DNA from: Halogeometricum sp. S3BR5-2
GTDB taxonomy: Archaea; Halobacteriota; Halobacteria; Halobacteriales; Haloferacaceae
Length of the DNA stretch: 64,000 nucleotides
Reading direction: 5' to 3'
Assembly (NCBI RefSeq): GCF_031624635.1
Contig: NZ_JAMQOQ010000002.1
Span: 620,001 to 684,000, forward strand
This document shows, piece by piece, positions 1-64,000 of the stretch. The notes under the pieces are model-generated. The model was not told the origin of the DNA. It searched no databases and worked only from the letters and a program-made list of their open reading frames with translations. The translations under genes were made by a program, and so were the position numbers. How positions within the stretch are numbered: position 1 is the first letter of the stretch; the number at the start of each line of letters is the position of its first letter.

Positions 1-57
1 GACGACACCCTTGACGAACCGGCGGCGACCCGAGTCGTCCGGGTACTTGTCGCTCAT
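1..57 (-). CDS. N-terminus of a Tat-exported protein, probably Rieske Fe-S subunit (partial)
   Basis: Only the first 19 codons lie in the window; the gene continues off the left edge. They read MSDKYPDDSGRRRFVKGVV, which carries a twin-arginine export motif (RRRFVK) just before where the hydrophobic stretch should begin. This opening resembles, as I remember them, the Rieske iron-sulfur subunits of haloarchaeal quinol-cytochrome complexes, which are Tat-dependent, but the 2Fe-2S domain itself is outside the window. The start codon is an ATG at 57. Coding is likely; the Rieske assignment rests on the N-terminus alone and is tentative. Confidence 0.55.
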   Translation of the reverse strand, partial: MSDKYPDDSGRRRFVKGVV

Positions 58-170
58 ACAGAAACCTTCGGCCCGCCGGTGAAAAGCATGACGAAACCCC
101 GGTTGACTTCCTCCTGAGTGGTCCGCGCGTCAAACGGCCGACCCGCGGGCGACTCCACCGGAGCGGAGAT

Positions 171-365
171 TCAGTCGCCGCCGTCAGCGCGCCGCGTCAG
201 CGCCCAGAGGACGAGACACAGTCCTTCGACTCTCGCGGCCGCGTACACCCATCGGCGGGGTGTCGCGTCCCCGCGCGTCGCGAGGCGCATCCAGAAGTCC
301 ACTACCTGCTTCGGCCGAAGCAGTTCGACGACGCCCAACGCCAAGGCGAGCGTTCGGATCACCAT
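171..365 (-). CDS. small hypothetical membrane protein (64 aa)
   Basis: A 64-residue protein starting MVIRTLALALG at an ATG at 365. The open frame runs further upstream, but that extension is Pro/Arg/Ser-rich and does not look coding, so I use the internal ATG. It has an N-terminal hydrophobic segment (about residues 1-16), a middle part with the charged phrase LRPKQVVDFWMRLATRG, and a second hydrophobic segment (VEGLCLVLWAL) near the C-terminus, suggesting a two-helix membrane protein. I do not recognise a family. It is divergent from the PEP carboxylase gene. Confidence 0.5.
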   Translation of the reverse strand: MVIRTLALALGVVELLRPKQVVDFWMRLATRGDATPRRWVYAAARVEGLCLVLWALTRRADGGD

Positions 366-498
366 ACGGTATCGGAGGGGCCGACCGGGCAAAGGTATTT
401 CCGTGGCCGGAGGTGCCGACTCCCCCACTCGGCAGACGACGAGCGCGCTCACGACGATTGACTCGGACGCGGGCAAAATTTTCTATCGACTCGGGGTC

Positions 499-504
499 TT
501 TTAC
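499..504 (+). promoter_or_regulatory. TATA box of ppc
   Basis: TTTTAC lies 25-30 nt upstream of the ATG at 529. That is the spacing of a haloarchaeal leaderless promoter, and it supports 529 as the true start over the in-frame extension reaching back to 118. Confidence 0.55.
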
Positions 505-528
505 TCGGGGACAGGCATAGCCAGAGGC

Positions 529-3222
<2,694 letters not shown>

Positions 3223-3282
3223 GCGGCGAAGAGAGAAGAGACGCGTCGCTCGGGGCCGCGGCCGTCTGGTCTCCGCCGACGG

Positions 3283-3450
3283 CTACGGGGCTCTGATGTC
3301 GTACTGCGAACCGCACTCGGGACACGTGTTCCGCGTGGCTCGGTACTCCGATTTCAGTCGCCGGCGCACGCCCCCCGCGCGGACGCCTGTCGGATGCGTT
3401 GCCTCCACCTGTTGTCCGCAGTGCGGACACGCCACTACCGACATCTCCAT
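3283..3450 (-). CDS. zinc-ribbon microprotein (55 aa) with two CPxCG motifs
   Basis: A short gene whose translation begins MEMSVVACPHCGQQVEATHP. It carries two zinc-knuckle motifs, CPHCG (residues 8-12) and CPECG (residues 43-47), the pattern of a single treble-clef or zinc-ribbon site. The linker is basic (GVRRRLKSEYRATR), which would suit nucleic-acid or protein contacts. Haloarchaea are known for many such microproteins with paired CPxCG motifs, mostly of unknown role. A second ATG two codons in (3444) is equally possible. The gene is convergent with ppc, 60 nt away, and has its own TATA-like box upstream. No specific function can be given. Confidence 0.75.
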   Translation of the reverse strand: MEMSVVACPHCGQQVEATHPTGVRAGGVRRRLKSEYRATRNTCPECGSQYDIRAP

Positions 3451-3474
3451 ACTGTGAAATCGACGACGTATATT

Positions 3475-3480
3475 TGTAAA
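3475..3480 (-). promoter_or_regulatory. TATA-like box of the zinc-ribbon microprotein gene
   Basis: Read on the minus strand this is TTTACA, 25-30 nt upstream of the ATG at 3450 and inside a locally AT-rich patch (3469-3490). It fits a leaderless promoter for the 55-aa gene. Confidence 0.45.
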
Positions 3481-3595
3481 TCTTACTACCCTATCCGGAC
3501 TTGTTAGGCCGTGAGAAGGTCGTTGTCGGCGAATGTGATTGTCGGTCAGAACGCGGTCGAAGGACCGCTTAAACGGGGGGGGAGTCGACTGCGCC

Positions 3596-4396
3596 TCAGC
3601 CGTGGTTCCACGGCGCCTCGTCGAAGTCGACGATGCGCGTGCGCTCTTCGATGCCGTCTATCTTTTCGACGTCTTCCTCCTCGAGTTCGAGGTCGAGGGC
3701 GCCGAAGTTCTCCTCGATGTGGTCGGAGGAGGCCGCCTTCGGGATGGCCGTGACGTTCTCCTTGGCCATCAGCCACGCCAGCGACACCTGCGCGGGCGTC
3801 GCGTCGTGCTTCTCCGCGACGTCCTGTATCTCCTCCACGTCGGCGACCTGTCCGCGCGCGATGGGGCAGTACGCGACGAGTTGGTGGTCGTGCTCGACGG
3901 CGAGTTCGTGCAGTTCTTCTTGGGGAAGCATCGGATGCATCTCGACCTGGTGGGCGTAGAGGGGGGCGTCGAGTGTCTCGATGGCCTCCTCTATCTGGTC
4001 GGGGCGGAAGTTGCTGAGGCCGACGCGGTCGACGAGGCCGTCGTCGACGAGTTCGTCGAGAGCGGGCAGCGTCTCCTCGGAGTCGTACGTGTTGAGCGGC
4101 CAGTGGACGTACAGCAGGTCGATGCTGTCGGCGTCGAGTTTCTCCGCGCTCTCTTTCGTCGTCGAAATCACGTCGTCGTGCGCGAGGTTGTCCGTGTCGA
4201 GTTTCGTCGCCACGAACACCTCGGACTCGTCGATGCCGGCGGCGTCGAGGCCCTCGGCGACGTACTCCTCGTTGTCGTAGCCCTGCGCGGTGTCGACGTG
4301 CTCGTAGCCCGTCTCCATCGCCTCCTCGACGGCGCGCGCGCACTCCTCTCGCTCGTCCATCTGGTAGGTGCCGAACCCGAGACTGGGGATGTCCAT
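3596..4396 (-). CDS. aldo/keto reductase
   Basis: NAD(P)H-dependent carbonyl reductase of the AKR superfamily, cytoplasmic. The 266-residue protein shows the catalytic tetrad clearly: Asp35 and Tyr40 in HVDTAQGYDNE, Lys65 in FVATKL, and His98 in LLYVHWP. LGFGTYQM near the N-terminus and VGLSNF mid-protein are also typical. The C-terminal IPKAAS phrase is the usual cofactor-binding region. The best family match is the prokaryotic 2,5-diketo-gluconate/methylglyoxal reductase type; the physiological substrate cannot be read from sequence. It is divergent from the saccharopine-dehydrogenase-like gene, 121 nt away, so the two may share a control region. Confidence 0.92.
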   Translation of the reverse strand: MDIPSLGFGTYQMDEREECARAVEEAMETGYEHVDTAQGYDNEEYVAEGLDAAGIDESEVFVATKLDTDNLAHDDVISTTKESAEKLDADSIDLLYVHWPLNTYDSEETLPALDELVDDGLVDRVGLSNFRPDQIEEAIETLDAPLYAHQVEMHPMLPQEELHELAVEHDHQLVAYCPIARGQVADVEEIQDVAEKHDATPAQVSLAWLMAKENVTAIPKAASSDHIEENFGALDLELEEEDVEKIDGIEERTRIVDFDEAPWNHG

Positions 4397-4486
4397 GCTC
4401 GGAGCCTCGCGCGCCGCCGTGTCAACGGCACCGGTCGCGGCAGCCGACTCGGGGTTCTCGCCGCCTCGAAGCGGCGGAGCCGGTAC

Positions 4487-4492
4487 GAATAA
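4487..4492 (+). promoter_or_regulatory. TATA-like box of the saccharopine-dehydrogenase-like gene
   Basis: GAATAA is located 26-31 nt upstream of the ATG at 4518, fitting a leaderless start there and not the 50-codon in-frame upstream extension. Confidence 0.4.
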
Positions 4493-4517
4493 CCCTCCGA
4501 CGACCCAACGGCGAACT

Positions 4518-5861
4518 ATGCCCGACGACTCCCGGTTTCTCGTCTACGGCGCGTACGGCTACACCGGTCGCCTCGTCGCAGAGGAAGCGCTCGAGCGCGG
4601 ACACGACGTGGTCCTCGCCGGACGCGACGAGATCAAGACCCGCGACCTCGCGGACGAACTCGACCTCCCCTACCGCACGTTCGAGGTGTCGCTGGCGGCG
4701 AACCAACTCGACGGTATCGACCTGGTGCTCAACTGCGCCGGCCCGTTCGACCGGACGGCCGACCCGCTGGTCGAGGCCTGTCTGGAGACGGAGACGCACT
4801 ACCTCGACATCACGGGCGAACTCCCCGTCTTCGAGCGAGTCAAGCGCCGGAGCGACGAGGCCGAAGCGGCCGGCGTGACGCTGCTTCCGGGCGTCGGCTT
4901 CGACGTGGTCCCCACCGACTGCCTCGCGGCGCACCTGAAGGCCCGCCTGCCCGACGCGACGCATCTCTCCCTCGCCATCGAGTCCGACAGCACCGTCTCG
5001 CCGGGGACGTTGAAGACGGCGCTCGGCGGCATGACCGGCGGCGGCGCGGTGCGACAGGACGGCGAACTGCGCTGGGTGCCGGTCGCGCACAAGACCCGCG
5101 CCGTCGACTTCGGCGACGGCCTCCACCGCGCGGTCACCATCCCGTGGGGCGACGTGTCGACGGCGCACTTCACGACGGGCATCCCGAACGTCGAGGTGTA
5201 CCTCTCCCTGCCGGCGGGCGCGCGGCGCGCCCTCGCGGCGACGAACTACCTCGGCGGAGCGCTCGACTCGACGGTCGGACAGTCCCTCCTGAACCGCCTC
5301 GTCGACCGCTACGTCGAGGGGCCGGACGAGGAGCAGCGAACGACGGGCGAGGCGCGCGTCTGGGGGGAGGTCCGCTCCTCGCGGGACCGCCTCGTCTCCC
5401 GCCTGCGGACGCCCGAGACGTACGAACTGACCGTGCAGGCGGCGCTGGCGTGCGTGGAGAAGACGCTCGGCGGCGAGGCGCCGACGGGCTACCAGACGCC
5501 CGCCGCGGCGTTCGGCCCGGACCTCGTCCTCGAACTCCCCGGCGTCGAGCGCATCGACCTCAAAGACGGGGAAGTCGTCGCGCGCGAGACCGGTCCGGAC
5601 CGCGAGACGCCCGCGGCGACGGCCGACTCGGGACCGGGCGCGGATGGAACGGACGGCGCCGACGCCGCGGACGACCCGGACCTCGGCGCGGAGGCGGGCG
5701 CCGCGGACGGCGAGGACCACCCCGTCGAGGCGTCGGCGGCCGACCCCGGCGACGGCGAGGACGACGACGCGCCCAGTCCGCGCGCCGTCTCCGACGACAC
5801 CTCGCCGGCGATTCGCCGCCGCGGGGACGCCTCGGGGACGACCGACGGCGAGGACGAGTAG
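4518..5861 (+). CDS. saccharopine dehydrogenase-like NAD(P)-binding reductase
   Basis: A 447-residue protein opening with a Rossmann fingerprint (FLVYGAYGYTGRLVAEEAL, residues 6-24) followed by AGRD, then NCAGPFD and YLDITGE, the pattern of the saccharopine-dehydrogenase NADP-binding family. Its closest described relatives are trans-acting enoyl reductases of mycobacterial lipid synthesis and uncharacterised archaeal proteins; a true lysine-pathway role is unlikely without partner genes. From about residue 370 to the end the protein is a low-complexity acidic tail rich in Asp, Ala, Glu and Gly, probably a disordered halophilic extension. The start at 4518 is preceded by a TATA-like box. The substrate is unknown; in haloarchaea a lipid role is possible but is inference. 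Confidence 0.85.
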   Translation: MPDDSRFLVYGAYGYTGRLVAEEALERGHDVVLAGRDEIKTRDLADELDLPYRTFEVSLAANQLDGIDLVLNCAGPFDRTADPLVEACLETETHYLDITGELPVFERVKRRSDEAEAAGVTLLPGVGFDVVPTDCLAAHLKARLPDATHLSLAIESDSTVSPGTLKTALGGMTGGGAVRQDGELRWVPVAHKTRAVDFGDGLHRAVTIPWGDVSTAHFTTGIPNVEVYLSLPAGARRALAATNYLGGALDSTVGQSLLNRLVDRYVEGPDEEQRTTGEARVWGEVRSSRDRLVSRLRTPETYELTVQAALACVEKTLGGEAPTGYQTPAAAFGPDLVLELPGVERIDLKDGEVVARETGPDRETPAATADSGPGADGTDGADAADDPDLGAEAGAADGEDHPVEASAADPGDGEDDDAPSPRAVSDDTSPAIRRRGDASGTTDGEDE

Positions 5862-5898
5862 CGGTACCTCACCTCACTTCGCCTTACCTCATCTCTCC

Positions 5899-6669
5899 TC
5901 ACCGCTCCGGTCGCACCGGTTCGAGGCCGCGTTCGTCGGCGCACGCGCGGAGTTCGTCCGCGAGGGGGCCGACGCTCCCGGCGTCGTGGGCGTCCGACCC
6001 GAGCGTGAAGTCGACGCCGCGCGAATCGAGCACCTCGAAGAACTCGGGCGTCGGGTGGAACTCCCCGTAGTCGCGGCGGACCCGTCCGGCGTTCACCTCG
6101 GGCACCGTCCGGGAGTCGGCGAAGGCGTCGGCGACGCGTTCGTACTGTTCTCGGGTCGCGTAACCCCGGAGCGCGGGGTTCCGTTCTATCAGGTCCGGGT
6201 GAGCGGCTATCTCGAACAGCTCCGATTCGACGAGCGAGACGAGTTTCTCGAAGTACGCTTCGACCAAGTCGCGGCGGCGCGACTCGGGGAGGGCGGCGAA
6301 GTGGTCGACGGCGTGGACATTCGCGCCGTCGAGGGCGTGGACGCTCCCGATGGCGTAGTCGAAGTCCGCGTCGGCGAGGAACGAGCGTATCTCGGTCTCG
6401 TGACCGGGTTCGTAGTCCACCTCGGCGGCGTCGAACACGTCGAGGTCGAAATCGCCCCGGAGCGAGTCGATGGCTTCGCGGCGGCGGTCGTACGTCGCGT
6501 CGAAGTTGAACCCGTACTCGCGGCGGAACCGGACGGCCCACTCGGCGGGTAACACCATGCAGTGGTCGGCGAACCCGACGCCGTCGAGTCCGGCCGCCTC
6601 CGCGGCGGCGAGCATCGACCGGAGGTAGTCGCCGTCGGAGTACGTCGAGTGCGTGTGGTAGTCGTACAC
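5899..6669 (-). CDS. PHP-domain phosphoesterase (histidinol-phosphatase type)
   Basis: A metal-dependent phosphoesterase of the PHP superfamily, 256 residues, cytoplasmic. Metal ligands visible are the HTH pair (His5, His7) in YDYHTHSTYSDG, FADH, the Glu in AAEVDYEP, GSVH, AAHPDLI and GSDAHD near the C-terminus, in the order expected for HisK-type histidinol-phosphate phosphatases. Start is GTG at 6669. It could be the histidinol phosphatase of histidine synthesis, but no his genes lie nearby and many PHP proteins act on other phosphomonoesters, so the substrate is open. It converges on the preceding reductase gene with a 37-nt gap. Confidence 0.87.
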   Translation of the reverse strand: MYDYHTHSTYSDGDYLRSMLAAAEAAGLDGVGFADHCMVLPAEWAVRFRREYGFNFDATYDRRREAIDSLRGDFDLDVFDAAEVDYEPGHETEIRSFLADADFDYAIGSVHALDGANVHAVDHFAALPESRRRDLVEAYFEKLVSLVESELFEIAAHPDLIERNPALRGYATREQYERVADAFADSRTVPEVNAGRVRRDYGEFHPTPEFFEVLDSRGVDFTLGSDAHDAGSVGPLADELRACADERGLEPVRPER

Positions 6670-6864
6670 GGTCGTCGGTCGCTACGGCGCCCCGCGGGTA
6701 GTAGCTTCCGTCGCTCGATTCGGCGGCGGCGCCTCCGCACCCGCAGTGTAACGTCCGAAACGGGGAGTTCCGAATCACCTCCCGCGAGCGCCGAAACGTG
6801 GTGAATCTTGGCAATGTATCGGTCGCTCCGAAACGGTTTTGAAGTGCGCTGGCACACAGTCGGT

Positions 6865-8526
6865 ATGCCGAAGGAACCCGAAACCGGGTACGACCCGTCG
6901 CTGGGTCGGAAGTTCATTTTCGTGACGGGAGGCGTGATGTCGGGGCTGGGCAAGGGCATCACCGCCGCGAGCACGGGGCGCCTGCTCTCGAACGCCGGGT
7001 TCGACGTGACCGCGGTGAAGATAGACCCCTACCTGAACGTCGACGCCGGGACGATGAACCCGTACCAGCACGGGGAGGTGTATGTACTGAAAGACGGCGG
7101 CGAGGTGGACCTCGACTTGGGGAACTACGAGCGCTTCCTCGGCGTCGACATGACGTCGGACCACAACGTGACGACGGGGAAGACATACCAGCACGTCATC
7201 CAGAAGGAACGCGCCGGCGACTACCTCGGGAAGACCGTCCAGATAATCCCGCACGTCACCGACGACATCAAGCGACGCGTCCGCGAGGCCGCGGAGGGGT
7301 CCGACGTCTGCATCATCGAGGTGGGGGGTACCGTCGGCGACATCGAGGGGATGCCGTTCCTCGAATCGCTCCGCCAGTTCGCCCACGAGGAGGACGACGG
7401 CGACATTCTCTTCACGCACGTCACCCTCGTCCCCTACTCGAAGAACGGCGAGCAGAAGACGAAGCCGACGCAGCACTCCGTGAAGGAACTGCGGAGCATC
7501 GGCCTGCAACCCGACATCCTCGTCGGTCGCAGTCCGGACAAACTCGACCCGGAGACGAAAGAGAAGATAGCCCTGTTCTGCGACGTGCCCACGGAGGCGG
7601 TGTTCTCGAACCCCGACGTGGAGGACATCTACCACGTCCCGCTGATGGTCGAAGAGGAGGGCCTCGACGAGTACGTGATGGAGCGTCTGAACTTGGAGGA
7701 AGAGGCGCTCCCGCCGGCCGAACGCTCCCAGCGGTGGCGCGAACTCGTCACGCGCGACCGCCAGCAGGAGATAGACGTCGCCCTCGTCGGCAAGTACGAC
7801 CTCGAAGACGCGTACATGTCGGTCAACGAGGCGTTGAAGCACGCGGGCATCGAGACGCGGACGGACGTGAACGTGCTCTGGGTCGACTCCGACGAGATGC
7901 TCGACAGACACACGGACCGGCTGAAGGAGGCCGACGGCGTCGTCGTCCCCGGCGGATTCGGGACGCGCGGCACCGCGGGCAAGATAGAGGCCATCCGCTA
8001 CTGCCGCGAGAACGACGTTCCCTTCCTCGGCCTCTGTCTCGGCTTCCAGATGGCCGTCGTCGAACACGCGCGTCACGTTCTCGGCCACGAAGACGCCCAC
8101 TCCGCCGAACTCGACCCCGACAGCTCCTACCCGGTCATCGACCTCCTGCCCGAGCAGTACGAGACCGAGGAGATGGGCGGGACGATGCGCCTCGGCGCCC
8201 ACGAGACGGACATCTCGGAGGGCTCTCTCGCCGCCCACGTCTACGGCGGCACCGTCTGCACCGAGCGACACCGCCACCGCTACGAGGTGGCGCCCGAGTA
8301 CATCGACGAACTGGAGGACGGCGCGCTGACGTTCTCCGGGCGGGCGAACAACCGGATGGAGATCGTCGAGCGAACCGACCACCCGTACTTCCTCGGCACG
8401 CAGTTCCACCCCGAGTTCCGCTCGCGCCCCGACCGCGCGAGTCCGCCGTTCGTCGGGTTCGTGGAGGCCGTCCTCGGCGAACTGGACGCCCGTGAACTGG
8501 TCGCCGACCGGGAGGTGCAGGCGTAA
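6865..8526 (+). CDS. pyrG: CTP synthase
   Basis: Converts UTP to CTP using ATP and glutamine, the last step of de novo pyrimidine nucleotide synthesis. The 553-residue protein has the synthetase domain ([18 protein letters not shown]-loop, residues 17-33; KIDPYLNVD) and a C-terminal class I glutaminase domain with triad Cys391 (GLCLGFQ), His515 and Glu517 (TQFHPEF). The start MPKEPE is chosen over an in-frame ATG 19 codons upstream because family members begin a few residues before GRKFIFV. It leads an operon: its stop overlaps the start of the GMP synthase gene by one base (TAATG), so CTP and GMP synthesis are translationally coupled. Confidence 0.98.
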
Positions 8527-9443
8527 TGGTCGACGCCGAATCGTTCATCGACGAGGCCACCGAGGAGATTTCGGAGAAGGTGGGCGACGCCCACGCCATC
8601 ATCGCCCTCTCGGGCGGCGTGGACTCCTCCGTCGCCGCCGCTCTCGCCTACCGCGCCATCGGCGACCAACTCACGCCCGTCTACGTCGACACCGGTCTGA
8701 TGCGGAAGGGCGAGACCGAGGGCATCCGCGAGACGTTCGACTACATGGACTCTCTCAGAGTGGTCGAGGCCCAGGAGCGCTTCCTCGACGCCCTCGCGGG
8801 CGTGACCGACCCCGAGGAGAAGCGGAAGGTCATCGGCGAGCAGTTCATCCGCGAGTTCGAACGCGAGGCGAGAGACACCGACGCCGACTACCTCGTGCAG
8901 GGGACCATCTACCCCGACCGCATCGAGTCGGAGGGCAACATCAAGTCCCACCACAACGTCGGCGGCCTGCCGGACGTGGTGGACTTCGAGGGCATCGTCG
9001 AACCCGTGCGCGACCTGTACAAAGACGAGGTGCGCGAGGTGGCCCGCGCCCTCGACTTGGAGGAGGTCGTCTCCGAGCGGATGCCGTTCCCCGGCCCCGG
9101 CCTCGCCGTCCGCGTCGTCGGCGAGGTGACGGCGGAGAAAGTCGAGGTGGCCCGCGAGGCGTGCCACGTCGTCGAGGAGGAACTGGAGGAGTACGACCCG
9201 TGGCAGGCGTTCGCCGCCGTCGTCGGGAAGGGAACCGGCGTGAAGGGCGACAACCGCGTCCACGGCTGGATCGTCGCCGTGCGCTCCGTGGAGTCGCGCG
9301 ACGGCATGACCGCGCGGGCGCAGGAACTGTCGTGGGAGACGCTCCAGCGCATCCAGTCGCGCATCACGGGACAGAACGACAACGTCGCGCGCGTCGTCTA
9401 CGACGTAACACACAAGCCGCCGGCCACCATCGAGTACGAATGA
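8526..9443 (+). CDS. guaA: GMP synthase (glutamine-hydrolysing) subunit B
   Basis: ATP-pyrophosphatase subunit that aminates XMP to GMP. The 305-residue protein has the PP-loop LSGGVDSS (residues 28-35), the conserved GTIYPD and IKSHHNVGG phrases, [10 protein letters not shown], and the C-terminal [10 protein letters not shown] dimerisation region ending PPATIEYE. Archaea split GMP synthase into two polypeptides; this is the synthetase half, and the glutaminase half (GuaAA) is not in this window. The ATG overlaps the pyrG stop by one base, and its own stop overlaps the next gene by four bases, so the three genes form one coupled operon. Confidence 0.97.
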
Positions 9444-9763
9444 CCGTGCTTCTAACAGGCCCAGACGAAAACGGACTCGGCGATGCGCTCTCCGACCTCG
9501 GCGTCGACGTGGTTCGCGTCGACGGCATCGCGACGCGCGACACCATCGCCGACGCGGGGGTCGACACCGCGGACACCCTCGTCCTCACGGACATGGACGA
9601 CGCCTCGGTCATCCCCGTGGCGCGCGAGGCGAACCCCGACATCCGCGTGGTCACCTACTCGCGCGACTCCCTCCCGGAGTACGCGCGCGGACAGGCCGAC
9701 CTCGCCGTCGACCCGGACCTCCTCGCGGCCGACGTGGTCGCGGAGGAACTCGTCGGCGCGTAG
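9440..9763 (+). CDS. small Rossmann-like protein in the pyrG-guaA operon (DUF7126-like)
   Basis: A 107-residue acidic protein starting [21 protein letters not shown]. The ATG overlaps the guaA stop (ATGA). The pattern of a beta-strand, a Gly-containing turn, and later [20 protein letters not shown] followed by [20 protein letters not shown] resembles the N-terminal half of TrkA/KTN NAD-binding domains, where a nucleotide sensor is common. I recall this as a haloarchaeal family of unknown function (DUF7126), sometimes mislabelled CTP synthetase because of its neighbours. Its tight coupling to pyrG and guaA suggests a role in sensing or tuning nucleotide synthesis, which is inference only. Confidence 0.82.
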
Positions 9764-9776
9764 AAAGCGAACGGCG

Positions 9777-9793
9777 GGCGACTCGGAGTCGCC
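9777..9793. terminator. GC-rich hairpin after the pyrG operon
   Basis: An 8-bp perfect inverted repeat with a 1-nt centre (GGCGACTC / GAGTCGCC) starts 13 nt after the last stop of the pyrG-guaA operon. There is no T-tract behind it, so it may be a processing or transcript-end structure instead of a classical archaeal terminator. Confidence 0.3.
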
Positions 9794-10645
9794 GCCCGAC
9801 TCGACCAGAATCGGTTCGAGGCGGTCTCGGCCGCGTCGGCCGACCGCGCCGCCTCCCGTCCCGTTTCTATCGGACCCTCGTTCCCGTCAGCGGCGTCCTC
9901 GTACGTTTCGACGAACGACTCAGTTCCGGTGCGGAGCCTCTTCGTCTGTCGCACACTCGCGGCTCAGGACTCGACCGCCCTAACTTCGGGCCGGCGAGGG
10001 CAGGCGGGGCCGGAAAGGGAAAATCGGGGGACGAGACGACGTGCGCACGACGGGCGTCAGACGACCCGCCGGATTAAACCACAGTTAATCGTATCTTTGG
10101 CGCAATATGCGGTTGAATCCGGGTTCAGGGTCGCCCCGGTTGAAGTAGTTCCCGTCCCAAGCGAGAAACGCGGTGACCGAGGAGCGTCCCGACGCGACGC
10201 ACCGCCGGCCTGTCCCGCGCGGCGGTGCGACATCCGTCACACCCGCTCCCGACCGCGCTTCACCGCGGCCGGACGGCGACACGCGACCCCGCGGCCCACA
10301 GTGAGTCGCGAGGGTCGACGCGCGGCTAACTCGAACGCGCGCTCCCGTCCGTCTCGGCTCCGAGCGCGACTGCGCTCCGTCCCCGCGGAGCGACGAACCC
10401 CGTGCGCCGGACCGCGACCCGACCCCGTCGGGGCGGTCCGACGGCACTACAGGCAGACCGAGGCACCCACCCTCACCCGCTAACCCCCACCCCGCTCACT
10501 CCGGCTTCGGCCCTCGATTCGCGGCCGCTCGGGTTCGCCAGACCCGCGACGGACGAGCGATCCAGATAGCTTCATCCCGGCACCGACGCCGGTTCCGCTT
10601 GCCACCGCCGAAACCGACATACTCGGCGGTCCGGTAGTTCGCCCG
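9794..10645. other. about 850 nt without a convincing gene
   Basis: Several frames are open here, but their translations are Arg/Pro/Ser-rich and look like shadows. One minus-strand stretch (about 9800-9954) has a moderately protein-like, acidic translation but runs into the antisense of the preceding gene. The only AT-rich spot is 10072-10125; it holds a 6-bp inverted repeat (GATTAA / TTAATC at 10072-10077 and 10085-10090) and a minus-strand TTTAAT that could be a promoter. I see no tRNA or known ncRNA fold. Confidence 0.5.
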
Positions 10646-11620
10646 ATGAGTCGCGTCCGCGTCTCGACCGGCGCCCGCCTGCACTTCGGCTTTCTCAACC
10701 TGAGTCTCGCTCACGAGCGACTGTACGGCGGACTCGGCGTCGGACTCGACGAACCCCGGACCGTCGTCGCCGCCGAACCGGCGGACGGCGTCGACTGCGC
10801 GGACCCGGACGCCCGCCGCTACGCCGAACGCGCCGCCGAACTCCTCGACGTTCCCGGCGCCGCCGTCTCGGTGGAGTCATCGCTCCCCCGACACGTCGGC
10901 CTCGGCAGCGGCACGCAACTCGCGCTGGCCGTCCACGCGGCCGTCGCCCGCGCCCACGACCGCGACCCGCCGGTCCGGTCGGCCGCCCCCCGCCTCGGCC
11001 GCGGCGGCCGGTCGGGCATCGGCGTGGGAACGTTCGAACGGGGCGGCGTCCTCGTCGACGCCGGCCACCCCACGGCGCGCTTCACCACCGACCGGCCCGC
11101 CGACGGCGAGTGGTCCGTCCCGGCCGTCGCCGTCCGCCACGACGTGCCCGACGAGTGGCGCTTTCTCCTCGTGATTCCCGACGCCGACCCCGGCCGGAGC
11201 GGCGAGGAGGAGGACGAGGGGATGCGCGCCGCGGTCGAACGCGCCGACCCCGACGCGGCCGACCGCATCTCGGGCGTGCTCTCGCGGCGCTTCCTCCCCG
11301 CCGTCGCCGACGGGAGCGCCGCGCGCTTCGGCGCGGCCGTCGCCGAAATCGGCCGCCTCAACGGCGCGTGGTACGCCGACGAACAGGGCGGCGTCTACCG
11401 CCCGCCGGTCGGCGGACTCGTCGCGGCGCTGGAAGAGGACCCCGCCTGCTACGGCGCCGGGCAGTCGTCGTGGGGGCCGGCCGTCTACGCCGTCACCGAC
11501 GCCGCGCACGCCGACGAGGCGCGCGAGGCCGGGGCGGCGGCGCTCGATTCGGCGGGCGTCGACGGCGACGTGCGGGTCGTTCGCGGCCGAAACGACGGCG
11601 CCGACGTCGCGGAGCGCTGA
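10646..11620 (+). CDS. MptG-like GHMP family protein (beta-RFAP synthase family)
   Basis: A 324-residue protein of the GHMP superfamily. It begins VRVSTGARLHFGFLNLS, characteristic of beta-ribofuranosylaminobenzene 5'-phosphate synthase (MptG), and carries the GHMP ATP-like loop LPRHVGLGSGTQLALAV at about residues 76-92 and GRSGIGVGTFERGG at about 118-131. In methanogens MptG makes the first committed intermediate of methanopterin. Haloarchaea use folates, so this homologue may serve another phosphoribosyl-aromatic condensation; its substrate is not known to me. The next gene follows after 48 nt on the same strand and may be cotranscribed. Confidence 0.85.
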   Translation: MSRVRVSTGARLHFGFLNLSLAHERLYGGLGVGLDEPRTVVAAEPADGVDCADPDARRYAERAAELLDVPGAAVSVESSLPRHVGLGSGTQLALAVHAAVARAHDRDPPVRSAAPRLGRGGRSGIGVGTFERGGVLVDAGHPTARFTTDRPADGEWSVPAVAVRHDVPDEWRFLLVIPDADPGRSGEEEDEGMRAAVERADPDAADRISGVLSRRFLPAVADGSAARFGAAVAEIGRLNGAWYADEQGGVYRPPVGGLVAALEEDPACYGAGQSSWGPAVYAVTDAAHADEAREAGAAALDSAGVDGDVRVVRGRNDGADVAER

Positions 11621-11668
11621 GCCGCGCCGGCGAAACGGTTAACGGACCTGACTGTGTTCCTATCGGAT

Positions 11669-12505
11669 ATGGACAGCATCCCGTTCGGCGTCTCCCGCTT
11701 CGACCGCATCGTCGGCGGCGGCGCACCGCCCGGTTCGGTCGTCCTCCTCGTCGGCGAACCCGGCGCCGGCGCCCGCGAGTTCATGTTCACCAGCGCGACG
11801 ATGAACGCCGTTCACGACGTCGACGGCGACCTCTTCGAACTCTACTACGGCGACCTACACGGCGGGTCGACGCCGCCGCCGGAGGTCCATTACCTCTCTT
11901 TCACCGCCGACGAGGCGAACCTTCGACGGGAGATGTCGTACGTGTTCGAGGAGTCCCTCGTCGACGCCGCGACGGAGGGCATCCGGTTTCACGACTTCTC
12001 CGCGGAGTACTTCCGGCCGAGTCCCATCCCCCGCGAGTGGTACGCCGGGGAGGCGACGACGCTGCAGGACCTCGGAGAGCGACACAACCGGGTCCCCGTG
12101 CTCACCGCTCTCGGCAACTACCTGAGCGACCACGCCGCCGGCAACCTCGTCGTCATTGACTCGCTGACGGACCTCGTCGCGGCCATCTCCGACGAGATGT
12201 CGTTCCACGACATCTCGATGGTAATGCGGGGAATCAGCAAGGCGGCGCACCGTTGGGGCGGTCTCATCCTCGCCCTCGTCGGACGAGACACGCTCGAACG
12301 CACCGACCTCGGACACCTGATGGACGCCGTCGACGGGACGCTCCAGTTCCAGTGGGACACCGGGGGCTCGAAGCGCGCGCGGACGCTCGTCGTCCAGGAG
12401 TTCCGCGGGGTGCTCTCGCGCCTCGAATCAGAGGACATCGTCCGGTTCGAGACGCAGATTCACGACGCCGGCTTCGACGTGAGCGACGTGCGGAAGATTC
12501 GGTGA
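11669..12505 (+). CDS. KaiC/RadA-like RecA-fold protein with altered P-loop
   Basis: A 278-residue RecA-superfamily protein: FGVSRFDRIVGGGAPPGS leads into a Walker A-like loop GEPGAGARE (residues 29-37), and NLVVIDSLTDLV is a plausible Walker B. In canonical family members the P-loop ends GK(T/S); here Arg-Glu replaces Lys-Thr/Ser, so nucleotide binding is doubtful or non-standard. It resembles haloarchaeal KaiC-like or RadA-like proteins of unknown role. The ATG at 11669 is preferred to a GTG at 11654. It follows the MptG-like gene by 48 nt and converges with an SDR gene. Confidence 0.85.
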   Translation: MDSIPFGVSRFDRIVGGGAPPGSVVLLVGEPGAGAREFMFTSATMNAVHDVDGDLFELYYGDLHGGSTPPPEVHYLSFTADEANLRREMSYVFEESLVDAATEGIRFHDFSAEYFRPSPIPREWYAGEATTLQDLGERHNRVPVLTALGNYLSDHAAGNLVVIDSLTDLVAAISDEMSFHDISMVMRGISKAAHRWGGLILALVGRDTLERTDLGHLMDAVDGTLQFQWDTGGSKRARTLVVQEFRGVLSRLESEDIVRFETQIHDAGFDVSDVRKIR

Positions 12506-12533
12506 GAACGCCCGTCCCGCCGCGACGACCCGC

Positions 12534-13343
12534 TCAGACCTCCGGCGGTTCGAAGGTGTGCGGCGGGCCGGTCGGCGCGATGGTCTGCCCGGTGACGAAG
12601 GAGGCGGCGTCGCTGGCGAGGAATCGAATCGCGTCGGCTATCTCGTCCGGTCGGCCGACCTCCCGGTCGGCGCCCTCGCGTTCTGGCACCTCTTCGAGGC
12701 CGAGTTGCTCGCGGACCGGCGGCGTCGCGACGAACCCGGGTTCGACCGCGTTCACGCGCACGTCGTCGCCGGCCCACTCGGCGGCGAGCGTCCGCGTGAG
12801 GGCGCTGACGCCCGCCTTCGCGGCGCTGTACGGTCCCATGCCGGCGACGCCGTAGCGACCGGCCATGCTGGCGGTGTTGACCACCGCGCCGCCGTCCTCG
12901 CGGAGGGCGTCGGAGAAGGCCGTCGTGACGTTGTAGACGCCGGTGAGGTTCACGTCGACGACGCCGTCCCAGCCGTCGCTCTCGACCTCGTGTAGCGGAC
13001 CCCCCGACCCCGCTCCGCCCGCGTTGTTCACCAGGAGGTCGACGCCGCCGAACTCCTCGACGGTGGCCTCCGCGAGGGCCGCGACCGAGTCGCGGTCGGT
13101 CACGTCGCACTCGACGGCGAGGGCCGACCCCGGGACGTCCGCGCCGTTCAGTTCCTCGGCCACCGACTCGACGTCGTCGCGCGTGCGCGAACAGACGACC
13201 ACGTCCGCGCCGTCCGCGACGAACGTCTCGGCGACGGCGCGCCCGATTCCGCTGGACGCCCCCGTGACGACGGCCGTCTCGCCGGCGACGCTCGATAGTT
13301 CCCGAATCGACTCCCGCGTCCGGATTCCGCTTTCGTCTGCCAT
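12534..13343 (-). CDS. short-chain dehydrogenase/reductase (SDR)
   Basis: Classical SDR oxidoreductase, 269 residues, cytoplasmic, NAD(P)-dependent. Visible features are the TGASSGIGRAVAE cofactor loop (about residues 27-39), the NNAGG motif, the catalytic Ser in NTASMAG, and the YSAAK catalytic Tyr/Lys pair, followed by VNAVEPGFVATP. The C-terminal FLASDAASFVTGQTIAPTGP is typical of FabG-like enzymes. The start MADESG at 13343 is chosen because the upstream open frame is Pro/Arg-rich. The substrate is not deducible. It is divergent from the coiled-coil zinc-ribbon gene across an AT-rich 95-nt region. Confidence 0.92.
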   Translation of the reverse strand: MADESGIRTRESIRELSSVAGETAVVTGASSGIGRAVAETFVADGADVVVCSRTRDDVESVAEELNGADVPGSALAVECDVTDRDSVAALAEATVEEFGGVDLLVNNAGGAGSGGPLHEVESDGWDGVVDVNLTGVYNVTTAFSDALREDGGAVVNTASMAGRYGVAGMGPYSAAKAGVSALTRTLAAEWAGDDVRVNAVEPGFVATPPVREQLGLEEVPEREGADREVGRPDEIADAIRFLASDAASFVTGQTIAPTGPPHTFEPPEV

Positions 13344-13419
13344 CCTCCCCGCTATGTGAGTCCCGCCGAAAAGCCGAGTGGCCACACATACCAAATTAAA
13401 AACAAATATATCGGTAACG

Positions 13420-13425
13420 TTTAAG
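13420..13425 (+). promoter_or_regulatory. TATA-like box in the SDR / zinc-ribbon intergenic region
   Basis: TTTAAG sits 26-31 nt upstream of an in-frame ATG at 13451, the normal leaderless spacing, but only 14-19 nt before the ATG at 13439. A second AT-rich box (AAATATA, 13405-13411) fits the 13439 start, so the box can decide which ATG is used. Confidence 0.4.
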
Positions 13426-13438
13426 TCAGAACGGCGTA

Positions 13439-14434
13439 ATGTTCGGACCAATGGGAGGGGAACGAGCGGAGACGAAACCGGCGGGGGAGGAACTGGAACG
13501 GTGGGTCGACCGGAAAGCGGCGGAACTGGACGTCGACCGCGCCGAGGTGGTCGAACGCGCCCTCGCGGCGTACCGCGTACTCGACGCGGGCGGAGACGCA
13601 CTGCGGCGCGACGCCGCCGACGGCGCGGCGTCGGACGGCCTCGAAACCGAACTCGCCGACCTCGGGGCCAGAGTGTCGGACCTCGAAGCCGAACTCGACG
13701 AGAAGGTGACGGACCTCCGAGAGCGGGTCATCCAGGTCAAACGCGAGGCGGACCGGCGCGCGTCGGCGGGCGACGACCGGCCCGACGCCGAAGCGGCGGC
13801 GTCCCCGGGAGCGCACGAGGCCGTCTCGGACCTCGGGGAGTCGCTGTCGACGCTGGAGTCGCGCGTCGAGGCCGGGTTCGAGAACTACGAGGAGGTGCTG
13901 GAGTACCTCGTCGGCGCCGCCGAGGAGAGCGACGAGAAACTCGACGCGGTGGCAACCGCCGTCGTCGACCTGCGGCGGCGGGTCGCAGAACGGGAACGCG
14001 CCGACGCCGAGCGGTCGGCGGCGGCCGAACTCAAGCGGGCGGCGAACCGCGAGGGCGTCGTCCGCGCCGACTGCGAGGCGTGCGGCGAGTCCGTCGCTCT
14101 CGCCCTCTTGGAGGCGCCGTACTGCCCGCACTGCGGGGAGACGTTCGACGGCGTCCGCGCGCGGAGCGGTCTGCTCCCGTTCGGGTCGGCGACCCTCACG
14201 ACGGGTCGCCGGCCGGCGCTGGAAGGGGCGACGGAGACGGCCGACGACCCGACCGAGGCGCCGTTCGCCGACGCGGACGGAAACGCGGTGAACAGCGGGG
14301 AAGCGGACGCCGGGACGGCATCGGAAACGGCGGAGGAGTCGGCGGAATCGGCCGACCGGACCGAGTCGACGGCGCCGGCCGAGTCGGACGCGCCGCGCGA
14401 GGTGGCCGAACCGGCCGAGGCGGGCGGGAACTGA
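13439..14434 (+). CDS. coiled-coil protein with RHH-like N-terminus and zinc ribbon
   Basis: A 331-residue protein of unknown function. Residues 17-50 (ELERWVDRKAAELDVDRAEV and beyond) look like a ribbon-helix-helix or CopG-type segment, residues about 66-195 are heptad-like coiled coil, and residues 212-232 hold a zinc ribbon (CEAC and CPHC). The rest is a disordered acidic Ala/Glu/Ser tail. A DNA-associated or chromatin-associated role is possible from the RHH plus zinc ribbon, but this is inference. An ATG at 13451 would give 327 residues and fits a TATA box better. The next gene begins 3 nt after its stop, so the two are almost surely an operon. Confidence 0.8.
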   Translation: MFGPMGGERAETKPAGEELERWVDRKAAELDVDRAEVVERALAAYRVLDAGGDALRRDAADGAASDGLETELADLGARVSDLEAELDEKVTDLRERVIQVKREADRRASAGDDRPDAEAAASPGAHEAVSDLGESLSTLESRVEAGFENYEEVLEYLVGAAEESDEKLDAVATAVVDLRRRVAERERADAERSAAAELKRAANREGVVRADCEACGESVALALLEAPYCPHCGETFDGVRARSGLLPFGSATLTTGRRPALEGATETADDPTEAPFADADGNAVNSGEADAGTASETAEESAESADRTESTAPAESDAPREVAEPAEAGGN

Positions 14435-14437
14435 CCG

Positions 14438-14899
14438 ATGGGAGACGACACCGACGACCCCCTGTCGGACCTCGCCGGCCGCGTCGGACGGCGGCGCGCG
14501 GAGCGAGCGGAGTCGGACGACGGAGAGTCGCCCGACGCGTCGCCGTTCGAGTCGATGGCCGTCGAGTCGGTGGACCCCGAGACGCTCTGGGCGGAGTTGG
14601 CCGACGCCGATGCTGACGCCGACGCCGCACCCGCCGGCGGCGCCGGTCGCGCCGAAGCGGTCGAGGGCGCGTCGGGGGAGGCCGACCACGTCGTTCCCAA
14701 GCGGTCGTTCTGCCAGTCCTGCCCGCACTTCGCGTCCCCGCCGGCGTTCGCCTGCACCCGCGCGGGCACGGAGATAGTCGAAGTCGTCGACGCCGACCGG
14801 TTCCGGGTGCGGAACTGCCCCGTGGCCCGCGGGGCGGAGGCGGACTCGGACTCGGGGGCGGGGTCGGACCGGGATTCGGACCCGCAGAACCGCCGGTAG
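14438..14899 (+). CDS. conserved Cys-motif protein downstream of zinc-ribbon gene
   Basis: A 153-residue acidic protein with a disordered N-terminal two-thirds and a compact C-terminal Cys4 module: Cys92 and Cys95 (FCQSCPHF), Cys106 (FACTRAG) and Cys127 (RNCPVA). The module probably binds zinc or an iron-sulfur cluster. It starts 3 nt after the preceding coiled-coil zinc-ribbon gene and is followed after 56 nt by transcription factor S, so it sits in a run of three Cys-rich genes. I do not recognise a named family; the pairing with its upstream neighbour suggests a joint function. Confidence 0.78.
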   Translation: MGDDTDDPLSDLAGRVGRRRAERAESDDGESPDASPFESMAVESVDPETLWAELADADADADAAPAGGAGRAEAVEGASGEADHVVPKRSFCQSCPHFASPPAFACTRAGTEIVEVVDADRFRVRNCPVARGAEADSDSGAGSDRDSDPQNRR

Positions 14900-14955
14900 C
14901 GTGCCGCCCGCGAGGAGGCGTGCGACATTAGTGTCCGAAGCGGCTACGCGGACGC

Positions 14956-15279
14956 ATGCAGTTCTGCGAGGAGTGCGGTTCGATGATGCACAACCGGGAC
15001 GGCGAGATGGTCTGTTCGAGTTGCGGCGCCACGCAGGAACAGGACACCGACCGCGCCGCGGAGTTCGTCTCCACCGAGGCGCAGGACGACTCTGACGTCA
15101 TCGAGACCGAGGAGGGCGCGGACTTCGAGGGGAAACCCACCGCCACGGACGTGACCTGCGAGGAGTGCGGGCACGGCGAGGCGTGGTACACGATAAAACA
15201 GACCGGGGCGGCCGACGAACCGCCGACGCGCTTCTTCAAGTGCAAGAACTGCGGGCGGCGGTGGCGCGGCTATAACTGA
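14956..15279 (+). CDS. tfs: transcription factor S (TFIIS-like RNA cleavage factor)
   Basis: Archaeal TFS stimulates the RNA cleavage activity of RNA polymerase to rescue backtracked complexes. The 107-residue protein has an N-terminal zinc ribbon (Cys4, Cys7, Cys20, Cys23) homologous to Rpb9, an acidic linker, and a C-terminal TFIIS ribbon (Cys68, Cys71, Cys96, Cys99). The acidic catalytic pair in the hairpin, Asp87-Glu88 in QTGAADEPPTRFFKC, is intact, so it should be an active cleavage factor and not one of the inhibitory paralogues. Length is standard. The ATG at 14956 has an AT-rich box (ACATTA, 14925-14930) at leaderless spacing. Confidence 0.96.
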   Translation: MQFCEECGSMMHNRDGEMVCSSCGATQEQDTDRAAEFVSTEAQDDSDVIETEEGADFEGKPTATDVTCEECGHGEAWYTIKQTGAADEPPTRFFKCKNCGRRWRGYN

Positions 15280-15286
15280 GTTCCCC

Positions 15287-16489
15287 CTACTCCGACCCGA
15301 CGCGCCCCGTCCAGTCCGGCCGAATCTCCGGCGCCTCCCAGTCGCCGGACCCGGCGAGCGCACGCGCCCCCTCCAGCGAGTAGACGCCGCCGTCCTCGGT
15401 GAACACGCCGTTGATGCGGCCCATCGACCGCACCTTGAGGTTGTACGCCGGGTTCAACATTAGCTGCCAGAAGAAGTCGCCGTCGATGTCGCTGTCGCGG
15501 ACGATATCGGCCAGCGAGTCGTAGTTCGGCAGCATCTTGTCCGGCGGCCCGACGCGCGTTCGCTGCCACTCGGTCAGCCAGACGGGCTTTCCTACCTCCG
15601 CGGCGAAGTCCGAGGCCTCCCCGAGTTTCTGCCGCATCTGGTCGGCCGTCGGCGGCAGGTTGTGGTGGAACTGCAGCACGTCGATAGCGTCGGCGTACTG
15701 GCGGTTGAGTTCGAGGCTCTTACAGCCGACGGTGAGCGGCACCGTCGGGTGCGCCTCGCGCGCGACGCGGAGCATCTCCCGCACGAACGCGACGCGGTGG
15801 TCGAGTTCGCCGGGTTCGTTCATGACTTCGATTGCGAGGAGGCCCTCGTGGTCGCCGTACCGCTCCGCGAACCAGCGGACGAACGCCGCCGTCTCCGCCC
15901 AGCGCCCGCGGTTTCGGAGCACCGCGCCGCCCGGCGACCGAATCGGGACGTTCCGGGCGACGTTCGCCGGCGTCGGGTCGGTGCCGATGCTCTCGAACAG
16001 CATCGGGAGCACGGCGATACCGCGGTCGGCGGCCGCGGCGAGGAAGTGGTCGAACCGGTCGCGGAACGCCGCCGGGTCCTCCTGCCAGACGGTGTAGCTT
16101 GCGAACACGCGGAGGGAGTTCAGCCCGAGGTTGCTCGCGAACGTCAGGTCGCGCTCGATTTCCGCCGGCGCGTAGCGGTCCCACATCTGGTAGTGGTTGA
16201 ACACCCGGTAGGGCAGGTACACCGCCCCCCGGACGTTCGAGAGACCGTCCCCCGTCAGCGACGGCGACGGCTGTTCGGTCATCGTCGACGCCGGCGTCTC
16301 CGTCTCCATCTCGGTTTCGCGGGCCGTCGCCGTCCCCCCGGACGGCGCCGCGTCCGACGACGCTTCCGTCGCGGCGGCGACGATAGCGTCGCTCCCCGTC
16401 GATCCGACGCATCCCCCGAGTGTCGCGATTCCCCCGGCGCCCAGGGCCGCGAGGACCCCTCGGCGCGATACCCCCTCTGTGTCGTCCAT
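15287..16489 (-). CDS. Tat-exported lipoprotein with GH5-like glycoside hydrolase domain
   Basis: A 400-residue secreted lipoprotein. The N-terminus has a Tat motif (SRRGVLA, residues 8-14) and a lipobox ending at Cys27 (LGGC), followed by a Thr/Glu/Ala-rich linker to about residue 85. The catalytic domain looks like a (beta/alpha)8 GH5 or cellulase-like fold: EVMNEPGE gives the acid/base Glu225 and VWLTEWQR gives the nucleophile Glu307; FASYTVWQ and FHHN are further landmarks. Substrate may be a beta-glucan or beta-mannan, unresolved. It would be tethered to the outer face of the membrane. It converges on tfs with a 7-nt gap. Confidence 0.82.
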   Translation of the reverse strand: MDDTEGVSRRGVLAALGAGGIATLGGCVGSTGSDAIVAAATEASSDAAPSGGTATARETEMETETPASTMTEQPSPSLTGDGLSNVRGAVYLPYRVFNHYQMWDRYAPAEIERDLTFASNLGLNSLRVFASYTVWQEDPAAFRDRFDHFLAAAADRGIAVLPMLFESIGTDPTPANVARNVPIRSPGGAVLRNRGRWAETAAFVRWFAERYGDHEGLLAIEVMNEPGELDHRVAFVREMLRVAREAHPTVPLTVGCKSLELNRQYADAIDVLQFHHNLPPTADQMRQKLGEASDFAAEVGKPVWLTEWQRTRVGPPDKMLPNYDSLADIVRDSDIDGDFFWQLMLNPAYNLKVRSMGRINGVFTEDGGVYSLEGARALAGSGDWEAPEIRPDWTGRVGSE

Positions 16490-16800
16490 CGACTGACGAA
16501 CCGCACCGCGATTGTAAGGTGGCGCACGCTAGCCACATTGTGGAATCCCGAACGGTCGGCTAACTGTATAGTCACCGCTCGCCGGCCGTGCTCTCGACAC
16601 CTCCGCCCCGCCGTTCGTGCCGTCACCGATACGCCCCGAATACAAGTAGTTTTTCTTACTAATTTTGACAGTACGTTCTCGAAATAGTGCCTGTAGAGCG
16701 ATAGGCGACCGCCGGGGCCGACGGTACAAGAGGATACCGAAATTCGGCGGAGAGACGCGGCAACAAGGCATTTCACCCGTCCGTCCGAGCGTCGAACAGC
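16490..16800. other. intergenic region between divergent genes
   Basis: 311 nt between the GH5-like gene and the 110-aa acidic gene. It holds an AT-rich block at 16639-16690 with a run of five T's, unlike the GC-rich surroundings, and a minus-strand CTTACAATC about 26 nt from the GH5-like start. I see no small gene with a credible start and codon use, and no tRNA. Confidence 0.45.
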
Positions 16801-17133
16801 ATGCCCGAATACACCCTGCACGTGCCGTCGATTCGCGGCGCGACCACCGAGGCGCCCAACATGCCCTACGAGGAGAGCGACTTCCCGATGGACGACCTCG
16901 CCGACATCGACGACTACTACCTCCTCTCCACGTCCGGCATTCCGCCGGAGGGCTTCGAGGACCTCGAACTCCCCGTCTGCCACGTCGACCAGCGACTCAG
17001 CCTCCCCCTCCTGAAGCGCGCCCTCGACGAGATAGAGACCATCGACGACATCGACCCCGAGACGAAGACGGAGACTATCGACATGATCCACGACCTCGGG
17101 GAGTGCTTCCCGAACGACGGCCTCGGCGAGTAG
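16801..17133 (+). CDS. acidic hypothetical protein (110 aa)
   Basis: A 110-residue very acidic soluble protein (many Asp/Glu, few Lys/Arg). It begins MPEYTLHVPSIRGATTEAP, with the phrases DDYYLLSTSGIPPEGFEDL and DQRLSLPLLKRALDEIETI. No transmembrane segments or metal motifs other than a single Cys in ELPVCHVD and one in GECFPN. Composition and codon use are normal for a haloarchaeal gene, so it is probably real and conserved in the group, but I do not recognise the family and give no function. It stands alone between AT-rich upstream DNA and a membrane-protein gene. Confidence 0.7.
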   Translation: MPEYTLHVPSIRGATTEAPNMPYEESDFPMDDLADIDDYYLLSTSGIPPEGFEDLELPVCHVDQRLSLPLLKRALDEIETIDDIDPETKTETIDMIHDLGECFPNDGLGE

Positions 17134-17208
17134 TTCGGCGCGCGATTCCCCGCCGTCCGACGTTCTCGCGACCGACACGCTCTTGTCAGCTATGTACTAG
17201 TTCGAGCT

Positions 17209-17610
17209 ATGGCCCTCCGCGAACGGTTCCGGACCCGACTGCGGCCGTGGCACGGCGTGATGGCCGTCGTGTTCCTCGCCGCGACCGCGTGGTCCCTTCG
17301 GAGACCGCCGACGCCGACGAACGTTCTGATGGCCGTCGTCGGCGGTCTGACCGGTCTCCTGGTGTTTCAGTTCACCGTCGGCAACGTCTGGGCGTACGCC
17401 GTGGAGTACCGCAACACGGGCGGTCGCTGGACCGACCTCCCGTTCGTCGCGCCGTTCGCCGTCGCGGCCGCCGGCGCCGGGGGGACGTACCTGTGGACGT
17501 CGAGCGTCGCTGCGGCCGGGTGGGCGGCGTTCTGGACGTTCGCCGTCGCCGCGGCCGTCGTCGCCCTCGTCGCTTGGCTCTCGGTCGGCTACCGCGAGGC
17601 GTCGGGCTGA
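17209..17610 (+). CDS. hypothetical four-helix membrane protein
   Basis: A 133-residue integral membrane protein with four hydrophobic segments at about residues 14-30, 38-62, 77-96 and 101-126, and a short basic N-terminus (MALRERFRTRLRPWHG). The positive N-terminus suggests it lies in the cytoplasm. There is no recognisable transporter or enzyme motif. Its 3' end overlaps the convergent alpha/beta hydrolase gene by 22 nt, so both stops lie inside the partner gene. Function unknown. Confidence 0.7.
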   Translation: MALRERFRTRLRPWHGVMAVVFLAATAWSLRRPPTPTNVLMAVVGGLTGLLVFQFTVGNVWAYAVEYRNTGGRWTDLPFVAPFAVAAAGAGGTYLWTSSVAAAGWAAFWTFAVAAAVVALVAWLSVGYREASG

Positions 17611-18209
17611 ACCCACGGGACGAGGAAGTCGGCGACTCGGTCGGCGACCTTCCCCGACTGGCCGACGAAGAAGTGGTCCGCGTCGAGTTCGACGACCGAC
17701 TGCTCGAACTCGCGGGCGCGGTCGGCCACCGACGCCGCGTCGGCGACGTCGTCGCGCGTCCCGTACACCACCTGCACCGGGACGGGTATCTCCTCGAAGG
17801 CGGCCGTCACGTCGGACCCGTCCGGGAGTCCGCTCGCCGGCGCGAGCGCGGAGACGGCCTCGACGTCGGCGCCGTCGGCCGCGGTCGACAGCGCGACGGC
17901 CCCGCCGAAACTGAACCCGAACAGGCCGACGCGGTCGTACCGCTCGGCCGCCCACTCGACGGCGCGGGCGGCGTCCGCGCGTTCGCCGCGCCCCTCGTCC
18001 CACGGGCCGTAGTCGAACCGCAGGCAGTCGACCCCTCGCTCGACGAGTTCGCCCGCGACGGCGACGAGGCGTTCGTCCCCCCGGTGGCCGCCCTGCTGGG
18101 GGTGCGGCGGGCACGCGACGACGGCGGCGGTCGAGTCGGCGTCCGAGTCGGCCGTCTCCAGCGTTCCGCGCACCTCGCGGCCGCCGGGGACGAGAATCGT
18201 CTCGCTCAC
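17589..18209 (-). CDS. alpha/beta hydrolase (dienelactone hydrolase-like)
   Basis: A 206-residue cytoplasmic serine hydrolase. It has the nucleophile elbow GFSFGG at about residues 97-102, an upstream CPPHPQQGGHRGDERL segment typical of the oxyanion region in this subfamily, an acid residue in YGTRDDV, and a catalytic His in DADHFFVG. Family members of this kind are annotated as dienelactone hydrolase-like or phosphoribosyl-AMP-type small hydrolases with no known substrate. The start is GTG at 18209. It is divergent from pspA with a 52-nt spacer and overlaps the convergent membrane gene at the other end. Confidence 0.87.
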   Translation of the reverse strand: MSETILVPGGREVRGTLETADSDADSTAAVVACPPHPQQGGHRGDERLVAVAGELVERGVDCLRFDYGPWDEGRGERADAARAVEWAAERYDRVGLFGFSFGGAVALSTAADGADVEAVSALAPASGLPDGSDVTAAFEEIPVPVQVVYGTRDDVADAASVADRAREFEQSVVELDADHFFVGQSGKVADRVADFLVPWVQPDASR

Positions 18210-18231
18210 GCGACCCCTTGGCCGCGTGAGG

Positions 18232-18237
18232 TTTTAA
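18232..18237 (+). promoter_or_regulatory. TATA box of pspA
   Basis: TTTTAA lies 25-30 nt upstream of the pspA ATG at 18262, in the short spacer to the divergent hydrolase gene; a leaderless promoter is likely. Confidence 0.55.
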
Positions 18238-18261
18238 GGCCAGCGTGACTAATTTAGGCCC

Positions 18262-19113
18262 ATGGGAATCCTCTCACGCACCTCCTACGTCATCCGCTCG
18301 AAGATAAACGCCGTCCTCAATCGGTCGGAGGACCCGCGGGAGACGCTGGATTACTCCTACGAGAAGATGCGCGACGAACTCCAGCAGGTCAAACAGGGCA
18401 TCGCGGACCTGACGACCCAGAAGAAGCGACTGGAGATACAGAAGCGTCGCCTCGAGGAGAACGTCGAGAAACACAACGAACAGGCCCGCGAGGCGGTCCG
18501 GCAGGACCGCGACGACCTGGCGACGCGCGCCCTGGAGAAGAAGCAGGCGAAGATGAACCAGATAGAGGAGTTGGAGACGCAGATAGCCAACCTCCAGGAG
18601 ACGCAGGACAACCTCGTCGACAAGAAGAACGAACTCCAGAACCGCATCGAGGAGTTCCGCACGAAGAAGGAGACGATGAAGGCCCGCTACGAGGCGGCGG
18701 AGGCCTCCACGCGCGTCTCCGAGGCGATGTCCGGCGTCGGCGACGAGATGGGCGACGTCTCCCGCGCCCTCGAACGCGCCGAGGACCAGACCGACGATAT
18801 GGAGGCGCGGTCGGCGGCGATGGACGAACTCGCCGATACCGGGGCGTTCGACGACGCGATGTCCGACAAGGACTCCATCGACCGCGAACTGGAGTCCGGT
18901 CGGTCGAACGCCGAGGTGAACACCGAACTGGAGACGCTGAAGGCCGAGATGGGCAAGTCGTCGGCGGACGCCGGGAGCGACGCGGCGGACGCGGACGCGG
19001 AGGCCGAGGCGACGAGCGACGCGGACGCCGACGCGGAACTCGAGGAGATGGACGTCTCCGACGAGGACGTCGAGGCGGAACTGGAGGAACTGAAGAACGA
19101 GGACGACTCCTGA
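18262..19113 (+). CDS. pspA: PspA/IM30 family membrane-stress protein
   Basis: An ESCRT-III-like coiled-coil protein that protects or remodels the cytoplasmic membrane under stress. The 283-residue sequence starts MGILSRTSYVIRSKINAVLN, the amphipathic N-terminal helix of the family, followed by EDPRETLDYSYEKMRDELQQ and a long coiled coil through about residue 150. The C-terminal third (about residues 225-283) is a low-complexity Ala/Asp/Glu extension seen in haloarchaeal members. It has its own promoter; no PspB/C homologues are adjacent. In haloarchaea the protein is linked to salt and membrane stress, but the specific trigger here is unknown. Confidence 0.93.
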   Translation: MGILSRTSYVIRSKINAVLNRSEDPRETLDYSYEKMRDELQQVKQGIADLTTQKKRLEIQKRRLEENVEKHNEQAREAVRQDRDDLATRALEKKQAKMNQIEELETQIANLQETQDNLVDKKNELQNRIEEFRTKKETMKARYEAAEASTRVSEAMSGVGDEMGDVSRALERAEDQTDDMEARSAAMDELADTGAFDDAMSDKDSIDRELESGRSNAEVNTELETLKAEMGKSSADAGSDAADADAEAEATSDADADAELEEMDVSDEDVEAELEELKNEDDS

Positions 19114-19208
19114 GACCATTCGCCGTCGGCCCCCGCTTCTCCCGAGTTTCCGCGCGCTCGAACGACCGCGAGGCCTTTACGTCGTCTCCCGGAAGGGACG
19201 TGTGAGCG

Positions 19209-20438
19209 ATGCCCGACGACGAGGCGGCGGCGGAAGCCGGCGACGGCGAGCGCAGCGGTTCCGCGGGCGGGCGGTCACCCGCGGCGGCCGGCGACTCCGG
19301 GGCGACGGACGCCCGACCCGACGGCGGGGACCCTCAGTCCGGGGACGGAGGCGAGGAGCGCGAAGACGAACACGGAGAGGAAGAGGAAGGTTCCCACTCA
19401 GACGAGGACAGCCGCGACGAGGGACCGAGCGACACGATGCGCGAACGCGCGGGCGAGAACCGCGTCAAACTCTGGTTGCTCCTCGACGCCAACCGGTGGT
19501 TCATCGCCATCCTGCCGCTATCGGTGGTGTTCGTCGCCGTCGTCGTCTTCGGCGTCCTCGACCCCGCGCCGTTGGTGTCGGCCGTCGAGTCGGGCGACCC
19601 CATCGAGACGCTGTTTCAGGCGTTCGTCACCGCGACCATCACCGGCGTGACGCTCGTCGTCTCCATCAACTCCCTCGTGCTCTCGCAGGAACTCGGTCCC
19701 CTCGGCGACCAACGGGACCGAATGGAGGGGGCGATGGCGTTCCGCGCGGACGTCGAGGACGACTTGGAGGTGCCCGCCGCGCCGCCGGAACCGTCGGCGT
19801 TCCTCCGCGCCCTCGTGGAGGCGGCCCAGAACCGCGCGGAGGACCTGCGCGAGGCGGCCGGCGAGAACGGGGAGACCGAAGAGGGGGTCTCGGCGTACGT
19901 CGACGGCCTCGTCGCGCACGCCCGAACCGTCTCCGAGGAACTCGAAGACGAGCAGTTCGGGACGTTCGACGTGCTGTTCGCCGCCTTGGACTTCAACTAC
20001 TCGTGGAAGATATACGAGGCGCGGCGGCTCAAACACGAGTTCTACGATAGCCTGAGCGAAGACGCGCGCGAAGCCCTCGACGACGTGGTGAACACGCTCA
20101 CCTACTTCGGCCCCGCCCGGGAGCACTTCAAGACGCTGTACTTCCAGTGGGAACTCATCAATCTCTCCCGGGCGATGCTGTACGCGGCCGTCCCCTCGCT
20201 GACCGTCGCCACGTCGGCCATCCTCTTCTTGGACAACCCCGACAGCATCGTCGGGATGACGTTCGGCGTCCACAACCTCACCTACGTCGTCGCCTTCGCC
20301 GCGGCGGTGTCGCTGCTGCCGTTCGCCGTCCTGCTGTCCATCATGCTCCGCATCGCCACCGTCGCCAAGCGGACGCTCTCCATCGGGCCGTTCATCCTGC
20401 GCTCGGCGAGTCGGAGCGAGGACTTGGACTGGGAGTAG
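19209..20438 (+). CDS. hypothetical four-TM membrane protein with acidic N-terminal tail
   Basis: A 409-residue protein. Residues 1-78 are disordered and extremely acidic, then two transmembrane helices (about 97-118 and 136-158), a soluble middle domain of about 160 residues with helical character (LKHEFYDSLSEDAREALDDV), and a second pair of helices near the C-terminus. This two-plus-two arrangement resembles other archaeal membrane proteins of unknown function; channel or sensor roles are conceivable but nothing in the sequence decides. It stands alone between pspA and the convergent dgcA gene. Confidence 0.78.
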   Translation: MPDDEAAAEAGDGERSGSAGGRSPAAAGDSGATDARPDGGDPQSGDGGEEREDEHGEEEEGSHSDEDSRDEGPSDTMRERAGENRVKLWLLLDANRWFIAILPLSVVFVAVVVFGVLDPAPLVSAVESGDPIETLFQAFVTATITGVTLVVSINSLVLSQELGPLGDQRDRMEGAMAFRADVEDDLEVPAAPPEPSAFLRALVEAAQNRAEDLREAAGENGETEEGVSAYVDGLVAHARTVSEELEDEQFGTFDVLFAALDFNYSWKIYEARRLKHEFYDSLSEDAREALDDVVNTLTYFGPAREHFKTLYFQWELINLSRAMLYAAVPSLTVATSAILFLDNPDSIVGMTFGVHNLTYVVAFAAAVSLLPFAVLLSIMLRIATVAKRTLSIGPFILRSASRSEDLDWE

Positions 20439-20478
20439 CGGTGCGGCGCGGAGCGGGGGGCCGACCGGGGCAAGCGGT

Positions 20479-21522
20479 TCAGTCCGCCCGGCGCGCCCCG
20501 GTCCCGCTCCGATTCAGCTCTCGGAGCCGAATCTCGCCGTCTTCGACGGGAACGCCCTCGTAGTCGTCCTCACCCAAGAGGAGGGCGCCGTCGAGGTCCG
20601 CGTAGTCGAGGAGGGGCGCGAGGTGACAGGCGGCGGCGATGGCGGCGTTCGACTCGATCATACAGCCGAGCATCACCTCCAGTCCGTGCGCGCGGGCGGC
20701 GTGTATCATCCGCGTCGCCTCCGCGAGGCCGCCGCACTTCATCAGTTTCAGGTTCACGATGTCGACGCGGTCGGCCACGCGCGGCACGTCCGAGAGCGTG
20801 AGACAGGACTCGTCGGCGGCTATCGGGAGCGCCGAGCGCTCGTAGACGAACTTCAGCCCCTCGGGGTCCGACGCCGGAACCGGTTGTTCGACGAACTCGA
20901 CGCCGTACTCGGCGAGCGTCTCCGACATCCGGACGGCCTCGCGGGGCGTCCACGCCTCGTTGGCGTCGACGCGAATCGTCGCCTCCGGCGCCGCCTCTCG
21001 CACGGCCTCTACTATCTCCTCGTCGCGGTCGGTGCCGAGTTTCACTTTCAGCACCGGATAGCCCGCCTCGACGGCGTCCTCGGTCTTCTCGCGCATCGCC
21101 TCCGTCTCGTCGAGGCCGACGGTGAACGAGGTGGGCGGCGCCTCGTCGGGGTCGAGCCCCCACTGGCGGTAGAGCGGCACGCCCAGTCGCTTCGAGGCGA
21201 GGTCGTGGAGGGCTATCTCGACGCCCGCGCGGGCGGCGGGGTTGTCGGCGACGCGTTCGCGCATCTTCCGCTCGATGCGGGCGACGCCGTGCGGGTCGCC
21301 GACGGACTCGACCGCCTCCAGGAGGTCCGGGAGGACGGCCTCGACGGTGTCGGCCGTCTCGCCGTAGTGCGCCGAGGGCGCCGCGGCGCCGACGCCGGTC
21401 ATCCCGCCGTCGTCGGTGATGCGCACGACGACGTTCTCCGCCTCCGTCTGCGTGCTCCGCGAGATGGTGAACTCGTCGGCGAGCGGGTAGGACACCCGCT
21501 CGAACTCCGTCGTCAGCAGCAC
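20479..21522 (-). CDS. dgcA: N-acetyl-D-glutamate racemase / dipeptide epimerase-type enolase-superfamily enzyme
   Basis: A 347-residue enolase-superfamily (muconate-lactonising subgroup) enzyme. Active-site features are KVKLG (about residue 158), the metal-ligand Asp in RVDANEAW, EQP, ADES, and the general-base Lys in NLKLMKCGG. On its own it would be called L-Ala-D/L-Glu epimerase. It lies directly behind a DUF1611 gene with one base between them, the arrangement of the described DgcN-DgcA pathway in marine proteobacteria and halophilic archaea, where D-glutamate is N-acetylated and the product racemised to N-acetyl-L-glutamate. I therefore call it dgcA. Start codon is GTG at 21522, so it is translationally coupled to dgcN. 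Confidence 0.87.
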   Translation of the reverse strand: MLLTTEFERVSYPLADEFTISRSTQTEAENVVVRITDDGGMTGVGAAAPSAHYGETADTVEAVLPDLLEAVESVGDPHGVARIERKMRERVADNPAARAGVEIALHDLASKRLGVPLYRQWGLDPDEAPPTSFTVGLDETEAMREKTEDAVEAGYPVLKVKLGTDRDEEIVEAVREAAPEATIRVDANEAWTPREAVRMSETLAEYGVEFVEQPVPASDPEGLKFVYERSALPIAADESCLTLSDVPRVADRVDIVNLKLMKCGGLAEATRMIHAARAHGLEVMLGCMIESNAAIAAACHLAPLLDYADLDGALLLGEDDYEGVPVEDGEIRLRELNRSGTGARRAD

Positions 21523-21523
21523 G

Positions 21524-22570
21524 CTACTCCTCCAACACCGCGTCCAGCACCTCGTCGGCGTCGAAGCGGACGATGTCCGCGGCGGGCGCGCCGAGTTCCC
21601 CGGCGTAGTCGTCGACGGCCTCGCGGGCCGCCCCGTCGTCGTCCAGATGCGAGGTGTTCAACGCGCCGGCGACGACGCTCCCCTCGTGGACGGGCGCCGA
21701 CAGCGACTCGTAGAGGTCGACGTACTCCGATACCGAAGGAAGCTCGAACGACTCGTAGCCGTGGATGGCCTCGCGGCCCGCCTCGTGGCACAGCACCATC
21801 GCGTCGGGCATCGCGCCGTGGAGGATGCCGCAGGTGACCGCGGAGTAGGCGGGGTGGACGATGCTGCCCTGCCCCTCGACGAACAGCACGTCGTAGTCGT
21901 CGCCGACCTCCAGAATCATCTCTTCGACGGCGCCGGCGGTGAAGTCCGAGACGACGCGGTCGACGGGGTTGCCCCACCCCGATATCATGATCCCCGTCTG
22001 GCCCGTCGGGATGAATCCCGCGTCGACGCCGCGTTCGCGCGCCGCTTCGAGGAGTTCCAAGGAGACGGTCATCTTCCCCACCGAGCAGTCGGTGCCGACG
22101 GTGAGGACGACGTCGGCGTCCACCTCGCCCGCGCGGCCCTGCGACACCGAGAGGTCGTCGTGCGGTCTCCGCACGTCGTTTATGTCGACCCCGTGTTCGG
22201 CGGCGAGGTCGGCGAACTCCTCGTCGTCGTTCAGGAAGTAGTGGAGGCCGGAGATGAGGTCGCAACCGCGTTCGATGGCGGTCCGCACGTCGTCGCGCCA
22301 GGACTCGTCGAACCCGCCGCCGATGGGGGCGATGCCGACGAGGAGGGCGTCCGCCTCGGGGGCGTCGTCCATCGAGGCGACGATGGGCACGTCGGGCAGG
22401 TCCGCGCGGTGGTCCCGCGCGGAGGTGCCGGGGTTGTCTCGGTCGAGGACGGCGACGACGTCGTAGTCGGCGTACTTGAGGACGCCCGTCGCCGTCTTCG
22501 CCCGGTCGGGGAACTTCTCGTGCGCGAGGACGACGACCCGGCGGGAGTCGCCGTCTGCTCCTGTAGTCAT
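21524..22570 (-). CDS. dgcN: D-glutamate N-acetyltransferase (DUF1611 family)
   Basis: A 348-residue DUF1611 protein. It has an N-terminal Rossmann-like domain (RRVVVLAHEKFPDRAKTATG) and a C-terminal P-loop-like domain with VGTDCSVGKMTVSLEL and FIPTGQTGIMISGWG, then EGQGSIVHPAYS. DUF1611 members paired with an enolase-superfamily epimerase have been reported as DgcN, which acetylates D-glutamate with acetyl-CoA. The stop (TAG at 21524-21526) lies one base before the GTG of dgcA. A TATA box stands at leaderless spacing from the ATG at 22570, so the pair forms a two-gene operon. The enzyme assignment comes from family and context. Confidence 0.87.
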   Translation of the reverse strand: MTTGADGDSRRVVVLAHEKFPDRAKTATGVLKYADYDVVAVLDRDNPGTSARDHRADLPDVPIVASMDDAPEADALLVGIAPIGGGFDESWRDDVRTAIERGCDLISGLHYFLNDDEEFADLAAEHGVDINDVRRPHDDLSVSQGRAGEVDADVVLTVGTDCSVGKMTVSLELLEAARERGVDAGFIPTGQTGIMISGWGNPVDRVVSDFTAGAVEEMILEVGDDYDVLFVEGQGSIVHPAYSAVTCGILHGAMPDAMVLCHEAGREAIHGYESFELPSVSEYVDLYESLSAPVHEGSVVAGALNTSHLDDDGAAREAVDDYAGELGAPAADIVRFDADEVLDAVLEE

Positions 22571-22596
22571 ATCCCGAGACGATGACGACGAGGGGC

Positions 22597-22602
22597 TTAA
22601 TT
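22597..22602 (-). promoter_or_regulatory. TATA-like box of the dgcN-dgcA operon
   Basis: Read on the minus strand as ATTAAG, 27-32 nt upstream of the dgcN ATG at 22570. It matches the usual spacing of a leaderless haloarchaeal promoter. Confidence 0.5.
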
Positions 22603-22707
22603 TCGGGTGGTTCGGCGGGCCGCAGGAGCGACAAATAGGCGCGGCCGCGCCCGTCCGTCTCCCGGCCCCATCGCATAAGCACGCGGCGCCCCGAGAACGT
22701 TACTGAA

Positions 22708-23097
22708 ATGCCGATATCCGTCACATCGAGCGTCCTGGCAGCGGTGTTGAGTTTCCTCGTCGTCGCCGTAGCCACCTACGTCACGACGAGCGTCCTGAGC
22801 GATGGATCGAGCGTGGCGTACTAGCTCGTCACCGCCGCCATCACGTCCGTCGTCTGGTCCGGAGTGACGTACCTGATATCCGGCTTCGTGAGCGTCGACG
22901 GCTACGTGTTGGCGCTCGGACCCGCCCTCGCCGTCGTCGCGTACGTCCTCACGGTCGACCTGCTCTACGAGAAGGGCATCGTGCAGGCCGCCGCCATCTC
23001 GCTCGGCACGTGGACCGTCTCGTTCGCCATCCTCTACGCCGCCGCCTACCTCGGCTACAGTTCGTTCCGAGCGCTCGGCGTGCCTCCGGGACTCTGA
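22708..23097 (+). pseudogene. small membrane-protein gene interrupted by one in-frame TAG
   Basis: An ATG at 22708 opens a frame reading MPISVTSSVLAAVLSFLVVA and onward, reaching an in-frame TAG at codon 39 (22822-22824). The same frame then continues uninterrupted for 90 more sense codons to the TGA at 23097, with membrane-protein content throughout: segments near codons 8-24, 40-58, 67-84 and 92-112. A reinitiated product could start at the ATG at 22864 (77 aa). Codon use on both sides of the TAG is the same, so this looks like one 129-codon gene of four helices broken by a nonsense change, a sequencing error, or less likely a readthrough site. The family is unknown to me. It converges on the Vms1-like gene, 4 nt away. 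Confidence 0.7.
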
Positions 23098-23101
23098 GAC
23101 C

Positions 23102-23998
23102 TCATAATCGGTACAGCCGCGTCGTCCAGAACTCCCGAACCGCCTCCCGAAGCGCCTCTTCCGGTTCGCCCGAGGCATCTACCGTCGCCACCCGGTCGGC
23201 CATCGGTCGGAAGTCGCCGAGCACCGTCCGCTCGCCGAGGACGACGAGTCCGTCGGCGGCGTCCTCGTGCGCCGCCAGCGCCTCCTTCGCCCTGTCGAGG
23301 TGGTTGTCCACCTGTTCGTCGCGCCGGCGCTCGAAGCGCGCCTGCGAGAACCCGCCCTTCGAGTGGGCGTTCATCACGTCCGACTCCACCTCGTCGACGA
23401 GCGTCAGGGAGTCGCCGTCGTAGACGCCGAGGGCGAACAGGTCCGAGCGAACGAGGGCGACGCGGACGGGTTCGGTCGGAGAGAACCACGAGCGCTCCAG
23501 TCGGAACCCCTCGCCCCACTCTGCGAACGGGTCCGGCGGCGTCGGGGCGTCGAGGGCGACGGAGACGACGCCGGCGTCGTCGGTGAGACAGACGCACGGC
23601 GCGGCCCGGCGGACGAGGGCGGCCCTGTCGCCGAACGCCTCGGCCGCGTCGTCTGGCACGTCCTCGCGGACGACGGCGGAGAACGCCCCCTCGGGGCCGG
23701 TGGCGACCGATTCGAGTCGGGAGAGCACCTCCGTCAGGCGCTCCCCGCGGAGGTCCTCGGTCCCGCGGAAGTCGAGTTCCGCCTCCTCGTCGCCGCCGAG
23801 TCTCTCGACTCTGTCCTCCAACTCCGTGACACGGTCTTCGAGGCGGTTGACCTCCTTCTCGGCCCGTTGGCGCTCGCTGGCCGCCTCCGAGCGGCGCTCC
23901 TCCTCGGCCTCGGCGCGGCGTTCGAGGTGTCGCTTCTCCTCCTCTAACTCCTCGATGCGCGCCTTCAGTTCAGCCCGCCCCAGCAACTCGTCCAGCAT
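23102..23998 (-). CDS. Vms1/ANKZF1-type release factor (VLRF1) homologue
   Basis: A 298-residue protein with an N-terminal coiled coil (about residues 8-70) and a C-terminal eRF1-like (VLRF1) domain. The decisive segment is SKGGFSQARFERRR at about residues 213-226: the GGFSQ motif with Gln219 corresponds to the glutamine of eukaryotic Vms1/ANKZF1, which cleaves peptidyl-tRNA on stalled large ribosomal subunits. Archaeal homologues are known by sequence; the role in rescuing stalled nascent chains is inferred from the family. The ATG at 23998 starts directly with the coiled coil. Nothing in the neighbourhood ties it to translation. Confidence 0.85.
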   Translation of the reverse strand: MLDELLGRAELKARIEELEEEKRHLERRAEAEEERRSEAASERQRAEKEVNRLEDRVTELEDRVERLGGDEEAELDFRGTEDLRGERLTEVLSRLESVATGPEGAFSAVVREDVPDDAAEAFGDRAALVRRAAPCVCLTDDAGVVSVALDAPTPPDPFAEWGEGFRLERSWFSPTEPVRVALVRSDLFALGVYDGDSLTLVDEVESDVMNAHSKGGFSQARFERRRDEQVDNHLDRAKEALAAHEDAADGLVVLGERTVLGDFRPMADRVATVDASGEPEEALREAVREFWTTRLYRL

Positions 23999-24211
23999 CT
24001 CGGTACGAACGCGCGGACGCGGCGCACTTGAACGTGCTCCTCTTCGAAGTCGTCTTTCGGAGGTGTGATCCGAGCGTCACTCCGATCACTGCCGCGAACA
24101 TCTCGAAAGCCCCGAGTCCAGCGACTCGCCCCTTTCAGTCCCGCCCGCGCGGACCGTTCGGTAGTCGTCGCGGGTGCGGGAAATCGGCGTCTATCGAGAG
24201 GGAGGCGGTCG

Positions 24212-24808
24212 CTATTCGAGGGGCGGACTCCTGACGCGGCGGAATAGGCCGGGGTAGTCGCGGACGACGCCCGCGGCGTCGACGCTCACCGTTGCGGTGA
24301 ATCCGCTCGCGAGACTCTCGTAGCGGTACCGGCCTCCGTCCCCCGTCTCGTCGGCGAGGCGGGTGTACCGCTGTTCCGCGCGCGACACGTCGAGGGTCCG
24401 AGGGTCGAGGTAGGCGACGGCTATCGTCTCCGACTCGCCGGGGGCCAAGCCGAGGCGTCGCACCGGAAGCGTGTTCGTCAGGGGCGTCACCGCGATGTCC
24501 ACGTCGACGCAGCCGTCGAGTTCGGGGACCGGGTCGCGGTCGACGGTCCAGGATCCGCCGTCGACGGCGAGCGAGAGCGATGCGGACGCCGCGGCGTCAT
24601 CTCGGCCGCCGACGTCGAACCGGTCGACGCGAACCGCCTCGGTCCGGAACTCCTCGTCCGTCCGGACTCGGTACCTGACCCGCGCGGCGTCGCCATCTGA
24701 ACCGACCGTGACGACGAGTCCGTCGGCGCGGAGCGACGGCGTGAACGCGACAGCGCAGTCCTCGAATCCGACCGCGTCGGTCGGCTCCCAGCAGTAGTGC
24801 GAGTACAC
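24212..24808 (-). CDS. putative glycolipid-binding family protein
   Basis: A 198-residue soluble protein starting with GTG at 24808 and reading (V)YSHYCWEPTDAVGFEDCAV. It matches my recollection of the putative glycolipid-binding family (PF06475): WEP near the start, YRVRTDEEFRTEAVRV, then DGCVDVDIAVTPLTNTLPV followed by RRL, AYLDP, and YESLASGFTATVSVD near the end. The fold is a beta-barrel in bacterial members of known structure, and a lipid-like ligand is proposed but the physiological role is unknown. No signal peptide, so cytoplasmic. It is a single-gene unit between the Vms1-like gene and a DUF5802-like gene. Confidence 0.8.
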   Translation of the reverse strand: MYSHYCWEPTDAVGFEDCAVAFTPSLRADGLVVTVGSDGDAARVRYRVRTDEEFRTEAVRVDRFDVGGRDDAAASASLSLAVDGGSWTVDRDPVPELDGCVDVDIAVTPLTNTLPVRRLGLAPGESETIAVAYLDPRTLDVSRAEQRYTRLADETGDGGRYRYESLASGFTATVSVDAAGVVRDYPGLFRRVRSPPLE

Positions 24809-24888
24809 GGGGAACGCTCCACGGAGTCGGTATTAAAACGCGTGAGCCGCGCTCGGACCGCCGGGCGCGCCGCCTCGACCACTCGACT

Positions 24889-25239
24889 TCAGGTCATCGC
24901 GGCGTCGTCGTCGAAGTCGTACCCCGCGTAGCGGAGCAGTTCGTTCGCTCGCTCCGGTTTCGCTAGGAGCACGTCCCGGTCGTCCGGGAGGTTCGACCCC
25001 GCGAAGTCTCGGGGGATGGCCAGCGTGCCGGAGGGGACCCCCTCGTCGCCGACGACGGGGAAGTGCCCGGTGTCGAGTTTCATCACGAGGGGCACGTCGA
25101 GGCGGACGAGGTCGGCCTCGGCGTACAGTCGCTCGTTGACGTGCGTGTGGTCGGTTCTGTGTATCGCGGGGACGTCGCCGTCGTACGGTTCGACGTAGAG
25201 GCGACCCAGGTAGTAGCCGCTTGAAAACTGTTCGAACAT
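24889..25239 (-). CDS. haloarchaeal DUF5802-like protein
   Basis: A 116-residue protein beginning MFEQFSSGYYLGRLYVEPYD. This opening and the phrases HTHVNERLYAEADLVRLDVP and VMKLDTGHFPVVGDEGVP followed by SGTLAIP are, as I recall, typical of the haloarchaea-specific family DUF5802, of unknown function. The C-terminus is acidic (GYDFDDDAAMT). A second ATG three codons upstream (25248) is possible. An unusually AT-rich upstream region contains a perfect palindrome, which suggests the gene is regulated. Confidence 0.8.
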   Translation of the reverse strand: MFEQFSSGYYLGRLYVEPYDGDVPAIHRTDHTHVNERLYAEADLVRLDVPLVMKLDTGHFPVVGDEGVPSGTLAIPRDFAGSNLPDDRDVLLAKPERANELLRYAGYDFDDDAAMT

Positions 25240-25274
25240 TCTGTGCATGTGAATCACACACAGGATATGACATA

Positions 25275-25291
25275 AGCTTTGTCGCAAAGCT
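25275..25291. promoter_or_regulatory. perfect palindrome upstream of the DUF5802-like gene
   Basis: AGCTTTG-TCG-CAAAGCT, 7-bp arms with a 3-nt centre, lies 36-52 nt upstream of the ATG at 25239, just outside the expected TATA region (about 25264-25269). Position and symmetry fit a binding site for a dimeric regulator acting at the promoter's upstream side. Confidence 0.45.
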
Positions 25292-25349
25292 ACATACCGT
25301 CGCGCAAACAGAGCGGTCGCCGCGCCCGAAACGCGGGCCGGAGTCGCCG

Positions 25350-25658
25350 TCAGTCCTCCCGGTCGCCGCGCGTCGCGCCGGTCATCGACCAAACGGCCGT
25401 GAGGCCGAGCACCCCGGCCGGCACGAGGGGAAGGATGAGCAGGGCGACGGTGTAGGGGATGCCCACGGCCGCGAACACCGACGGGTCGAGGTAGATGATA
25501 CCCGGCACGACCAGCGTGCAGAGCACCAAGACGGCGACGAGTCCCCAGCCTCTCGTACCGAACCCGACGGCCTCGGGTTCCTCGCGACTCGCGTCGGTGC
25601 CGGGCGCGCCGCCGGGTCGGTGGACGTATCCGCCCGCGTCGTCGTCCTCAGAGCTCAC
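25350..25658 (-). CDS. small two-helix membrane protein downstream of the dehydrogenase gene
   Basis: A 102-residue protein with an acidic hydrophilic N-terminal 35 residues and two hydrophobic segments (about 38-58 and 63-90), ending in a charged tail (TGATRGDRED). The start is GTG at 25658 and lies inside the end of the upstream dehydrogenase gene, an 11-nt overlap, so the two are translationally coupled. Related short two-helix proteins are common in haloarchaea without assigned roles. Function unknown. Confidence 0.72.
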   Translation of the reverse strand: MSSEDDDAGGYVHRPGGAPGTDASREEPEAVGFGTRGWGLVAVLVLCTLVVPGIIYLDPSVFAAVGIPYTVALLILPLVPAGVLGLTAVWSMTGATRGDRED

Positions 25659-26688
25659 TGTCTGGGATTACCACCACCTTGCCAAAGCCCTCACGGTTCT
25701 CTATCATCTCGTGGGCGCGCGCCGCCTCGCTCATCGGAAGTGTTTCGCGGATTCGCGGCTCGAAGGTGCCGTCCCAGACGTGCCGGAGTGCCTCGTCGGC
25801 CTGTCCGGGCGTCGCCATCGTCGACCCGATGACCGAGAGCTGATTCCAGAAGATGCGGTTGAGACCGGCGTCGGGGTTCGGACCCGTCGTCGCCCCGCAG
25901 GTGACGACTCGGCCGCCCTTCCGGAGACTCTTCAGGGAGTCTTGGTAGGTGTCGGCGCCGACGTGGTCGACGACCATGTCGACGCCGCGCCGACCGGTCT
26001 TCTCGCCGACGACGTCGGCGAAGTCGTCCTCGTCGTAGTTGATGACGTGGTCCGCGCCGCACTCGCGGGCGTACTCCAGTTTCTCGTCCGTCGACGCCGT
26101 CGCGAACACCTCGGCGCCCGCGTGGTCGGCTATCTGGACGGCCGCGTGGCCGACGCCGCCGGACGCGCCGAGAACGAGGACGGACTCCCCCGAGCGGAGT
26201 TCGCCGCGGTCGCGGAGCATCCGCCACGCGGTCTGAAACACCAGCGACGCCGACCCCGCCACCTCCCAGTCGACGCCCTCCGGGACGGGCACGAGGTTCG
26301 CGGCGGGGACGGCCGCGTACTCCGAATGGACGCCGCGGACGTGTTCGCCGATGATGTGGAAGTCGTAGGAGAGCGTCGGGTCGCCTTTCCGGGAGAACTC
26401 GGTGTTATCGCCGGCGACGCCCGCGATGAGCGCCACCCGGTCGCCGGAGTCGAAGCGCGTGACGCCCGGTCCGACTTCCTCGACGACGCCCGCCATATCG
26501 CTGCCCGGCACGTGCGGCATCTCCAGGTCGATGCCGGGCATTCCGCGCCGCGTCCAGATGTCGAGGTGGTTCAACGCCGCCGCCTTCACGTCGACTACGA
26601 CTTCGCCGCGTCCCGCTTCCGGGTCCGGGAAGTCGCCGTACTCGATGACGTCTCGGTCGCCGTGTTCCGCGAATTGGACAGCCTGCAT
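25648..26688 (-). CDS. zinc-type alcohol dehydrogenase / quinone oxidoreductase family protein
   Basis: A 346-residue medium-chain dehydrogenase/reductase. Landmarks: N-terminal MQAVQFAEHGDRDVIEYGDF, the GroES-like domain with NHLDIWTRRG and PHVPGSDMAGVV, and the NAD(P) fold VLVLGASGGVGHAAVQ around residues 166-181. The Cys ligands of zinc alcohol dehydrogenases are not evident in the first domain, so it belongs nearer the zinc-free NADPH:quinone oxidoreductase side. The start at 26688 is chosen because the long upstream frame is Arg/Ser-rich shadow. It is divergent from the HTH regulator gene (192-nt spacer) and overlaps the small membrane gene downstream. Confidence 0.9.
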   Translation of the reverse strand: MQAVQFAEHGDRDVIEYGDFPDPEAGRGEVVVDVKAAALNHLDIWTRRGMPGIDLEMPHVPGSDMAGVVEEVGPGVTRFDSGDRVALIAGVAGDNTEFSRKGDPTLSYDFHIIGEHVRGVHSEYAAVPAANLVPVPEGVDWEVAGSASLVFQTAWRMLRDRGELRSGESVLVLGASGGVGHAAVQIADHAGAEVFATASTDEKLEYARECGADHVINYDEDDFADVVGEKTGRRGVDMVVDHVGADTYQDSLKSLRKGGRVVTCGATTGPNPDAGLNRIFWNQLSVIGSTMATPGQADEALRHVWDGTFEPRIRETLPMSEAARAHEMIENREGFGKVVVIPDSEL

Positions 26689-26880
26689 GGTCACGCCATC
26701 GCACGGCACCGGCAAAAGCCCCCGTTTCGGCGAACACCCTATCCCCGAACAGACGGCCGTCGAATCCGGTCGGTGCCGGTCGGCGCTCGACTCCCCCGCC
26801 GGATTCCGGAACGAACAGCGGAGAGCGGGTTCGGTTGCGGAGTCACAATATTCATCACGGTCCTGTCCGACGTTCGCACG

Positions 26881-27669
26881 ATGACTGGCCTCGGACGGTC
26901 GCTCGAAGCCGTGGTGACGAACCGCGAGCCGATTCTTCGCGCCCTCGTCCGAGGGCCGCTGAACAAACCCGAACTGACGGAGGCGGTGGACAGTTCCCGC
27001 TCCACCGTCGACCGAGCGATACGCGAACTCGTGGACGCGGGTCTGGTGGGACGCGCCGACGGGCGGTACGAGGCGACGCTGGCCGGTCGGTCCGCGCTCG
27101 ACGCCGTCGAGGCGTTCCACGACCGGATGCGCGGGGTCGAGTCCGCGGCGGGCGTGCTCTCGCACCTCGGGCCGGACGCCCCCATCGACCCGGACTTCCT
27201 CGTCGGCGCCGACGTGTACGTGGCGACGCCGGAGATGCCCGACGGCGTCGTCCAGCGCCTGTTCGACAGCGTGGAGGCGGCGACGCACCTCCGCGGTATC
27301 GCTCCCGTCGCCCTCTCCGGGCATCTGAACGGGTTCTACGAGGCCGCGCGGGCGAACGACGCCCGCGTCGAGATGCTCATCGACGCCGGCGTCCTCGACA
27401 GCCTCGTCGCCACGGCCAGCACCCGAGAGACGCTCCTCGCGCAACTCCGCGACGACCGGGTGACCATCCTGCGCGGCGAGATTCCCTTCCCCTTCGGTCT
27501 GTGGCTCACCGAGTCGGAGGCCGGCGTCATGATATACAGCGACACGGGCGTCCGCGGCGTCATCGTCAACGACACCGACGACGCGTGCGCGTGGGCCGAG
27601 ACGTGGTTCGAGAGGCTCTCTGCGGAGGCCCGGACCCTCACCGCTTCCGGCGTCGCGGCCGACGACTGA
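26881..27669 (+). CDS. winged-helix transcriptional regulator with DUF1724-type effector domain
   Basis: A 262-residue predicted regulator. Residues 14-58 form a winged helix (EPILRALVRGPLNKPELTEA, then VDSSRSTVDRAIRELVDAGL). The C-terminal part (AATHLRGIAPVALSGHLNGF, later EIPFPFGLWLTESEAGVMIY) matches the effector domain of haloarchaeal regulators related to MsvR/DUF1724 proteins. The ATG at 26881 has an AT-rich box (AATATTCATC, 26847-26856) upstream. It is divergent from the dehydrogenase gene, so it may control that gene and itself; no operator palindrome stands out in between. Confidence 0.85.
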   Translation: MTGLGRSLEAVVTNREPILRALVRGPLNKPELTEAVDSSRSTVDRAIRELVDAGLVGRADGRYEATLAGRSALDAVEAFHDRMRGVESAAGVLSHLGPDAPIDPDFLVGADVYVATPEMPDGVVQRLFDSVEAATHLRGIAPVALSGHLNGFYEAARANDARVEMLIDAGVLDSLVATASTRETLLAQLRDDRVTILRGEIPFPFGLWLTESEAGVMIYSDTGVRGVIVNDTDDACAWAETWFERLSAEARTLTASGVAADD

Positions 27670-27710
27670 GGGCGCGAGAACTTTGTTCCGCGGGGGCGAA
27701 CCGCCGAGTC

Positions 27711-28373
27711 GTGAGCGAACACGGACACGACGGAATCGGGAGCGCCGGCGACTCGCACAACCACCGAGAGCACCACGACGGCCAGCGAACGGACGAGGGC
27801 GGCGGAAGCGAAGGGGAAGGCGGAGACGGGGACGGCGAGGGGCACGACCACGAACACGACCACGAACACGAACACGACCACCACCACGACCACGACGTGT
27901 CGGACCTCGGCGTCGGCATCGTCACCGTCTCCACCTCCCGGTCCATCGAGGACGACCCCGCGGGCGACGCCATCCGCGACGCGTTCGAGGACGGCGGCCA
28001 CCAGGTGACCGTCCGCGAACTCATCGACGACTCCTTCGACGGCGTCCAGTCGACGGTGAACCGCCTCGTCGACCGCGACGACGTCGACATCGTCGTCACG
28101 ACGGGCGGGACGGGCGTCACGCCCGACGACGTGACCGTCGAGGCCGTCGCGGACCTGATGCACAAGACGCTGCCCGGGTTCGGCGAACTGTTCCGACGGC
28201 TCTCCTACGACGAGATAGGGACGCGCGTCGTCGGCACCCGCACGACGGCCGGCATCGCGGACCACACCCCGGTGTTCTGCCTCCCCGGCAGCGAGAACGC
28301 CGCCCGCCTCGGCGCCGAAGAGATTCTCGTCCCCGAGGCGCCGCATCTGGCGGGGTTGGCGACGCGGGAGTGA
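27711..28373 (+). CDS. moaB: MoaB/Mog family molybdopterin protein with His-rich N-terminal leader
   Basis: A 220-residue protein: the C-terminal 155 residues are a MoaB/MogA domain, which binds and adenylates molybdopterin during molybdenum cofactor assembly. Evidence is LGVGIVTVSTSRSIEDDPAG, VTTGGTGVTPDD (the molybdopterin/ATP loop) and TPVFCLPGSENAARLG. The first 63 residues are an unusual leader with alternating His/Asp/Glu; residues 45-61 hold ten His in seventeen positions, so the leader could bind metal ions. Start is GTG at 27711. No other moa or mob genes are nearby. The metal-handling idea is inference; a simple acidic halophilic extension would not normally be His-rich. Confidence 0.92.
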   Translation: MSEHGHDGIGSAGDSHNHREHHDGQRTDEGGGSEGEGGDGDGEGHDHEHDHEHEHDHHHDHDVSDLGVGIVTVSTSRSIEDDPAGDAIRDAFEDGGHQVTVRELIDDSFDGVQSTVNRLVDRDDVDIVVTTGGTGVTPDDVTVEAVADLMHKTLPGFGELFRRLSYDEIGTRVVGTRTTAGIADHTPVFCLPGSENAARLGAEEILVPEAPHLAGLATRE

Positions 28374-28407
28374 GGGCCGAACCGGCGGCAACCCGGTAAC
28401 TCTTCGT

Positions 28408-30519
28408 CTACTCGCCGGACGCGTTCGCCGGGTCGTGCGCCTCGAACCACTCGGTCAGCGTCTCCAGTCGGTGTTTCGCCCGTTCCGGCGCGCCGATAGC
28501 GTGGTGTTCGCCGGGGTAGACGACCAGTTTCGACTCCACGCCCGCCCGCGAGACGCTGACGTACAACTGCTCGGCCTGCGCGGCCGGACAGCGCCGGTCG
28601 TCCTCGCCCGCGGTTATCAGAAGCGGCGTCGCAATCTCGTCCACATCACTGATAGTCGAGATATCGCGGTAGCGCTCCGGGTTCTCCCACGGGTACCCGA
28701 GGTCGTTCACGTACCACTGGTGCATGTCGGCCGTCCCGAAGTTCGAGTAGAAGTCGTAGATGCCGTGTTCGGGCGCCGCCGCGGCGAACGCGTCGCTCCG
28801 CGTCACGACGTGAAGCGTGTTAATGCCGCCCTGCGAGAACCCGCTGACGAACAGGCGGTCGGGGTCGGCCCACCCGCGGTCGACGAGTTCCTCGACGCCC
28901 GAGACGATGTCGTCCGCCTCGCGCGGCCCCCACTCCCCGCGGATGGACTCGGCGAACTCCCGCCCGTAGGAGGTGCTGCCGCGGTAGTTGACGGCGCAGA
29001 CGACGTACCCCCGACCGGTCCAGTAGGCGTAGTCGCGGTCGAACCGCGGCGCGTCGAACCAGAGCGGTCCCCCGTGGACGTGCGCGATAGTCGCCCGCGG
29101 TTCCGGGTCGTTCGCGTCGAAGTCGGCCGGGAGGTAGACGACGGCTTCGATTTCGACCCCGTCGCCGTCCTCGAATCGAACGCGTTCGCACGAGGGCAGG
29201 GCGGCGTCGGCGAGGACCGATTCGTTCAGCGCCGTGAGTCCGACGAGTTCGGCGTCGTCGTCGGCGCTCGCATCACCCGCCGTCCCGTCCCCCTCACCGG
29301 CGTCCGCCCGAACGCCGTCCGTCGACGCCGCGAACAGGTCCTCGCCGTCGCTCGGATGGCTGAGGAGCGCCGCCGTCCGCCCGCCCGCGGCGTCGAAGTC
29401 GAGGAGGTCCCTGTCCTTACCCTGCGCGCCGAAGATTCGAACCGGGTCGTCGGCGTCGAGGGCGACGAGTCGGGCGCGGCCCCCGTCTCCGGCGCGGGCG
29501 AGGAGCGACCCCTCGTCGGTCCAGACGGGGCCACCGAGCGCCGTCCGGTCCAGCGAGTGCGAGACGGAGCGGACGGTGACCGCGCCGGAGTCGTCGGCCG
29601 CGCCGTCGACGACGTACACCTCCGTCGGCGCGCAGGCGTTCGTCGCGTCGTTCGCCGCGAACGCGAGTCGGTCGCCGTCCGGACTCCAGCGCGGACTCCC
29701 GGCCGACAGTCCGCCGTCTGTGAGCCGTTCGAGCCCCGTTCCGTCGGGCGAAATCGCGTACGCATCCTGCGCGTACGTCTCGTCGGGGCTCTCGCCGAAG
29801 CAGGAGACGAACGCGATTCGCTCTCCGGGCCCCCACGCGGGTTGCGGCCCGGCGAACGCCGCCCGCGCGCCGCGTGCGTAGGCATCGTCGAGTCGCCTCG
29901 CCTCGCGCGTCTCCCGGTCGACGACGAACAGGTACGTCCGCACGTCGTCCTGCCAGCCCTTCCCGTCGACTCTGTGCTGCGTCCGCGTCACCTCGATAGG
30001 CCCGTCGTCCCGGACGCGTTCGAGGTACTCGCGCTGTTCGTCGGTCGGGTCGCGCGCGGCGACGACCAACCGGTCGCCGTCCGGTCCCCAGTCGAACGCC
30101 TCGACGCCCTCTTCGAAGTCCGTCACCTGCCGCGCGTCGCCGCCGCGGGCGAGGTCGAACGACCACACCTGCGACTTCGGGTCCTCGTCCGCCTCGTCCG
30201 CGCCCCTCGCGTCCTCCTCCTTCGCGTCCTCTCCCCCCTCGGGCCGGACGGCGAGCGAGACGTCCTCGTCGCGGGCGGCGAGGAAGGCGAGTCGGTCGCC
30301 GTCGGGGCCCCACGCGGGGCTTCCGGCGTCGGCGACGCGCGTGAGTCGGTGCGGGTCGCGCGACCCGTCGGTCGGCACGACGAACAGCGACGTCCGCTCC
30401 TCGTCGGCGTCGACGTCGGACTCGGTGAGCAGAAACGCCGCGCGGGAGCCGTCGGGCGAGACGGTCACGGCCGACGGCGAGCGGAGTTCGAACAGCGCGT
30501 CGAGGTCCAGCGGTTCCAT
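28408..30519 (-). CDS. S9-family peptidase (acylaminoacyl-peptidase-like)
   Basis: A 703-residue serine peptidase with an N-terminal seven-bladed beta-propeller (repeated WSPDGDRLAF-type TolB/WD-like motifs, for example AWGPDGDRLAFLA and RWSPDGDRLAFAA) and a C-terminal alpha/beta-hydrolase domain. The nucleophile is Ser562 in SGFSQGG; the acid and base are probably in AGEDDRRC and GEHHAIG near the C-terminus. The propeller limits access to short peptides, as in prolyl oligopeptidases. No signal peptide, so cytoplasmic peptide recycling is likely. It is monocistronic and divergent from ilvD. Confidence 0.93.
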   Translation of the reverse strand: MEPLDLDALFELRSPSAVTVSPDGSRAAFLLTESDVDADEERTSLFVVPTDGSRDPHRLTRVADAGSPAWGPDGDRLAFLAARDEDVSLAVRPEGGEDAKEEDARGADEADEDPKSQVWSFDLARGGDARQVTDFEEGVEAFDWGPDGDRLVVAARDPTDEQREYLERVRDDGPIEVTRTQHRVDGKGWQDDVRTYLFVVDRETREARRLDDAYARGARAAFAGPQPAWGPGERIAFVSCFGESPDETYAQDAYAISPDGTGLERLTDGGLSAGSPRWSPDGDRLAFAANDATNACAPTEVYVVDGAADDSGAVTVRSVSHSLDRTALGGPVWTDEGSLLARAGDGGRARLVALDADDPVRIFGAQGKDRDLLDFDAAGGRTAALLSHPSDGEDLFAASTDGVRADAGEGDGTAGDASADDDAELVGLTALNESVLADAALPSCERVRFEDGDGVEIEAVVYLPADFDANDPEPRATIAHVHGGPLWFDAPRFDRDYAYWTGRGYVVCAVNYRGSTSYGREFAESIRGEWGPREADDIVSGVEELVDRGWADPDRLFVSGFSQGGINTLHVVTRSDAFAAAAPEHGIYDFYSNFGTADMHQWYVNDLGYPWENPERYRDISTISDVDEIATPLLITAGEDDRRCPAAQAEQLYVSVSRAGVESKLVVYPGEHHAIGAPERAKHRLETLTEWFEAHDPANASGE

Positions 30520-30634
30520 GCGTAGTCGCCGCCCACCGCCGCCTTCGTTCTTGCGCCGGGGGGCGTCCGCCGCCCGCGGTCGCAGCGGTCTCGATTCGAC
30601 GGCCGAACCCGCGATTTCTGTCCCGGTGCGGTAG

Positions 30635-30640
30635 TTTAAG
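30635..30640 (+). promoter_or_regulatory. TATA box of ilvD
   Basis: TTTAAG sits exactly 25-30 nt upstream of the ATG at 30665. This supports a leaderless transcript and the choice of MSSQK over the ATG at 30653. Confidence 0.6.
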
Positions 30641-30664
30641 GCGTCCCGAGAGTTGAACTCAGAT

Positions 30665-32413
30665 ATGAGCAGTCAGAAACCCCGCGAGGAGGACGACGAC
30701 GAGCGCTTCTCCAGCGGGAAGGACGAGCGCCTCCGCAGCACGGAGGTCACGGAGGGCCCCGACAAGGCCCCGCACCGCGCGATGTTCCGAGCGATGGGGT
30801 TCGACGACGAGGACCTCGGGTCGCCGATGGTCGGTATCGCCAACCCCGCGGCGGACATCACGCCGTGTAACGCCCACCTCGACGACGTGGCCGACGCCGC
30901 CGTCGAGGGCGTCGACGCGGCGGGCGGGATGCCCATCGAGTTCGGCACCATCACCATCTCCGACGCCATCTCGATGGGCACCGAGGGGATGAAGGCGTCG
31001 CTCATCTCGAGGGAGGTCATCGCCGACTCCGTCGAACTCGTCTCGTTCGGCGAGCGCATGGACGCCCTCGTCACCGTCGCCGGGTGCGACAAGAACCTCC
31101 CCGGGATGATGATGGCCGCCATCCGCACCGACCTCCCGTCGGTGTTCCTCTACGGGGGTTCCATCATGCCCGGCGAGCACCAGGGCCGCGAGGTGACCGT
31201 CCAGAGCGTCTTCGAGGGCGTCGGCACCTACGCCGAGGGCGACATGAGCGCCGACGAACTCGACGAACTGGAGCGCAACGCCTGCCCCGGCGCCGGCTCT
31301 TGCGGCGGGATGTTCACCGCGAACACGATGGCGTCCATCTCCGAAGCGCTCGGACTCGCGCCGCTCGGGTCGGCCTCCGCGCCCGCCGAGTCCGAGGAGC
31401 GCTACGACGTGGCCCGCCGCGCCGGCGAGGCCGTCCTCGAAGCCGTCGAGAACGACCGCCGACCCTCCGAAATCCTCTCGAAGGAGTCCTTCGAGAACGC
31501 CATCGCCCTGCAGGTGGCCGTCGGCGGGTCGACGAACGCCGTGCTCCACCTCCTCGCACTCGCGGCGGAGGCCGGCATCGATCTCTCCATCGAGGAGTTC
31601 GACGAGATATCGCGCCGGACGCCGAAGATAGCCAACCTCCAACCCGGCGGCACGCGCGTCATGAAGGACCTCCACGACGAGGGCGGCGTCCCCGTCGTGA
31701 TTCGTCGCCTCCTCGACGCCGGCCTGTTCCACGGCGACGCGATGACCGTCACCGGCCGGACCATCGAAGAGGAACTGGAGCACCTCGACCTGCCGAGCGA
31801 CGACGAGGTGGGCGGCGACTTCATCTACACCGTCGACGACCCCTACCAGGAGGAGGGCGCCATCAAGATTCTCACGGGCAACCTCGCGCCCGACGGCGCC
31901 GTCCTGAAGGTGACCGGCGACGACAAGTTCCACCACTCCGGTCCCGTCCGCGTCTTCGAGAACGAGGAGGAGACGATGCGGTACGTGCAGGAGGGGAACA
32001 TCGAGTCGGGCGACGTCATCTGCATCCGGAACGAGGGGCCGAAGGGCGGCCCCGGCATGCGCGAGATGCTCGGCGTCACCGCCGCCGTCGTCGGGCAGGG
32101 CCACGAGGACGACGTAGCCCTCCTGACCGACGGGCGGTTCTCCGGCGCGACGCGCGGGCCGATGGTCGGTCACGTCGCCCCCGAGGCGGCCGACGGCGGC
32201 CCCATCGCTCTCCTCGAAGACGGCGACACGGTGACCGTCGACATCCCGAACCGCGACCTTTCCGTCGACCTCTCCGAGGAGGAACTCGAAGCCCGGAGGG
32301 AGGAGTGGGAACCGCGCGAACCCCAGTACACGACGGGCGTGCTGGCGAAGTACGGCAGCGATTTCGGCTCCGCCGCGAACGGCGCAGTGACGAATCCGGG
32401 CGCGAAGCGGTAA
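30665..32413 (+). CDS. ilvD: dihydroxy-acid dehydratase
   Basis: Dehydrates 2,3-dihydroxy-isovalerate and -methylvalerate in valine, isoleucine and pantothenate synthesis; an iron-sulfur enzyme. The 582-residue protein shows the three cluster Cys regions ([16 protein letters not shown], and [15 protein letters not shown]), plus [11 protein letters not shown] and [20 protein letters not shown] near the end. A charged N-terminal extension of about 30 residues ([20 protein letters not shown]) precedes the catalytic core. The TATA box fits the start at 30665. Other ilv genes are not in the window. A T-tract 10 nt after the stop probably ends the transcript. Confidence 0.97.
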
Positions 32414-32422
32414 CGTATCTAC

Positions 32423-32427
32423 TTTTT
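32423..32427 (+). terminator. T-tract terminator after ilvD
   Basis: Five consecutive T's start 10 nt after the ilvD stop codon, in GC-rich surroundings. Short T-runs are the usual archaeal termination signal. Confidence 0.45.
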
Positions 32428-32520
32428 GGTCCGGCGTTTCGAGCGAACGCGGGCGAGGAGGAGACGGGACGGCGCGGTGACGGGGTCCGTGCAAAATGAT
32501 AGCACTAGACATGCTCTCAG

Positions 32521-32548
32521 CCCTCTTTTTGGACCGACCAAAACAGGG
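32521..32548. terminator. imperfect hairpin with T/A-rich stem between ilvD and the symporter operon
   Basis: CCCT, a mismatch, TTTTGG, a five-base loop (ACCGA), then CCAAAA, a mismatch and AGGG: a 10-bp stem with a small internal loop. It is 107 nt after ilvD and 341 nt before the next gene. It could be a bidirectional terminator or a regulatory site; the sequence does not decide. Confidence 0.35.
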
Positions 32549-32889
32549 CGAATAAAAGGTCGGAAGGCACCCCTGGCGGTCGATTCGAAGGGGGTAACAT
32601 AGTCTCTGTGGAACTGCTAATTATTCCCTATGATGAACAATTGTTATAGTACAGGAGCGGGTGTGGGGAATCGTGTCCGGTTGACGACAGCCGACGGGTG
32701 AACTCCCGGCCGTCCCGGCGATTGACGCCGCCTTCGCCCCACACCGCCGCGCCTCGCCGTCCCTCCGGGACGCAGCGAGGAGAGCGGACGCGAGGGACGT
32801 CTTCACGCGGTACCGGGACGAGCGTCGAGTCGGGGACGGCTAACGGGCTTCCACGCCGAAACGAACCGCCGGACGCGCCAGTTACAACT
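32549..32889. other. AT-rich control region and probable long leader of the symporter operon
   Basis: This stretch contains no credible gene. Its first 110 nt (to about 32655) are strikingly AT-rich for this genome and hold AATAAAAGG (about 32550-32558), CTAATTATT (about 32616-32624) and the perfect palindrome AACAATTGTT at 32636-32645 followed by TATAG. The 230 nt from there to the ATG at 32890 are GC-rich and lack a TATA box at leaderless spacing, so the operon probably starts near 32670 and carries an unusually long 5' leader. Confidence 0.5.
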
Positions 32890-33339
32890 ATGTCAGACGA
32901 CAGCACACGCGAACCCGCCGACGAACCGACGGTGGAACCGGACGGCGGCGTCGCCGCCTCCGGAAGTCGGAGCCACCGAGACGTCGACTACCTCGACAGG
33001 GAGGTGAACCTCCTCCGCCCGAGCACGCCGTTCATGCGCGACCACCTGCGCATCATCTGGACCGGGTTCGCCGCCTGGGCGCTCGTCGTCTTCGGGCCGG
33101 TGACCCTGACCGCCGTCGCGCCGGGCGTGATGACGACGACGATGCCCGTCGTCGGCTTCCCGCTCCACTACTTCCTCGTCGCCATCGGGGCGCCGGTGGG
33201 AGCGCTCACTCTCGCGTTCTGGTACGCCCGCAAGCGCGACGCCCTCGACGAGGAGTACGGAATCAACCACGGGACGACCGCCGACGGACCCGACGGCGCT
33301 CCCGAGGGCACGGCCACCGACGGGGGGCGGGCCGAATGA
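32890..33339 (+). CDS. DUF4212 small subunit of a sodium/solute symporter
   Basis: A 149-residue membrane protein with a hydrophilic acidic N-terminus (about 45 residues), then two transmembrane helices (about 62-84 and 96-116) and a charged tail. The phrases HLRIIWTGFAAWALVVFGPV and LTAVAP followed by PLHYFLVAIGAP match DUF4212 proteins, which are encoded just ahead of, and probably form complexes with, VC_2705-type solute:sodium symporters. Its stop overlaps the next ATG (ATGA), so the two are coupled. Substrate is set by the partner; acetate or a related carboxylate is the usual assignment. Confidence 0.9.
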   Translation: MSDDSTREPADEPTVEPDGGVAASGSRSHRDVDYLDREVNLLRPSTPFMRDHLRIIWTGFAAWALVVFGPVTLTAVAPGVMTTTMPVVGFPLHYFLVAIGAPVGALTLAFWYARKRDALDEEYGINHGTTADGPDGAPEGTATDGGRAE

Positions 33340-35039
33340 CGGGCCTCCTCGTTCCGCTCCAGAGCGGCCTGCTTCCGGAGGGGCTGAACGTCTCGTTCAA
33401 ACTCGTCCCGGCCATCATGGTCACGGCCATGCTCCTGCTGTTCTTGGCCATCGGGTACGTGTTCAAGGTGGCCGACACCGAGGGAATGTGGGTCGGCGGC
33501 CGCTCCATCGGTAACGTGGAGAACGGGATGGCCATCGGCGCCAACTGGATGTCCGCGGCGTCGTATCTCGGGATGGCGGCGCTCATCGCCCTCTCGGGGT
33601 TCTACGGGCTGGCGTTCATCGTCGGCTGGTCGGCCGGCTACTTCATCCTCCTCATCTTCATGGCGGCGCAGATGCGGCGGTTCGGCAAGTACACCGCGCC
33701 GGACTTCGTCGGCGACCGCTTCAACTCCGACGGCGCCCGCGCCATCGCGGCGGTGACGACGTTCCTCATCGGGTTCGTCTACGCCATCGGGCAGGCCCGC
33801 GGCATGGGCCTCGTCGGCGTCTACATCTTCGGTGACATCGGCATCCCCGGACTGAGCGGCTACCAGTCGATGGTCGTCGCCATGATGGCCATCACCGTCG
33901 GCTATCTGACGCTGTCGGGGATGCTCGGCGCGACGAAGAACATGGCCGTCCAGTACGTCATCCTCATCGTCGCCTTCCTCGCCGGCCTCTACGTCGTCGG
34001 GTTCACGCAGGGCTACTCAACGGTGCTCCCGCAGATAGAGTACGGCGCGCTGATATCCCAACTCGGGACCGAGTTCAGCGAGCCGTTCGTCAACGAGAGC
34101 TACTACCTCTGGATCGCCACGGCGTTCTCTCTGGTCGTCGGTACCTGCGGGTTGCCGCACGTGCTCGTCCGGTTCTACACCGTCGAGAGCGAGCGGACCG
34201 CCCGCTGGTCGACGGTGTGGGGGCTCGGGTTCATCCTGCTTCTGTACCTGAGCGCGCCGGCGTTCGCCGCGTTCGGCACCGACCTCTACGCGCAGAACAT
34301 CGGACCCGTCTACGGCGACCCCGGCATGACGAGCGCCGCGGGCGACGTCATCGTCGTGTTGGCGGCGCAACTGGCGAACCTTCCGACGTGGTTCGTCGGC
34401 CTCGTCGCCGCCGGCGGCATCGCCGCCGCCATCGCCACGACGGCCGGCCTGTTCATCGCCGGTTCCTCGGCCATCGCGCACGACATCTACGTCAACATCG
34501 TCAACGAGGACGCGACGCAACGCCAGCAGGTGCTCGTCGGCCGCCTCAGCATCGTCGCCTTGGGCGTGTTCACCACGCTGGCGGCGCTCGACCCCGCGGC
34601 GCCCATCGCCGCTCTCGTCTCCTACGCGTTCTCGCTGGCCGGCGCCGTGCTGTTCCCGATGTTCTTCCTCGGCCTCTGGTGGGAGAACACGAACCGGCAG
34701 GGCGCGCTGGCCGGGATGACCACCGGCCTCCTCATCTGGTTCACCCCCATCGTGAACGAGGTGCTGCCGAGCTACGGGCTGTTCGCCGGCGCGGCCGGCG
34801 CCGACGGCGTCATCTTCCCCGCCCTCGCGCAGTGGCTGCCGGCCATCGGGTCGGCGCTCGTCGCCGTGCCCGTCGTGTTCGCCGTCACCATCGGCGTCTC
34901 GCTCGTCACCGACGAACCGCCGCTGGAGACCAAGCGGATGGTCAGACAGTGTCACAGCCCCGAACCCATGGGACAGCAACAGACCGCCGAGGACGTGGTG
35001 GGCAACGACGGGAGCGGGGGGACTCCCGCGGACGACTGA
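33336..35039 (+). CDS. solute:sodium symporter (VC_2705 subfamily, acetate/carboxylate type)
   Basis: A 567-residue polytopic membrane protein of the SSS family, with about 13 predicted helices. It has the family features GGRSIGNVENGMAIGANWMS after helix 1, TAPDFVGDRF, VGTCGLPHVLVRFYTV and, near the end, LWWENTNRQGA. This subfamily is paired with DUF4212, and that gene lies directly upstream with overlapping stop and start. Described members carry acetate or similar monocarboxylates with Na+. The hydrophilic C-terminal 50 residues are cytoplasmic. Two more genes follow in the same operon, a UspA protein and a small membrane protein. Confidence 0.93.
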   Translation: MTGLLVPLQSGLLPEGLNVSFKLVPAIMVTAMLLLFLAIGYVFKVADTEGMWVGGRSIGNVENGMAIGANWMSAASYLGMAALIALSGFYGLAFIVGWSAGYFILLIFMAAQMRRFGKYTAPDFVGDRFNSDGARAIAAVTTFLIGFVYAIGQARGMGLVGVYIFGDIGIPGLSGYQSMVVAMMAITVGYLTLSGMLGATKNMAVQYVILIVAFLAGLYVVGFTQGYSTVLPQIEYGALISQLGTEFSEPFVNESYYLWIATAFSLVVGTCGLPHVLVRFYTVESERTARWSTVWGLGFILLLYLSAPAFAAFGTDLYAQNIGPVYGDPGMTSAAGDVIVVLAAQLANLPTWFVGLVAAGGIAAAIATTAGLFIAGSSAIAHDIYVNIVNEDATQRQQVLVGRLSIVALGVFTTLAALDPAAPIAALVSYAFSLAGAVLFPMFFLGLWWENTNRQGALAGMTTGLLIWFTPIVNEVLPSYGLFAGAAGADGVIFPALAQWLPAIGSALVAVPVVFAVTIGVSLVTDEPPLETKRMVRQCHSPEPMGQQQTAEDVVGNDGSGGTPADD

Positions 35040-35045
35040 GTGACA

Positions 35046-35519
35046 ATGTACGAACACATACTCGTGCCGACGGACGGGAGCGACACCTCACGACAGGCGG
35101 TCGACCAGGCCGTCGATATCGCCGAGAAGTACGACGCGACGGTGCACGCCCTCTACGTCATCGACGTGGACGCGACGAGTTACTCGCTCGGGACGGAACA
35201 GGTCGACCGCATTCGGAGTGGCCACCTCGACGAGATGCCCGAGGTGACGGACGCGGCGAAGGAAGCCACCGGCTACGTCGCCGATGCGGCCCGCGAACGC
35301 GGCGTCTCCGTCGAGGAGCACGTCTCCGCGGGCGAACCGGCCCGCGCCATCCGGAAGTTCGTCGAGGAGCACCCGATAGACCTCGTCGTGATGGGGTCGC
35401 ACGGGCGTTCGGGCCTCTCGCGCGTCGTCCTCGGCAGCGTCGCCGAGAAGGTGCTCCGTCGGACGCGACTGCCGGTGCTCGTCGTCGACAGCGAGGAAGC
35501 GGAGGGGACCGAGGCGTGA
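35046..35519 (+). CDS. universal stress protein (UspA family)
   Basis: A 157-residue cytoplasmic UspA domain: MYEHILVPTDGSDTSRQAVD at the start and the ATP-binding loop GSHGRSGLSRVVLGSVAEKV at about residues 117-136, with the RLPVLVV strand at the end. Haloarchaea often place UspA genes next to transporters, where they may sense nucleotide state. The ATG at 35046 is preferred to a GTG at 35040. It follows the symporter by 6 nt and overlaps the next small gene by four bases, so it is part of the same operon. Confidence 0.94.
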   Translation: MYEHILVPTDGSDTSRQAVDQAVDIAEKYDATVHALYVIDVDATSYSLGTEQVDRIRSGHLDEMPEVTDAAKEATGYVADAARERGVSVEEHVSAGEPARAIRKFVEEHPIDLVVMGSHGRSGLSRVVLGSVAEKVLRRTRLPVLVVDSEEAEGTEA

Positions 35520-35740
35520 ACTCCTCGTCGGGTCCCGTCGACACCCTGCGAGAGCACGGGTCGGGGATGCTCGCGGACCTCACCTTCGCCATCGCGTGGG
35601 TGGTGGCCGTCTCCCTGTTCTTCGACTTCGTGCGGGGACCGCAGTGGGCCTACTACCTGTTCATGGTCGCCGGCGTGGCGGCGTATTTCGGGTTCTTCTG
35701 GTCGCTGGACGTGGCGCGGGAGCAGCGAGAGAAGGGCTGA
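35516..35740 (+). CDS. small two-helix membrane protein at the end of the symporter operon
   Basis: A 74-residue protein starting with GTG at 35516, overlapping the uspA stop (GTGA). It has a short polar N-terminus followed by two helices, one around LADLTFAIAWVVAVSLFFDF and a second around WAYYLFMVAGVAAYFGFFWS, and a charged C-terminus (REQREKG). The coupling implies a role with the symporter or in its regulation, but the family is unknown to me. Confidence 0.78.
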   Translation: MNSSSGPVDTLREHGSGMLADLTFAIAWVVAVSLFFDFVRGPQWAYYLFMVAGVAAYFGFFWSLDVAREQREKG

Positions 35741-35899
35741 CTGTCCCCCGCCGCTCGATGTCCCGTCCTCCGGTGCTGCCTACCGAATACCTCCGAACGG
35801 GTCGACGCCGCTCGGAGCCTCCAATCCGAACGTCCGGAAACCCTATGTGCTGGGAGATCCGGGGATTGGTGCGCCGCGCCGCCCGGTCCGGATACTATC

Positions 35900-35905
35900 T
35901 TTATC
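35900..35905 (+). promoter_or_regulatory. TATA box of the RibD-type reductase gene
   Basis: TTTATC lies 25-30 nt upstream of the ATG at 35930 and supports that start over the ATG eight codons downstream. Confidence 0.5.
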
Positions 35906-35929
35906 TCTCGCCCCGCCGTCTAGAGGCGT

Positions 35930-36586
35930 ATGGGAAATAGCCAAGATAGTGACATGAACGGGACGCTCGTCGTGGGGGCGTTCCTCGCGCTCGACGGCGT
36001 GATGCAGGCGCCGGGAGGTCCCGACGAGGACCGCGACGGCGGGTTCGAACACGGCGGATGGACGGTCAACTACTGGGACGAGCGGATGGGCGAAGTCATG
36101 GACGAGCAGTTCGCCGGAGTCGACGCGCTGTTGCTCGGTCGGCGGACGTACGAAATCTTCGCCGCGCATTGGCCGCGCGTGGACGCCGACGGCGACCCCG
36201 TGGCGGCGAAGCTGAACAACATGCCGAAGTACGTCGCCTCCCGGACCCTCGACGCGGTGGAGTGGAACAACTCGACGCTCCTCACGGGGGACGTCGCGGA
36301 GGCCGTGGAGAACCTCAAGGAGGAACGCGGAGACGTGATTCTGGTGCAGGGGAGTCACGACCTCATCCAGACGTTACTCGCCCACGACCTCGTCGACGAG
36401 TTCTGGCTCTGGGTCTTCCCCCTCGTCTTGGGGGACGGAAAGCGGTTGTTCGGCGAGGGGACGGTCCCAGCCGCCCTCGAACTGACCGATTCCGAAACGT
36501 CGAGTACGGGCGTCCAGATGCTCCGATTCGAGCGGGCGGGCGAAATTGACTACGGCTCCTTCGCCCTCGACGACGCGGCGGAGTGA
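35930..36586 (+). CDS. dihydrofolate reductase-like (RibD C-terminal domain) family protein
   Basis: A 218-residue protein of the DHFR/RibD-C fold. It has VVGAFLALDGVMQAPGGPDE near the N-terminus, DALLLGRRTYEIFAAHWP (the family's G-R-x-T-Y motif) at about residues 66-83, MPKYVASRTL, VQGSHDLIQTLLAHDLVDEF and VFPLVLGDGKRLFGEG. Such proteins are NADPH-dependent reductases of unknown substrate and are not true DHFRs or riboflavin enzymes. A leaderless promoter supports the start. Monocistronic; the tRNA-Pro gene follows on the opposite strand. Confidence 0.9.
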   Translation: MGNSQDSDMNGTLVVGAFLALDGVMQAPGGPDEDRDGGFEHGGWTVNYWDERMGEVMDEQFAGVDALLLGRRTYEIFAAHWPRVDADGDPVAAKLNNMPKYVASRTLDAVEWNNSTLLTGDVAEAVENLKEERGDVILVQGSHDLIQTLLAHDLVDEFWLWVFPLVLGDGKRLFGEGTVPAALELTDSETSSTGVQMLRFERAGEIDYGSFALDDAAE

Positions 36587-36657
36587 CGGGACTGTCGTAC
36601 CGCGACTGAGGTCGAAGTAAGGGCTTCGCTCGTCGCGTAGCGCCTCGAAAACGGATA

Positions 36658-36728
36658 TGGGACCGCTGAGAGTCGAACTCAGGTCCTACCGACCCCATCG
36701 GCAGAGGATACCACTACCCCACGGTCCC
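36658..36728 (-). tRNA. tRNA-Pro (anticodon GGG)
   Basis: A 71-nt cloverleaf on the minus strand: acceptor GGGACCG/CGGTCCC, D arm with G-rich stem, anticodon stem TGCCG/CGGTA with loop ATGGGGT (anticodon GGG), short variable region GGAC, and T arm CTGAG-TTCGACT-CTCAG, with discriminator A. CCA is not encoded, as usual in haloarchaea. No intron. The anticodon reads CCC and CCT codons. Confidence 0.95.
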
Positions 36729-36822
36729 AGGGTGTATCCGAGAGAATGCGCGTGTGACCGTTAAGTGCTTCGCTTCGAGTCGACGCCGGTACGGAATGGC
36801 ACGCCGGCGGGCCGGTCGGCGG

Positions 36823-37917
36823 TCACTCCGACTCGGCGTTCGCGTCCCGCGGAACGACCGCGTCGCCGTCGTCGCGGACGGCCATGCTCAGCACGGGGTC
36901 GCCCTCGTAAGCGACCAATCCCTCCCGCCGGGCGACGACGTAGCCGTCGTGGCCCGTCTCGACCGTGTCTACTCTCTCTCCTTGCGGCGTCACCACGTCG
37001 GCGACGGTATCGCCCGACTCGACGGCGTCGCCGGGTTCGACGCGGTGGCGGACGAGGCCGGCCGTCTCCGTTCGGGGGTGGACGGCGCGTCGGACCGGGT
37101 AGTCCACGGGTGCGTCGGGGACGCCGACGCCGGGGTCGCCCACGTCTTCGGGGACGTCCGCCGAATCGAGCATCCCGAGTTCGACCAGGACGCCGTAGAC
37201 GCCCGCGACGCCCGCCGCGCGCACTTCCTCCTCGACGACGCTGTGGCCGCCGAGTTCGACGGTGACGGCGGGGATGCCGGCGGCGTTCAGCGCCGCCCCC
37301 GCGGTGGAGCGCTGGAGCGCCTGTTCGACGTACTCGGCGGCGGGGTACTCCGTGAGGGTCGGAAAGCCGTAGGCGTCCGCGAGGCGGTCCAGTTCGGCCG
37401 ACAGTTCCTCGGCCTCCGATTCGCTCCGGCGTTCGCCGTACAGCACCCGGTCCCGGATGAGAAACGGCATCGACCCGATCTGAGCCGTGTGCAGGTCGAG
37501 GAGGGCGTCGGCCGACGCCGCGAACGCCTCGTACAGTCGCTCGTCGATTCGCTCCTGGACGCCCGGCGGGCGCGAGGAGGGCGAGTCGGGGTCCGGGAAG
37601 TAGCGGTTCGGGTCGTCGTCGCCGTAGTAGGACTGCCGGGCGTTGCGGCGGAGGCCCGCGGGGTTGACCACGGGCACGCAGGCGACCGTTCCCGAGAGGT
37701 TCGCCGCGAGGTCCGCGCGCATCGCGTCCTGCGCGACGGCGACGCCGGTGGCCTCGTCGCCGTGGACGCCGCCGGTGAGCCACAGCGTCGGGCCCGCGGA
37801 CTCGCCCTCGGCGACCACGAGGGGGAGGCGCTCCGTCCCGCCGGTCGGGAGGTCCGTCGCCTCGAACCAGCCGCTGACGACCGCGCCGGGTTCGGATTCG
37901 ACGCTTCCAACGTGCAT
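36823..37917 (-). CDS. succinylglutamate desuccinylase/aspartoacylase family hydrolase
   Basis: A 364-residue zinc hydrolase of the M14-like AstE/AspA family. Metal ligands are His52 and Glu55 in GGVHGDEATG and His143 in LLDLHTAQ; the catalytic Glu is probably in the VTVELGG phrase. The C-terminal part (TAGLVRHRVEPGDAVESGDT) resembles a biotinyl-lipoyl-like beta barrel found in this family. Substrates of uncharacterised members are usually N-acyl amino acids. No arginine succinyltransferase genes are nearby, so the AST pathway itself is not implied. The ATG at 37917 is clear; the gene is monocistronic. Confidence 0.88.
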   Translation of the reverse strand: MHVGSVESEPGAVVSGWFEATDLPTGGTERLPLVVAEGESAGPTLWLTGGVHGDEATGVAVAQDAMRADLAANLSGTVACVPVVNPAGLRRNARQSYYGDDDPNRYFPDPDSPSSRPPGVQERIDERLYEAFAASADALLDLHTAQIGSMPFLIRDRVLYGERRSESEAEELSAELDRLADAYGFPTLTEYPAAEYVEQALQRSTAGAALNAAGIPAVTVELGGHSVVEEEVRAAGVAGVYGVLVELGMLDSADVPEDVGDPGVGVPDAPVDYPVRRAVHPRTETAGLVRHRVEPGDAVESGDTVADVVTPQGERVDTVETGHDGYVVARREGLVAYEGDPVLSMAVRDDGDAVVPRDANAESE

Positions 37918-37990
37918 ACTTCGGTGTCAGGGGGCGAGATGAAAAGTCGTCGGATGCAGCCGCCGTCGCTCGGTCCCGGTGCGCTCCTCA

Positions 37991-38197
37991 TCAGAGCGGC
38001 GCGGACGGCGTCGGAAGCGCGCCTGCGACGGTGGCGAGCGCGACGGTCCCCCAGAACGTGGCGACGAACGACGGCGTCACCGCGAGGCCGACGACGTCAA
38101 GCGCGGCGACCGCGACGATGCCGAAAAATCCGAACACCGGGACCGCCCACGCGGCGTAGACGCGCCGGTCGTCGACGTCGGAATCGGGAGCGCTCAC
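37991..38197 (-). CDS. small two-helix membrane protein (68 aa)
   Basis: A 68-residue protein from a GTG at 38197, with an acidic N-terminal ten residues and two helices, about residues 15-38 (AWAVPVFGFFGIVAVAALDV) and 42-60. It sits between the aspartoacylase-type gene and cbf5 on the same strand, 37 nt after the latter, so it could be the tail of the cmk-cbf5 transcript. No family recognised. Confidence 0.62.
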   Translation of the reverse strand: MSAPDSDVDDRRVYAAWAVPVFGFFGIVAVAALDVVGLAVTPSFVATFWGTVALATVAGALPTPSAPL

Positions 38198-38234
38198 GAC
38201 CGCCCGTTGCGCGCTGCGGGTGAAAAAGCCCCGC

Positions 38235-39107
38235 TCAGACCAGCACGCGTTCCAGCGAGACTACCTCCCCCGAGTCGGACTCGGGGTCACCGACGAGGCG
38301 GCCGAGACAGACCGCCGCGTCGTCGGGCGTCACGCAGGCGACGAGCGACCCGCGGTCGGCGTCGTCAGCGTCGAACACGCCCGGCGCGTACACCGGCGCC
38401 CCCTCGGCCACCTGTTCGGCCGCGGAGTAGGCGATGGTGACGTGCGGCAGGTGCGAGAGGGCGCGTTCGGCCGGCGCGACCACCTCGCGCAGTTCGGACT
38501 CGTCGCCCTCCTCGGCGAACGCGAGGGCGTCCGAGAGGTCGTACAGCGTCGAGAGCGCGGTGTCGTCGAACGGGTCCGTCGCGGTGCGGCGGAGGTGGCC
38601 CATGTGCGCGCCCGTGCCGGCCGCGAGGCCGATGTCGTGACAGAGCTTTCTGATATACGTCCCGCTCTCACAGCGGATGCGGAGCAGGGCCTGCCGGTCT
38701 CTGACCTCCAGCACGTCGAGGTCGTACACCTCGCGGGAGCGGAGGCGGCGCGAGACGGCGCTCTTCCGGGGCGGCTTCTGGTACACCTCGCCCTCGAACT
38801 CGGCGACGACGGCGTCGAAGTCCGACGGGACGGGCTTGTGCAGTTCCAGCACCGAGACGTACTCCTTCGAGCCCTCCAAGAACACCTGCGCCATGCGGGT
38901 GGCCTCACCCAGGAGCGTCGGCAGACAGCCCGTCACCTTGGGGTCGAGCGTGCCGGCGTGGGCCGCCCGTTCGACGTCCGTCATGTCCCGCACCCACGCG
39001 GCGACCTGGTGCGCCGAGGGGCCGGGCGGTTTGTCGAGGTTGACGACGCCGAACGACAGCAGGTCGTCGACGGAGCGCTCGCCGGGGGGACCGCGGAGGT
39101 CACTCAC
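38235..39107 (-). CDS. cbf5: RNA-guided pseudouridine synthase Cbf5 (TruB family)
   Basis: Catalytic subunit of archaeal H/ACA RNPs, which pseudouridylate rRNA with guide RNAs, and can also make tRNA Psi55. The 290-residue protein has NLDKPPGPSAHQVAAWV (motif I), the catalytic Asp55 in AAHAGTLDPKVTG, ESGTYIRKLCHD (motif III), and a C-terminal PUA domain ending SLERVLV. It is slightly short but complete. Start is GTG at 39107, just 3 nt after the end of cmk, and the same order (adk, DUF106, cmk, cbf5) is conserved in many haloarchaea. Confidence 0.96.
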   Translation of the reverse strand: MSDLRGPPGERSVDDLLSFGVVNLDKPPGPSAHQVAAWVRDMTDVERAAHAGTLDPKVTGCLPTLLGEATRMAQVFLEGSKEYVSVLELHKPVPSDFDAVVAEFEGEVYQKPPRKSAVSRRLRSREVYDLDVLEVRDRQALLRIRCESGTYIRKLCHDIGLAAGTGAHMGHLRRTATDPFDDTALSTLYDLSDALAFAEEGDESELREVVAPAERALSHLPHVTIAYSAAEQVAEGAPVYAPGVFDADDADRGSLVACVTPDDAAVCLGRLVGDPESDSGEVVSLERVLV

Positions 39108-39110
39108 GGT

Positions 39111-39689
39111 TCAGAAGTCGTACTCGACGCCCTCGACGGGGAACTTCCCCTCGTCCTCGGCGGGGTCGTAAGCGTCGACGGCGGCTTTCAGGATGTCCGG
39201 GACGTCCGACTGGCTCCACCGGGCGGTGTTGAGCGTCACGTCGTATATCGCGAGGTCGGTGATGTCGATGTTGTAGTATTCTTGGTAGCGCAACGCCTCG
39301 CTCCGGGCGCGCGCGGCCGTCTCCTCGCGGGCGCGTTCGACCGACTTCTCCTCGCGGTCGGCGATTCGGGTCGCGCGGACGTCCAGGGGGGCGTCCAGCC
39401 ACAGGCGGACGTCGGCGGCGTCGCCGGCCAACCACCCGGCGAGCCGCGACTCCAACAGCACGTCGTCGCGTTCTAGGGCGATGCTCCGGAGGCGACGGTC
39501 CAAGTCGCGGTCTATCTGTCCGTCCTCCTCGGCGAGTTTGTTGAACTCGACCGCCGTCATTCCGCGTTCGGCGGCGAGTTGGCGAAAGATGTCGCCGCCG
39601 GAGATGTGTTCGAGGTCGAACGCCTCGGCGAGCGTTTCGGCGGTCGTACTCTTTCCGGCGCCCGGTGGACCGGAGACGGTGAGCAACAT
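39111..39689 (-). CDS. cmk: (d)CMP kinase
   Basis: Phosphorylates CMP or dCMP with ATP. The 192-residue protein has the P-loop [10 protein letters not shown] (residues 6-15), the GGDIFR NMP-binding segment and the [12 protein letters not shown]-like region, in the archaeal CMP kinase pattern. It is coupled to cbf5 (3-nt gap) and lies downstream of DUF106 and adk. With adk, pyrG, carA and guaA it adds to the nucleotide metabolism in the window. Confidence 0.95.
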
Positions 39690-39791
39690 AGAGACTCTCG
39701 GGCGGTCCCGCTAAAAGAGGTTGTCTTTGCCGACGGGTGTGGCGCTCCGTGTCGAACGCCGCGGCGGACGAATCGAGCGGTGCGGGCCCGA

Positions 39792-40724
39792 TTACGACGC
39801 CGACGGCGAGATGTCGATGTTGAGGCTCTTGCGGATGATCTGGGTGAACCCCATCGAGCAGAGGAAGTACCAGACGATCCACGCCTGCATCGGTCCGACG
39901 ACGCCGTCGGTCCACTCGACGCTCCCGACGAGGGGTAGCACGATGTTCCCCATCGTCACGTGCGCCTCGGCGTTGCCGCCGACGCCGATGGCCCAGTACA
40001 TCCAGAGGAACGCCGGGATGGTGATGAACATGATCCACACCATCGGGCGGAACTGCTCTTTGAACATCCCCAACTGGTCGCCCATCGCCTCCATCTGCTC
40101 CTCCTGGATGGCGTCGAGCGCCTCGTCGTCGCCCGCCTCGCGGGCCTCCTTCTGCCGCTTCTGGATGTCCTTCATCCGCTCCTGGTAGGCTCCCATCTTC
40201 TCCATGTCCATGAGGTTCGCCTGCAGGAGCGTCGAGTACAGCCCCGTCGCCAGCGCGATGACCATGATGACCGCGTAGAACGGCAGCAGTTCGGTCAGCG
40301 GTCCGAGGACGACGTCCATCGCGGTGCCGATGACGTCGCGGAGGGGCTTCCAGCCGTAGGCGGCGAACAGACCCACCGTGACCACCGCCGCCATCTTGTC
40401 GTACTTCGACCACGAGGAGCCCTCGTCGTCGATGTCGGCCGAGGAGGACCCCGACGACGCCGAACTCGACCCCGACGACGACGCCGTGGCCTCCTCCAGA
40501 CCGGCGCGCGTCGCCTCGGGGTCGGCGAGTTCGAAGCCCTCGTCGCCGTCGACGAGGATGCCCTTCTCGATGAGCCGACCCCAGTGGCCGCTCGTGATGT
40601 CTCCTTTCACGTCGACCCACCGGACGTCGCCGTCGTCGGCCCGTTCGAGGACGGTCTCGACGGCGCTCCGCATCTCCGGGTCCGAGGAGACGAGGTCCCG
40701 CACCTTCGCTTCGATTCGTGCCAT
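39792..40724 (-). CDS. DUF106/EMC3-type membrane protein insertase
   Basis: A 310-residue integral membrane protein with a cytoplasmic N-terminal domain of about 115 residues, a Ser-rich linker, and three helices in the DUF106 pattern (AVIMVIALATGLYSTLLQAN; a long amphipathic coil with MEKMGAYQERMKDIQKRQKE; VWIMFITIPAFLWMYWAIGV; final helix with WIVWYFLCSMGFTQIIRKS). DUF106 is the archaeal branch of the Oxa1/YidC/Get1/EMC3 superfamily, thought to insert proteins into the membrane. It lies between adk and cmk, in the region downstream of secY in many haloarchaea; secY is not in the window. Confidence 0.92.
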   Translation of the reverse strand: MARIEAKVRDLVSSDPEMRSAVETVLERADDGDVRWVDVKGDITSGHWGRLIEKGILVDGDEGFELADPEATRAGLEEATASSSGSSSASSGSSSADIDDEGSSWSKYDKMAAVVTVGLFAAYGWKPLRDVIGTAMDVVLGPLTELLPFYAVIMVIALATGLYSTLLQANLMDMEKMGAYQERMKDIQKRQKEAREAGDDEALDAIQEEQMEAMGDQLGMFKEQFRPMVWIMFITIPAFLWMYWAIGVGGNAEAHVTMGNIVLPLVGSVEWTDGVVGPMQAWIVWYFLCSMGFTQIIRKSLNIDISPSAS

Positions 40725-40834
40725 TGCCGAGAGAGTAGTTACTCACCGGTAATCAAGCTTTTACTCTCCGTCTCCGCGCATCGTCGTCGAGAACTCGCGC
40801 GGGGGAGCGAGTCGCTCCGGCGCGTGCGCCCCTC

Positions 40835-41464
40835 TCAGGCGTCCTCGACCACGTCGGCCACGTCCTCGAACACTTCGTCCGGCGTCTGCTCGCCGTCCAC
40901 TTCGACGAGGACGCCCCGGTCGCGGTAGTGTTCGACCACGGGCGAGGTGTTCTCGTGGTAGACGTTCAGTCGCTCCCGGACCGTCTCCTCGGTGTCGTCG
41001 TCCCGTTGGACGAGTCGGCCGCGAATCTCCTCGTCGTCGGGCATGTCGAACTCGGTGTGGTAGATGTCGCCCGTGTCGGGGTCGAGGCGGCGACCGGTGA
41101 GGCGGCGGACGAGTTCGTCCTCGTCGACGTCGAGGTAGACGACGGCGTCGAGGTCGGTGATCTCCGAGAGGTACTGGGCCTGGTCGAGGTTGCGCGGGTA
41201 GCCGTCGAGGACGTACCCGTCCGCATTCTGCAGGGCGGTCTTGACTATCTCGTTGACCACGTCGTCGGGGACGAGTTCGCCCGCGTCCATGTACTCCCGC
41301 GGCGTGTCGTACTCGAAGTCCATGTGACCGATGTCCATGTCCTTGTTCGCCCGGAGGGCGTCGCCGGTCGTCACGTGTTCGAGGTCGAACTCGTCGGCGA
41401 GTCGCTTCGACTGCGTTCCCTTCCCGGCGCCGGGGGCGCCGAGCAGCAGAATGTGCTTACCCAT
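40835..41464 (-). CDS. adk: adenylate kinase
   Basis: Interconverts AMP + ATP and 2 ADP. The 209-residue protein has the P-loop [16 protein letters not shown] (residues 7-22), the TTGDALR NMP-binding segment and the [13 protein letters not shown] motif, with a LID domain lacking the four-Cys zinc site. The ATG at 41464 has a TATA-like box at leaderless spacing. It starts the adk - DUF106 - cmk - cbf5 cluster on this strand. Confidence 0.97.
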
Positions 41465-41488
41465 GTTCGACCCATCCCGGGCCGTTGG

Positions 41489-41494
41489 TATAAC
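41489..41494 (-). promoter_or_regulatory. TATA box of adk
   Basis: GTTATA on the minus strand, 25-30 nt upstream of the adk ATG at 41464. Confidence 0.5.
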
Positions 41495-41680
41495 GTTGAA
41501 GAAAGCGTCCGTCCTTTCGCGTTCCTCCCGCCCGGCCGCGCGGCCGTCCGACCGGCGTCCGACACGACATCAACACAGTCAGGGTCCCGCGCGAACGAAG
41601 CCCGCACAGATGCCCAACGCGACGTTTCCGACCGCCCCCGCCGTCACGCGGGCGACCCTCGACCCGGTCGCCCGTCGCCC

Positions 41681-42697
41681 GTGAGCGACGGCGCGGTCGC
41701 CCGGCGCGCCGGGTCGCTCGCCGCCGCCGTTCCGGGACTGCTCCTCCTCGCGGCGCTGGCCGGCCTCGCCTCCCTCGTCGCCGGCGCGGTACCCGGACTG
41801 AACGCGCTCCTCCTCGCGGTAGCGCTCGGTGCGCTGGTCGCCAACACGGTCGGCGTCCCCGACCGGGCCGCCGCGGGGGTCGGGTTCCGCGGCGTCCTCC
41901 TCGAAGCCGGTATCGTCCTGCTCGGCGCGCGCGTCGCGTTCGCCGAACTCGTCGCGACCGGTCCCGTCGTGCTCGGCCTCGCCGTCGCGGCCGTCGTCTT
42001 CGGCGTCACGTTCGTCGAGTCGCTCGCCCGGCGAGCGTTCGGCCTCCGGCGCGAGACGGCGTCGCTGCTCGCCGCGGGCGCGAGCGTCTGCGGCGTCTCA
42101 GCCGCGACGGCCATCGCGGGCACCATCGACGCCGACGGGGAGTCGCTGGCGCACGTCGTCGCCGCCATCCTGCTGTTCGACGCGGTGACGCTGGTCGCCT
42201 TTCCCGTGGCCGGCGACCTGCTGAACCTCTCCTCCCGTCAGTTCGGCGTCTGGGCCGGCCTGAGCATGTACAGCACCGGCCCGGTCACCGCCGCCGGGTT
42301 CGCCCACTCCGCCGCGGCCGGACAGTGGGCGACGGTGACGAAACTGGCGCGGAACTCGCTGCTCGGCGCCGTCGCCCTCTGGTACGCGTTCCGCTACGCC
42401 GACCGCTCGGCGGGGTCGGGGTCGCGGGCGGCGTCGCTGCTCGACGGCGTTCCGAACTTCCTCGCCGGGTTCGCGTTCGTCGCCCTCGCTGCCAACGCGG
42501 GGCTGCTCTCGCCGGCGATGCTCGCCGCTCTCGAAACCGCGAGCGACGCCCTGTTCGCCCTCGCGTTCGCGGGTCTCGGACTCGACGTCCGCCTCGGCGC
42601 GATGCGGGAGGCCGGCCTCGCACCGGTTGCGGTGCTCGGCGTATCGCTCCTCGTCGTCTCCGCCCTCGCCCTGACCGCCGTGGTGACGCTCCTGTGA
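41681..42697 (+). CDS. YeiH-type putative sulfate exporter family transporter
   Basis: A 338-residue polytopic membrane protein with about ten helices. It shows the family phrases IVLLGARVAFAELVATGPVV, LAAGASVCGVSAATAIAGTI (the conserved GxSVCGxSA motif at about residues 131-139) and WAGLSMYSTGPVTAAGFAHS. YeiH/YadS-like members are annotated as sulfate or sulfur-compound exporters but proven substrates are few. The start is GTG at 41681, since no ATG precedes the first helix in frame. Divergent from adk; monocistronic. Confidence 0.87.
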   Translation: MSDGAVARRAGSLAAAVPGLLLLAALAGLASLVAGAVPGLNALLLAVALGALVANTVGVPDRAAAGVGFRGVLLEAGIVLLGARVAFAELVATGPVVLGLAVAAVVFGVTFVESLARRAFGLRRETASLLAAGASVCGVSAATAIAGTIDADGESLAHVVAAILLFDAVTLVAFPVAGDLLNLSSRQFGVWAGLSMYSTGPVTAAGFAHSAAAGQWATVTKLARNSLLGAVALWYAFRYADRSAGSGSRAASLLDGVPNFLAGFAFVALAANAGLLSPAMLAALETASDALFALAFAGLGLDVRLGAMREAGLAPVAVLGVSLLVVSALALTAVVTLL

Positions 42698-42786
42698 CCC
42701 GTCTGCGACCGCCCGCGACTCCGCCGTGGCTCCGCCGTGACTCCGCTCCCGACCGTTTTTCTACGGACGGCGACGAAGGGGTGAGC

Positions 42787-43185
42787 ATGACCAGATTCGA
42801 CGCCGACGACGCGACCGAACGCCGAAAGCTGTTCGCGGAGGCGGTGACCGCTCACCGGGAGCGCGCGAGTCCGTTCTTCACCGTCGAAGTCGACTCGGAC
42901 CCCGCGGCCGACGGCGAGAACGCGCCCGCGCCGTGGGTGCAGTTCGCCGACGGGACGTTCAACATGGACGTGACCGACGAGGAACTCGAACGGGCGAAGT
43001 CGCTGCTCTCGGAGTTCCCCGAGTTCCGCATCGACAAGATGGAGTCGCCCGAAGAGTCCGAGGGAACGAACCTCCGCGTCACCGCGCGGTCGGACGCGAA
43101 CCGCCTCGCGGCGTTCGTCGACCGGGTCTTCCGCGAGGTGTACGGCCGCGGCGACGACTACCGCGCGTGGGTCGCCGCCGTCTGA
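42787..43185 (+). CDS. hypothetical acidic protein (132 aa)
   Basis: A 132-residue soluble protein, starting MTRFDADDATERRKLFAEAV; a GTG two codons upstream (42781) is also possible. It has APWVQFADGTFNMDVTDEEL and FRIDKMESPEESEGTNLRVT followed by ARSDANRLAAFVDRVFREVY, giving a mixed alpha/beta look without metal sites or membrane segments. Typical haloarchaeal codon use makes it a real gene. It looks like a conserved halobacterial family, but I cannot name it. Located between the YeiH-type transporter and a UspA gene on the same strand. Confidence 0.72.
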   Translation: MTRFDADDATERRKLFAEAVTAHRERASPFFTVEVDSDPAADGENAPAPWVQFADGTFNMDVTDEELERAKSLLSEFPEFRIDKMESPEESEGTNLRVTARSDANRLAAFVDRVFREVYGRGDDYRAWVAAV

Positions 43186-43435
43186 ACCGACGGGTCTCGG
43201 AGCGTTCGACGGGGCGCCGGGGCGCCAGCGGTTTGCGAACCCCTAAAGTCGATGGGGGAGAACATCTCATCTATGACCACACGGCACACCCGTTCACGCA
43301 CGTCCCGTCCGAGCGAACCGAACCGAACGCGCGGCGGATCCCACCTCGGCGGCGATGGCTCGGGAGTGTTCCCGTCTCCGTCTCCGTCTTCGTCGACGAC
43401 GCTCGGCCGCCCCGTGAGCGGCGGCGGTGGTCGAC

Positions 43436-43918
43436 ATGGCTGAGAACCCCGCGGCCGGTGACGACCCCGCCACACCGTCCCTGTTCGCCCGACCGCTCGT
43501 TCCCGTCGCGGGGACGGACGACGCCGCGGCGACGGCGAGCGCCCTCCTCCCGCGCGTCGCCGCCGTCGGCGGCCGACCCGTCTTCCTCCACGTCGTCGAG
43601 AAGGCCGGCGGCGCGCCCGACAAGGCCTCCGTCGAGCAGCGGGAGGAACTCGCCGCCGAGATGTTCGAGCACGTCGAAGCGGCGGCCGCGGACGCCGGCG
43701 TCGACGCGGAGACCGAACTCCGCTACGGCACGGACGTCGCCGAGACCATCGTCGACGCCGCGCACGACGCGGACGCGACGTGCATCGCGTTCACCCCGCG
43801 CGGCGGCAGCAAGTGGTGGGACCTGTTCTCCGGCGACGTCCGCGAGTCGCTCGTGGCCGAGAGCGACCTGCCGGTGGTCGTTCTCCCGGACGTCCGCGAG
43901 GAGGGACCCGACGCGTGA
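43436..43918 (+). CDS. UspA-like protein upstream of the permease
   Basis: A 160-residue UspA-type protein: PLVPVAGTDDAAATASALLP, GGRPVFLHVVEK and SDLPVVVLPDV mark the fold. The usual ATP-binding loop (GxxGx9GS/T) is not clear; the equivalent region reads AFTPRGGSKWWDLFSGDVRE, so nucleotide binding is doubtful. The ATG at 43436 is preferred to a GTG three codons upstream. The permease with its own UspA domains begins 52 nt downstream, so the two probably act together. Leader of unclear length upstream. Confidence 0.85.
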   Translation: MAENPAAGDDPATPSLFARPLVPVAGTDDAAATASALLPRVAAVGGRPVFLHVVEKAGGAPDKASVEQREELAAEMFEHVEAAAADAGVDAETELRYGTDVAETIVDAAHDADATCIAFTPRGGSKWWDLFSGDVRESLVAESDLPVVVLPDVREEGPDA

Positions 43919-43970
43919 GCGGCGGTCGTTCTCAGCGATTCGCGCCCGCGCCGTGCGGGGGTGACGCGGC

Positions 43971-46208
43971 GTGAGCGGCGGAGACGAGGAACTCGCGAAG
44001 GACCTCGGGCCCCTCGCGGCCCTGACCATCGGCGTCGGGACGATGATCGGCGCGGGCATCTTCGTGCTGCCCGGCCCCGCCGTCGCGCAGGCCGGCCCCC
44101 TCGCCGCCGCGGCGTTCGTTCTCGGCGGCGCAATCGCCCTGCTGACCGCGCTCTCGGCCTCCGAACTCGGCACGGCGATGCCGAAGTCCGGCGGGGCGTA
44201 CTACTACGTCAACCACGCCCTGGGCCCCCTGTTCGGCAGCGTCGCCGGGTGGGCCAATTGGATGGGGCTGGCGTTCGCCTCGGCGTTCTACATGACCGGG
44301 TTCGGCCAGTACGTCACGACGTTCCTGCCCGTCCCCGACCTGTCGCTCGGGTTCGTCACGGTGTCGGCGGTGAAACTCGTCGCCCTCGCGGGCGCGGCGC
44401 TGTTCGTCTTCGTCAACTACGTCGGCGCGAAGGAGACGGGCAAACTGCAGAACTACATCGTCGTTACCCTCGTTGGCATCCTCGCGGTGTTCACGGCGTT
44501 CGGCGCGATGAACGCGGACCTGTCGTCCCTCAGACCCATCGTCCCGCCGGACAAGGGCATCTCCCCGCTGCTTCCGGTGACGGGGCTGGTGTTCGTCTCG
44601 TATCTCGGCTTCGTCCAGATCACGTCGGTCGCCGAGGAGATTCAGGAACCGGGCAAGAACCTCCCGCGGGCCGTCATCGGGAGCGTCCTCATCGTCACGA
44701 CGGTGTACGCCCTGGTCCTCGTGACCGTCCTCGCGGCGGTTCCGAACAGCGTCGTCGCCAACAACGACACCGCCGTCGTCGACGTGGCGCGGATGCTCAT
44801 CGGACCGGTCGGCGCCGCCGCGATGCTGTTCGGCGGCCTCCTCGCGACCGCCTCCAGCGCCAACGCCTCCATCCTCGCCTCCTCGCGCATCAACTTCGCG
44901 ATGGGCCGAGACCGAATCGTCAGCACCGAACTCAACGAGATCCACCCGCGGTTCGGGACGCCCTACCGCTCTATCGCCATCACGGGCGGGTTCATCTTCG
45001 CGTTCATCCTCCTCGCGGACGTGGAGACGCTCGCGACCGCCGGGAGCGTCCTCCACCTCATCATCTACGGCCTGCTCAACATCGCGCTCATCGTGATGCG
45101 GACGGCCGACCCCGAGGACTACCAGCCCGACTACACGGTCCCGCTCTACCCGTTCACGCCGATTCTCGGCATGATAACCTCGTTCGCGCTCATCTACTTC
45201 TTCGCGAGCAACGTCATCCTCCTCGCCGTCGGCTTCACGGTGTTCGCGGCGGTGTGGTATCTCGCCTACGCCCGCTCGCGGGCGACGAAGCAGGGTATCC
45301 TCGGGCAGTACGTCCTGAGCCGCCGCGAGGAGGTCCCCGACGCCGCCGTCTCGGCCGCCTCCTCGGTCCAACCCGACGGCGGCACCTACCGCGTGATGGT
45401 CCCCCTCGCCAACCCGGCGAACCAGACGGACCTCATCACGCTCGCCAGCGCCCTCGCGAAGGCCCGCGACGGCACCGTCGTCGCCGTCCACATCGAGCAG
45501 GTGCCCGACCAGACGGCGCTCGAATCCGCCCGCGAACGCGGGGACTTCGCGGAGGCGGACGAAATCCTCGAACGCGCCCGCGACAGCGCCGAGACGTTCG
45601 ACGTGCCGATAGAGACGCACACGATTCTCTCGCACCGCTCGTTCGAGGAGGTGTTCGACGCGGCGCGGACGTACGACGCCGACCTCACCGTCATGGGGTG
45701 GGGTCCGGACTCCCACGGCGCCCCCGGGCGCGCCGAGTCCGCCATCGACGAACTCGCCAGTTCGCTCCCCTGCGACTTCCTCGTCCTGCGCGACAGAGGG
45801 TTCGACGCCTCGCGGATTCTGGTCCCGACGGCCGGCGGCCCGGACTCGGACCTCTCGGCCGCCGTCGCGGCGACGCTCCGCGAGCGGTACGACTCGACGG
45901 TCGCTCTCCTCCACGTCGCCGACGACGCCGCCGAGGGCGAGCAGTTCCTGACCGAGTGGGCCGAGGGGCACGGCCTCTCCGACGCCGAACTCATCGTCGA
46001 GGAGTCCGACGACGTGGAGGCGTGCATCGAACGCCACGCCGAGGACGCGACGATGCTCGTCATCGGCGCCACCGAACGCGGCCTGCTCTCCCGCCTCGTC
46101 CGCGGGACGCTCGTCCTCGACGTCGTCAACGACGTTGACTGCTCGGTCCTCCTGGCCGAACGCTCGCGGGAACGCTCGCTCCGCGAGCGACTGCTCGGGA
46201 GGGAGTGA
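43971..46208 (+). CDS. APC-family amino acid permease fused to two UspA domains
   Basis: A 745-residue protein. Residues 1 to about 440 are a 12-helix amino acid/polyamine/organocation permease (GVGTMIGAGIFVLPGPAV at about 22-39, the unwound first helix, and GGAYYYVNHALGPLFGSVAG). After YVLSRREEVPD come two UspA-type domains in tandem (about 465-605, beginning RVMVPLANPANQTDLITLAS; and about 605-735, beginning ILVPTAGGPDSDLSAAVAAT). The cytoplasmic UspA tail probably regulates transport by nucleotide or stress state, known as an architecture but not for this protein. Start is GTG at 43971, since it follows a UspA gene by 52 nt. Confidence 0.94.
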   Translation: MSGGDEELAKDLGPLAALTIGVGTMIGAGIFVLPGPAVAQAGPLAAAAFVLGGAIALLTALSASELGTAMPKSGGAYYYVNHALGPLFGSVAGWANWMGLAFASAFYMTGFGQYVTTFLPVPDLSLGFVTVSAVKLVALAGAALFVFVNYVGAKETGKLQNYIVVTLVGILAVFTAFGAMNADLSSLRPIVPPDKGISPLLPVTGLVFVSYLGFVQITSVAEEIQEPGKNLPRAVIGSVLIVTTVYALVLVTVLAAVPNSVVANNDTAVVDVARMLIGPVGAAAMLFGGLLATASSANASILASSRINFAMGRDRIVSTELNEIHPRFGTPYRSIAITGGFIFAFILLADVETLATAGSVLHLIIYGLLNIALIVMRTADPEDYQPDYTVPLYPFTPILGMITSFALIYFFASNVILLAVGFTVFAAVWYLAYARSRATKQGILGQYVLSRREEVPDAAVSAASSVQPDGGTYRVMVPLANPANQTDLITLASALAKARDGTVVAVHIEQVPDQTALESARERGDFAEADEILERARDSAETFDVPIETHTILSHRSFEEVFDAARTYDADLTVMGWGPDSHGAPGRAESAIDELASSLPCDFLVLRDRGFDASRILVPTAGGPDSDLSAAVAATLRERYDSTVALLHVADDAAEGEQFLTEWAEGHGLSDAELIVEESDDVEACIERHAEDATMLVIGATERGLLSRLVRGTLVLDVVNDVDCSVLLAERSRERSLRERLLGRE

Positions 46209-46274
46209 CGCGGGCGGGCACCGACGTTCCCGCTCCGCGGGAGGGTATTTCCCGGCGCGCGACGTACTCCGTTT

Positions 46275-47198
46275 ATGCCATCGAGAGCCTCCGCTTCCGC
46301 CGTCGACGGCGGCGTCACGCCGGATGTGTTACAGCTACGAGCCGAGTCGACGCTCCTCGACGTCGGCGACGTTGATCTGCACGTCGTCACCGCCGGCCCG
46401 GAGGACGGCGAACCCGTCGTGCTCCTCCACGGCTTCCCGGAGTTCTGGTACGGCTGGCACGAGTACGTCGAACCGCTCGCCGCCGAGGGCTACCGCGTCG
46501 TCGTCCCCGACCAGCGCGGCTACCACCTGAGCGAGAAACCCGAGGCCGTCTCCGCCTACCGTCCGGACGAACTGGCGGGCGACGTGCTCGGACTCCTCGA
46601 CGCCCTCGACCTCTCGCGGGCCCACCTCGTCGGCCACGACTGGGGCGCGTTCGTCGCGTGGTGGGTGAGCCTCCACCACCCCGAGCGCGTCCGGACGCTC
46701 TCGGCGGCGAACGTCCCCCACCCGACGGCGTTCCGGCGGGCGCTCCGAAACGACTGGGAGCAGCGGTTCAAGAGCTGGTACGTCCTGTTCTTCCAGCTTC
46801 CGCGGCTCCCAGAGGCGCTGGCGAGCGTCGGCGGCTACCGCGGCGTCTGCGACCTGATGCGCCGGACCAGCCAGCCGGGGACGTTCAGCGCCGCCGACTT
46901 CGACTGCTACCGCGCGGCGTGGTCGCAACCGGGCGCGTACCGGTCGATGCTCAACTGGTACCGCGCCATCGCCCGGACAAACCCCCGCCCGCGGACCGAA
47001 CGCGTCGAGGTGCCGACGCTCGTGCTCTGGGGGGCGAAGGACGCCTTCCTCACCCGCTCGCTCGCCCTGCAGAGCGTCGAGTACTGCGAGCGGAGCCACC
47101 TCGTCGTCCTCGACGACGCGACCCACTGGATACAACACGAAGAGCCCGTCCGCGTCCGGCGGGAACTCACCGACCACTTCGAGTCGAACCCGGAGTGA
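46275..47198 (+). CDS. epoxide-hydrolase-like alpha/beta hydrolase
   Basis: A 307-residue hydrolase. It has the epoxide-hydrolase oxyanion motif HGFPEFWYGW (residues 52-61), the nucleophile Asp122 in VGHDWGAFVAWW, RGYHLSEKP, and the probable His in ATHWIQHEEPVRV near the C-terminus. An Asp nucleophile separates it from ordinary esterases and points to epoxide hydrolases or haloalkane dehalogenases; the HGxP oxyanion motif favours epoxide hydrolase. The substrate is unknown. The ATG at 46275 is chosen; the first 20 residues may be an extension. Confidence 0.9.
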   Translation: MPSRASASAVDGGVTPDVLQLRAESTLLDVGDVDLHVVTAGPEDGEPVVLLHGFPEFWYGWHEYVEPLAAEGYRVVVPDQRGYHLSEKPEAVSAYRPDELAGDVLGLLDALDLSRAHLVGHDWGAFVAWWVSLHHPERVRTLSAANVPHPTAFRRALRNDWEQRFKSWYVLFFQLPRLPEALASVGGYRGVCDLMRRTSQPGTFSAADFDCYRAAWSQPGAYRSMLNWYRAIARTNPRPRTERVEVPTLVLWGAKDAFLTRSLALQSVEYCERSHLVVLDDATHWIQHEEPVRVRRELTDHFESNPE

Positions 47199-47287
47199 CC
47201 GGGTCGGGAGGCCGAAACTCGACGCCGGTCCGGCGGATTCGACGAAGTCGTCGGATTCGACGGAACCGCCGGAGACGTGCGTGAGTC

Positions 47288-47293
47288 TATATA
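47288..47293. promoter_or_regulatory. orphan TATATA box with tandem octamer downstream
   Basis: TATATA in otherwise GC-rich DNA, followed at 47305-47320 by the octamer GCGACTTA repeated twice and then CTTAA. No gene starts within 120 nt downstream on either strand, so the box may drive a small RNA or be a relic. Confidence 0.35.
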
Positions 47294-47493
47294 CCACCAC
47301 CGAGGCGACTTAGCGACTTACTTAACCCAGGACGGAATACGTACACTTGAGGCGGAACCGAGGTCGCGTTCCCGGGACTGGATGACCCCGCACGATACTA
47401 CCTCGTTCGCGTCTCCTTCATGAGTCGACCGGTCGCCCCCCGTGCGACCGGGAGCTTTTCTCCGTTCCGAGCGGCGGCGCTATCGGCTCCCGG

Positions 47494-48582
47494 CTACCGG
47501 TTCGCCGCGCGGTCGAAGACGACGTCGAAGCGCGCGCCGCCCGTCCCGCTCTCGTCGACGCCGATTCGCCAGTCGTGGGCGTCGGCGATGGCCGTGACGA
47601 TGGCGAGACCGAACCCGGTGCCGTCGGCGCTGCCGGTGACGCCGTACTCGAACACCGAATCGCGGCGGTCCGGCGGGATTCCGGGGCCGTCGTCCGCGAC
47701 GTAGAACCCCTCGTCGGTGCCGCCGATTTCGACCGTCACGCCGTCGCCGGCGTGCGTCTTGGCGTTGTCGAAGAGGTTCTCGAAGAGCCGACAGAGCCCT
47801 TCCTCGTCGGCCGACACGGTCTCCGGCGGGTCGACGAACCGCAGCGCTCCCCCCTCGGGGCCGGCCACCCGCCACGCCCGCTCTGCGGTCTCCCGGAGCG
47901 GAACCTGCGCTCGCTCCACGCCGCGGGCGCCCTCGCGCGCGAGCGTCAGCGCCTCGTCGATGCGGTCGTTCATGCGGAGCAGCGACTGGTAGGCGGTGTC
48001 GAGGTGGGGGTGCGCGTCGCCGGGGTAGCGCGCGCGAGCGACGTCGAGTTGCGCGAGCGCCGCGCTGAGCGGGTTTCGGAGGTCGTGGGAGACGCTGCTG
48101 GCGAACGCCGTCAGCCGCTCGTTGCGCCGTTCGAGCGACCGCGTCTCCGAGCGGTAGTCGGTCACGTCGCGGACGACGACGGCGTAGCCCTCCTCGTCGG
48201 TGACGCTCGGCGACATCGGCATCTCGGGGGCGCTCTCGTCGGGTTCGAGCGACGTGACCGCGACGTGGGCGTCGTACGCCTCGCCGTCGGCGTCGCGGGC
48301 GACGCACTCGACTTCGATCCGACCCGCCGCGTCGGCCTCTTCGAGGAGCGTGGCCGCCGGAATGTCGGCGTCGAGGACGGTGTCCAGGTCCGTTCCGCGG
48401 GCGCTCGTCCGGTCGTACCCCGTCAGTCGGCGGGCGCTCGCGTTCCACGTGGTCACGTCGCCGTCGGCGGCGAGGAGGACCACTGCCGCGTCGACGGCCC
48501 GTTCGATGAGCTTTCGGTAGTCCTCGTCGCTGCTCTCGCCGGCCGAGGGGCTGACGTCGGGCAGGGCCCCGTCGTCGCTCAC
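47494..48582 (-). CDS. PAS-domain sensor histidine kinase
   Basis: A 362-residue soluble sensor kinase. Residues about 20-145 are a PAS domain (IERAVDAAVVLLAADGDVTT, then VVVRDVTDYR), followed by a HisKA domain with the phospho-acceptor His166 in SSVSHDLRNPLS, and a HATPase_c domain with N box LFENLFDNAKTHA, G1 VADDGPGIP and G2 GTGFGLAIV. No transmembrane segments, so it senses a cytoplasmic signal. The start is a GTG at 48582; an in-frame ATG at 48732 exists but the intervening translation is Arg-rich. No response regulator is adjacent. Divergent from a PurM-like gene, which may share its control region. Confidence 0.92.
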   Translation of the reverse strand: MSDDGALPDVSPSAGESSDEDYRKLIERAVDAAVVLLAADGDVTTWNASARRLTGYDRTSARGTDLDTVLDADIPAATLLEEADAAGRIEVECVARDADGEAYDAHVAVTSLEPDESAPEMPMSPSVTDEEGYAVVVRDVTDYRSETRSLERRNERLTAFASSVSHDLRNPLSAALAQLDVARARYPGDAHPHLDTAYQSLLRMNDRIDEALTLAREGARGVERAQVPLRETAERAWRVAGPEGGALRFVDPPETVSADEEGLCRLFENLFDNAKTHAGDGVTVEIGGTDEGFYVADDGPGIPPDRRDSVFEYGVTGSADGTGFGLAIVTAIADAHDWRIGVDESGTGGARFDVVFDRAANR

Positions 48583-48736
48583 GGCGTCCCTCCCGCGAGC
48601 GAGCGCCGTCGGGCGCTGCTGTCGGTGGGCGCCACGCGGGATTGCCGCCTCCGACCCTTCGTCGGGGCGTCGGGGACCGAGGCGCCCGGTTCGCGTCCGG
48701 ATGACATCGAATTGTCCGTACCGAGGAAACATCGTA

Positions 48737-48751
48737 CCGTATATTTTACGG
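48737..48751. promoter_or_regulatory. TATA-containing inverted repeat upstream of the PurM-like gene
   Basis: CCGTA-TATTT-TACGG: two 5-bp arms around an AT core that doubles as a TATA box, 54-68 nt upstream of the ATG at 48805. A bound regulator would block the promoter, and it would give a leader of about 30 nt. Confidence 0.35.
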
Positions 48752-48804
48752 CTGCTCCTGCGCTCTAACGGCACGTTGAAACCGCACGCCCCAGTCTCTC
48801 CGGT

Positions 48805-49824
48805 ATGACCGACCTCGGAAAGGTGGACCGGGAGTTCTTCGACCGCTACGTCTTCTCGAACCTCGGCGCCGACCGCGAGGACGTCGCCGTCGGCCCGACT
48901 CACGGCGTCGACTTCGGCCTCCTGAACCTCGACGGCACGGCCGTCGCCGTCGCCGCCGACCCCGTCTCCGTCCTGCCGGGTCTCGGCCTCGCCCGCGCCG
49001 GCCGGTTCGCGCTCGATTTCGTCCTCGCGGACGTGGCCGTCTCGGGCCTGCCGCCGTCGCACCTCGCCGTCTCCTTTACGCTCCCGCCCGAGTTCTCCGA
49101 CGACGACTTCGCCGAACTCTGGACCGCGATGCACGAGGAGGCCGAGGCGCTGGGTGTCAGCATCGTCACCGGCCACACCGCCCGCTACGCCGACTGCTCG
49201 TTCCCGTGGGTCGGCGGCGCCACCGCTCTCGCCGTCGGCGACCCGGCGGACGTCATCCGCCCCGACGGCGCCCGCGTCGGCGACGACCTGCTGGTCACGA
49301 AGGGGCCGGCCGTGGAGGCGACGGGGCTGCTCACGACGCTGTTCCCCGAGCAGTTCGACCTCTCGCCCGAGACGCTCGCGTCGGCGCAGTCGCGGGTGGA
49401 CGAGACCGACTGCGTCCGCGACGCGATGACCGCCGCGGCCGCCGGCGGCGTCCACGCCATGCACGACGCGACGGAGTGCGGCCTGTTCGGCGCGCTCAAC
49501 GAAGTCGCCGACGGCGCGGGCGTCCGCCTCGACGTCGATACGGACGCGGTTCCGTTCCGGCCGAGCGTCCGCGAGGTGTGCGACTATCTGGGCATCGACC
49601 CGTGGACGGCGACGACGGGGGGGACGCTCGTGCTCGCCGTCGACCCCGACGCGACCGACCGGGTCGTCTCCGCGCTCGAATCCGAGGGGACGCCCGTCGG
49701 CGTCGTCGGGACGGTGCGCGAGGGCTCCGGCGTCGTCGTCGACGGCGAGGCGGTTCCGCACCCGGACGTCGACCCCTCGTGGGCGGCGTACGAGGAGTTG
49801 GCGCGGCGGAGCGAGGTGCGGTGA
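48805..49824 (+). CDS. AIR synthase-related (PurM/HypE/SelD-like) protein
   Basis: A 339-residue protein with the two-domain PurM/HypE/ThiL fold: MTDLGKVDREFFDRYVFSNL, then ADPVSVLPG, FVLADVAVSGLPPSHLAVSF, SIVTGHTARY, VTKGPAVEATGLL and HAMHDATECGLFGALNEVAD. These proteins bind ATP and activate a phosphoryl or carbamoyl substrate, in purine synthesis, hydrogenase maturation, thiamine or selenium metabolism. Haloarchaea of this type normally lack hydrogenases and selenoproteins, so the specific activity is open. It is divergent from the histidine kinase. Confidence 0.85.
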   Translation: MTDLGKVDREFFDRYVFSNLGADREDVAVGPTHGVDFGLLNLDGTAVAVAADPVSVLPGLGLARAGRFALDFVLADVAVSGLPPSHLAVSFTLPPEFSDDDFAELWTAMHEEAEALGVSIVTGHTARYADCSFPWVGGATALAVGDPADVIRPDGARVGDDLLVTKGPAVEATGLLTTLFPEQFDLSPETLASAQSRVDETDCVRDAMTAAAAGGVHAMHDATECGLFGALNEVADGAGVRLDVDTDAVPFRPSVREVCDYLGIDPWTATTGGTLVLAVDPDATDRVVSALESEGTPVGVVGTVREGSGVVVDGEAVPHPDVDPSWAAYEELARRSEVR

Positions 49825-49985
49825 GGTAACGGCGGTTCGACGGTCGCGGTCGCGCCCCGTTCACCCGGTTCACTCGTTGCGGCGTTTCGGTATCTCTCGG
49901 GGTCGAAACCCACCAGTTCGCCCGAACAACAGTGATTATCTCGCAGGTCGTCCGGGCAGTGAGTAGACAGTACTCGGAGGAGACG

Positions 49986-50630
49986 ATGAACGAGGACAGT
50001 TCGGCGGAGAGCGGAGTATCGCGAACCCGGAGAACGTACCTGAAGGCTCTCGGCGCCGTCGCGGGGGCGGCCGTCGGTCTACGGACCGGGACGGGTTCGA
50101 CAGCGGCTCAGAGCGCCGAGGCCATCTATCAGGGAGTCGCGGAGACGGCCATCGTCGTCGGCGACGGCATCTCGGTCGCGGAGCAGAACTACCGGCGGGA
50201 CGTGATACTCGCGTTCGGTCCGCCGAAGCAGGGCGGACTGAGCGAGACGAACCCGTTCCACCTGTTCGTGGGCCCGGCGAACAGAAACGAGACGGGACTG
50301 CCGGGACACTACGAGATTCACTCGGCCGCGCTGGTGGGGACCGACCTGTTCCAGTACTGGGAGCTCCGCTCCGGGGACGGCGCGTTCGAGGGAACGCTCA
50401 CCGACCCGCACGACGCCGAGGCTCTCGTCTGGAACGTCGTCAACGTCGAACGCGCGTTGGTTCCCGGTCGGTCGAGCCTCGGCGTGGTCACCACGACGCT
50501 CGGCATGGGCGCGGGAACTCGGCTCGTCGGCGCGGTGACCGAGGACACGGCGGACGTGCGGCTTCAGGGCGAGACCATCGACCGCTTCACCCGGTTCAGC
50601 TCGGTCATCTCGGCGGCGCGCCTCGCGTAA
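49986..50630 (+). CDS. Tat-exported hypothetical protein
   Basis: A 214-residue protein with an N-terminal twin-arginine signal (RTRRTYLKALGAVAGAAVG, Arg15-Arg16) and a likely cleavage after the STAAQ-type sequence near residue 42; no lipobox, so it should be released or cell-surface. The mature part is mostly beta-rich and polar with a few conserved-looking phrases (FHLFVGPANRNETGLPGHYE, FQYWELRSGDGAFEG). No enzymatic motif seen. The ATG at 49986 starts just before the signal. Family not recognised. Confidence 0.72.
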   Translation: MNEDSSAESGVSRTRRTYLKALGAVAGAAVGLRTGTGSTAAQSAEAIYQGVAETAIVVGDGISVAEQNYRRDVILAFGPPKQGGLSETNPFHLFVGPANRNETGLPGHYEIHSAALVGTDLFQYWELRSGDGAFEGTLTDPHDAEALVWNVVNVERALVPGRSSLGVVTTTLGMGAGTRLVGAVTEDTADVRLQGETIDRFTRFSSVISAARLA

Positions 50631-50727
50631 CCGCGCCGAGAGTTCGGTACGTTCCGTGTGTTCCGCGCGTCCGGCGCGCCGTCGAAGGGACAACGTTCAA
50701 CCCCGACTCCGTCGAACCCTCCCACGG

Positions 50728-50937
50728 ATGAACCGGAGCGACTTCGTGAGACTCTCGTTTCTCGCGTTCGGGCTGATACTTCTGAGCTTCGTGATTCTCG
50801 GCCTCTCGCGCATCGCGCTCCCCTACCGCACCGCGCAACTGCTCTCGGCCCCGACGATGCTTCTCGCGGCGCTCCTGGTCGCCTACCTGTTCGTCCGCGC
50901 CGCCCTCTCTCGGGCCGGACTCTGGCGCATCGAGTGA
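50728..50937 (+). CDS. small two-helix membrane protein (69 aa)
   Basis: A 69-residue protein, MNRSDFVRLSFLAFGLILLS at the start, with two helices (about residues 7-28 and 38-60) and a short basic loop and tail. Codon use is normal. It lies between the Tat-exported protein and a convergent lipase-like gene. Function unknown. Confidence 0.62.
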   Translation: MNRSDFVRLSFLAFGLILLSFVILGLSRIALPYRTAQLLSAPTMLLAALLVAYLFVRAALSRAGLWRIE

Positions 50938-50957
50938 GCGATAGTCGCGAACTCACT

Positions 50958-51935
50958 CTAGAACTCGGCGAGCCGTCCCGCGACCCGGTCGAGCGCCTCG
51001 TCCGCGGCCTCGACCTCCGCCGCGAGGCTGAGGAAGCCGTGGACCATCGCGGGGTAGTGCTGGTGGACGACGCCCACCCCCGCCTCGCGGAGCCGCGCGG
51101 CGTAGTCGGTCCCCTCGTCCCGAAGGGGGTCGAACCCGCCCGTCACGACGCACGCGGGCGGCGTCGCCGCGAGGAGTTCCTCGTCGGCCAGTCGCGGCGC
51201 GGCGAACGGGTTGTACCTGTCCACGTCGCTCCGAAGGTAGTGGTCGCGGAACCACGCCATGTCGGCGCGCGAGAGCAGCGGTCCGTCGGCGTTCTCCTCG
51301 TAGGAGTCGGCGTCGAACGTCTGCGCGAGGATCGGATAGAGGAGGAGTTGACCGCTCGGCGTCGGGACGCTCTCGACGTCGTCGTCGCCGTCTTCGTCCC
51401 CGCCCTCGCCGACGGCGGCGCGGAGAGAGACGACGGCCGCGAGGTTGCCGCCGGCGCTCGTCCCCCCGACGACGACGTTCTCCGCGTCTCCGCCGAGCGA
51501 CCCGGCGCGCCCGCGGACCCACTCGTAGGCGGCGACGGCGTCGTCCAACGGTTCCGGGAACGGATGTTCGGGCGCGAGTCGGTAGTCGACGCTGACGACG
51601 AGGCGGCCCGACCGGTCAGCGAGGCGCCGGCAGATGCCGTCCGCGGAGTCGAGCGTTCCGAGCGTCCACCCGCCGCCGTGGTAGAAGACGAGGACGCCGC
51701 GGGTCTCTTCCGGTGCGGGGTGGTACGTCCGCACCGGAATCGGCCCGCGCGGCCCCGGAATCGAGAACTCCCGGACCCGCTCGACCGCCGGCGGGTCCGT
51801 CGCCGCGAACGCCTCGTCCTCGACGGTCCGGGCGCTCTCGACCGACAGCGAGTGCCACGGCGGCAGTCCCTCGCGCTCGAACGTCTCCACGGCGTCTCGG
51901 ACTTGCGGGTCCATCTCGGGGGCGTGGCGCTCCAT
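50958..51935 (-). CDS. alpha/beta hydrolase (hormone-sensitive lipase/GDXG family)
   Basis: A 325-residue esterase or lipase-like enzyme of the HSL (bacterial type IV) family: HGGG at residues 86-89 is the oxyanion loop, GTSAGG at 158-163 holds the nucleophile Ser160, the acid lies in GFDPLRDEG and the His in MVHGFL. The N-terminal cap region MDPQVRDAVETFEREGLPPW is typical. The insertion EGGDEDGDDDVESVPT is an acidic loop not seen in mesophilic relatives. An ATG at 51914 could be the start instead. Substrate is likely a short acyl ester, not proven. Divergent from the kynureninase gene. Confidence 0.92.
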   Translation of the reverse strand: MERHAPEMDPQVRDAVETFEREGLPPWHSLSVESARTVEDEAFAATDPPAVERVREFSIPGPRGPIPVRTYHPAPEETRGVLVFYHGGGWTLGTLDSADGICRRLADRSGRLVVSVDYRLAPEHPFPEPLDDAVAAYEWVRGRAGSLGGDAENVVVGGTSAGGNLAAVVSLRAAVGEGGDEDGDDDVESVPTPSGQLLLYPILAQTFDADSYEENADGPLLSRADMAWFRDHYLRSDVDRYNPFAAPRLADEELLAATPPACVVTGGFDPLRDEGTDYAARLREAGVGVVHQHYPAMVHGFLSLAAEVEAADEALDRVAGRLAEF

Positions 51936-52023
51936 ACCGGAGGGCCGCGGTGCGCGCGGAAAAAACGGCCGGACGGCGGCGAGGGGTGCGAAGGTCTTTG
52001 CGCCGCGCGGCGAACGGAGGGGC

Positions 52024-53340
52024 ATGGACGACTCACGCGACGCCGACGACGCGGACGGGGGGAACGCCGCGGCCGACGGCCCGCCGACGCGCGCCGACGC
52101 CCGCGAACTCGACCGGGGCGACCCCCTCGCGGACCTCCGGGAGCGTTTCTTCGTTCCCGAGGGCGAGGCGTACATGGACGGCAACTCGCTCGGCCTCTGC
52201 TCCGCGGACGCGGTGGCGGCGCTCGACCGAGCGGTCGAGCAGTGGAAGACGCTCGCCGTCCGCGGATGGACGGACGCCGACCCCGAGTGGTTCTCCTACG
52301 GCGAGCGACTGGGCGACCGACTCGCCCCCCTCGTCGGCGCGGACGGCGAGGAAGTCGTCGTCGGTAACTCCACGACGGTGAACATCCACGCCCTCGTCGG
52401 GACGTTCTACGACCCCGACCGCGGGGAGAAAATCGTCGTGAACGGCCTCGATTTTCCCACGGACCACTACGCGATTCGCGCGCAACTCCGACGGGCGGGG
52501 AAGGACCCCGACGACTGTCTCCGAGTGGTCGAGAGCCGAGACGGGCGGACCATCGAGGAGGACGATATCGTCGCCGCCGTCGACGACGACGTGGGGATGG
52601 TGTTCATGCCCTCCGTTCTCTACCGCAGCGGACAACTGCTCGATATCGAGCGCATCACCGAAGCGGCTCACGACGCGGGCGCTCTCGCGGGGTTCGACCT
52701 CGCGCACTCCGTCGGCGTCGTGCCGCACTCGCTGTCGGAGCACGGGGCGGACTTCGCCGTCTGGTGTCACTACAAGTACCTCAACGCCGGTCCGGGGGCG
52801 CTCGCCGGCCTGTACGTCGACGAGCGCCACTTCGGCGTCACGCCGACCCTCGCGGGGTGGTGGGGCCACGAGAAGGAGACGCAGTTCGAGATGCGACGCA
52901 CGTACACGCCCGCCGACGCCGCGGGCGCGTTCCAGATAGGCACGCCGCCGATTCTCTCGGCCGCGCCCCTCGACGGCGCCCTCGACGTGACCGAAGACGC
53001 CGGCATCGACGCCCTCCGCGAGAAGTCGCTGGCGCTCACCGATTTCTTTATCTCGCTCGTGGACGACCGACTCCCGGACTGCGAGGTGGGGACGCCGCGC
53101 GAGGCGTCGCGCCGCGGGGGCCACGTCGCCGTCGAGCATCCGGAGGCCTATCGAGTCACGGAGGCGCTGAAAGACCGCGGCGTCGTCGTCGACTTCCGGC
53201 CGCCGAACGTCGTCAGAGTGTGCCCGTCGCCGTACTACGTCGGCTTCGAGGACGTCTACGAGGTGGTCGACCGATTCGCGGCGGTTCTGGCAGATGAAGG
53301 GTACGAGCGGTACGAGGCGCGCGGCGGCGGGGTGACCTGA
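52024..53340 (+). CDS. kynU: kynureninase
   Basis: A PLP-dependent enzyme that hydrolyses kynurenine to anthranilate and alanine, or hydroxykynurenine. The 438-residue protein has YMDGNSLGLCSADA at the start of the domain, the PLP-Lys Lys251 in WCHYKYLNAGPG, Asp225 and His228 in GFDLAHSVG, and WWGHEKETQFEM. A disordered acidic N-terminal extension of about 30 residues precedes it. Kynurenine 3-monooxygenase and tryptophan dioxygenase are not in the window, so the pathway is completed elsewhere. Start MDDSRD at 52024. Confidence 0.95.
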   Translation: MDDSRDADDADGGNAAADGPPTRADARELDRGDPLADLRERFFVPEGEAYMDGNSLGLCSADAVAALDRAVEQWKTLAVRGWTDADPEWFSYGERLGDRLAPLVGADGEEVVVGNSTTVNIHALVGTFYDPDRGEKIVVNGLDFPTDHYAIRAQLRRAGKDPDDCLRVVESRDGRTIEEDDIVAAVDDDVGMVFMPSVLYRSGQLLDIERITEAAHDAGALAGFDLAHSVGVVPHSLSEHGADFAVWCHYKYLNAGPGALAGLYVDERHFGVTPTLAGWWGHEKETQFEMRRTYTPADAAGAFQIGTPPILSAAPLDGALDVTEDAGIDALREKSLALTDFFISLVDDRLPDCEVGTPREASRRGGHVAVEHPEAYRVTEALKDRGVVVDFRPPNVVRVCPSPYYVGFEDVYEVVDRFAAVLADEGYERYEARGGGVT

Positions 53341-53351
53341 GTACGGTACGA

Positions 53352-54065
53352 CTACCAGTCGATGACTTCCTTGTCGCGCCAGAAGTGGCCCGACGGCGAC
53401 CCGGCCTCGAAGCGGGAGAGCCACACGGGCGTCTCCGCGCCGCGTTCCACCGACCGATCGGCCTCCTCGCCGCCCATGTCGGTGCGGACCCACCCGGGAC
53501 AGACGGAGTTGACGATGAGGCCTTCGTCGCCGTACTCGCCGTCGAGGTACCTCGTGAGGCCGTTCAGCCCCGACTTCGAGACGCGGTAGGCCGGCGACCC
53601 GCCCGACTGCTCCTCGTTCAGCGCGCCCATCCCCGAGGAGACGTTGACGACGCGCCCGCCCTCGTCCTGTAGCAGGAGGGGGACGGTGTGCTTGCAGACG
53701 AGCATCGGCCCGCGGAGGTTCGTCGACAGCGTCCGGTCGATGTCCTCGGTCGACTCCGCGACGATGTCGCCGTCGCCGCCGGAGACGCCCGCGTTGTTGA
53801 CGACGATATCGAGGCGGCCCGCGGCGGAGAAGACGTCGTCCGCGGCCTGCGAGATATCGCCCTCCTGCGTCACGTCGACGAGGAGGTGCGTCCACTCGTC
53901 GGGAATCTCGTGGGTGATGCTCCGCGTCGCGGCGAACACCGTCGCGCCCAGGTCGTGCAACCGCTCTGCTATCTCGCGGCCGATACCGCGGTTCGCGCCC
54001 GTCACGAGGGCGACCTGTCCCTCCAGGGAGTCGTACACGTCGGGTTCCGGAACGTCCTCGGTCAT
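53352..54065 (-). CDS. short-chain dehydrogenase/reductase (SDR), carbonyl-reductase type
   Basis: A 237-residue NAD(P)-dependent SDR: TGANRGIGREIAER (cofactor loop), NNAGVSGGD, the catalytic Ser in NVSSGMGALN, the YRVSK catalytic pair and VNSVCPGWVRTDMGG. The C-terminal FWRDKEVIDW is the typical end of carbonyl-reductase-like members. Convergent with kynureninase (11-nt gap); the JAMM protease gene lies upstream on the same strand, 72 nt away. Substrate unknown. Confidence 0.92.
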   Translation of the reverse strand: MTEDVPEPDVYDSLEGQVALVTGANRGIGREIAERLHDLGATVFAATRSITHEIPDEWTHLLVDVTQEGDISQAADDVFSAAGRLDIVVNNAGVSGGDGDIVAESTEDIDRTLSTNLRGPMLVCKHTVPLLLQDEGGRVVNVSSGMGALNEEQSGGSPAYRVSKSGLNGLTRYLDGEYGDEGLIVNSVCPGWVRTDMGGEEADRSVERGAETPVWLSRFEAGSPSGHFWRDKEVIDW

Positions 54066-54137
54066 CGACTCGGGAGAGGGACCGGCGCCGCAAGGGGGTT
54101 GCGTTCTCGGCCGGCGCCGCCGGGTCGCGCCCCCCCC

Positions 54138-54626
54138 CTACTCCGAGGCGACGACCCGCAGTTCCTCGAACGCCTCGCCGGTCCACCGGTAGGCGTTCAG
54201 GCGGCCGTCCGGGTGGCAGAGTAAGTAGACGTAGCCGGGCCACCCCGCCCGCGCCTCGTCGGTCGGACTCGGAGTCGGGTGGCTCTCCGGATGGCTGTGG
54301 TAGAAGCCGACGAGGTCCAGCCCTTCGGCTTCGAGGGCGTCGATGGTCTCCACCGTCGTCGCCGGGTCGAGTTCGTACTCGGTCCGCGGGTCGTCGGCGA
54401 CGTTGGGGATGGGGACGGCTCGCTCGACGATATCGGTCTCGGTGCCGGAATCGGCATCGCTCGGCCTACCCGCCCGAGACCCGTCGGCCCGGTGCCCCGC
54501 GAGGACGCCGCACACCTCGCGCGGGACCGAGTCCGACGCGCCGTCTCGGGCGCGGGCGAGAATCGCGGCTCGCGCGTCAGTTGAGAGGCTGACTCGGTTC
54601 GTCGGCGGATTCGTCCTCGAAGTCAC
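54138..54626 (-). CDS. JAMM/MPN+ metalloprotease (desampylase-like)
   Basis: A 162-residue zinc isopeptidase. The JAMM motif is complete: Glu37 in REVCGVLAG, His110 and His112 in FYHSHPESHPTPSPTD, Ser120 and Asp123. In Haloferax the JAMM protein HvJAMM1 removes SAMP ubiquitin-like tags from target proteins, and this gene fits that size and motif, so it is probably a desampylase. Its start at 54626 overlaps the end of the upstream IDI-like gene by 50 nt, so the two are expected to be cotranscribed and coupled. No SAMP gene is nearby. Confidence 0.9.
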   Translation of the reverse strand: MTSRTNPPTNRVSLSTDARAAILARARDGASDSVPREVCGVLAGHRADGSRAGRPSDADSGTETDIVERAVPIPNVADDPRTEYELDPATTVETIDALEAEGLDLVGFYHSHPESHPTPSPTDEARAGWPGYVYLLCHPDGRLNAYRWTGEAFEELRVVASE

Positions 54627-55203
54627 GGCGCATCGCTATCTCGAACCACGGGCACAGACGAAGCTGTCGGTACCACTGGGGGTGCTCGTGGAGGTGTTCG
54701 TAGTCCACCCACAGCAGGCCCGCTATCTCCTCCTCGTCGGGGTCCAGCGTCGTGTCGTCCAGCGTCACCTTGAGGACCGCACAGACCTCCCACTCCAGTC
54801 CGGCGTTCTCGTAGTAGCGTTTGTACTCGAACTTGTCCGTCACGCGCAGGTCGCCGTACTGGTCGGGGGTGATGCCCAGTTCCTCTTCGAGTCGCTGCGC
54901 CGTCGCGTCGACCTGACTCTGCCCCTCCACGGGGTGGGAGGCGACGGTGCCGTCCCAGGAGGTGTCCCACAGGCGCTTGGTCGGCGCGCGCTGTGCGAGG
55001 AGCAGGCGGCCCTCGCCGTCGAAGACGAGGCAGGTGAACGCGCGGTGTCGCGTCCCGTCCCCGGTGTGGGCGTCGAGGCGGTTGACGAGTCCCTGCTCGT
55101 TGTCGTCGGCGTCGACGGCGATGACGTCCTGTGCGGCGTTCTTGTGGAGTTCGCCCTCCTCCGCGGCGTCCGCGGCGGAATTGGCCCCCTCGTCCGTACT
55201 CAT
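54577..55203 (-). CDS. IDI type 1-like Nudix protein
   Basis: A 208-residue Nudix protein closest to type 1 isopentenyl-diphosphate isomerase: HRAFTCLVFDGEGRLLLAQR, TKRLWDTSWDGTVASHPVEG, and GLEWEVCAVLKVTLDDTTLD, which keeps the Glu of the E-V-C active-site segment. However the family's active-site Cys (in a CGHP motif in E. coli Idi) aligns here with Ala (TVASHP), so a standard isomerase reaction is doubtful. It may be a different Nudix hydrolase or a divergent isomerase; haloarchaea generally also have a type 2 IDI. The ATG at 55203 is chosen over an upstream GTG. Confidence 0.88.
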   Translation of the reverse strand: MSTDEGANSAADAAEEGELHKNAAQDVIAVDADDNEQGLVNRLDAHTGDGTRHRAFTCLVFDGEGRLLLAQRAPTKRLWDTSWDGTVASHPVEGQSQVDATAQRLEEELGITPDQYGDLRVTDKFEYKRYYENAGLEWEVCAVLKVTLDDTTLDPDEEEIAGLLWVDYEHLHEHPQWYRQLRLCPWFEIAMRRDFEDESADEPSQPLN

Positions 55204-55297
55204 ACCGTGGACCAAGGGAGAGGTGGGTCAAGGAGTCTTCGATGCGCGGTGGCCCCGCGACGCCCGTCGGCGCCCGTTGGCGCCGTCGATGCTCGAC

Positions 55298-56251
55298 TCA
55301 AATGTCGCCGTTCGGGTCCGCCGGCGAGGGGTCGTACGCCTCGCCGACGGCGAACCGCATCGCGCCCGGGCGCGCGTCGACCCGCAGATGCCGCCGTTCG
55401 ACCAGTTCGCCGTCGAGGCTGAACTGCCGCGGGGCGCCGGCGTCGACTTCGAGGTGACTCACTTTCAGGCGCGTGAGGTGCGAGGCGCCCCGACGCAGGA
55501 GTCGGTCGGCCGCCCCCTCGGTGAGGTAGTTCAGCGCCGGTCGGTTCCGGACGACGACGACGTTCAGGAGGCCGTCCTCCACGTTCGCCTGCCGCATCCG
55601 CTCGCCCGGGAAGCGACGGCCGTTGCCGACGAGGAGCATCAGCGCCTCGCCGGTCCAGACGGGGTCGCTCCGCGGGCCGGCGCGAACGTCCAGTCTGAGC
55701 CCCTCGAACGTCCGCGTTCGCTGGAGCGTCGAGAGCACGTAGGCGAGAACGCCGAGTCGGCGCTTCGCCTCGCGGGTCGTCCGCGCGCTGGCTTCGGCGG
55801 TGAGCCCGCAGACGCAGGAGTTGAGGAACGGGCGCTCGGGCGCCTCGGACAGCGAGTCGGCGGACGCCGCGGCGGTCCAGCGGACGCTCCCGAGGTCCAG
55901 TCTGCGGCGGCGACCCTCCGCCAGCACGTCGAAGGCGTGTTCGACGCCGCGGACGCCCACGTTGTCCGCGAAGTCGTTGCCCGTCCCGCAGGGGACGACG
56001 CCGAGCGTCGTCCCGTCGAGTCTCCCTTCCGAATCGACGCCGCGGACGACTTCGTTCAGCGTGCCGTCGCCGCCCGCGGCCGCGATAATCGAGGAACCCT
56101 CGCGGGCCGCCTCGCGCGCGAGTTCGAGCGTATCCCCCTTCTCCCCGCTCTCCCGCACGTCGTAGCCGCGGTCCTCGGCCATCGCCCGCGCGCGGGCGCT
56201 TCGTTTCCCGTCGCCGCTCCGCGGGTTGAGAACGAGGATTCGGTCGGTCAC
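55298..56251 (-). CDS. diacylglycerol kinase-family lipid kinase
   Basis: A 317-residue lipid kinase of the DAGK_cat/YegS family: LVLNPRSGDGKRSARARAMA near the start, the ATP-site AGGDGTLNEVVRG (residues 59-71), VPCGTGNDFADNVG and the C-terminal SLDGELVERRHL region. It may phosphorylate a diacyl or, in archaea, an archaeol-type or other lipid; archaeal substrates are not settled. The start is GTG at 56251, chosen because the first 9 codons of the open frame are Cys/Pro-rich and unlike the family. Divergent from a PHP gene by 53 nt. Confidence 0.9.
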   Translation of the reverse strand: MTDRILVLNPRSGDGKRSARARAMAEDRGYDVRESGEKGDTLELAREAAREGSSIIAAAGGDGTLNEVVRGVDSEGRLDGTTLGVVPCGTGNDFADNVGVRGVEHAFDVLAEGRRRRLDLGSVRWTAAASADSLSEAPERPFLNSCVCGLTAEASARTTREAKRRLGVLAYVLSTLQRTRTFEGLRLDVRAGPRSDPVWTGEALMLLVGNGRRFPGERMRQANVEDGLLNVVVVRNRPALNYLTEGAADRLLRRGASHLTRLKVSHLEVDAGAPRQFSLDGELVERRHLRVDARPGAMRFAVGEAYDPSPADPNGDI

Positions 56252-56304
56252 GGCCGGTGCTCCGGGGCAGAAGAACAAAGGCGTACCGCCCCCTCGAACG
56301 GGTC

Positions 56305-56973
56305 GTGTTCGCCGTCGACCTTCACACGCACTCTCGCTTCTTCCACTGGTCGCCCGGCCGACCGACGCGCTTCGACCCGGTCGGCCTCTCGCTGTCCGCC
56401 CTCGCGGGGCGCCTGCGCGGACTCGACGCCGTCGCGGTGACGAACCACGACTACGCCTACGCCTCGCAGCGGCGGTTCCCGACGATTCCGGGTATCGAGG
56501 TGTCGACGACGATGGGGCACCTCCTCGTCGTCGGCCCCGACCCGCCGAGTCGGACGCGGGCGGGGGAGTTGACGCCCGCCGAGGCGGTCGACGAGGCGCA
56601 CGACAGGGGCTGTGCGGCCATCGTCGCCCACCCCTACCGAAACAGCAGTCTCCGGGACACCGAGGCCGACTTCGACGCCGTCGAACTGAACGGGAAGAAC
56701 CCCGAGCACGTGGTGCAGACGCGCGAACTCGCGGAGCGACTCGACCTGCCGCTGACCGGCGGCAGCGACGCGCACTACCCCTTCGAGGTCGGGCGGGCGT
56801 ACACGTTAGTCGACGCCGACGAACTCACGCCCGCCGCCGTCGCCGACGCCATCCGCTCGGGCGAGACGGAGGCCGTGGTGAACCTCAACCGGTTCGAGGA
56901 GGAACTCGACCGGGCGTACACGCGCATCCACCACGCGAAGGGCGCGATGGACGGCGGGTCGAGTCCGCAGTAG
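56305..56973 (+). CDS. PHP-domain phosphoesterase
   Basis: A 222-residue PHP-domain protein, starting GTG at 56305: DLHTHSRFFHW gives His7 and His9, VTNHDYAY, the Glu in PGIEVSTTMGH, AAIVAHPYRNSSL, and GGSDAHYPFEVG give the remaining ligands. The order matches phosphoesterases acting on nucleotide or sugar phosphates such as the 3',5'-nucleoside bisphosphate phosphatases. Substrate unknown. It shares a short divergent region with the lipid kinase gene. Followed by a small convergent membrane gene. Confidence 0.86.
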   Translation: MFAVDLHTHSRFFHWSPGRPTRFDPVGLSLSALAGRLRGLDAVAVTNHDYAYASQRRFPTIPGIEVSTTMGHLLVVGPDPPSRTRAGELTPAEAVDEAHDRGCAAIVAHPYRNSSLRDTEADFDAVELNGKNPEHVVQTRELAERLDLPLTGGSDAHYPFEVGRAYTLVDADELTPAAVADAIRSGETEAVVNLNRFEEELDRAYTRIHHAKGAMDGGSSPQ

Positions 56974-56987
56974 ACGGCGGATGCAGG

Positions 56988-57161
56988 CTACCTCTCCGTT
57001 TCTCGGCCCGTCACGCGCCACACCTGTGCGACGGCGACGACGATGAGTGCGAAGGGAACCAGCGCGAACAGGCCGAAGTCCGTTCCCGAAACCAAGAGGA
57101 GCGACATCGCGATGATCGTCAGGAGGGGAGCCCGAACGTCGACGGCGTCGTCGGTTGCCAT
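56988..57161 (-). CDS. small membrane protein (57 aa)
   Basis: A 57-residue protein starting MATDDAVDVRAPLLTIIAMS at an ATG at 57161, with two closely spaced helices (about 11-26 and 28-46) and a charged tail (WRVTGRETER). It lies 41 nt downstream of the Lrp-type regulator gene on the same strand and may be cotranscribed. Convergent with the PHP gene. No family recognised. Confidence 0.6.
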   Translation of the reverse strand: MATDDAVDVRAPLLTIIAMSLLLVSGTDFGLFALVPFALIVVAVAQVWRVTGRETER

Positions 57162-57202
57162 CGGCTGACACTGGAACTGACAACCGGATAACTGTTCTGC
57201 CG

Positions 57203-57625
57203 CTACGGGCTTCGACCGAGTCGCTCGTCCAGAATCAGGCGCGTCTTCGTGCTCTTGACCTCGTCGAGTTCGCGGGCCTGCGTGATGAGTTCGTTCACCG
57301 CGCGCGTGTCCGCGGCGTCGACGACGAGCACCACGTCCTCCTCGCCCGACACCTGCCAGACGAAGTCCACCTCGTCCCACTCGGCCATCAGTTCGGAAAT
57401 CTTCGTCGTGTCGACGTCCACCTTGACCGACACCTCGATCATGGCCTTGATGTTGCCCGTGCGGGTGGAGACGGTGAACCGCTCGATGACGCCGTCGTCC
57501 GTCAGGCGTTCGACGCGGTTCCGGACCGTCCCCTCGGACGTTTCGACCTGCTCGGCTATCTCCGTGTACGGCGTCCGCGCGTCCCGTCGGAGGATGTCGA
57601 GAATCCGCCGGTCCAACTCGTCCAT
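57203..57625 (-). CDS. Lrp/AsnC-family transcriptional regulator
   Basis: A 140-residue regulator with an N-terminal HTH (LDRRILDILRRDARTPYTEI, AEQVETSEGTVRNRVERL) and a C-terminal RAM domain (MIEVSVKVDVDTTKISELMA, DFVWQVSGEEDVVLVVDAAD) that binds an amino acid or other effector. Start MDELDRR at 57625; a GTG/ATG five codons upstream is less likely. It is divergent from carA across 97 nt that hold a perfect 15-bp palindrome, so it probably controls carA and itself. The effector may be arginine or pyrimidine-related, which is inference. Confidence 0.93.
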   Translation of the reverse strand: MDELDRRILDILRRDARTPYTEIAEQVETSEGTVRNRVERLTDDGVIERFTVSTRTGNIKAMIEVSVKVDVDTTKISELMAEWDEVDFVWQVSGEEDVVLVVDAADTRAVNELITQARELDEVKSTKTRLILDERLGRSP

Positions 57626-57656
57626 GTCTCCACTGCCCACCGCACGGCCTTACCGA

Positions 57657-57671
57657 TTACGAAATTCGTAA
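57657..57671. promoter_or_regulatory. operator-like palindrome between the Lrp gene and carA
   Basis: TTACGAA-A-TTCGTAA, perfect 7-bp arms with a single central base. It is 19 nt upstream of the carA TATA box and 32-46 nt upstream of the Lrp-type ATG. This is the size and symmetry of Lrp/AsnC sites and the placement fits control of both genes. Confidence 0.6.
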
Positions 57672-57690
57672 CTCAGCTTCGAAAGCAACA

Positions 57691-57696
57691 TTTATA
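57691..57696 (+). promoter_or_regulatory. TATA box of carA
   Basis: TTTATA (extended TTTATAGA) lies 27-32 nt upstream of the ATG at 57723, a strong leaderless promoter. Confidence 0.65.
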
Positions 57697-57722
57697 GACC
57701 CGGCTTCCGTGTGTTTCTCGTA

Positions 57723-58802
57723 ATGTCGGACGCCTACTTGGCTCTGGAGGACGGCCGCGTCGTCGAAGCGCGCGGTCGCGCTCCGGGACGCACACGTGGC
57801 GAACTGGTGTTCACGACCGCGTACACGGGATACGAAGAGAGCCTCACGGACCCCTCCTACGAGGAGCAGGTCCTCACCTTCTCGTACCCCCTCATCGGAA
57901 ACTACGGCGTCCGAGAGGAGCGGTTCGAGTCCGACCGGATTCACCCACGCGCCGCCATCGCCCGCGAGTTCACCGACGACGTCGTCGAGTGGTTCGAGAA
58001 GGAGGGCGTGCCGGCCATCGACCACATCGACACCCGTGACCTCGTGACCGCCGTGCGCGAGGAGGGGGCGATGAAGTGCGGCATCGCCGTCGGCGACGAC
58101 GCGACGCCCGAGGACGCGAAGGAGGAACTCGCGCAGTGCAAGGGCATGAGCGAGCACACCGACATCGGCGCGCAGGTCAGCACCGTCGAGCACGAGACCT
58201 ACGAGGGAGGCGGCGAGACCGACGTCGCACTCGTCGACTGCGGCGCGAAGATGTCCATCGTCGACTCGCTGAACGAACGCGGCGCCGACGTCCACGTCCT
58301 GCCGCACGACACCGACGCCGAGACCATCGAGGAACTCGACCCCGACGTGCTGTTCATCTCGAACGGCCCGGGCGACCCCGCGAACTTCACGGAGGCGCAG
58401 TCGCTCGTCGAGGAGTTCGTCGGCGAGGTTCCCCTCGCGGGCATCTGCCTCGGCCAGCAGGTCATCGCGCGCGCTCTCGGCGGCACCACCGAGAAGATGG
58501 CCTTCGGCCACCGCGGCGTCAACCAACCCGTCCGCGACCTCAACACCGGGAAAGTCGTCATGACCACGCAGAACCACGGCTACACCGTCGGCGAACCCGG
58601 CGACCTGAACGTCACGCAGGTCAACGTCAACGACGACACCGCCGAGGGACTGGAGAACGACGACCTGAACGTCATCACCCGCCAGTACCACCCCGAGGCC
58701 CACCCCGGCCCCAACGACTCGCTGGACTTCTTCGACGACGTGCTCGGCATGGCCGGCGTCGACGCCGGCGGGGACGAACCCCGAGTCGCCGCCTCGGACT
58801 GA
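57723..58802 (+). CDS. carA: carbamoyl-phosphate synthase small subunit
   Basis: Glutaminase subunit that passes ammonia to CarB to make carbamoyl phosphate for pyrimidines and arginine. The 359-residue protein has the N-terminal CPSase domain (GYEESLTDPSYEEQVLTFSY, IDTRDL) and the class I amidotransferase domain with FISNGPGDPANF, Cys242 in GICLGQQ, KVVMTTQNHGY and YHPEAHPGP. carB is not adjacent (the next gene is on the opposite strand), unlike in many bacteria. The TATA box selects the start at 57723; the upstream MFLV codons are excluded. A palindrome upstream suggests Lrp control. Confidence 0.97.
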   Translation: MSDAYLALEDGRVVEARGRAPGRTRGELVFTTAYTGYEESLTDPSYEEQVLTFSYPLIGNYGVREERFESDRIHPRAAIAREFTDDVVEWFEKEGVPAIDHIDTRDLVTAVREEGAMKCGIAVGDDATPEDAKEELAQCKGMSEHTDIGAQVSTVEHETYEGGGETDVALVDCGAKMSIVDSLNERGADVHVLPHDTDAETIEELDPDVLFISNGPGDPANFTEAQSLVEEFVGEVPLAGICLGQQVIARALGGTTEKMAFGHRGVNQPVRDLNTGKVVMTTQNHGYTVGEPGDLNVTQVNVNDDTAEGLENDDLNVITRQYHPEAHPGPNDSLDFFDDVLGMAGVDAGGDEPRVAASD

Positions 58803-59037
58803 ACGCGATATCGGACTGACCACCTGCTGCGACCGCACCACCACCGAACCGCGCCTCGACACCGGAGGCGCACCCACCTGACGCCCACCGCGGCACTCTG
58901 CCGCCGTCCTCCGTTTCTTCTGACCCGCACCGCGAGCGCCGCCGCTCTCGGTCGGTTCGAGTTCGGAATCGAGCGCCGTCGAGTCGCATCGCCGGGCGCG
59001 CGGCGGTTCGGCGCCTGCGTTATCGCGTTAGGTTAGG

Positions 59038-60051
59038 TCACGTCAGGTCGGCGTCCATCACGAACGTCGGTTGTTCCGCGACGTCGACGCGCGCGCGGGC
59101 GGCGTCGGTGACCCACTCGACGCCCTCCGGAATCAGCACGCGCGTCCGGTCGGCGCCGACGCCGGCCGCGTCGCGGCCGATAGCGGCGAGGAGTGCCTCC
59201 GCGGCGTCTTCGTCCCCCCGCGCCCACGCGCCGACGGCGTACTCGACCCACGTTTCGCTCTCCCCGTCCTCGTTCTCCCGGTCGTACGACCGGCCGCGGA
59301 CGGCGAACCCGCGGGTGGGACCGCCGCCGACGACGAGGAGTCCGCCCTCGCCGGCGGCCTCGCGCAGTCTATCCCGTGTCAGCGACGACACCGCCCACGA
59401 CTCCTCGCTGTCGAGGGCCAGACCGGCCAGTTCGCTCCGCACCGCGCAGTCCGACCAGAACGCCCACGCGGCGTCCGGGTCGGCGTCCTCGCCGGTCCGG
59501 ACGGGGACGTCGGCCGCCGGGTCGGTGTCCACGCCCGCGTCGGCGTCCGGTCGCGGGTGCACCCAGCGGAACTCGATTCCGGGGTCGTAGCCCGCCTTGC
59601 GGGTGAGTCCGAGGCTCTTCACGTTCCACGAGAACACCATGTTCCGGAGGACCGTCGCGCCCGCCTCGCGGGCGAAGTCGAACGTCGCCTCCGAGAGCGT
59701 CTTCGCCAGTCCGCGGCCGCGGTAGTCGGGGTTGACGCGCATCCCCTGCGCCCACGCCTCCCACGCCGAGAGCGTCGTCACCTGCACGATGCCGCCGAGG
59801 TCCTCGGAGGGGGCGTCGCCCAGGTCCGCGACGAGCGTCTGACGCGTCTCGCCGTCGTCGTCGGCGATCCAGTCGTGGTAGATGTCGGGGATGTAGTCGC
59901 TGCCACCGCGGTCGGCCCACGTGTCGGCGGTGAACGCGGCGACGGCGTCGTAGTCCTCGGGACGGGCGGCGCGGACGACGACTTCCGCGCCGGTCTCGTC
60001 CTCGACGCGCGCGTACTCGACGAAGTCGCTCGTCGTCCCTTCGTCGGTCAC
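59038..60051 (-). CDS. GNAT-family N-acetyltransferase
   Basis: A 337-residue protein with a GNAT domain in its first 170 residues (VVRAARPEDYDAVAAFTADT; MRVNPDYRGRGLAKTLSEAT, the acetyl-CoA-binding motif A; FSWNVKSLGLTRKAGYDPG) and a second, less recognisable half (AWAFWSDCAVRSELAGLALD; VVGGGPTRGFAVRG) that may be a second GNAT-like fold. The substrate is unknown. It follows gatD on the same strand with a 7-nt gap, so the two are probably one operon, but no functional link is obvious. Confidence 0.88.
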   Translation of the reverse strand: MTDEGTTSDFVEYARVEDETGAEVVVRAARPEDYDAVAAFTADTWADRGGSDYIPDIYHDWIADDDGETRQTLVADLGDAPSEDLGGIVQVTTLSAWEAWAQGMRVNPDYRGRGLAKTLSEATFDFAREAGATVLRNMVFSWNVKSLGLTRKAGYDPGIEFRWVHPRPDADAGVDTDPAADVPVRTGEDADPDAAWAFWSDCAVRSELAGLALDSEESWAVSSLTRDRLREAAGEGGLLVVGGGPTRGFAVRGRSYDRENEDGESETWVEYAVGAWARGDEDAAEALLAAIGRDAAGVGADRTRVLIPEGVEWVTDAARARVDVAEQPTFVMDADLT

Positions 60052-60058
60052 GGGACGC

Positions 60059-61312
60059 TCACTCCCACGGCACCGACCGCTGGGTCAGTTCGCCGGCCAG
60101 CGACCGCCCCATCGCCTCCGCCGGGTCCGCGAGGTTCGCCAGCGCCCACATGAGTTTCACCTTCGCGGTGCCGGGCAGGGTGTCGCCCGCCTCGACGACG
60201 CCCGCGTCCAAGAGGTCCCGGCCGGTATCGTACACCCGGTCGCAGACCCGCCCCTCGATGCACTGGGTCGTCATCGCCACGACGGTGCCCGACTCGACCA
60301 GTTCTTCGAGGACGGGGACGAAGTCGGTGTGGACGTGTCCCAACCCCGTACCCTCGACGACGAGGCCGTCGAGGTCCCGCCCGCGGAGGAACTCGGCGTA
60401 GGCGTCGACGTCCATGCCGGGCGTGAACTTCAGGAGGTCGACGCTCTCGTTCAGGTCGGAAGCGATGGCGAACTCGGTCCCGTCGCGGTCGGCGTGGTCG
60501 TGGCGGAAGGTGACCGCCTCCGTCTCGTAGTCCACCTCGCCCAGCGGTTTCGCGCCGACCGTCTCGAAGGCGTCGCGGCGGGAGGTGTGGTTCTTGCGCA
60601 CGCGCGTGCCGCGGTGGAGGGCGCAGACGTCGTCGGACTCCGAGCCGTGCATGCACACCATCACCTCCGCGCAGTCGGCCTTCGCGGCCTCGACGGCGCA
60701 GACGGCGTTCATCACGTTGTCCGAGGAGGGGCGGTCCGCCGAGCGCTGACTGCCCGTGAACACGACGGGGACGGGCGTGTCGAGCACGAACGACATCGCC
60801 GCCGCCGTGAACTGCATGGTGTCGGTGCCGTGCATGACGACGACGCCGTCCGTGCCGGCCTCGATTTCGTCCTCGATGGCCTCGGCGAGGTCGCGCCACA
60901 CGTCGGGCGTCATGTTTTCCGACAAAATGTTGGCGACGACGCGCCCGCGGTAGTTCGCCCGGCCCGCGAGGTCCGGGACGGCCCGGAGGACGTCCTCGGC
61001 GTCGAACTGCGCGGTCACGGCGCCCGTGCGGTAGTCGACGGTGGAGGCGATGGTCCCCCCCGTCGAGATGAGCGAGACGGTCGGCAGGTCGTCGTCGAAG
61101 GCGATTTCGGAGGTGCTCGACTCCGATTGGGCGTCCTCGACGTCGTACACGTCGGTCTCCAGTACGTCCACATCGGCCTCGGCGCGGTCGACGCCGACGT
61201 TGTAGCCGCCGTCGAGTTTGACGACGAGATGCTCCGGCGTCGACGACGGCATCAGGACGCCCTCGTTCGTGACGCCCGCGCGGTCGACGCGGACGCGGTC
61301 CCCTGGGTTCAT
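60059..61312 (-). CDS. gatD: Glu-tRNA(Gln) amidotransferase subunit D
   Basis: L-asparaginase-like subunit of the archaeal GatDE complex, which releases ammonia from Asn or Gln for conversion of Glu-tRNA(Gln) to Gln-tRNA(Gln). The 417-residue protein has the N-terminal domain (GDRVRVDRAGVTNEGVLMPS), the asparaginase motif SLISTGGTIASTVD with catalytic Thr87, HGTDTM with Thr163 and Asp164, and KNHTSRRDAFE. GatE, the partner, is not in the window. The ATG at 61312 is used because the upstream frame is Arg-rich. The GNAT gene follows after 7 nt. Confidence 0.97.
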   Translation of the reverse strand: MNPGDRVRVDRAGVTNEGVLMPSSTPEHLVVKLDGGYNVGVDRAEADVDVLETDVYDVEDAQSESSTSEIAFDDDLPTVSLISTGGTIASTVDYRTGAVTAQFDAEDVLRAVPDLAGRANYRGRVVANILSENMTPDVWRDLAEAIEDEIEAGTDGVVVMHGTDTMQFTAAAMSFVLDTPVPVVFTGSQRSADRPSSDNVMNAVCAVEAAKADCAEVMVCMHGSESDDVCALHRGTRVRKNHTSRRDAFETVGAKPLGEVDYETEAVTFRHDHADRDGTEFAIASDLNESVDLLKFTPGMDVDAYAEFLRGRDLDGLVVEGTGLGHVHTDFVPVLEELVESGTVVAMTTQCIEGRVCDRVYDTGRDLLDAGVVEAGDTLPGTAKVKLMWALANLADPAEAMGRSLAGELTQRSVPWE

Positions 61313-61422
61313 ACCGCGAGGTACCGCCGGACCGGACTTGAAATCTCCCTTTCTCCCTCCCGGCCGGGGCGCCCGCCCGGAACGGCGCAAGAGCCATACG
61401 CCCGGCGCGCGCACTCTCGGCC

Positions 61423-61923
61423 ATGCAACGGACCGACGAGGAGGAGCGCTCCGCCACGGAATTCGCAGCCGATTCGGACCTCGACGGCTGGTCGGGCGCG
61501 GCGGACGCGTCGGGCGCGTCCCCCGAATCGTCCGCCGGAGGCAGTCGCCTCGGACGCCTGTTCGCCCCCAAGGCGTTCCTCGGCGTCCTCCTCGCGTCGT
61601 TCGCCGCCGCGGTCCTCGGAAACGGCATCCCCTTGGTCGGCCTCTTCGGCGGCCTCCTCGGTCTGCTCGCCGTCGGGTTCGGCGTCGGCCTTCTCTCCGA
61701 GCGCCGCCGGTATCTCGAAGTCGGCGCGGCCGGAGCGCTCGTCTCCGGTCTGCTGCTGGTCGCGAGCACGATGTTCTCCTTCTTCGCGCCGTTCGCCATC
61801 GACCTCGTGGCGCAGTACGGTCCGGCCATCGCGGGCGCCGGGGCGGGGGCGGGTCTCCTCGCGTCTGTTCTCGGCCACTACCTCGGCCGCGACCTGCGCG
61901 ACGGACTGACGCGAGAGGTGTGA
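61423..61923 (+). CDS. hypothetical membrane protein (166 aa)
   Basis: A 166-residue protein with a polar acidic N-terminus (about 45 residues) and four predicted helices, around PKAFLGVLLASFAAAVLG, LVGLFGGLLGLLAVGFGVGL, LEVGAAGALVSGLLLVASTM and IAGAGAGAGLLASVLGHYLG. The glycine/alanine-rich helices suggest a tightly packed membrane bundle of the kind seen in DUF456-like proteins, but I cannot assign a family. It is divergent from gatD and followed after 55 nt by the interrupted membrane gene on the same strand. Confidence 0.7.
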   Translation: MQRTDEEERSATEFAADSDLDGWSGAADASGASPESSAGGSRLGRLFAPKAFLGVLLASFAAAVLGNGIPLVGLFGGLLGLLAVGFGVGLLSERRRYLEVGAAGALVSGLLLVASTMFSFFAPFAIDLVAQYGPAIAGAGAGAGLLASVLGHYLGRDLRDGLTREV

Positions 61924-61978
61924 GTTCGTTCCGGACGACTCCGACAGCGTTTTAGTCGTATCGTTGCCACTTCTACCG

Positions 61979-62425
61979 ATGGCCCTCCACCGGATACGCG
62001 GACTGCTATCCGCCGAGTCGGTCGACTTCACGGCGACGAAATCATTTGCCCTCGGTCTCGCGCAGACGGCGCTGTAGGCGGCCGGATTCGCCTCGGTGTT
62101 CGCCCTCGTCGCCGCGTCCCGACTCGCGGCGCTCGAACCCGAACCGTCGTCGGTCGTTCTCGCGGTGTTCGTCGGCACCGCTCCGGGTCTCGCGTTCGGC
62201 GCGGGCGTCCCGCTTCTCGTGCAGTTTCGGGCCTCGGTCGAGCGTCTCTTTCGCTCTCCGGGCGTACGTGTGGCCCATCTCTGCGCCGTGTTCGGCACGT
62301 ACGCGGCGCTCTTCTCCTATCACCCGGTGGTGAGCGCGCTGTTCGCGGCGACGTATCTCGCCGGTCGGGTGACCGCTCTCGTCGGAATCTACGGCGGGTC
62401 GAGACTGGTCGGAGCACTCCGCTGA
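61979..62425 (+). pseudogene. membrane-protein gene interrupted by one in-frame TAG
   Basis: An ATG at 61979 opens the frame MALHRIRGLLSAESVDFTAT, and a TAG stands at codon 33 (62075-62077). The same frame then runs 115 codons to a TGA at 62425, with hydrophobic segments at about codons 34-47, 57-76, 95-105 and 111-125, so the whole (147 sense codons) looks like one four-helix membrane protein. The TAG falls in the middle of the first helix (LGLAQTAL-stop-AAGFASVF). This may be a nonsense mutation, an assembly error or a readthrough site; a reinitiated product could start at the ATG at 62096 (109 aa). Upstream of an ArsR-type gene on the other strand. Family unknown. Confidence 0.7.
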
Positions 62426-62482
62426 GGCGGTATCGAGTGGCGCGAGGATTCGGAGACGGTTCGTGTCCGCGGTCGGGTCGGC

Positions 62483-63154
62483 CTACGCCACGGTGCCGCC
62501 GGCGACGACCCAGCCTTCGCCCTTCTCTTTGTCGATCAGTCCGCGCTCCGCGAGTCGGTGCATCGCCTCGTCGACGGCCTCGTAGGAGGCGTTGAGTTCG
62601 CGCGCGACGCCCTCGACGGTCCCTTCGCCGCGGGCGACGGCCGCCAGCGCCTCCGCGTGGAAGCGGCTGTCGGCGTCGGCGCCGATGCGGTCGTTCAGGC
62701 GGTCGAGGACGTTCGTGATGCGGCCGTGCACCCAGCGCTGCGCGAGGGAGAGTTCGTTTTCGAGGTCGGCGAGGTGGCCGAGTTCCCGCGCGAGTTCGTC
62801 GAGGTCCTGGGCGTCCTCGCGCGGGATGTCGAAGGAGAGATGCGGACACCGGCCGCTCATGTCGAGGTTCGGGCTCGCGGGGTAGGCGCTCTTCGCCCCG
62901 AACCCGTACGGGGAGACGTTGACTTCGAGTCGGAGGTTGCGCGTTATGTGGAAGTACTTGCGCCGCTGGTCGTCGGTTCGGCTCTCGATGAGACCGGCCT
63001 CCTCCAGTTTCCGCAGGTGGTCGATGACCGCCTTCGGACTCACTCCGAGGTACTCGCTTATCTCGGTGACGTAGCAGGGCTTGTGCGACAGCAACCGGAG
63101 GATGCGCCGCCGGTTCTCGTTACCGAGTAGGTCTAACAGTACCGCGGAGTCCAT
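62483..63154 (-). CDS. ArsR-family winged-helix transcriptional regulator
   Basis: A 223-residue regulator. Residues 1-70 are an ArsR-type winged helix (VLLDLLGNENRRRILRLLSH; VTEISEYLGVSPKAVIDHLR; QRRKYFHITRNLRLEV), followed by LDMSGRCPHLSFDIPREDAQ and a C-terminal half with a second HTH-like segment (EGTVEGVARELNASYEAVDE). Such two-part haloarchaeal regulators are common and mostly uncharacterised. A perfect palindrome lies between its TATA-like box and its start, so autoregulation is likely. The ATG at 63154 is preferred to one two codons upstream. Confidence 0.9.
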   Translation of the reverse strand: MDSAVLLDLLGNENRRRILRLLSHKPCYVTEISEYLGVSPKAVIDHLRKLEEAGLIESRTDDQRRKYFHITRNLRLEVNVSPYGFGAKSAYPASPNLDMSGRCPHLSFDIPREDAQDLDELARELGHLADLENELSLAQRWVHGRITNVLDRLNDRIGADADSRFHAEALAAVARGEGTVEGVARELNASYEAVDEAMHRLAERGLIDKEKGEGWVVAGGTVA

Positions 63155-63166
63155 AACCACAGGTAA

Positions 63167-63181
63167 ATCACGGGACGTGAT
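63167..63181. promoter_or_regulatory. operator-like palindrome at the ArsR gene promoter
   Basis: ATCACG-GGA-CGTGAT, perfect 6-bp arms with a 3-nt centre, 13-27 nt upstream of the ATG at 63154 and directly downstream of a GTAAACC box (minus strand, 63184-63190). A regulator bound here would block transcription start of its own gene. Confidence 0.5.
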
Positions 63182-63215
63182 GAGGTTTACTGACTTGTCG
63201 GTCCGGATTCGGACC

Positions 63216-63923
63216 TCACCGCTCGGCCGCCGCGCCCGCCGACGCCCCCTCCTGCCGGTCGAACATCCACGCGGCCAGCGCCACCGACGCGAACGACAGC
63301 GCGACGGTGATGCCGGCCAGCAGTGCGCCCGCCTCGTAGCGGAGCGGCGGGTAGAACCCGAACCCGTAGTCGTACACGTCGTTGACGAGCGCCAGCGTCA
63401 GCGCCAGCGCCAGCGCGCCCGTCGTCGTCTTCCCGTAGTAGGGGATGGCCACCGCCTCGACGAGGAAGAACAGGTGCGTGAGCATGATGCCCCAGTACTC
63501 CCACAGCAGGTCGGGCGTGAAGCCGAAGTAGAGGTCCGGGCGGAGGTTGAGCGCGACGGCGGTCCAGACGCCGTACTTCACCAACCAGACGAACGCCAGC
63601 GTGTGAATCACGGCGAGCAGGCCGTTCGTCGGCGCGTCGGTGACTCGCTCGCCGACGCGCGGGGCGAGCGTGACGAAGGAGAGCGTCGCCAGCGCCAGCG
63701 CCGCCGGCGAGTCGCCGAACAGGGGGTACAGGAGAGAGCTGACGTCCGCGAGCGACGGGTCGGAGTGGACGTAGAAGCTGACGCCGAGGAAGAACGCCGA
63801 GGCGTTGACGAGGAGGAGCCATCCGAGACTCGGTCCGTTGCCGAGGTAGTACTGCACCCAGCGCTCCGGCACCGGCCGCCTGAGACTCGCGCCGTCCCCC
63901 GACTCCGTCGTCGCGTCGTCCAT
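63216..63923 (-). CDS. DUF1405 membrane protein
   Basis: A 235-residue integral membrane protein with about six helices. It matches DUF1405: WLLLVNASAFFLGVSFYVHS, LYPLFGDSPAALALATLSFV, LAVIHTLAFVWLVKYGVWTA and WGIMLTHLFFLVEAVAIPYY, with the conserved NDVYDY-like phrase near the end. The function of DUF1405 is unknown; it is distributed in archaea and Bacillales. The last 25 residues are an Ala/Gly-rich soluble tail. Upstream DNA to the window's edge shows no further gene. Confidence 0.85.
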   Translation of the reverse strand: MDDATTESGDGASLRRPVPERWVQYYLGNGPSLGWLLLVNASAFFLGVSFYVHSDPSLADVSSLLYPLFGDSPAALALATLSFVTLAPRVGERVTDAPTNGLLAVIHTLAFVWLVKYGVWTAVALNLRPDLYFGFTPDLLWEYWGIMLTHLFFLVEAVAIPYYGKTTTGALALALTLALVNDVYDYGFGFYPPLRYEAGALLAGITVALSFASVALAAWMFDRQEGASAGAAAER

Positions 63924-64000
63924 TCGATTCCCCCGACGCGCGGCTACCGAAAGTAGCTGTCGCGTCTCGGTCGGTCGTCGGCTCTTCTTTCGCGGTCGCG

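Follow-up and report, generated by a model that had tools for sequence, protein, structure and literature searches.

A 64-kb stretch of the genome of a Halogeometricum species (hereafter, the window) contains a frame that begins with an ATG at position 22708, ends with a TGA at 23097, and comprises 129 codons plus the final TGA. It is interrupted by a sole internal stop, a TAG at codon 39, so that its translation reads 38 residues, the TAG, 90 residues, and the TGA. The locus raises the question of whether a membrane-protein gene has been lost, whether the sequence is wrong at one base, or whether the TAG is translated. The original prediction offered all three options (i.e., nonsense mutation, base-call error, and recoding). 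The alignment of homologues supports the first, the second keeps a low probability, and the third fails the tests made. We conclude that the gene is very probably a young pseudogene, produced by a fresh nonsense mutation in an accessory gene for a four-helix membrane protein. The features of the locus are collected in Table 1.

Table 1. Features of the interrupted gene and its surroundings (positions in the window)
Feature	Position	Strand	Evidence
DUF1611 protein gene, neighbor	21524..22570	-	Pfam PF07755 (6.3e-76), PF17396 (7.1e-29)
TATA-like box (CATAAG) lying 28 nt upstream of the ATG; putative promoter element	22674..22679	+	Sequence
5' part of membrane-protein gene: helix 1 and beginning of helix 2 (codons 1-38)	22708..22821	+	Translation, alignment, model
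In-frame TAG, codon 39	22822..22824	+	Ser in 7 orthologues examined, Ala in 27/27 distant homologues aligned
3' part of membrane-protein gene: remainder of helix 2, helices 3 and 4 (codons 40-129 with the TGA)	22825..23097	+	Translation, alignment, model
VLRF1-like release-factor-family protein gene, neighbor, convergent	23102..23998	-	Pfam PF18859 (6.6e-31)

The alignments show that the frame is a real gene, since all 129 codons, those before and those after the TAG, are matched in three relatives. These orthologues, from Halogeometricum pallidum JCM 14848 (G039; NZ_AOIV01000010.1), a further genome of the genus (G041), and Halobium salinum (G021), are 76, 74, and 67% identical over the entire length and contain no internal stop. 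The open frame with a single TAG was thus borne out by the translation and by relatives aligning on both sides. On a codon score trained on the 64-kb window itself, the frame ranked first of the six both before the TAG (0.135 per codon; next frame, 0.02) and after it (0.469 per codon; next frame, 0.075). The claim that codon use is the same on both sides is only roughly right, however, given the unequal scores and a G+C content at third codon positions of 0.816 before the TAG versus 0.922 after it. When the upstream sequences of four genes were compared, a motif (ATAAG) similar to the TATA-like box was seen at approximately the same distance from the start in the three nearest orthologues.

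A structural model of the H. pallidum orthologue (mean pLDDT, 83.9; pTM, 0.76), for which 30 homologues were aligned and the interrupted protein of the window was left out, contains helices at residues 2 to 30, 36 to 60, 67 to 87, and 91 to 114 and a short helix at 120 to 123. The model agrees with the continuous four-helix pattern that had been read from the sequence. The TAG had been placed in the loop between helices 1 and 2; since helix 2 of the model spans residues 36 to 60, residue 39 lies instead in its first predicted turn, a few residues away. The family of haloarchaeal four-helix membrane proteins to which the gene belongs is uncharacterized. The read-through protein matched no Pfam family up to an E value of 1, and its one match in NCBIfam (PsiE; 10.5 of 145 bits) was far below the cutoff. 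A Pfam search with 12 aligned family members, that of the window included, gave weak matches only: 4 of the 12 showed slight similarity to DUF7473 (PF24285; best E value, 0.014), and the family member for which a cutoff is shown scored 16.2 of 27 bits. We do not claim membership in DUF7473, to which the window protein itself has no match at E values up to 1. A Foldseek search of the PDB with the H. pallidum model yielded 51 matches with E values of ≤10, none of which reached 0.001; the best (3fbz; E value, 2.6) was unusable.

The check that the original prediction had named, an alignment of homologues across the TAG, identified the residue usually found there. Codon 39 encodes serine in all seven of the nearest orthologues examined (six with TCG, one with TCA; 47 to 76% identity to the window protein), namely, the three described above and four from a second search (G423, G463, G258, and G445; the G258 alignment begins at residue 13). 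A separate alignment of 30 homologues, drawn from the 70 other matches of the family search and including the organism's own paralogue, has alanine in this column in 27 sequences and serine in 3, the latter being close orthologues already counted. Since the sequences aligned have serine or alanine in this column, the position takes a small residue, and at the sequence level the TAG is a single base step from TCG, the usual orthologous codon. Among the matches listed, an internal stop is peculiar to the window gene. Among 170 genomes of the family, 57 had a match with an E value of ≤0.001 (the window's own genome and distant paralogues counted), and of the 71 matches listed, the window gene alone carries an internal stop (0/70 in the others); after G039, G041, and G021, identity drops to 37% at the next match. 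A search with the H. pallidum protein against a sample of 392 genomes of the order (E value, ≤1e-12) gave 10 genomes with a match, and again that of the window was the sole one with an internal stop (0/9 in the others); three of these (G333, G397, and G375; 40 to 41% identity) lie outside the codon 39 alignment. The orthologues of H. pallidum and Halobium salinum thus resemble the window gene in full-length collinear homology and differ from it in encoding serine where it has TAG.

The gene is flanked by a DUF1611 gene and a gene for a VLRF1-like protein of the release factor family. The latter is present in all five genomes of the genus (81 to 93% identity in the other four), in all of which it is also close to DUF1611; from its sequence, its product appears to possess an N-terminal coiled coil. 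A passage of one paper treats VLRF1 in connection with Heimdallarchaeota (PMC6514570), and the haloarchaeal member may deserve a look in its own right. The membrane-protein gene adjoins the VLRF1-like gene in three of the five genomes (i.e., its own, G039, and G041). The H. pallidum gene has the same neighbors as the window gene, whereas these are absent from the 12.4 kb compared around the Halobium salinum orthologue. In G041, approximately 2 kb of extra DNA (L083, about 6464 to 8498) separates the membrane-protein gene from DUF1611. The gene is missing from G038, where DUF1611 lies almost directly beside the VLRF1-like gene, and from G040, where a different long frame fills the gap and no remnant was found beside the VLRF1-like gene. 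Neither genome has a close copy elsewhere, only a distant paralogue. Since two of the five genomes lack it, the gene is, as far as genome comparison tells, accessory and dispensable in close relatives. By the same kind of comparison it is fast evolving: it shares 74 to 76% identity with the G039 and G041 orthologues, versus 92 to 93% for the neighboring VLRF1-like and DUF1611 proteins. A paralogue with 35% identity to it is intact in all five genomes and well conserved (83 to 98% identity between species), which makes loss of the window copy plausible; a common function of the two is not implied.

Taken together, the alignments and gene content point to a serine codon that would have become TAG, most simply by one C-to-A change. 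Translation should then stop after 38 residues, and because the remaining one-helix peptide is unlikely to work, the gene would most likely be a young pseudogene. Both the presence of the mutation in the living organism and the absence of a full-length product are inferred. The case resembles young nonsense pseudogenes of prokaryotes in general in its single lesion, the accessory nature of the gene, the retained paralogue, and the intact relatives, and we found nothing in which it differs from them. Since 36 of the 1,161 possible single changes in the intact H. pallidum frame create a stop, it is hardly surprising to meet one isolated nonsense mutation in a genome.

The lesion probably arose recently, because the frame beyond the TAG contains no other stop and no frameshift and the lineage shows no clear relaxed selection, although the changes on which the latter is judged are few. 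Overall pN/pS was 0.42 between the window gene and G039 and 0.45 between it and G041, versus 0.62 between G039 and G041. At codon positions 1 and 2, the window gene (codon 39 left out) has 11 changes unique to its lineage, versus 10 in G039 and 6 in G041; at position 3, the respective counts are 10, 5, and 5. Besides the TAG, the window protein has 10 unique amino acid changes, versus 6 in G039 and 5 in G041, and its synonymous distances to these two (0.37 and 0.34, respectively) are approximately twice the distance between them (0.18). The synonymous distance to G039 is 0.67 before the TAG and 0.27 after it, a difference based on few sites that may reflect recombination or chance. In a rough estimate that assumes a branch dS of 0.2 to 0.3 and an indel share of 8%, the chance of seeing no further lesion is about 0.02 or less if the gene has been neutral for half the branch and 0.29 to 0.44 if for a tenth of it. 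When stops alone are counted, the half-branch value becomes 0.20 to 0.34, so that the bound is weak. The clean frame fits a recent loss; it would also fit continued translation of the full-length protein.

The main alternative is a base-call or consensus error, in which case the living organism would have a sense codon here and an intact gene. In its favor, the TAG differs by a single base from the codon of six of the seven orthologues examined, the frame shows no further damage and no clear relaxed selection, and the genome sequence (4.66 Mb) is a draft consisting of 22 contigs. Against it, consensus errors that affect a single base are uncommon in draft assemblies, and genes of this kind can be dispensed with. 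Moreover, a nonsystematic look at the window revealed no other broken gene. Eight pairs of neighboring open reading frames share a frame in the window; of the five pairs searched against Pfam, three had matches in both halves, to different families in each, and two had none. Two predicted genes on the forward strand (13451 to 14434 and 14438 to 14899) share a frame, are separated by 3 nt, and lack Pfam matches; they may be ordinary neighbors or one interrupted gene. We regard an error at codon 39 as unlikely, and a nonsense mutation remains the preferred reading.

Recoding or readthrough of the TAG, which would yield the full-length 129-residue protein, is very improbable. Like selection on the frame, which shows no clear relaxation, the clean sequence beyond the TAG would suit it, but the TAG at codon 39 is not conserved: no listed relative carries it. 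TAG also serves as an ordinary stop, ending 18 of the 65 genes predicted in the window by a simple codon score. On this tally, which covers the window, TAG is not avoided as a terminator, which speaks against genome-wide reassignment. A structural RNA signal was rejected, since none of three 100-nt stretches folded exceptionally (z scores, -1.01 after the TAG, -1.46 around it, and 0.60). In the genome, the best match to the C-terminal PylS model, the only one used (PylS_Cterm), scored 25.4 bits against a cutoff of 178.15; in a control search, 13 of 14 genomes gave matches and 1 exceeded the cutoff. The genome has 48 Rfam tRNA matches, of which ARAGORN named 46, none with a CUA anticodon (CTA). 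The other two carry intron-like inserts; by manual reading, one is Arg-TCT, and the tRNA sequence printed for the other lacks a CTA triplet. At L081, 51 to 147 (reverse strand), lies a tRNA-like gene that contains an intron-like insert and is not named by ARAGORN. A pattern for CUA tRNAs occurred in nine places (two with the pattern read backwards), four of which overlap tRNAs already named; an ARAGORN scan of four of the remaining five detected no tRNA gene, and the fifth had no locus. The inventory is incomplete, as the expected tRNA for Trp and two for Pro are missing from it, which leaves room for a suppressor tRNA, and tRNA-Pyl is itself atypical. In passages of a review, the archaeal stop readthrough described as demonstrated is that of selenocysteine and pyrrolysine (PMC8211752), and readthrough at this locus, if shown, would be notable in view of these cases. 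With pyrrolysine recoding of UAG in the methylamine methyltransferases of Methanosarcina, as presented there (PMC8211752), the locus shares an in-frame TAG in an archaeal gene; it differs in that the genome has no PylS match above the cutoff and no CUA tRNA found in the incomplete inventory and in that the TAG is not conserved.

We consider it just as doubtful that the locus is a split gene, in which a 38-residue peptide is followed by downstream reinitiation and synthesis of a second membrane protein. An in-frame GTG is present at 22864, and passages of one study report termination-reinitiation in Haloferax volcanii and partial coupling across a 50-bp intergenic region in a synthetic operon of Escherichia coli (PMC6728339). 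This GTG (codon 53), however, is the nearest in-frame start past the TAG, lies 39 nt on, and falls inside helix 2; no in-frame ATG follows the TAG, only GTG or TTG codons. According to the same passages, the H. volcanii gene pairs overlap or sit 1 to 10 nt apart, and reinitiation is expected to fall with distance (PMC6728339). It is extremely unlikely that some readthrough of the TAG occurs, possibly to switch between the full-length membrane protein and the one-helix peptide, and that the VLRF1-like neighbor acts on the stalled product.

By far the simplest reading of this locus is therefore that an accessory gene recently acquired a nonsense mutation, with a base-call error as the main alternative, and it is an ordinary finding. 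That an otherwise undamaged frame surrounds a single TAG is by itself no evidence for recoding. The consequence is one for annotation, of little importance beyond it: this one locus calls either for a label as a probable pseudogene or for a check for a sequencing error.
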